A stretch of 21,510 bases of DNA, from positions 1 through 21,510 of the IMG/VR virus record IMGVR_UViG_3300032304_001640, one strand, 5' to 3'. Shown here piece after piece: positions 1-21,510 of the stretch; position 1 is the stretch's first letter, and each line of letters starts with the position of its first letter. Below the pieces are notes generated by a model. That model was not told the origin of the DNA. It saw only the letters and a list, made by a program, of their open reading frames with translations, and made no database searches. The stretch comes from a virus. The translations under genes and the position numbers were made by a program.

Positions 1-339
1 GTCTGCTCGCATTACATAAGCTACATTAGTTACACCCAGAGCTGAATATCCGGCTAACAAGCCGTATTCGTTGAGTTCGTATCCGTTGATTGGAGTACCA
101 GCTGTGGTATTGTAAAAGAATGGAACACCAAATGTACTGAGCAGGTCTCGCTGACTTGTCATCAAATACAGTTTGTTAGCATTAACTGCCAATGTTCCTG
201 GAGCAATACCAGTGCCTGCGCCGGAGATTTTATTCTCAGCAGTTGCCAATAAAATAAATGGTACCGAGCTAGCAGCAGCGGGTGTGTAATTACTTTGGTC
301 AATTACACTGACTTGTACACCTGGGGAGATTAAGGCCAT
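1..339 (-). CDS. 18: Tail sheath protein, N-terminal part (gp18-like), runs off the left edge
   Basis: The reverse strand opens with ATG at 339 and reads MALISPGVQVSVID, the typical N-terminus of T4-type contractile tail sheath proteins. The 113 codons present are open to the window edge, so the rest of the gene (T4 gp18 is about 660 residues) lies to the left. Sheath subunits assemble in rings around the tail tube and contract to drive the tube through the host envelope. The start is supported by a Shine-Dalgarno-like AAGGA shortly upstream and by a late-promoter octamer GATAAATA 27 nt before the ATG. It is transcribed away from the HNH-like gene at 434. The identification rests on recalled N-terminal similarity, with no contradicting features. 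Confidence 0.88.
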   Translation of the reverse strand, partial: MALISPGVQVSVIDQSNYTPAAASSVPFILLATAENKISGAGTGIAPGTLAVNANKLYLMTSQRDLLSTFGVPFFYNTTAGTPINGYELNEYGLLAGYSALGVTNVAYVMRAD

Positions 340-366
340 AACTAATTCCTTTTTATTAATTAAAGA

Positions 367-374
367 TATTTATC
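367..374 (-). promoter_or_regulatory. Late promoter of the tail sheath gene (GATAAATA)
   Basis: On the minus strand the octamer reads GATAAATA, one mismatch from the T4 late promoter TATAAATA. It ends 27 nt before the sheath ATG, which predicts a leader of about 22 nt containing AAGGA. The same octamer family recurs before most structural genes in this window. Confidence 0.7.
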
Positions 375-433
375 GGTTATGACAAAAACTGTGGTGTATT
401 ACTACCCTTACGGTAAGGTTTTGCTCTCAAAAT

Positions 434-793
434 ATGGTAAATATCACTATGAGACCCATGTGCCCAACCTGTAAACAACGTTCATGTGCAATAAATTGTT
501 ATCGTGATGGTCAAGTATATTATCGCAGTCAATGTGATTACTGTATTAGAAAGAAACGTAGAATCAAACCAGCAAAACCACAATGGGAGTCAGCTGGATA
601 TAAGAAAAAATCCACATGTGATCGATGTGGATTTAGAGCCAAGTTTGCGGCTCAACTGTTGGTGTATCATGTGGATGGTAATTTACACAATACTACTCTT
701 AGAAATTTAAAAACTGTTTGTCAGAATTGTGTGGTGGAAATTGCTAAGACTGATCTGCCTTGGGTCGTTGGAGATCTTGCACCAGACGTTTGA
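434..793 (+). CDS. Small Cys-rich HNH-endonuclease-like protein
   Basis: This 119-residue basic protein has an N-terminal CPTC...C...CDYC cluster, which may bind zinc. It is followed by a second unit, CDRCGF (about residues 62-67), then YHVDGN...NLKTVCQNC, the layout of the HNH/treble-clef fold (CxxC, H-[IV]-DGN, N-L, CxxC). Two usual residues differ: the His-His or Asp-His pair before DGN is Tyr-His, and the His that normally follows the last CxxC is Val. It may therefore be a weakened nuclease or a DNA-binding zinc protein. There is no good ribosome site before ATG 434. An in-frame ATG at 449 lies 5 nt after GGTAAATA and may be the real, leaderless start. The 3' end overlaps the convergent kinase gene by 50 bp. 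The free-standing HNH-like call is moderate. Confidence 0.7.
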   Translation: MVNITMRPMCPTCKQRSCAINCYRDGQVYYRSQCDYCIRKKRRIKPAKPQWESAGYKKKSTCDRCGFRAKFAAQLLVYHVDGNLHNTTLRNLKTVCQNCVVEIAKTDLPWVVGDLAPDV

Positions 794-1409
794 TCTGGGC
801 ATAAAGACTGTCCAATCCGTCGCTGTTATTGTCAATAACCGCATCAAACTCTGTGCCAATCCATCCAGTTTCGCTGGCGTGAATTCCGTAGGTTTCCAGC
901 TGATTCTTACTCAGACGCCAGTTAATATTTCTGTCTGGTCCACAATTTACCTTTTCAGCTAGCTCATACCATACAGGCTCTGGGCCACGTTTTACTCTAA
1001 TAACAATGCCACCAGCATTGCGAATTGCCTGAATTTCATTAGGAAAACGGCAGTCACTGATCACCACATCATCTTGGGTTTTACGAAGTTTATTTTCTAG
1101 GCTGGCAATCCAAATATCGTCATGAAAGCTTCTACGGGCAACTTCTGTGCCCCATACTTGTAGCACGTATCGAGGAGTCAAGTGTGGCATGTTCAAACGT
1201 TCTGACCACCATGGATCCACTTGTTCGCGCCACTCTCTACTTTCTCTGGTGCGTCCTTCAATTAGCTCACGGTCCCATCCAAACACACAAGCAACTGCAT
1301 CTTTAAGCGTGTGGGCAAAACTTTCTCGACGGAACTGGTGTATATTTTGTAGGTAGTCTGCTATGGTATCTTTACCACTTCCAATCAATCCACAAATACC
1401 AATAATCAT
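744..1409 (-). CDS. 1: Deoxynucleoside monophosphate kinase (T4 gp1-like)
   Basis: This 221-residue protein begins MIIGICGLIGSGKDTIADYL, a P-loop (G7 to T15, GxxGxGKDT) matching the phage dNMP kinase family; T4 gp1 is about 241 residues. Such enzymes phosphorylate dNMPs to dNDPs to feed phage DNA synthesis in the cytoplasm. Further family-like segments are the FAHTLKD region, WGTEVAR near residue 87, and VISDCRFPNE near residues 115-124, which probably lies in the NMP-binding/LID part. The start is supported by AAAGGA 7 nt upstream and by a 4-nt ATGA overlap with the exonuclease gene before it, which suggests translational coupling. The 3' end converges on the HNH-like gene with a 50-bp overlap. 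Substrate range cannot be read from the sequence. Confidence 0.85.
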   Translation of the reverse strand: MIIGICGLIGSGKDTIADYLQNIHQFRRESFAHTLKDAVACVFGWDRELIEGRTRESREWREQVDPWWSERLNMPHLTPRYVLQVWGTEVARRSFHDDIWIASLENKLRKTQDDVVISDCRFPNEIQAIRNAGGIVIRVKRGPEPVWYELAEKVNCGPDRNINWRLSKNQLETYGIHASETGWIGTEFDAVIDNNSDGLDSLYAQIKRLVQDLQRPKADQS

Positions 1410-1927
1410 CTAATTTCCTTTACGTTTAAATGTTTTAGTGTTGCCTGTAACATATCAATTTGTCTGCGGCAATCTTCGAGAGCATGATGTGATGTAGGTG
1501 GCTTGGGCAATTCTGGCCATAAGCTGTAGATGGTTCTGGCATCGCGAACATTATAAAATTGCCAAGGCAAACTTTTGCTATAGCTCTTGTACGCATGCTC
1601 AAGAATGTTCATGTCGTATGTGGGTCCGTTAGCCCAGATGAATTTGTGTTGCCAGGCCAACTTGTACAGGCTGTCTAGAGCTTGGTCTAAATCAATGCGG
1701 CCTTCTTCCATGAATGCCTCGGCCTGTGCTTCGGGCTGGGTGGCCCACCAGTCTATAGTATCTTGTTGTATATTACGATTTTCTTGGCTCTCAAGAGTGA
1801 TTCGGGCATAATAACAACGATCGTAATATCCAGTACCAAACGGGTCAAAGCTCTGGGCCGCGATGGTTAAAATGGTCGCGTCAGGGCCAGTTCCTAGTCC
1901 TTCGATGTCTATCATTAATGAGCTCAT
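1406..1927 (-). CDS. dexA: DEDDh 3'-5' exonuclease (DexA / Rv2179c-like)
   Basis: This 173-residue protein shows the five DEDDh exonuclease positions: D7 and E9 in MIDIEGLG, D105 in NGPTYDMNIL, and H147 and D152 in SHHALEDC. Its short length and WWATQPEAQ segment fit the Rv2179c/DexA group, which trims RNA or DNA 3' ends; T4 DexA is 227 residues. In T4 the enzyme is a non-essential single-strand exonuclease. Its stop overlaps the start of the dNMP kinase (ATGA), so the two probably form a nucleotide-metabolism pair. No Shine-Dalgarno precedes the ATG; instead TATACT lies exactly 6 nt upstream, the spacing expected for a leaderless mRNA. An in-frame Met at residue 5 is a weaker start alternative. 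Assignment to DexA rather than another DEDDh nuclease is less sure. Confidence 0.78.
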   Translation of the reverse strand: MSSLMIDIEGLGTGPDATILTIAAQSFDPFGTGYYDRCYYARITLESQENRNIQQDTIDWWATQPEAQAEAFMEEGRIDLDQALDSLYKLAWQHKFIWANGPTYDMNILEHAYKSYSKSLPWQFYNVRDARTIYSLWPELPKPPTSHHALEDCRRQIDMLQATLKHLNVKEIR

Positions 1928-1933
1928 GCTAAG

Positions 1934-1939
1934 AGTATA
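1934..1939 (-). promoter_or_regulatory. TATACT -10 element before the exonuclease gene
   Basis: On the minus strand TATACT is followed by six bases (CTTAGC) and then ATG. With normal sigma-70 geometry transcription would start at or next to the A of ATG. No clear -35 hexamer is visible, so this is a candidate only. Confidence 0.4.
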
Positions 1940-1969
1940 GCATGATTTTTGGTGTAAGTCTAGCCAGCG

Positions 1970-2740
1970 TTATCCAATTACCCAGCTGAGTGGCTGTGAA
2001 CCATCTACATAGTTTTTGAGTTCTTCGACTAATTTGTCCATACTTGCTTGTGCCTCAGCTTTCATAGCCGCACCGTTTAGGGTTCCACCACCTTGTGGGC
2101 CGGCAATCTGTCCAAACTTTTCACGTGCTTCGCCAACGATCATTTTGCAGTTGGCCACCATATAATCACGAATCCATTGCACAATTTGGAAATCGCTCAG
2201 GAGATTAAATTCTGGTTTGAGGTTATAACACCAGAGTAGCACTGCTTCGCCGGTGCCTTTTGGATCTCTAATTAGCTGTAATTTTTTTGTAACCGGATTC
2301 CAAGTATAGTTCATGTAAGCACCAAACATACGTCCGGCTAATTCTACATACTGGCTATAAAAATCATAGGTAGCAAGGCCGCCGGCTACGTTGAAGTTCA
2401 TTAGATACACGTTCATACTTGCTTGACTAAACGGATCAAAGTTACTTGCAAACGGTCCTGTGGAATCGCCAAAAGTTCTACGGAAAATCTGTCGAACTGT
2501 TTGTACTTCCTGTGGCAGATCGTAGATATTAACATTGGTTACCAACTCCATAAAGATATAACTTTCTTCATAGGCGTTTTGTGCTCGCTGGCGATACACA
2601 CCAATGGTACGTTGATAGGCCGCTTCATAGTGCTCGGCATCCAGCTCGATATCAACAATCTGGTCGCCTAGTTGCAGACGTACATAATCAATAAGATTTT
2701 GTTTTAATGTATCTAAGCTGGATTGATTTTCTAAGGCCAT
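1970..2740 (-). CDS. 13: Neck protein, gp13-like
   Basis: This is a 256-residue protein. Its N-terminal part (roughly residues 12-70) has the pattern of T4 gp13: an alpha-helical YVRLQLGDQIVDIELDAEHY stretch followed by a Y-x-R-A-like helix and a hydrophobic beta strand, comparable to the LGAPIINVELTPDQ region of T4 gp13. Gp13 and gp14 seal the filled head and provide the site for tail joining. The C-terminal half contains WIRDYMVANCKMIVGEAREKFG and a Gly-rich loop, consistent with a structural neck subunit. T4 gp13 is about 309 residues. The gene has its own late promoter (2764-2771) and a GGAG site before the ATG. It lies on the opposite strand from gp14/gp15. An unnamed neck or connector protein is the main alternative. 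Confidence 0.6.
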   Translation of the reverse strand: MALENQSSLDTLKQNLIDYVRLQLGDQIVDIELDAEHYEAAYQRTIGVYRQRAQNAYEESYIFMELVTNVNIYDLPQEVQTVRQIFRRTFGDSTGPFASNFDPFSQASMNVYLMNFNVAGGLATYDFYSQYVELAGRMFGAYMNYTWNPVTKKLQLIRDPKGTGEAVLLWCYNLKPEFNLLSDFQIVQWIRDYMVANCKMIVGEAREKFGQIAGPQGGGTLNGAAMKAEAQASMDKLVEELKNYVDGSQPLSWVIG

Positions 2741-2763
2741 GTAAGGGAGCTCCGTATTCCCTG

Positions 2764-2771
2764 TATTTAGT
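2764..2771 (-). promoter_or_regulatory. Late promoter of the gp13-like gene (ACTAAATA)
   Basis: The minus strand reads ACTAAATA in the short gap after the 2775-3920 gene, 23 nt before the gp13-like ATG. The predicted leader holds GGAG, within a small GGGAGCTCC palindrome. Confidence 0.62.
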
Positions 2772-2774
2772 AGT

Positions 2775-3920
2775 TTACCAAGCCCAGAGTATGATCAAAT
2801 TATCGTTACCACGACCGTTAAACTTAGTTTCTGTTGCTTTAATTTCGCCAAATGCTTTGCGGGCTGCTGGTTTGCCACCGCCTATCACTGCTTTTATTGA
2901 CTCCGCGGGCTTACGAAGTGTTTTTTGTACAGTTGTTAGAGTATCAAATCCAGCAATTGCACTGCCCTTGACTGTGAAGGTACCAATATGACTGTCAGCC
3001 ATGACATGGATAAGTTTACGTTTTGCTGTATCATACAACCACGCTTCGCTGGCATTTATCAATTTAGTAACCGGTTCTGATTTAAGACCAAGTTCGGCAA
3101 ACTCTCGCAAGAATTTAAATTTACGGGTTAGTTTTTCTGGGCTTACGGCTTTCTTAGCACGTGGTTTGCGTTCTACTTTTTTCAGTTGTACATAACTGTT
3201 GCAGTCATTGATCACAGTTTCGCAAAACTTAACGCAATTTTTAAGTTGTATTTTTGTAAGGTGACTGTAGCCTTCCACTAGGTCGGCATCTGCGCCTTCT
3301 AATACTTCGGTAAATTCTGCCAGGCGCAATTCCCACACTGCTGATACTGTGCCCGTCATGTTGGGACTGATGTTCATGCCACGCATGAGTTTGATTGGGT
3401 TAAAATCTGCACTCATCTTTGCGCCAGCTACTACAAAATCATCAAACATGCCTTCAAGTTCGCCACAGCACTCTGATACTTTTTCACGTAAATGATCTTG
3501 AATTGTAAGTTTGGCCACAGCCGTGTCAGCATCTACTTCACTTTGTGCTCGCTTAACTTCTTGCTTAGATTTTAACATGGCACTAATTTGCTCATCAACA
3601 ATACTTTGTTCGTGTTCGTTAAGCACAAGACCTAACAGGGTCATACGACATACCCATGCTGGAGTAAGACGAATCTGACTGTCCGGAATGCCACGCATGG
3701 TCTTGGCATCCACTTTGCGACCGTTATGCTCTAGGTAATGACACAACATTTCCTTGGCATCTTTTTTACCATAATGATAGTTGTACCATTGGAAAGCATT
3801 AGCTAGACTGCTGATGCGATTTGTTTCATCTGGTTGGAATTTCCACTCAGGTTCAAAGCCCACATATTTGGTTTCAGCGCCCTTGGGGTTTAGTCTTTTG
3901 ATTTCGTTTGATTTAGCCAT
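2775..3920 (-). CDS. Conserved phage protein of unknown function
   Basis: The protein has 381 residues from MAKSNEIKR at 3920. The reading frame extends to a TTG at 3956 that would overlap the upstream gene's stop by 4 nt (TTGA); that longer start is possible but has no ribosome site. I do not recognise a catalytic family. The protein is Lys-rich and mostly helical-looking. A central region has two Cys in SECCGELEG, and a basic linker (VERKPRAKKAVSPEK, about residues 250-265) precedes a C-terminal domain rich in beta-like segments ending in NDNLIILWAW. The basic linker hints at nucleic-acid contact, by inference only. TACAAT lies 7 nt before the chosen ATG, similar to the arrangement at the two neighbouring minus-strand genes. 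It lies between neck genes but need not be a virion part. Confidence 0.72.
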   Translation of the reverse strand: MAKSNEIKRLNPKGAETKYVGFEPEWKFQPDETNRISSLANAFQWYNYHYGKKDAKEMLCHYLEHNGRKVDAKTMRGIPDSQIRLTPAWVCRMTLLGLVLNEHEQSIVDEQISAMLKSKQEVKRAQSEVDADTAVAKLTIQDHLREKVSECCGELEGMFDDFVVAGAKMSADFNPIKLMRGMNISPNMTGTVSAVWELRLAEFTEVLEGADADLVEGYSHLTKIQLKNCVKFCETVINDCNSYVQLKKVERKPRAKKAVSPEKLTRKFKFLREFAELGLKSEPVTKLINASEAWLYDTAKRKLIHVMADSHIGTFTVKGSAIAGFDTLTTVQKTLRKPAESIKAVIGGGKPAARKAFGEIKATETKFNGRGNDNLIILWAW

Positions 3921-3927
3921 AGTTTGT

Positions 3928-3933
3928 ATTGTA
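3928..3933 (-). promoter_or_regulatory. TACAAT -10-like element before the 2775-3920 gene
   Basis: The minus strand reads TACAAT (within TATACAAT), then seven bases, then the ATG at 3920. It matches five of six bases of TATAAT. No ribosome site follows, so a leaderless or nearly leaderless transcript is predicted. The element lies just inside the longer TTG-started reading frame, which favours the 3920 start. Confidence 0.35.
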
Positions 3934-3952
3934 TAGTAAGTTTCAAGTAAGG

Positions 3953-4204
3953 TCAACCAAGTAGGTTAGCAAAGGTTATGTGTTGTTCTAAATTAGTTAA
4001 TAAATCGTCTACTTTTTTTGTCAGCTCACGATACCGCGATGTTTCTCGATGCATCCTGCGACATTCTACACTTTCCATGTCCGCGGCCACAATAGCCTGA
4101 TCCACTGCCCTGGTCATTTTGAGCAGGTCACGACGAGCTACCTTGTTTTTAACTTGGGCTATGTGCTTTTCAGCCTGGTCTAATCTTTGAAATAACTCGT
4201 CCAT
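3953..4204 (-). CDS. Small coiled-coil protein, unknown function
   Basis: This 83-residue, highly charged, helical protein (MDELFQRLDQAEKHIAQVKN at its start) has heptad-like spacing of Leu/Val/Ile over most of its length, suggesting a coiled coil or helical hairpin. It contains one Cys and no signal peptide or membrane segment. I do not recognise the family. A perfect TATAAT lies 6 nt before the ATG with no Shine-Dalgarno, and the next gene's possible TTG start overlaps its stop. It is divergent from gp14, with only 57 bp between them. The match of reading frame to a promoter and its tight packing argue that it is a real gene. Confidence 0.62.
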   Translation of the reverse strand: MDELFQRLDQAEKHIAQVKNKVARRDLLKMTRAVDQAIVAADMESVECRRMHRETSRYRELTKKVDDLLTNLEQHITFANLLG

Positions 4205-4210
4205 TTTGTA

Positions 4211-4216
4211 ATTATA
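4211..4216 (-). promoter_or_regulatory. Perfect TATAAT -10 before the small coiled-coil gene
   Basis: The minus strand reads TATAAT, then TACAAA, then ATG at 4204: a consensus -10 with a 6-nt gap that places +1 on the start codon. No convincing -35 is visible. It suggests an early or middle, host-polymerase type promoter rather than the late octamer. Confidence 0.45.
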
Positions 4217-4246
4217 CTGGCTTTTGAATTACTAGTCAATCTAACC

Positions 4247-4254
4247 GCTAAATA
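4247..4254 (+). promoter_or_regulatory. Late promoter of the gp14-gp15-Nudix operon (GCTAAATA)
   Basis: GCTAAATA lies on the plus strand only 7 nt before the gp14 ATG. With T4 late spacing the transcript would have a leader of about 2 nt, and no Shine-Dalgarno is present. It is the only late-type octamer I noted on the plus strand and would drive all three genes. Confidence 0.55.
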
Positions 4255-4261
4255 CATAACT

Positions 4262-5614
4262 ATGCCACGCTTATCGCTCTATCGCCCTAATAGAACCAAT
4301 GATTACCAGTTTTTGGATCGTACTATATCTGAAATGTACACAGTTGGTGGACTCGATATCTACGTCCACAAATACCTGGGCCCGCAAGGTGCTGGCACAG
4401 ACAATGGCAACAATGATGCCACTATACCAAACTACAACTCAACCAATCCGTTGTTTATTGAGGATTTGTTGCTGTTAGAAAACCGTGATAGAGTCTATGC
4501 CCCCGACGTGTTTGTCATGCGTGGTGTATATCGCACACAAGACGTAGATTTTGATTTAACACAATTTGGTTTGTTTTTAAACAACGATACCTTATTTGTT
4601 ACCTTTCATTACAATGACATGATTGACACATTTGGTCGCAAGCTCATGAGTGGTGATGTAATCGAGGTGCCAAATCTAACAGATTACCATCCCTTAGATA
4701 ATACCTTGGTCAAGAGTTTGCCCCGTTACTATGTGATCCAAGATGCCAACTTTGCATCTGAAGGATTCAGCGTCACTTGGTTACCACATTTATGGCGGAT
4801 CAAGGCCACTCCAATGGTCAATGCTCAAGAGTACAGCCAGATTATCAATGAACCGTTTATGCCAGAAAACATCTGGGACAATGGAAATTTTTATCCAGCT
4901 GGTACCATTGTCAACTACGGCAACACCTATTATCAGGCTTCACAAAATGTACCAGCTGGTACTGATATTACTAATACTGCCTACTGGACCATTATTACCA
5001 ATCCCGACACAGTAGGAGACAAACAAAGCACCCGTCCTAAGGACTTGGCCATCAACGACGCCATACTTACCCAGGCCTATCAGGATGTGCCCTTGTCGGG
5101 CTATGATAATGTTAAATTTTATATTTTACCTACAGGGCCCAACGATGAGCCCGGCTCTGCCGGTCTTACTGCTGATGACACGTTTCCTACAGTTGATGGT
5201 ACCCAAACAGGCGAAGGCATTAGTCCCAAAGGGTTTGGGTATGTGCAAGGCTACTTAACTGGATCCACAACAGCTCCTAACGGCCTGCCAGTTACACCCG
5301 GAGTGTCATTTCCACCTACACCGGTGTTGGGCAATTATTGTTTAAGATTAGATTATTTTCCCAATCGCTTGTTTAGATACGACGGTAAAGTTTGGGTGGC
5401 TATCACAGACAATGTACGCACTGACCTTGACTATGCGACTCAGTCACTAACACAACGATCCAGTTTTGTGAACAACACTTACACAGTACCTACTACAGAT
5501 ATTGGCAATATTCCGAGTCGCCAGAGTTTGAGTCAGATACTTGAAATACAACCCGACAACGGTGACCAAGGTGGTAATATTACACCCGCTAACCCAAGAC
5601 CTCCAGGACGCTAA
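4262..5614 (+). CDS. 14: Neck protein, gp14-like, with a carbohydrate-binding-like insert
   Basis: This 450-residue protein starts MPRLSLYRPN and has FLDRTISEMYTVGGLDIYVH, the N-terminal signature I associate with gp14 of marine T4-like phages. Residues 70-190 (RDRVYAPDVFVMRG, a GDVIEV beta motif, PRYYVIQDANF) parallel T4 gp14 segments around GEDL...GDLIYFP. Gp14 joins gp13 at the neck to accept the tail. It is far longer than T4 gp14 (256 residues). Residues 204-244 look like an inserted carbohydrate-binding module of the CBM5/12 type (W...YPAG..V.Y.G..YY.A...YW). The C-terminal tail is Pro/Gly/Asn-rich. The stop overlaps the start of gp15 (TAATG), indicating coupled translation. The gp14 role is well supported by position next to gp15; the insert's sugar binding is inference. 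Confidence 0.75.
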   Translation: MPRLSLYRPNRTNDYQFLDRTISEMYTVGGLDIYVHKYLGPQGAGTDNGNNDATIPNYNSTNPLFIEDLLLLENRDRVYAPDVFVMRGVYRTQDVDFDLTQFGLFLNNDTLFVTFHYNDMIDTFGRKLMSGDVIEVPNLTDYHPLDNTLVKSLPRYYVIQDANFASEGFSVTWLPHLWRIKATPMVNAQEYSQIINEPFMPENIWDNGNFYPAGTIVNYGNTYYQASQNVPAGTDITNTAYWTIITNPDTVGDKQSTRPKDLAINDAILTQAYQDVPLSGYDNVKFYILPTGPNDEPGSAGLTADDTFPTVDGTQTGEGISPKGFGYVQGYLTGSTTAPNGLPVTPGVSFPPTPVLGNYCLRLDYFPNRLFRYDGKVWVAITDNVRTDLDYATQSLTQRSSFVNNTYTVPTTDIGNIPSRQSLSQILEIQPDNGDQGGNITPANPRPPGR

Positions 5615-7029
5615 TGGCACAATTTTTTTACGATCAACAATTACGTCGCTTCTTGCTACAGTTTGCCAGAGTGTTCAGCAACTTTGATGTTGAGTATGGT
5701 GCCAACCAGGCCGGGCAAGGACCTGGAAGTGAGGCCGACACATTAATACGTGTACCAGTACGCTACGGTGATGCCAGTCGTCAGGCTCAGACTATCTTAC
5801 AAAACAATTCAGCCAATGACATGCCAGCAACACCGTTGATGACATTTTATATCACAGATTTAAAATATGACCGTCCAAGGATGCAGGAACCGTACTTTGT
5901 AAACAACATAGCAGTACGCCAACGAACCTATGACTCGGCCACAGACACGTATGAAACTACACAAGGCAATGCATTTACTATTGAACGTGCTATGCCTGTT
6001 CCATATGAAATGACTATAAATCTTGACATCTGGACCAGCAACACCAATCAAAAAATGCAGTTGTTAGAACAAATATTGACTTTGTTTAATCCTGGATTAG
6101 AAATTCAAAGCACCGATAACTACATCGACTGGACCAGTTTGACTGTGTTATATCTCAAAGATGTGCGTTGGTCAAGCAGAACTATTCCTGTTGGTACTGA
6201 CAATCCCATTGACGTTGCTACCTTATCGTTTACTTTACCTATGTGGATTACTCCACCAGCCAAGGTCAAGAAGCTGGGTGTAATTGAACGTATCATTGCT
6301 TCAGTATACGATGCGCAAGGTGATCTTAACAATGCCCTAACCGACAGTGATTTGTTGTTAGGCACAAGACAAAAGTTCACGCCCTACGGCTACCAGGTGT
6401 TATTAATTGACAACAAACTACAAGCTCTTAGACAACAACAGGTCGTTGATGAACCCAATGACAGCTTGACTCCACCAGATAGCCCCAACAGTAATTTGTT
6501 GTGGCACAGTATTATCAACTTGTATGGTACACTACGTCCTGGCATTAGTTATATCACCTTAGAACAACCGGATGGTACAGATGTAACTGGAACTGTGGCC
6601 TACGATCCCACCGATGATAGATTTTTATTGTTTACTGTAAACGCTGGTACTGTGCCGCCAAATTCTTTAGGACCAATTGATGCTGTAATTGATCCTATTG
6701 CTAGTGGTCCAGGAGCAGGGCTTGCTGTGGCAGCAACGGGTCAACGATACTTGTTTACACAGGCCACTGGATCATACAATAATCCAGAATTTACTAATCC
6801 AGATGCTTGGTCTGGCACAGACAGCCAACCGTTAGTGGCACATGCCAATGACATTGTAGAATACGATGGCAATCGTTGGGCTGTAGTATTTGACAGCTCT
6901 AGCAGTCCTGTAAATATGCAGTATGTGACTAACATCACTACTGAACTACAATATCGGTGGACTGGTACAGCGTGGGTCAAGAGTTATCAAGGTTTATATC
7001 CTGGAGGACAATGGACACTGGTATTGTAA
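5614..7029 (+). CDS. 15: Tail terminator / sheath stabiliser, gp15-like, with C-terminal extension
   Basis: This 471-residue protein's first ~230 residues track T4 gp15: FFYDQQLRRFLLQFARVFSN against YFYNSSFRRYATLMGDLFSN, then IRVPVRY, a FYITDLKYDRP segment, and PVPYEMTINLDIWTSN leading into a LLEQIL..FNPGL helix. Gp15 forms a hexameric ring that caps the tail tube and sheath and binds the neck. T4 gp15 is about 272 residues, so roughly 240 C-terminal residues are extra. They are Pro/Asp/Gly-rich and end in repeated Trp/Tyr-containing segments (DIVEYDGNRWAVVF, LQYRWTGTAWVK) that resemble small beta domains of fibre proteins. Translation is coupled to gp14 (TAATG with AGGA before it). The last 19 nt overlap the Nudix gene. 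Confidence 0.85.
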   Translation: MAQFFYDQQLRRFLLQFARVFSNFDVEYGANQAGQGPGSEADTLIRVPVRYGDASRQAQTILQNNSANDMPATPLMTFYITDLKYDRPRMQEPYFVNNIAVRQRTYDSATDTYETTQGNAFTIERAMPVPYEMTINLDIWTSNTNQKMQLLEQILTLFNPGLEIQSTDNYIDWTSLTVLYLKDVRWSSRTIPVGTDNPIDVATLSFTLPMWITPPAKVKKLGVIERIIASVYDAQGDLNNALTDSDLLLGTRQKFTPYGYQVLLIDNKLQALRQQQVVDEPNDSLTPPDSPNSNLLWHSIINLYGTLRPGISYITLEQPDGTDVTGTVAYDPTDDRFLLFTVNAGTVPPNSLGPIDAVIDPIASGPGAGLAVAATGQRYLFTQATGSYNNPEFTNPDAWSGTDSQPLVAHANDIVEYDGNRWAVVFDSSSSPVNMQYVTNITTELQYRWTGTAWVKSYQGLYPGGQWTLVL

Positions 7030-7451
7030 CCGCAGTAGGCGTTTGGTTTTATTCAATCAACACCCATCGATATCTATATCTCATGCGCAACGACCCAAAG
7101 CATCCTGGTGCGTGGGGATTACCTGGAGGCAAAGTGGAAGCAGGCGAAACTTTACTGGCCGCTATGAATCGTGAATGCACAGAGGAAATAGGATTTGTTC
7201 CTGAATATTTTAGGTTGATTCCTCTAGAAAAGTTTACCACCGCAGACGCAGGATTTGAGTATCACACTTTTTTTTGTCTTGTTGACTACGAATTCCAACC
7301 CAATCTCAACGACGAACACATAGGATATGCCTGGATTGATTCAGGTACATGGCCTAGGCCCATGCATCCTGGACTATGGAGCACTGTAAATTTTGAAGCG
7401 GTACAAAACAAAATCTTAACTATTGAATCTACTGTTCAAACGTCACAGTAA
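7011..7451 (+). CDS. Nudix hydrolase
   Basis: From ATG 7011 the protein has 146 residues and a complete Nudix box: G40, E46, then REC-T-EE-x-G from R54 to G61 (GX5EX7REUXEEXGU). Such enzymes cleave nucleoside diphosphates linked to another group (damaged nucleotides, ADP-ribose, dinucleoside polyphosphates, mRNA caps). The exact substrate cannot be told, and T4 NudE is a possible functional parallel. The frame is open further upstream (to 6957), but the 7011 start has a strong GGAGG 4 nt before it, lies inside the last 19 nt of gp15, and begins right at the GIVTAVGVWF strand that starts the Nudix fold. It closes the plus-strand operon and overlaps the convergent 7436-8098 gene by 16 bp. Confidence 0.9.
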   Translation: MDTGIVTAVGVWFYSINTHRYLYLMRNDPKHPGAWGLPGGKVEAGETLLAAMNRECTEEIGFVPEYFRLIPLEKFTTADAGFEYHTFFCLVDYEFQPNLNDEHIGYAWIDSGTWPRPMHPGLWSTVNFEAVQNKILTIESTVQTSQ

Positions 7452-8098
7452 CCAATAAAGTCTCGATAAGTCATGGTTTGCGTATTAGCGCAATTGACCC
7501 AGGTATCGGGCATGCGAGTTGATTCCCCAACTAGATAAAATTTAGTACCAGAGTATGCGCCAAATATGTTGGTAATTTGGTGAATCCACTCATTATGGTT
7601 GCCTGCCGTTTCGTCTGTGTAACCTAGCATGAATATTTCTTTGTGTCCATCAAATGCCGCCAGATATATTAGAGTGGCTAGGTCGACTATTCTAGGTCGC
7701 AAAGGAATTAGATAAAATTCCCCTGGGTGAGTGATACAATAACGTGGACTGGTGTACACAATATTGTTGGCTTGATAGCCAGTTTCTAAAATTTTAGTTA
7801 AATTATCAGCGTTGGTTTCTACAGCAAAGTCCAAACGCATTTGTTGAGCAATATCTCCAGTACCATAAGTTTGTAATTTTTTACTGCCTAATAGGCCGCC
7901 ACGGTGGCGTTGTAGCCTAGTATAATCAAAATGTACGTGGTCTAGGGTGCTGCCAATGCAGGCCGCACGACCACTGAGATGGTGATTGGTGATAGGATTA
8001 TCAATCCATTCGCGAGTTTCAGATTTTTTACCGCCTGACCATTTTGTCTCAAGGATTACAAACTCGCCTAGATAGTCAGTTCGATACCTGGCATCCAT
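7436..8098 (-). CDS. Rossmann-like phage protein, distant paralogue of the 19929-20516 product
   Basis: This 220-residue protein is of unknown function. Aligning by eye with the product of 19929-20516 gives a shared order: an N-terminal strand with AACIGSTLDH (GNG-type loop altered to IGS), a YGTG turn, an acidic strand before ILETGYQ (compare HIQESGY), a central EIFMLGYTDE strand (compare IYLLGFDMG), and a final FYLVGEST strand (compare FIRVCGAT). This is the pattern of a nucleotide- or sugar-binding alpha/beta fold, perhaps related to DUF115/MptE-like or glycosyltransferase-like proteins; that link is inference. Its start overlaps the stop of the fibre gene (TAATG), so it is translated with that fibre. 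The altered first loop may mean reduced or changed catalysis. Confidence 0.7.
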   Translation of the reverse strand: MDARYRTDYLGEFVILETKWSGGKKSETREWIDNPITNHHLSGRAACIGSTLDHVHFDYTRLQRHRGGLLGSKKLQTYGTGDIAQQMRLDFAVETNADNLTKILETGYQANNIVYTSPRYCITHPGEFYLIPLRPRIVDLATLIYLAAFDGHKEIFMLGYTDETAGNHNEWIHQITNIFGAYSGTKFYLVGESTRMPDTWVNCANTQTMTYRDFIGYCDV

Positions 8099-9627
8099 TA
8101 AATCCTGCCTACTGCCACTTCAATCGTGCCTACGGTTTCTGAATCGTATGATTCAAGAGCTTTGCCAATGATACACCCAGGTTGGTATTGTGCCATGTCC
8201 AATCGTGTGGCAACGCCAGGTGTTGAACTAGCAACCAAACGATCGCCTTTGACAATTGTTCCTGCCACTTGACAAGGTACTCGACCAACCAGCGCAACGT
8301 CAATGACGTGTTGGCCAACCAGGCCCGAATTCATTAGGTAACTGGGATTGGTTGAAACTATACCGGCCACTTGAGTGCTGTGTGACGCTGTGGTGATTGT
8401 TACTTCGTTGGTGCCGCCAAATTCTATTACTGTACCAGGAGGGTAATTACTATCAGCAGTGTATTTCTCTGCCAAGTCAGCGTATTGTGCTGATGTTGAT
8501 TTGGCAAATATGGTGTTAAAGAATCCGCCTACTGTACCAATGTTGCCCACACCATTGGCCTGTCCGTTGCGTATGTCTTTGTTGGCTACAATTAATCCCG
8601 AGCCGTTGGGACTTAGAGTAATATTTCCGTTGGATCCTGTGACAAGTTCTAATGCACCAGTATCAACAAGACTTCCACCAAATGTAATGTTACCTGTGAC
8701 GCTCAATGAACCAAGTGTGCCCACTGAGGTAATATTGGTCTGTGCGGCTGTGGTTATTGTTCCTACTAAACTAGCACCTGTCACAGCACCGGTAACGCTG
8801 ACACTTGAACCGGTAATTACACCACCCACAGTTGAGGCAGCTGTTTGTGCGCCAGTCACTGAACTACTGGATCCAGTGATAACTCCACCCACAGTTGAGG
8901 CAGCTGTTTGTGCGCCAGTCACTGAACTACTGGATCCAGTGATAACTCCACCCACAGTCGAAGCGGCAGTTACTCGACCAGTAACACTGACGTTGGCACC
9001 GGTATTGACGTTGCCAGTGCCGTTTGGTGTGAGTACAATATTGCTGTTTGATGCTGTAGTGCTAATGTCTAGCTGACCTGAATCAGTAATGGCACCACTT
9101 AGAATTAAATTGCCACCGGTAATGTTGCCAGTTGACACTGTCAGGCTAGTACCTGTTAATGTTGTGCCGTTGATTGTGCCAGTTACACTAACACTACTAC
9201 CAGTGATTACACCACCAACTACACTGGCAGCTGTTGTGGTGCCAGTAACACTTGTACTTGAGCCAGTGATCACTCCACCAACTACACTGGCAGCTGTTAC
9301 AGCACCTGTAGCACTGATTAATCCAGTAACTTCTAGCCCACTTGAGTAGGTGTTTGTAATTGTGCTGCCGCCTACGTTGGCACGAATATTTCCACCACTT
9401 GCAATCACTGCCACACTACTTGTTCCGTTGGTAATTGAGTTTGCACTCAACGCAGATATTTGACTAGTCACATAGGCTACAGTAGCAATATTGCTACCAC
9501 CTACTGTAATGGCGTCATGCACACGCAAGGTGCCGTTAGTGGTGTCTACCGTAATTTCAGCTAAAGCGCCAGTAAATGCCGCATTTTGTGCATTGGTTCC
9601 GCGTCTATATTGTACTTGTGAGGCCAT
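8098..9627 (-). CDS. Modular tail fibre protein with Mtd-N-like head and G2-type C-terminal domain
   Basis: This protein has 509 residues. Residues 4-43 (VQYRRGTNAQNAAF...GTLRVHDA) resemble the N-terminal domain of the major tropism determinant, often used for trimeric attachment. Residues 64-100 carry an NGTSSV.V.ASGGN module. Residues 108-150 and 218-282 hold five copies of a 21-residue repeat centred on VGGVITGSS. Residues 373-509 (AQYADLAEKYTAD...AGIVSTNPSYLMN...GKALES...IEVAVGRI) form a C-terminal domain widespread in marine phage fibres and similar in layout to the peptidase G2 intramolecular-chaperone domain. A near-identical C-terminal half occurs in the 1309-residue fibre. The gene has a late promoter (9645-9652), AGGAAA before the ATG, and coupling to the next gene. 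Its role as a fibre/adhesin is well supported; its target is unknown. Confidence 0.85.
   Translation of the reverse strand: MASQVQYRRGTNAQNAAFTGALAEITVDTTNGTLRVHDAITVGGSNIATVAYVTSQISALSANSITNGTSSVAVIASGGNIRANVGGSTITNTYSSGLEVTGLISATGAVTAASVVGGVITGSSTSVTGTTTAASVVGGVITGSSVSVTGTINGTTLTGTSLTVSTGNITGGNLILSGAITDSGQLDISTTASNSNIVLTPNGTGNVNTGANVSVTGRVTAASTVGGVITGSSSSVTGAQTAASTVGGVITGSSSSVTGAQTAASTVGGVITGSSVSVTGAVTGASLVGTITTAAQTNITSVGTLGSLSVTGNITFGGSLVDTGALELVTGSNGNITLSPNGSGLIVANKDIRNGQANGVGNIGTVGGFFNTIFAKSTSAQYADLAEKYTADSNYPPGTVIEFGGTNEVTITTASHSTQVAGIVSTNPSYLMNSGLVGQHVIDVALVGRVPCQVAGTIVKGDRLVASSTPGVATRLDMAQYQPGCIIGKALESYDSETVGTIEVAVGRI
8822..8958 (-). repeat. Perfect 63-bp tandem duplication inside the fibre gene
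   Basis: Two 63-bp units (8822-8884 and 8885-8947) are identical base for base as read by eye, and a third begins at 8948 and matches for about 11 bp before diverging. Each encodes the 21-residue unit TAASTVGGVITGSSSSVTGA plus Gln. Identity at silent positions indicates recent duplication or gene conversion. Confidence 0.88.
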
Positions 9628-9644
9628 TTTAATTTCCTATATTC

Positions 9645-9652
9645 TATTTATG
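9645..9652 (-). promoter_or_regulatory. Late promoter of the 509-residue fibre gene (CATAAATA)
   Basis: The minus strand reads CATAAATA, 17 nt before the ATG at 9627. The TAA stop of the preceding fibre gene (9648-9650) is part of the octamer. The predicted short leader contains AGGAAA. Confidence 0.7.
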
Positions 9653-10790
9653 TTACTATTGTACGATCTGTTACTCTGCGCCAATTTGTACCATCAGCAA
9701 AGGCTGGTACCGGCCCACCAGTTTCGTTGGTCACATATATCATGGCTCCAGCCACTGCGGCACTAGGCAACGTAGTAGTAGTATAGCTGGGCAAAACAAA
9801 CTGATCTGGATAGATCAAACCCGATGTGACCATAGTGCCAAGATCTGCTTCCTGTGTCACCGCTTCAGTAACCAAGCCCAAATCGTCTGATAATGTAACT
9901 GGTTCAGTTACTGTGCCAAAATCTGCGCCGTCTACAAAAATTTCACTACCGCTTTGTGTACCAATGGTTATGGTGTCTGTGGTTGGGTCAACTACAATAC
10001 TAATACCAGTGCCGGCTGTTAAAGTTAAAGTATCAGCTATACTGTCTGCTACAGCACTGTTTCCACCGGTGACTGTGACGTTGCTAAACGCATTGATTCC
10101 AGAAAGCCCAGCACCGTTGCCAGTAATATTACCCGTAATTGACAATCCACCCGGACTAAACACCGCCACATTGCCTGTGCCGCCAACACCTACTGTGACG
10201 TTGCCGCCCGAACTTACAACATTAACATTTGAAGTCCCATTTGAAATACTATTAAGACTAATGCCAGTTACACCAATTGTCACTGACTTGCTTGTGTTGT
10301 TGCCTGTAATAGAAACGTTATTACCGGCCGTTAATGTTAAAACATCTCCTACACTTGTAGCCAATACTGCTGTACTATTTGCATAGATATTACCAAATGC
10401 AAAAGCTGAATTTTGTTCAAAGACTAGTGGTGTAGTCCCAATGATGATTGGATCATCGGTTGTAAGTTTCCATTGGGTGTCGTGGTAAACTAACCCCTCA
10501 GTAACCATAACAATGGTACCGGCTAATAGTTCGCCTGTTACGTCGGTGTCACCTGTGCGCACCCAGGTACCGTTGGCGCCAGATCCTACTGTATCAACAA
10601 AATAAATGCCATTTTGACTGGCTGTGCTTTGGCCAATGACTAACACACGGTCATCCAGGCTGAGATTTACACCGTCGACCTGACTAGGAGCGCCGCCAGA
10701 GAGCGTGATGTTGCTGGTGGTTAATACCCGTGTGGCTTGTTTGTAATCTATGTCATAAATTTGCGCGGCACGCGGTTTAGTTAATCCCAT
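9648..10790 (-). CDS. Tail fibre / adhesin protein
   Basis: This protein has 380 residues. Residues 19-130 form a module (ATRVLTTSNITL, DDRVLVIGQSTASQNGIYF, TWVRTGDTD, WKLTTDD) also present in shorter form in the 1309-residue fibre (RILVKDQANAVQNGVYVY...RSTDTD). Residues 182-222 carry an NGTSNVNVVSSGGN repeat typical of fibre shafts. An acidic stretch with three DxG repeats (DGADFGTVTEPV, DDLGLVTEAV, EADLGTMV) covers residues 287-321. The C-terminus (LPSAAVAGAMIYVTNETGG...WRRVTD) is a tip module I have seen in many marine phage structural proteins. Its own late promoter (10812-10819) sits directly behind the terminator of the gene before it. The ribosome site is weak (GGAACC). Receptor specificity is unknown. 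Confidence 0.83.
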   Translation of the reverse strand: MGLTKPRAAQIYDIDYKQATRVLTTSNITLSGGAPSQVDGVNLSLDDRVLVIGQSTASQNGIYFVDTVGSGANGTWVRTGDTDVTGELLAGTIVMVTEGLVYHDTQWKLTTDDPIIIGTTPLVFEQNSAFAFGNIYANSTAVLATSVGDVLTLTAGNNVSITGNNTSKSVTIGVTGISLNSISNGTSNVNVVSSGGNVTVGVGGTGNVAVFSPGGLSITGNITGNGAGLSGINAFSNVTVTGGNSAVADSIADTLTLTAGTGISIVVDPTTDTITIGTQSGSEIFVDGADFGTVTEPVTLSDDLGLVTEAVTQEADLGTMVTSGLIYPDQFVLPSYTTTTLPSAAVAGAMIYVTNETGGPVPAFADGTNWRRVTDRTIVT

Positions 10791-10811
10791 TGTGGTTCCA
10801 TTAATATCTAA

Positions 10812-10819
10812 TATTTAGT
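10812..10819 (-). promoter_or_regulatory. Late promoter of the 380-residue fibre gene (ACTAAATA)
   Basis: The minus strand reads ACTAAATA, two bases downstream of the T-run of terminator 10821-10851 and 21 nt before the ATG at 10790. It restarts transcription right after termination. Confidence 0.68.
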
Positions 10820-10820
10820 C

Positions 10821-10851
10821 AAAAAAATAGGACTACTCTGAGTCCTATTTT
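10821..10851 (-). terminator. Rho-independent terminator after the 109-residue protein gene
   Basis: On the minus strand the stem AAAATAGGACT pairs with AGTCCTATTTT across a 6-nt loop (11 bp, positions 10824-10851), and the T-tract runs seven bases to 10821. It ends the transcript of 10871-11200. Confidence 0.85.
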
Positions 10852-10870
10852 GGAGCAGTTATATTATTCC

Positions 10871-11200
10871 TTAATATCCCTGGAAAGTATAAGATAATCC
10901 TGGCTGGAATAGTCCGCCGCTCACTATTGGGTAAACTGAGTCAGCATCTTGTGGAACGCTGAGCACAGGAACAGTAGCAGTACCGCTACCAAAATCACCG
11001 GTGGCGGTCCAATTTCCGTTGTTGCCATTGGCTGCAAAGTAATCCCAACCCGGTATGCCTCTGTTTAACACAGCAAAGAAAAGTCCTTGAGCATTCGGGC
11101 TGCCGCCAACGTTTTGGCCAGTGGCCGTGACAACAGTAGGACCGCCATCTATCGTCCATCCTGGTCCTATCGTCCATCCAGGTCCTATCGTTATTGGCAT
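10871..11200 (-). CDS. Small Gly-rich structural protein with IGPGWT repeat
   Basis: This 109-residue protein begins MPITIGPGWTIGPGWTID, a hexapeptide repeat encoded by an 18-bp tandem repeat. It continues with a compact beta-rich, Gly/Thr/Asn-rich sequence ending LSYTFQGY. No signal peptide, membrane segment or known catalytic motif is seen. Its place between fibre genes, with its own terminators on both sides, suggests a small fibre or fibre-tip accessory expressed as a single-gene unit. GATAAGTA, a variant of the late octamer, lies 7 nt before the ATG and there is no Shine-Dalgarno. I do not recognise the family. Confidence 0.7.
   Translation of the reverse strand: MPITIGPGWTIGPGWTIDGGPTVVTATGQNVGGSPNAQGLFFAVLNRGIPGWDYFAANGNNGNWTATGDFGSGTATVPVLSVPQDADSVYPIVSGGLFQPGLSYTFQGY
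11150..11190 (-). repeat. 18-bp tandem repeat encoding IGPGWT
   Basis: Two units (11150-11167 and 11168-11185) differ by one base, with a partial third. They create the duplicated IGPGWT hexapeptide near the N-terminus of the small structural protein. Confidence 0.8.
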
Positions 11201-11207
11201 GATATTC

Positions 11208-11215
11208 TACTTATC
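11208..11215 (-). promoter_or_regulatory. Variant late promoter before the 109-residue protein gene (GATAAGTA)
   Basis: The minus strand reads GATAAGTA, one base off GATAAATA, 7 nt before the ATG and just after terminator 11223-11248. The short gap predicts a nearly leaderless mRNA. Confidence 0.42.
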
Positions 11216-11220
11216 CGATA

Positions 11221-11248
11221 AAAAGATAGGGCCCAAAGACCCTATCTT
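11221..11248 (-). terminator. Rho-independent terminator after the giant fibre gene
   Basis: On the minus strand AAGATAGGG pairs with CCCTATCTT (9 bp) across an 8-nt loop, followed by further T residues to 11221. It lies 16 bp past the stop of the 1309-residue fibre gene. Confidence 0.82.
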
Positions 11249-11263
11249 ATTCGCACTTATTGC

Positions 11264-14200
11264 TTAAAAGCGACCAATAACAACTTCAATTGTGCCTGTG
11301 CCACCAGCAAAGTCTTCCAGTGCTTTACCAATAATTGCGCCTGCACGTGGATCTGCTTCGGCACGTGCTGTACCGTCACCATTAGAAACCATCAAGTCAC
11401 CTTTGGCTACTGTACCAGTTACACTAGTTGGTACGCGACCAGTTAATGCCACAGTTGCTATGTTAGCACCTTCTAGTCCACCGTTCATAATATAACTTGG
11501 GTTTGTACTTACTACACCGGCAACACGACGATCTGCATCTTGTGTGCTGAGTGTAACTTCTGCTGTTCCGCCAAACGAAACCACTGTACCAGGAGCATAT
11601 TCTGAATCAGCTGTATATTTCTCTGCCAAGTCAGCGTATTGTGCCGATGTTGCTTTGGCAAATATAGTGTTGAAACTAAATCCAAGGCTGCCAATGTTGC
11701 ATGTGGCATTGGAGCTGATTGGCATTAAGTTGCTCGTGATATTAACGTTACCAGTTCCATTTGGTGTCAACACAATATTGCCGTTGCTGGCTGTGGTACG
11801 AATATCCAGTTGACCTGAATCTTCAATAGCACCACTTAGTAACAAGTTGCCACCGGCAATGTTGCCAGTGCTCACTGTCAGGCTAGTACCTGTTACGGTT
11901 GTGCCGTTGATCGTGCCAGTGACACTCACACTACTACCAGTAATTACGCCACCCACTGTACTAGCAGCTGTTTGTGCACCAGTAACACTTGTACTCGATC
12001 CAGTGATTACTCCACCCACTGTTGAGGCGGCTGTTACTGTACCAGTTGCACTTATAAGACCAGTAACAGCTAATCCGCTAGCATAAGTTGTAGTTACAGT
12101 TGCGCCTGCAATGTTAGCACGGACATTACCGCCCGATGCAATAACCGACACACTTGAAGTGCCGTTTTGAATACTTGTAGCGTCAATACCAGTCAACTGA
12201 CTACCGTTACCCAAGATGTAGCTACCAGTGATATTACCTGTTGTACTTACTGTAGCAGCTGTTATATTTGCAGTTGTACCAGCTAATACAGTTTGTCCGC
12301 CTTCTGGGTTTGTAAGTATTAACGATGTAGCATTGGCACTGATACGACTATTACCAAGATAGATTGTGCTGTTGCTCAACCATATATCTTTCCAGCGGTT
12401 TGTGCTTGTGCCAAGGTTATATGTGATGTTGGCGGTTGGTACAATATTACCAGTCATGTTCAGGGCGCCTGGCGAGAACACTGCCAAGTTACCTGTACCA
12501 CCTATATTAATATTGGCATTACCACCAGGTGTTTGGATGTCAAAGCTGGTTGTGCCGTTTTGAATACGATCACCCAAGATGTTACCGCTGAGTGTAGCGT
12601 TGCCCGACACAGTCAAGTTGCCCACAATGTCTACCAGGCCTGGGCTGATGGTCATAACTGTTGTGCCGGCTACGTTGGCACTGATGTTGCCACCGCTGGA
12701 CACAATTGTCATGTTTGACGAACCAAATGAGATAGCCGTACTGTTAATGTTTCCGCCCAAGATACTTCCGCTGACACTAAGGTCGCCGGTGACATTAACC
12801 TGTGCAGCAACGTCACTTACCGAAACTATAGCATTACCACTACTGTTGGCAATACTGGTTACTGAGGTGGTTGTAGTAATTTGACGCACATCAATTAAGT
12901 CACCAACTGACGGTGCTTCTGTAAATGTCAATACGCAAGTTGGATCCGTACCAGATACTGAGTAAGCTAGGGTTGGAATCTGTACCACACCGTTGATACT
13001 GACAATACAACTGTTGGTTGTTTGTGTTGAGTTCAAAGTAAAGTTTACATTTGCGCCGTCACCGTTGAACTGTTGGTCAGCAATGACTGTAAACGTTTGA
13101 ACACCAACTGACTCCCATTCAGAATTGTTGTATACCTCAACTGCGTTATTGGTTGTGTTAAAACGTAGCATGCCTGTAACGCCTACAGCAGGACGTTGTG
13201 CGGTATTACCAACTGGTGTTAAAATACTGGTACTTGAATTAAATGCTACAACAGCATTGACTGTTTGTGTTGCTGATCCAAAACTGGCAGTGCCTGTGGC
13301 TGCATCAACGTAGAACACGTTGGCCACTGTGTCGCCGTTGACTGCAAAGTCAACATCTGCACCGGCTGTGTTAAAGTTTACGCGGCCATTTGTATCAGTG
13401 ATGTCATCACCTGAGATTACAATGTTACCGCCTTGCAATTGACCAGCAGTTGAAATGTTTCCACCTATGATGTTTCCAGAACCACTAATTACTCCGCCAG
13501 CACCGGTTGTTAAAATGTTTCCACCAGTTATGTTGGCTGTGGCATTTACATTGCCACCATCAATGTTGCCAGTTAAGCTAGCACTTGATCCGGTGATTAC
13601 ACCACCCACTGTTGACGCAGCAGTTACAGTTCCAGTTACACTTAGACTTGTACCAGTAGCCGCACCAATGTTAGGTGTTGTAAGGTTTGCGCTAGCTTTA
13701 ACAATGATATTACCACCACCGTCAAATGCTGTGGTGTTGTTGTCAACCTTGGCAGAAAATACAGTGCCATTTAAAATAAGGCCAGCTTGTGTGTTGGCAC
13801 TATAAACTTGACTTTGACTAAAAATACCAAACCCAATGTTACTGGTACCAAACGTGATTTCACCAGGAGGTTCGTTAACAACAAACGCTGTACCTGCATT
13901 GACATTTCCGTTGGTTGTAAAGAAGTAGTCGTTAATACTAAATGATTCTGCACTGTCAGCACCGTATTGGTCAGTGTCAGTGCTTCGTGTAATCACTGTG
14001 GCATTGGAATACACATACACACCATTTTGCACAGCATTGGCTTGATCCTTGACCAAAATACGTGTGCCTACAGTTTGCACGTTGGCCGTGTCAATAAAGG
14101 TATATGAGCCGGTTGTGGTCAATGTTGCGCCAATACCATTGGCCGCGCCGTTGGGTTGATTATACGTGACTGTACCGCCAGTAGCTGTGTCCAAAGTAGA

Positions 14201-15193
14201 TATAGTGGCCGCAACAACTGCTTCGTGTATGGTTATACCTGTGGTTGCAATAGTATCAACATAGTATTTAGAAGCTGCATCAGCATCTTGTACCGGAGTC
14301 AGTTGTAAGCCGTTGATGTAGGTAGTGTTTAATACAATGTTACCAGCTGGTGATAGATTAATGTTGCCAGCGTTTGTGCTGACAGTCATTGCGGTCGGAT
14401 TGGTAACTGTGGCAGATACTATGTTAGCGCCAGTAACGTTGGCAGTGGCATTTACATTGCCGGCATTAACGTTGCCAGTGGCACTTACTTGACCGCCGGT
14501 AGTGATATTACCGCCGGCTACGTTGCCGGTCACTGTTAACAAGTTTGCAGTTTTATCAAATGTGAATCCTGCACTGGCGCCTAGAATGTCGCCGGTGTCG
14601 TTGAACTGAACCTGTGTGTTTGATCCAGCGGCATCAATGTTACCAGAAATATTACCAATAAAATATGCGGCTGTTACGTTACCAGTGGTGCTTACTCCTC
14701 CAGCATTAACGTTGCTTGTAAAGTTTGCTGTGCCTTCTACGTTGCCAATTAGACTGGTAGTTCCGCCAACTACCATATTATTGGTGTGCAAATTGGCATA
14801 GCCAATTATGCTAATGGTTGTATTGGTTTCACTAGTATTTGTAAATGCTGTTACAAATTCAGAATTGGCTTCGTTCCATACAAACGCAATGTTATTTGCC
14901 GAGCCACGCTCGCCAAGGAAACCAATGTCCACACCCGGTGCGCCTGTTTGTGTACTGGCCAGTACAATGACCGGATCTTCAATTGTGGTAATTGTGGTAT
15001 CAATTGTGGTGCTGGTACCGTTGACTGTAAGGTTACCTGTAACAGTAAGGTCCGAACCGTAGGTTAAATTATTAGCAATCTTGTTAGATGTGATTGAAAA
15101 ATTTTGCAGTTTGGTGTTAGCGTTAATCCCTAGGAATACGTTACCTGTACTTGCGTCGGTGATTTGATTATTATTAATTCTTGTAACGGCCAT
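11264..15193 (-). CDS. Giant modular tail fibre protein (1309 residues)
   Basis: This is the largest gene in the window. Modules in order: residues 45-145, a DLTVTGNLTVNGTSTTIDTT...EDPVIVLAS head common in marine T4-like fibres; 190-222, a SNTQVQFNDTG module shared with 19323-19928; 302-313, DADAASKYYVD; 377-410, RILVKDQANAVQNGVYVY; 522-545, VGGVITGSS repeat; 659-770, LTPVGNTAQRP...TFTEAPSVGDLIDVR, shared with 15449-16453 and 18598-18996; 920-950, ITYNLGTSTNRWKDIWLSN; 1004-1030, NGTSSVSVIASGGN; 1053-1095, two VGGVITGSS repeats; 1175-1309, the AQYADLAEKYTAD C-terminal domain shared with 8098-9627. There is no signal peptide or membrane segment. GGAG lies 7 nt before the ATG. Likely a long trimeric fibre; its attachment site and receptor are unknown. 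Confidence 0.9.
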   Translation of the reverse strand: MAVTRINNNQITDASTGNVFLGINANTKLQNFSITSNKIANNLTYGSDLTVTGNLTVNGTSTTIDTTITTIEDPVIVLASTQTGAPGVDIGFLGERGSANNIAFVWNEANSEFVTAFTNTSETNTTISIIGYANLHTNNMVVGGTTSLIGNVEGTANFTSNVNAGGVSTTGNVTAAYFIGNISGNIDAAGSNTQVQFNDTGDILGASAGFTFDKTANLLTVTGNVAGGNITTGGQVSATGNVNAGNVNATANVTGANIVSATVTNPTAMTVSTNAGNINLSPAGNIVLNTTYINGLQLTPVQDADAASKYYVDTIATTGITIHEAVVAATISTLDTATGGTVTYNQPNGAANGIGATLTTTGSYTFIDTANVQTVGTRILVKDQANAVQNGVYVYSNATVITRSTDTDQYGADSAESFSINDYFFTTNGNVNAGTAFVVNEPPGEITFGTSNIGFGIFSQSQVYSANTQAGLILNGTVFSAKVDNNTTAFDGGGNIIVKASANLTTPNIGAATGTSLSVTGTVTAASTVGGVITGSSASLTGNIDGGNVNATANITGGNILTTGAGGVISGSGNIIGGNISTAGQLQGGNIVISGDDITDTNGRVNFNTAGADVDFAVNGDTVANVFYVDAATGTASFGSATQTVNAVVAFNSSTSILTPVGNTAQRPAVGVTGMLRFNTTNNAVEVYNNSEWESVGVQTFTVIADQQFNGDGANVNFTLNSTQTTNSCIVSINGVVQIPTLAYSVSGTDPTCVLTFTEAPSVGDLIDVRQITTTTSVTSIANSSGNAIVSVSDVAAQVNVTGDLSVSGSILGGNINSTAISFGSSNMTIVSSGGNISANVAGTTVMTISPGLVDIVGNLTVSGNATLSGNILGDRIQNGTTSFDIQTPGGNANINIGGTGNLAVFSPGALNMTGNIVPTANITYNLGTSTNRWKDIWLSNSTIYLGNSRISANATSLILTNPEGGQTVLAGTTANITAATVSTTGNITGSYILGNGSQLTGIDATSIQNGTSSVSVIASGGNVRANIAGATVTTTYASGLAVTGLISATGTVTAASTVGGVITGSSTSVTGAQTAASTVGGVITGSSVSVTGTINGTTVTGTSLTVSTGNIAGGNLLLSGAIEDSGQLDIRTTASNGNIVLTPNGTGNVNITSNLMPISSNATCNIGSLGFSFNTIFAKATSAQYADLAEKYTADSEYAPGTVVSFGGTAEVTLSTQDADRRVAGVVSTNPSYIMNGGLEGANIATVALTGRVPTSVTGTVAKGDLMVSNGDGTARAEADPRAGAIIGKALEDFAGGTGTIEVVIGRF
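11617..11644 (-). repeat. 28-bp exact match to 8463-8490, in the C-terminal fibre domain
   Basis: This stretch, which encodes part of AQYADLAEKYT, is identical to 8463-8490 in the other fibre gene, within a longer near-identical region. It is the strongest nucleotide-level sign that the two C-terminal domains share recent ancestry or recombine. Confidence 0.8.
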
Positions 15194-15280
15194 TATAGTC
15201 TCCGGTTGGCTTCATTGCTTTATTACTTCATATTTGTTGCGCCAACTTGTCTTAGCACTATCAACAAATTAAAATCTTCT

Positions 15281-15303
15281 TAGCCGTGACAATCCACAGG
15301 CTA
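15281..15303 (-). promoter_or_regulatory. 5'-terminal hairpin in the leader of the giant fibre mRNA
   Basis: On the minus strand TAGCC-T-GTG pairs with CAC-GGCTA around a 6-nt loop, with one bulged T. It starts about 6 nt after promoter 15309-15316, so it would form the very 5' end of the mRNA, about 110 nt before the start codon. A role in mRNA stability is inference. Confidence 0.45.
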
Positions 15304-15308
15304 TGACT

Positions 15309-15316
15309 TATTTATC
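15309..15316 (-). promoter_or_regulatory. Proximal late promoter of the giant fibre gene (GATAAATA)
   Basis: The minus strand reads GATAAATA, 115 nt before the ATG at 15193. This predicts a leader of about 110 nt, far longer than the other late leaders in the window. Confidence 0.62.
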
Positions 15317-15361
15317 AGGGCCTGGATATTTTGAGTATTACAATCGGATTTTTGGACAATT

Positions 15362-15401
15362 TGCTCTGGAGCTAATTAGACAGCAGCGGTCTGTTAGAGC
15401 A
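15362..15401 (-). promoter_or_regulatory. Second imperfect leader hairpin upstream of the giant fibre gene
   Basis: On the minus strand TGCTCT pairs with AGAGCA, with an inner AGAC/GTCT stem and internal loops. It begins about 6 nt after promoter 15407-15414. Less stable and less certain than 15281-15303. Confidence 0.3.
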
Positions 15402-15406
15402 CAATA

Positions 15407-15414
15407 TATTTATT
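15407..15414 (-). promoter_or_regulatory. Distal late promoter of the giant fibre gene (AATAAATA)
   Basis: The minus strand reads AATAAATA inside an A/T-rich stretch just past the end of the 15449-16453 gene. It would give a second, roughly 210-nt leader for the giant fibre mRNA. The low-complexity surroundings lower confidence. Confidence 0.42.
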
Positions 15415-15448
15415 TTATGATGTAAAAATTGTTAATTTGACCAAAATT

Positions 15449-16453
15449 TTACAGGAATCTAATATCAATCACATCGCTTGTTTCGGGGGCTTCTGTAAAC
15501 ACCAAGTTTGCACTAGGACTAGGAACCATAGAATAAGACTGATCTGGAACCTGTGTAATACCATTTAATATGACTAGAACCGCAGCTGTAGTGGTTGACC
15601 GATCTAGGGTAAATGTAGTGGCTGTTCCATTGCCGTACAGTACTTGGTTGGTAACTGCTGTGCTGGTAGAGGCCCAGGCATTGCCGTTGTAAACTTCTAT
15701 TAGATTGGTGGTGCTATTAAATCTTGTGGTTCCTGTTGTAGCTGGACTTGGGCGCTGGTCAGTGTTTCCTACCGGTAAAATTAGACCCGTTGTGGTATTG
15801 ATGCTGACTATGCTATTTCCAGTAGGTTGTAGTGTGATGTTGCCGTTGGCCAGAGTAGTAGTGATAGTGGTGTTGCTAATCTGTAAATTTCCAATATTGG
15901 CATTGTCTGGTATGTTTTGCACACCCAAATCACCCACATATTCATAACCAGAAATATAAACCACATTTCCTGCGGTCAATACCGTTGGAATAGTTTCTCC
16001 AATAAAGTTAAGTACTCCAGCTTGTGTATCAAAGTAGTACTCACCGACACCACCAATACCTGCGGCAAATATTTGAGTGCCTGTGGCTTGGATATTGGCG
16101 GCCGCAGACGGTCCTACAAATACCTTGGGCAACCAAGTGGCACCCAATTCTTGTGGAATCCAGTAAGACACATTACTCAGCCAGGTTGGGTATATTCCGC
16201 CCACAGGAGGAACTGTGGTATCCGCTACACACTGTACCGAATTGCTGTTTATTCGTGCATTTGCAATGCCCGACACTGCCTGCGCTGTGGCGGGTATTTG
16301 ATCGCTTTGCATCCAAACAATGTCACCGCGCAAGAACGCTGGGCTGGCAATGCTTTCGTTGCTGGCGCTTTTGACCGTGCTGTTGGCTGTTTTTGCAACA
16401 CCTTGCAGTTTTTTAAACAGTAGGTCAACGTATTGTGATATTGAAACGGCCAT
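15449..16453 (-). CDS. Phage structural / fibre-associated protein
   Basis: This protein has 334 residues. Residues 1-175 form a distinct domain (SISQYVDLLFKKLQGVAKT, FLRGDIVWMQSDQIP, WLSNVSYWIPQELGATW, QIFAAGIGGVGEYYFDTQAG, VLNFIGE) that I recall from conserved structural proteins of marine T4-like phages. Residues 190-215 form a short shaft. Residues 226-334 (LPVGNTDQRP, RFNSTTNLIEVYNGNAW, FTEAPETSDVIDIRFL) are a C-terminal module shared with the giant fibre and the 132-residue protein. The start overlaps the stop of the 704-residue gene (TAATG) with no strong ribosome site, so translation is probably coupled. No terminator is obvious after it. The exact virion position is unknown. Confidence 0.8.
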   Translation of the reverse strand: MAVSISQYVDLLFKKLQGVAKTANSTVKSASNESIASPAFLRGDIVWMQSDQIPATAQAVSGIANARINSNSVQCVADTTVPPVGGIYPTWLSNVSYWIPQELGATWLPKVFVGPSAAANIQATGTQIFAAGIGGVGEYYFDTQAGVLNFIGETIPTVLTAGNVVYISGYEYVGDLGVQNIPDNANIGNLQISNTTITTTLANGNITLQPTGNSIVSINTTTGLILPVGNTDQRPSPATTGTTRFNSTTNLIEVYNGNAWASTSTAVTNQVLYGNGTATTFTLDRSTTTAAVLVILNGITQVPDQSYSMVPSPSANLVFTEAPETSDVIDIRFL

Positions 16454-18567
16454 TAGTTGCTCGCTGCCTTGAGTGAAAGGCCAGTTACTGATTGGCCTGA
16501 GGTTAATGCTACACGAATGTAAATTTCGTTAGTAGCTGTACTAGAACTTGATACTGTACCAAAAGTGCAGGTTTTGCTGGTGCTGGCCACCGTGGTATTT
16601 AATTGCACAACTCCGCCCAACGAACATCCATCACTGCCATTGCCTGGACTATTAACTCCAGGATAGCCGCTTCCGGCATAGGCCTGAGACATGTCAATCC
16701 ATCCATTTGCACCAGAACTAGAATCTATCACACTGCCCGGCAGTGCCACCCACATACCAGCTATGTTGCCAGCATAGGTAATGTCAAATTTACTCACTGT
16801 GGTACGCACAAATTCAAATGTAAAATATTGTGTTCCAGATCTACCAACGCTTAGGTTAGGACCAGCTGGCAGATAGCCAACTGAATAATTTGTTTGATCG
16901 TGTTTGAGTACTCCCTGTACTCCGCTGCCAACTACCGTGGCATCATAGGTTTGTAGTGTGCTGGACTGACTGTTAAAAGCAGTTGCGTTAGCGGTATAGG
17001 GCGGAGTATTTCCAGTGCCAGGATTTATAATACGGTACGCATTTCCACTTCCGGTACCAACACCAGTTACCACAATATTGCCTTCGTCGACAGCAGTTGC
17101 ATTACCAGATTTGTACAAAACTATATTACCAAGGGCTGTGGTCAAGGTCAACGTGCCCGTGGCATAACTGTTGTTCACTGACAAACTTGGGCCTGTAGCA
17201 CTGCCTCCAAATCCGGTTGTAACTGCGGCGGTGGTGGTAAAGCTGGCTGATTGAAAAGCGTTTAGCGTATTGCTGCCAATGTTGCTGGCGTTGTAGTTTA
17301 CACTGGCAGGGGCGGCAAAACTTCCGCCGGCTGAGCCCGAGGACAATACGTTGGATGTCGGATAGGTGTTACCTGACACATTGGCCACAGTGGTCCCAAT
17401 AGCAAATTGGTTGACATTGGTGTAAAATGGTATGGTACTGCTGTACAACAACGTAGGTGACCCCGGTGGAGTCATTGTGGTACTAGAAAAACTTGGTGTG
17501 CTGGGACTACTATTATCGTAGTACCAGCTGGGTGTGTTGGTGTTGGCTACTGCCGAATCTGCAATATAAATTTCGTTCCAACCTGCTGGTGCAGATGCTC
17601 CAGATATTGCAGCACTAAACACATACCAGAATCCAGCAGCAATATTGGCATTGGCTGAATTATAATCAAAGTTGTTGGTAATAACCAAATTGCCACCATA
17701 GGTGCCGTTGGCACTGGGACTGGCATTGGTGTTTAATGTAACGTTGCCAACGTTGGCGCCGTTGCGCACAGCGGTAATGGTTCCAGAATCTCCAGGGCCT
17801 ACTGTACTAATTGTGTTGGTTGCATAAGTGGCAGCTCGACGAACCGATGTTACAGTAGTTCCAGCTGCAACAGATTTATTAGCACCGGGTGTGTTGTCTG
17901 TTTGAACAATATTGGCCATTCTATAAGAAGAAAGGCTTGAAATTGTAAGGGTTTGCCCGCCTGGAAAGTTACTTGGGCTTGGGGGGACCAGTTTTCCTAA
18001 TACTGTGTTGATTTGTACTAGGCCGTCTGTGACGAACGTGTTGGCTGTGAGTGTAACTGCATTGCTGATTAGGTTACCTGCACTGGGTGTGCCTAATATA
18101 ATGGCATTGCCTATGACGTCAGCACTGACGTTGCCTACTGCTTGATCTACATAATATTTGGTTGTAGCATCTGTGTTAGCCACTGGTTCTGCTAGATTGT
18201 TGATGTTGACATTGCCAACACTAATATTACCTGCGGCAGGAATAGTAATATTCCCTGTGCGTATATTACCGGTGGCAGATAAAGTAGTTCCAACTACAAT
18301 TCCACTAGTTTGAACATTACCACCAGTAACGTTGCCGGTTGCAGTGATTAATCCAGCAGTTAAGATATTACCACCAGTGACATTTCCAACAGAGCTAACA
18401 GTAAAATTTGAAAATATATTATTGGCTAAAATATTGCCGTTTACATCTAGTGCTTGTGCTGGCGAAACTGTATTGATACCCACATTAGCATTAGCAATAG
18501 ATATATCTATGCCATCTCTTTCAAGTATGCTTGATAGTATCTGTCCTTTTACATAGTTGACTGCCAT
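16453..18567 (-). CDS. Tail fibre / candidate receptor-binding protein (704 residues)
   Basis: Residues 27-45 (NVGINTVSPAQALDVNGN) are a common fibre N-terminal motif. Residues 55-120 are Gly/Asn shaft repeats, and 129-145 hold the NTDATTKYYVDQAVGN hinge. From about residue 190 to the end lies a long, Ser/Thr/Tyr/Trp-rich beta domain unlike its neighbours (PAGWNEIYIADSAV, SWYYDNSSP, YFTFEFVRTTVSKFDITY, MWVALPGS). It ends in a Cys-containing region (DGCSLGG, SKTCTFG) and EIYIRVALTSGQSVTGLSL, a pattern consistent with a distal receptor-binding tip. The late promoter is at 18587-18594, and AGGGA precedes the ATG. It is coupled to the 334-residue protein that follows. Adhesin function is inference from layout. 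Confidence 0.82.
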   Translation of the reverse strand: MAVNYVKGQILSSILERDGIDISIANANVGINTVSPAQALDVNGNILANNIFSNFTVSSVGNVTGGNILTAGLITATGNVTGGNVQTSGIVVGTTLSATGNIRTGNITIPAAGNISVGNVNINNLAEPVANTDATTKYYVDQAVGNVSADVIGNAIILGTPSAGNLISNAVTLTANTFVTDGLVQINTVLGKLVPPSPSNFPGGQTLTISSLSSYRMANIVQTDNTPGANKSVAAGTTVTSVRRAATYATNTISTVGPGDSGTITAVRNGANVGNVTLNTNASPSANGTYGGNLVITNNFDYNSANANIAAGFWYVFSAAISGASAPAGWNEIYIADSAVANTNTPSWYYDNSSPSTPSFSSTTMTPPGSPTLLYSSTIPFYTNVNQFAIGTTVANVSGNTYPTSNVLSSGSAGGSFAAPASVNYNASNIGSNTLNAFQSASFTTTAAVTTGFGGSATGPSLSVNNSYATGTLTLTTALGNIVLYKSGNATAVDEGNIVVTGVGTGSGNAYRIINPGTGNTPPYTANATAFNSQSSTLQTYDATVVGSGVQGVLKHDQTNYSVGYLPAGPNLSVGRSGTQYFTFEFVRTTVSKFDITYAGNIAGMWVALPGSVIDSSSGANGWIDMSQAYAGSGYPGVNSPGNGSDGCSLGGVVQLNTTVASTSKTCTFGTVSSSSTATNEIYIRVALTSGQSVTGLSLKAASN

Positions 18568-18586
18568 AGATTATCCCTGTATCGGG

Positions 18587-18594
18587 TATTTAGC
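18587..18594 (-). promoter_or_regulatory. Late promoter of the 704-residue fibre gene (GCTAAATA)
   Basis: The minus strand reads GCTAAATA, 19 nt before the ATG at 18567 and just after the stop of the 132-residue gene. The predicted leader contains AGGGA. Confidence 0.68.
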
Positions 18595-18597
18595 TGA

Positions 18598-18996
18598 TTA
18601 GTTTGTGGTGTGAATTACGTTGATTGGCACTGTATTGGGTGGTGCAGATGTAAATGTAATGTTGTAACCGCCGTCAACAGTGTAAGCTGTAGCAGGGTCT
18701 TGATAAATTGATCCTACAAATACTATCAACTGTGTGGCTGTGTTTTCTGCCACACTCATTGTGAATACTGTTTGTACTCCGTTGCCAGTAAAATCATCCA
18801 CAGTGTAAGTGATACTTCCGCCTGTGCTAAGTGATGACCAAACGCTGCCGTTAAAAAATTCTACTAGACCCGAATCTGTGTTGTATCGAATCATGCCAAA
18901 CGCAGGATTGTCTGGGCGATTGGCTGCACTGCCAGTGGGCAATACCACACCTGTGCTGCCACTTTGCAACTGGCGATTTTTTACAAAATATCCCAT
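18598..18996 (-). CDS. Small fibre-module protein (132 residues)
   Basis: The protein begins MGYFVKNRQLQSGSTGVVLP and is essentially a free-standing copy of the C-terminal module seen in 15449-16453 and in the giant fibre: LPTGSAANRPDNPAFGMIRYNTDSG, a VEFFNGSVW strand, then a FTGNGVQTVFTMSV...VFVGSIYQDP...ITFTSAPP half. I recall this short form as conserved in marine T4-like phages, though its role is undescribed as far as I know. Its ATG overlaps the stop of the preceding gene (TAATG), so it is translated together with the 105-residue protein. It may cap a fibre or act as a separate small virion subunit; this is inference. Confidence 0.8.
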   Translation of the reverse strand: MGYFVKNRQLQSGSTGVVLPTGSAANRPDNPAFGMIRYNTDSGLVEFFNGSVWSSLSTGGSITYTVDDFTGNGVQTVFTMSVAENTATQLIVFVGSIYQDPATAYTVDGGYNITFTSAPPNTVPINVIHTTN

Positions 18997-19313
18997 TAAA
19001 TTGTAGTATACGAAGTGACCGCGGTCACTGTGTTGGCTGTGGCTATTACCTGCACAAAGTCTCCCGGGCCTAACAATAATTTTTCTCCAGCGTTATAAAG
19101 TTGGTAAGTGTCTCCGCTGGAGATCAACAATGCATATAAAATTTGATTGTTGGTTGTTGCGGTGCCACTACTAGGAACTACAAACACGTTAGCAGTTACG
19201 TTGGCAGGGCCCCAATTGTTCAAACTGAGCCAGGTAATAGCAGTATTTCCGCCGCTGGTATAAACTGTATTACCAACTACTGTGTTGCTAATTACTTGTG
19301 TTGTTATTGTCAT
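18996..19313 (-). CDS. Small conserved phage structural protein (105 residues)
   Basis: This beta-rich protein has ANVTANVFVVPSSGTATTNNQ, then a LISSGDTYQL strand and EKLLLGPGDFVQVIA. That matches a small family I recall near fibre genes of marine T4-like phages, probably a single jelly-roll-like or Ig-like domain. It has no Cys, signal peptide or catalytic motif. AAGGA lies 7 nt before the ATG. The gap to the preceding gene is only 9 bp, and the stop overlaps the next start (TAATG), so 19928 to 18598 reads as one operon. The exact function is unknown. Confidence 0.78.
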   Translation of the reverse strand: MTITTQVISNTVVGNTVYTSGGNTAITWLSLNNWGPANVTANVFVVPSSGTATTNNQILYALLISSGDTYQLYNAGEKLLLGPGDFVQVIATANTVTAVTSYTTI

Positions 19314-19322
19314 TTTTATTCC

Positions 19323-19928
19323 TTAAAATATAATTCCGTAAACAATGGCTTTGCCTTTGCTTACTAGTTCATCGTTGGCACTAGCCGAGGTAAAGTACAA
19401 TCCAGTTCCGCCACCGCCAATCACGTTGCTGTATACCGCCACAGCATTGGCCACATTGGCTGGTGTGGCAGTATTGGCAAAAACTTGGTGTCCACTTAAA
19501 AAAAGTTTGTTAGTTGCGGTATCAAACGACAAGTTTGCAGTTGCGCCAAATGCTCCACTATTGTTAAATTGTATTTGAGTGTTTGATCCAGCCGCTGCCG
19601 CAGCGCTGGTAGTGGTAATAATATTAGCATAACTAGCAATAGGCGCACCTGAACTTGATACACTGTTACTAATCTGCCAGGCATTGGCCACAGAATTAAA
19701 TCTCAATCCAGCAAAAGTTGTAGGTCCTGTTTGTCCTAACAATCCCATTTCAGTAACAGCACCAGTATTATTAGCAGCAACCACAATAAAATCGTCTACT
19801 GTGGTCAAATTGCCTGTGTAGGTTAAACTGCCATTGAACACAGTGTTGGCATAATTGATCGTGAGAGTAGCAAATCCGTCATCACCGGTTAGAGTCAAAT
19901 CACCACTGGTATTCTTGTATGTAGACAT
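19323..19928 (-). CDS. Fibre-like structural protein (201 residues)
   Basis: The N-terminal ~95 residues (NTSGDLTLTGDDGFATLTIN, GNLTTVDDFIVVAAN, MGLLGQTGPTTFAGLRFNSV) are a short version of the head module of the giant fibre (DLTVTGN..., IGFLGERGSANNIAFVWNE). Residues 113-145 (AAGSNTQIQFNNSGAFG...LSFDTATNKL) match the giant fibre's SNTQVQFNDTG module. The C-terminus is Gly/Ala-rich with YFTSASANDELVSKGKAI. It looks like a cut-down fibre made of the giant fibre's first modules. AAAGGA lies before the ATG, the late promoter is at 19946-19953, and its ATG directly follows the TAG of the upstream gene. Confidence 0.78.
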   Translation of the reverse strand: MSTYKNTSGDLTLTGDDGFATLTINYANTVFNGSLTYTGNLTTVDDFIVVAANNTGAVTEMGLLGQTGPTTFAGLRFNSVANAWQISNSVSSSGAPIASYANIITTTSAAAAAGSNTQIQFNNSGAFGATANLSFDTATNKLFLSGHQVFANTATPANVANAVAVYSNVIGGGGTGLYFTSASANDELVSKGKAIVYGIIF

Positions 19929-20516
19929 CTATAGATCCTTTTTGTTATTTATGCGGTCTAAGAAGGTTGACAAATCAACGTGTGTAAAATTTGGTATGGC
20001 ATTTAGCTCTACTACCGGTGCTGTGGTTGCTCCGCATACTCGTATAAATTGCGCTTCTGGGTGATCTTTTGCAATGCGACACAGTTGTTTGATCCAATTT
20101 CCGGTAAAAGTAGGCGGTGCATCCGTCTGTTTATAGAATTCTGTGCCAGCGTAAAGATTATTAATGGTATTATTTTCTGTAGGACCCATGTCAAAACCCA
20201 GCAGGTATATGTGAGTATGCCCGTCCTGTGCTGCTAGGCCGGTGGCAATAGGGCCAGAACTGAAACCAAAATATGGTTTAGGTACTACTTGGGCACCCAG
20301 ACCAGATATGGGTCTACGGGTATAAAATCTATGCTGAGCACTGTATCCAGATTCTTGTATGTGAGTGGCTATGGGCCTATCTGTGGATATCAACACGTTT
20401 GGAGTAAATTCTCTATATAGGGCGTTACAGCCGTAGACAGTGCCTAACAGTTGTAATTGCTGTAAATCAATACCTTGACGGCTGATGCCGTTACCTAACA
20501 CAAATGCTTGAGTCAT
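19929..20516 (-). CDS. Rossmann-like GNG-motif protein (DUF115/MptE-like?), distant paralogue of 7436-8098
   Basis: This 195-residue protein starts MTQAFVLGNGISRQGIDL, a glycine-rich GNGxSRxGxD loop after the first strand. It continues with TVYGCNALYREF, an ISTDRP strand with a conserved-looking Asp, HIQESGY, a central HIYLLGFDMG strand with Asp, and a C-terminal FIRVCGATT strand. The loop and Asp pattern recall DUF115/MptE-like and glycosyltransferase-type folds, which bind nucleotides or nucleotide-sugars; this is inference. The start is fixed by the conserved first strand, yet the ATG abuts a terminator hairpin and the only SD-like GGGGA lies in the stem. It sits inside the fibre cluster, and a role in modifying fibres or surface sugars is a hypothesis. 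Confidence 0.72.
   Translation of the reverse strand: MTQAFVLGNGISRQGIDLQQLQLLGTVYGCNALYREFTPNVLISTDRPIATHIQESGYSAQHRFYTRRPISGLGAQVVPKPYFGFSSGPIATGLAAQDGHTHIYLLGFDMGPTENNTINNLYAGTEFYKQTDAPPTFTGNWIKQLCRIAKDHPEAQFIRVCGATTAPVVELNAIPNFTHVDLSTFLDRINNKKDL
19946..19953 (-). promoter_or_regulatory. Late promoter of the 201-residue structural gene (CATAAATA)
   Basis: The minus strand reads CATAAATA inside the last codons of 19929-20516, 17 nt before the ATG at 19928. The leader contains AAAGGA. Confidence 0.68.
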
Positions 20517-20551
20517 AAAAAAATCCCCACAGTACTTATTGTGGGGATTTT
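20517..20551 (-). terminator. Strong terminator abutting the start codon of 19929-20516
   Basis: On the minus strand AAAATCCCCACA pairs with TGTGGGGATTTT (12 bp) around an 8-nt loop, followed by T residues to 20517, the base next to the ATG at 20516. It ends the 20568-21431 transcript. The loop contains most of AATAAGTA, a late-octamer variant. Confidence 0.88.
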
Positions 20552-20567
20552 AGGGGAACTACAAAAA

Positions 20568-21431
20568 TTACGAAGTAATCTTCTCAATCTGTGCCAACTC
20601 AAGTGTGCCATTTTGACCAGGCTGATCACTACCGTTGGCAGAAGTCCATGTGTCAACTTCAGCACCAGACTTGGCAAATGTGCTCTCGTCTGTGAAGAAA
20701 TTGGCAGCATACTCAATGTCATTGACCACTTGATCTGCATTCCAAACATCACCAGTGTTGGCACTACCGCCTGCGGCGCCACCGTTGAAGTCTTGTGCAA
20801 ATCGGTTGGTCAGCTTGCTGATATACACTTCTGTACTGTCGCCGCCAACTGCCATGGAAATACTCATGTTGCCCACTGTTGGAGTATTGCTGTCTGTGAG
20901 AACGCAAGTACCAACTAACAAGCCGGTACCGGTAGATGCTGCTGCAACTGTGGCTGTACAGGTAAAAATTGTACCAGCTGTGGCTCCAACAGGAGCACCC
21001 ATCTGTTGCCAGTTGGTTCCGCCTAAACTTAGAATCATGTAAGAGGCACCAACTACCATATCTTCATCATTCACAGTTGTGTTGCTCACAACTAAAAATT
21101 TATGAGCACCTTTTTGACGTATGATGCGACCTGTGGCAACACCTTGACCTGAACCGCTGGGCAGTGCAATGTTTACTTGGCAACTGACCACTGGAAATGA
21201 TGTTGAAGGTGCGCTGAGTACAGGAGCACCGCCAACTACGCCTGTGAATGGCACTGGTGATGTTGCTGGTGATGGCAATACTACTGTTGCTGTGTCCATT
21301 GATGTTGGTGCAGCAAATGGAGGATATGCTACGTCAACCAGAACAGATTGTGCTGTTGTACCTTGGTTGGTATTGTCATAGAAAATACCAGACATAGGTG
21401 AATTTTTTGCTATTTTAAGAGGACGTCCCAT
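20568..21431 (-). CDS. Virion structural protein, MGRPLKIAK family (287 residues)
   Basis: The N-terminus MGRPLKIAKNSPMSGIFYDN resembles a family of structural proteins in marine T4-like phages that begin MGRPL and often contain Gly/Thr/Val-rich repeats. The body has many short beta-like segments (GRIIRQKGAHKFLVVSN, ASYMILSLGGTNWQQMGAP, AGTIFTCTA). A C-terminal helical-looking part (EYAANFFTDESTFAKSGAEVD, ELAQIEKITS) follows a Gly/Ala linker. There is no signal peptide or membrane segment. A strong AAGGAG lies before the ATG and overlaps the stop of the upstream frame; a 12-bp terminator follows 17 bp after its stop. It may decorate the capsid or tail; the place is not known. Confidence 0.75.
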   Translation of the reverse strand: MGRPLKIAKNSPMSGIFYDNTNQGTTAQSVLVDVAYPPFAAPTSMDTATVVLPSPATSPVPFTGVVGGAPVLSAPSTSFPVVSCQVNIALPSGSGQGVATGRIIRQKGAHKFLVVSNTTVNDEDMVVGASYMILSLGGTNWQQMGAPVGATAGTIFTCTATVAAASTGTGLLVGTCVLTDSNTPTVGNMSISMAVGGDSTEVYISKLTNRFAQDFNGGAAGGSANTGDVWNADQVVNDIEYAANFFTDESTFAKSGAEVDTWTSANGSDQPGQNGTLELAQIEKITS

Positions 21432-21443
21432 TTTGTTTTCTCC

Positions 21444-21510
21444 TTAAAGAAGTCCGATGTGAGTTCTAGTCACTACGCGGTAGGGTTTAGTCTTCCGCAT
21501 AAAACGCCGA
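21444..21510 (-). CDS. C-terminal end of an upstream gene, cut by the right edge
   Basis: The minus strand is open from the window edge to a TAA at 21444-21446, ending ...FMRKTKPYRVVTRTHIGLL. Its stop merges with the AAGGAG of the next gene, the tight spacing usual here, so it is probably the tail end of the preceding structural gene. An isolated 18-residue peptide from the ATG at 21500 is less likely. The evidence is only 21 codons. Confidence 0.4.
   Translation of the reverse strand, partial: RRFMRKTKPYRVVTRTHIGLL

Follow-up and report, generated by a model that had tools for sequence, protein, structure and literature searches.

A conserved 35-bp hairpin between two genes of T4-like phages as a candidate terminator, ribosome-site lock and late promoter

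PeSLs (promoter-early stem-loops) pair an early sigma70-type promoter with a stem-loop and have been proposed as recombination joints between interchangeable genes. PeSL cassettes of T4-like phages are named in the part of PMC4503421 drawn on here, with Arbiol 2010 (evq006) and Comeau 2014 (evu129) given as titles. In the leader of T4 gene e, the lysozyme gene, a hairpin closes the ribosome site (SD) on long transcripts, and transcription from a late promoter around the 5ʹ arm yields a shorter RNA that lacks this arm and is translated, as described in the relevant portion of PMC3014915. According to the sections of PMC2988022 considered here, a hairpin also hides the SD on upstream-initiated RNA of I-TevI, I-TevII, I-TevIII, segB and Aeh1 mobE; some hairpins of the I-TevI kind have a late promoter within or adjoining them, and mobE and segF have intrinsic terminators near their starts. 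When the open-licence literature was searched by phrase for a promoter inside a terminator, nothing relevant was found.

The hairpin described here lies in a 21.5-kb virus record, the whole of which (21,510 nucleotides) was analysed and is called the window. The record carries T4-like virion genes (tail sheath, sheath stabilizer, head-tail adaptor, tail fibre-like). Judging from comparative sequence analysis, the 35 bp probably form one insulating junction in a T4-like phage, combining a terminator, an SD lock and a late promoter in the loop. Such a junction would share with PeSLs the joining of a promoter to a stem-loop terminator in the space between genes of T4-like phages. Unlike a PeSL, it has no sigma70-like site among those listed for its surroundings (20500–20620, minus strand); its promoter-like motif is of the late type and lies inside the loop, the stem contains the SD, and each contig carries the element a single time, at one gene pair. 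By analogy, the mechanism would be that of the T4 gene e and I-TevI leaders with a terminator added, the differences here being the placement of the putative late promoter in the loop and the fusion of the U-run to the AUG. In gene e, by contrast, the late promoter lies in the 5ʹ arm or upstream, and the portion of PMC3014915 cited describes no fusion of a U-run with the AUG. In mobE and segF, as far as those sections of PMC2988022 go, the terminator lies inside the coding region, whereas here terminator, SD lock and promoter would be one hairpin before the start codon.

Anatomy and conservation of the hairpin

The hairpin (20517–20551) is located on the minus strand between a gene of 287 aa and a gene of 195 aa (Table 1). 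The order along this strand is AAAATCCCCACA, ATAAGTAC and TGTGGGGATTTT, followed by TTT and then by the ATG at 20516–20514. The first-pass annotation had described a 12-bp stem whose T-run touches the ATG and an SD-like GGGGA within the stem, and both were found in place, the GGGGA being read from 20528 to 20524 within the 3ʹ arm. The loop has 8 nt (20539–20532), and the first A of the octamer AATAAGTA is at the same time the last base of the 5ʹ arm. This is the anatomy of an intrinsic terminator, with a G+C-containing stem and a U-run directly after it; the terminator scan missed the hairpin because four of its T had been absorbed into the stem. A 66-nt segment folded at −22.2 kcal/mol (z −5.75), which none of 200 shuffles equalled, and the RNA from the predicted start at 20527 showed no fold beyond that of shuffles (z −0.52). 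No Rfam family reached its gathering score on the hairpin, the low matches lying far under the cut-off.

Table 1. Features of the hairpin and its surroundings, in window coordinates
Feature	Position	Strand	Basis
Downstream gene, 195 aa, predicted Maf/CstII-type glycosyltransferase fold	19929..20516	-	
Seven-T run touching the ATG, candidate terminator U-tract that also spaces the SD from the AUG; upstream transcript predicted to end here	20517..20523	-	
3ʹ arm TGTGGGGATTTT, containing the ribosome site	20520..20531	-	sequence, fold
SD-like GGGGA, paired in read-through RNA and open in the predicted short RNA	20524..20528	-	folding
Predicted +1, leader of 11 nt	20527	-	T4 late-promoter spacing as given in the cited part of PMC1524935
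Late-promoter-like octamer AATAAGTA, core TAAGTA, in the loop	20533..20540	-	motif, conservation
5ʹ arm AAAATCCCCACA, anti-SD side, present only on read-through RNA	20540..20551	-	sequence, fold, covariation
Upstream gene, 287 aa, in the virion-gene region; transcript predicted to stop at the hairpin	20568..21431	-	
Freshwater-2 RNA (RF02980), leading the upstream gene and truncated where the window ends	21429..21510	-	

Relatives were collected by five protein-guided scans of viral contigs, in which loci were fetched by protein similarity, independently of the hairpin; in one scan, the best 80 of 585 relatives were kept. The downstream gene is encoded at 265 loci (the window and two cultured-phage records included), 263 with an ATG and 2 without a start codon in the contig. 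As many loci are repeat fetches of one contig, counting was done by distinct contexts of 195 nt (45 nt upstream plus 150 nt of the gene), which gave 123 contexts, 2 of them from cultured phages. The other 121 distinct contexts, all with the start codon, come from uncultured relatives, and every one of them contains the hairpin. In each of them, TANNTA ends 14–18 nt before the ATG with complementary arms on both sides (L209 needs a bulge) and the T-run is 5–8 long, whereas an A-run of at least 5 on the opposite side is present in only 14, indicating that the terminator, if it is one, points one way, toward the downstream gene.

Covariation was assessed in an ungapped set of one loop class, comprising 30 of its 31 distinct segments (L307 forced gaps and was dropped). 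Paired bases made up 99.1% of cells, and two-sided changes were observed in 7 of 11 pairs; the cells with two-sided changes numbered 35, compared to a shuffled mean of 8.8, and slid controls were at most 58% paired. The one-class set was used instead of a MAFFT alignment of all hairpins, in which the arms were misaligned and RNAalifold paired none. L306 and L307 have an unrelated stem, yet the same ATACATA loop, T-run and spacing; their proteins are 47% identical at the amino acid level to that of L075, with which they were retrieved. This hairpin is genuine, and its conservation is strong.

The octamer AATAAGTA occurs once in the window, with 0.88 occurrences expected, that is, alone at chance level. 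This, and the fact that intergenic terminators are common in these phages, would suit an ordinary terminator of the upstream gene that happens to abut the next start codon, its promoter match being due to chance. Other terminator-like hairpins in five records, however, mostly have loops of 3–6 nt, often UUCG-like, and none of them has TANNTA together with an abutting ATG, while the composite keeps its loop letters invariant in all 121 contexts. We consider an ordinary terminator very unlikely, and a chance origin was rejected because the composite is conserved with covariation, even though the octamer by itself is about as frequent as expected.

Uniqueness of the composite was examined in eleven contigs (G000–G004 and G014–G019; 1,499,806 bp) with 1562 ORFs, called crudely and greedily from ATG starts with at least 60 aa. 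The composite was present once per contig in ten of them, and the eleventh (G016) has one at the contig end before a cut gene. A run of five or more T touching the ATG was found at 12 of the 1562 ORFs, 9 of these being the composite hairpin. Of 1560 genes, 65 have a strong hairpin within the 50 nt before them, and the combination of a TANNTA loop, a T-run and the ATG was observed only at the downstream gene; a hairpin at G003 64613 contains a TANNTA match without a T-run terminator.

A DNA search gave no cultured phage, and a protein search gave three Pelagibacter phage records with the downstream gene. The two of these records that were examined, HTVC008M and Mosig, have no hairpin, and the gene is elsewhere in them, beside uvsY or near a gp59-like gene. 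The composite is also absent from six loci with partial matches (L142–L147), in which the upstream gene is followed by another gene; an ordinary UUCG terminator was found in three of these.

The loop motif and the late promoters of the clade

In T4, late promoters extend from −13 to −6 (PMC1524935), the T4-type box is TATAAATA with CTAAATA in Aeh1 (PMC1524935, PMC2988020), and T4 late promoters with single deviations from consensus are in use (PMC2988020), as stated in the passages of these papers cited here. Over the 121 contexts, T-A..T-A of the loop had zero entropy and the neighbouring bases varied. The centre was AG in 58 contexts, CA in 45, AA in 10, TA in 5 and AC in 3, the exact TAAATA core thus being present in 10 loops and a core one base off in 111, the window included. 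On the protein tree, the centre needs at least 17 changes, with T-A..T-A unchanged throughout. All five observed centres are AA or one step from AA, which has a probability of 0.0048 under equal states. The statement that the loop is never AA had held over the first 76 loci and was broken by the next set, which carried TTAAATA.

TAAATA is the late-promoter core of the clade, as expected of a gp55 phage. Before the ORFs of the eleven contigs, it occurred 99 times in sense versus 12 times in antisense orientation at 10–30 nt from the ATG, and 51 versus 2 times at 0–9 nt in noncoding upstream regions; of ten long contigs from relatives, nine gave a match to gp55 (phrog_234). The loop motif resembles a T4-type late promoter in its TA..TA core and in lying at nearly the same distance from the start codon as the clade's other late promoters. 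It differs in that its centre is one base off in most contexts and in that it sits in the loop of an RNA hairpin. Hairpins with TTAAATA and with CTAAGTA precede near-identical proteins (L179 and L168), suggesting that the two are mutually replaceable. No other TAAATA was found in the 300 nt before the element in any of the 117 contexts with that much sequence.

Within 30 nt, the CA variant was found 18 times in sense versus 4 times in antisense orientation, and the AC variant 19 versus 6 times; for AG, the counts were 22 versus 19, and only the 0–9 nt zone leaned toward sense (8 versus 1). A G stands just before TA in 21 of 91 late promoters of the clade and in none of the 121 loops. The off-consensus centre, the AG variant without sense enrichment elsewhere and the missing G would all fit a hairpin that only terminates and hides the SD, with TANNTA kept for a reason at the RNA level (recognition by a protein, or endoribonuclease cleavage at UA steps); cleavage within the loop would likewise separate the arms and free the SD arm. 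Such a reason is nevertheless unlikely in our view, considering that ten contexts have the exact promoter core TTAAATA, that the other centres are all a single step from AA, that the CA and AC variants are sense-enriched before other genes, and that a processing model presupposes transcripts that pass a strong terminator. A late promoter in the loop remains the preferred reading.

Predicted RNAs and proposed mechanism

When the T4 spacing is applied, +1 falls at 20527 and the predicted RNA is GGGAUUUUUUUAUG; the start and the 11-nt leader that had been proposed for this gene follow directly from the interval given in that part of PMC1524935. Over the 121 contexts, the predicted leader is 9–13 nt (10 nt in 72 and 11 nt in 38), and the predicted short RNA begins with GGG, AGG or GAG in 119. 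According to folding prediction, the SD is on average unpaired at 0.002 on RNA with both arms and at 0.717 on the short RNA. Its accessibility was greater on the short RNA in all 121 contexts, with the short-RNA value below 0.7 in 48 of them, so the earlier proposal that the SD is hidden on read-through RNA and exposed on loop-initiated RNA agrees with the prediction throughout. An SD paired on read-through RNA and free on hairpin-initiated RNA is the hallmark of the gene e and I-TevI leaders, and the likeness to gene e, as the cited portion of its source describes it, would extend to the short late RNA without the 5ʹ arm.

We propose the following mechanism. The hairpin and the U-run, by their anatomy and conservation, would bring late transcription of the upstream gene to an end as an intrinsic terminator. 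Any read-through RNA would carry both arms, by which the SD of the next gene is predicted to be closed and translation prevented. The loop, judging from its motif, spacing and invariance, would be a gp55-type late promoter from which RNA starts in the 3ʹ arm at GGGA or AGGA; with its 9–13 nt leader this RNA could not form the hairpin and would be translated. The glycosyltransferase-like downstream gene would thereby be expressed only late and independently of its neighbour. In gene e, as far as its source was drawn on, the hairpin keeps the gene silent on early transcripts, whereas here the upstream gene seems to have a late promoter of its own.

That the same 35 bp or so could stop one gene and start the next had been suggested for this site at the outset, and the idea gains comparative support from the hairpin, T-run and loop motif kept in all 121 contexts; from this conservation we infer termination, and initiation in the loop. 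Several points speak against such a junction. The RNA would have only a short leader that begins inside the SD and then runs into U5–8 with possible slippage; the SD accessibility on the short RNA is below 0.7 in the 48 contexts mentioned, no loop has the G before TA, and the consensus AA centre is as rare, and the commonest centre AG as free of sense enrichment elsewhere, as given above. The loop promoter is probably weak, being usually one base off consensus. A further reading, in which this widespread clade has fused terminator, late promoter (at the loop) and ribosome site (at the RNA start) in one covarying hairpin and the promoter, one base below consensus in most lineages, sets a low, strictly late dose of the glycosyltransferase that does not depend on the neighbour, stands at even chances in our judgment. 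If the junction works as proposed, one hairpin would stop one message, silence leakage and start the next, and to our knowledge it would be the most compact gene-to-gene insulator in phages. It would also offer a clean test case of how far the same bases can serve as promoter, terminator and ribosome site, and a small ready-made part for compact gene arrays.

Neighbouring genes, gene exchange and related sites

The model of the downstream protein (pLDDT 91.8) resembles a Maf glycosyltransferase (Z 12.8, rmsd 3.4, 165 aligned) and, less closely by Z, the CstII sialyltransferase (Z 10.3; Foldseek E 4.5e-4), indicating a protein that is glycosyltransferase-like by fold, although a common fold is no proof of the activity. 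The upstream protein gave a poor model (pLDDT 50.6). The freshwater-2 RNA scored 57.7 bits in the window, compared to a gathering score of 49.9, and was found exactly once in each of the eleven contigs, leading the upstream gene; in the contigs with positions compared, it lies about 0.8–0.9 kb before the hairpin. By eye, a TAAATA box stands just 5ʹ of freshwater-2 in most of the 77 distinct relatives listed. As freshwater-2 leads the upstream gene, mostly with this box, freshwater-2 and the composite hairpin would bracket one transcript. Its presence in all eleven contigs ties freshwater-2, an orphan cis-regulatory RNA, to a late gene of T4-like phages. Two RNA elements bracketing the same virion-region gene would add regulatory sense to a large uncultured phage clade.

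Gene exchange was assessed by ungapped comparison of the first 150 aa of the downstream protein with the last 150 aa of the upstream protein, excluding pairs at 7–8% downstream identity as frame-offset artefacts. Among 94 pairs more than 90% identical downstream, 28 were less than 70% identical upstream, which places the hairpin at a junction of exchange. In L022 and L178, for example, the identity is 97% downstream and 52% upstream; the 5ʹ arm and the loop differ, and the 3ʹ arm and the T-run are shared. In marking gene shuffling, with a breakpoint resolution coarser than a base, the hairpin is again like a PeSL. These data would be expected if the inverted repeat were a DNA-level exchange point that joins interchangeable genes by recombination, any role in expression being secondary. 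That account leaves unexplained the covariation, the invariant loop letters, the T-run touching the ATG and the fixed spacing; moreover, the junction is intergenic anyway, and an expression role is compatible with exchange. We hold a primary role in exchange to be most improbable, and the insulating junction remains the favoured explanation.

Several other features were noted in the same sequences. The contigs of L136, L171, L188, L190 and L221 are about 337–347 kb long, roughly twice the 157–182 kb of other contigs, and could be large phages or doubled assemblies. At 634–608 of the window (minus strand), inside the 434–793 ORF of the plus strand, there is a terminator-like hairpin, AAATCCACAT-CGATCAC-ATGTGGATTT, with a T-rich tail, and a similar one is present in G001. 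Orthologous genes (MKSIPIFIGF) at G002 161348 (minus strand) and G003 64613 (plus strand), in script coordinates, have a GCGCCGATA hairpin before them. Its 3ʹ arm comes to within 1 nt of the ATG and contains or abuts TAAATA, possibly a second fusion of promoter and hairpin.

The first-pass annotation had placed a late-octamer variant both in the loop and at 11208. It holds for the loop, which carries AATAAGTA; at 11208 the sequence is GATAAGTA instead, only 7 nt ahead of the ATG with which the 11200 gene starts, and it follows a conventional terminator with a UUUG loop (window 11208–11250, minus strand). Again with the AG variant, GATAAGTA may mark a leaderless late start of the 11200 gene. 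Among the 1562 ORFs of the eleven contigs, the TAAATA box ends at most 9 nt from the ATG in 102, with peaks at 5, 7 and 4 nt; window 4262 (plus strand) is an example of such a box. An SD was found in 1 of these 102 ORFs versus 117 of 148 with the box at 10–30 nt, and the T4 spacing predicts that leaderless late mRNAs are routine in the clade.
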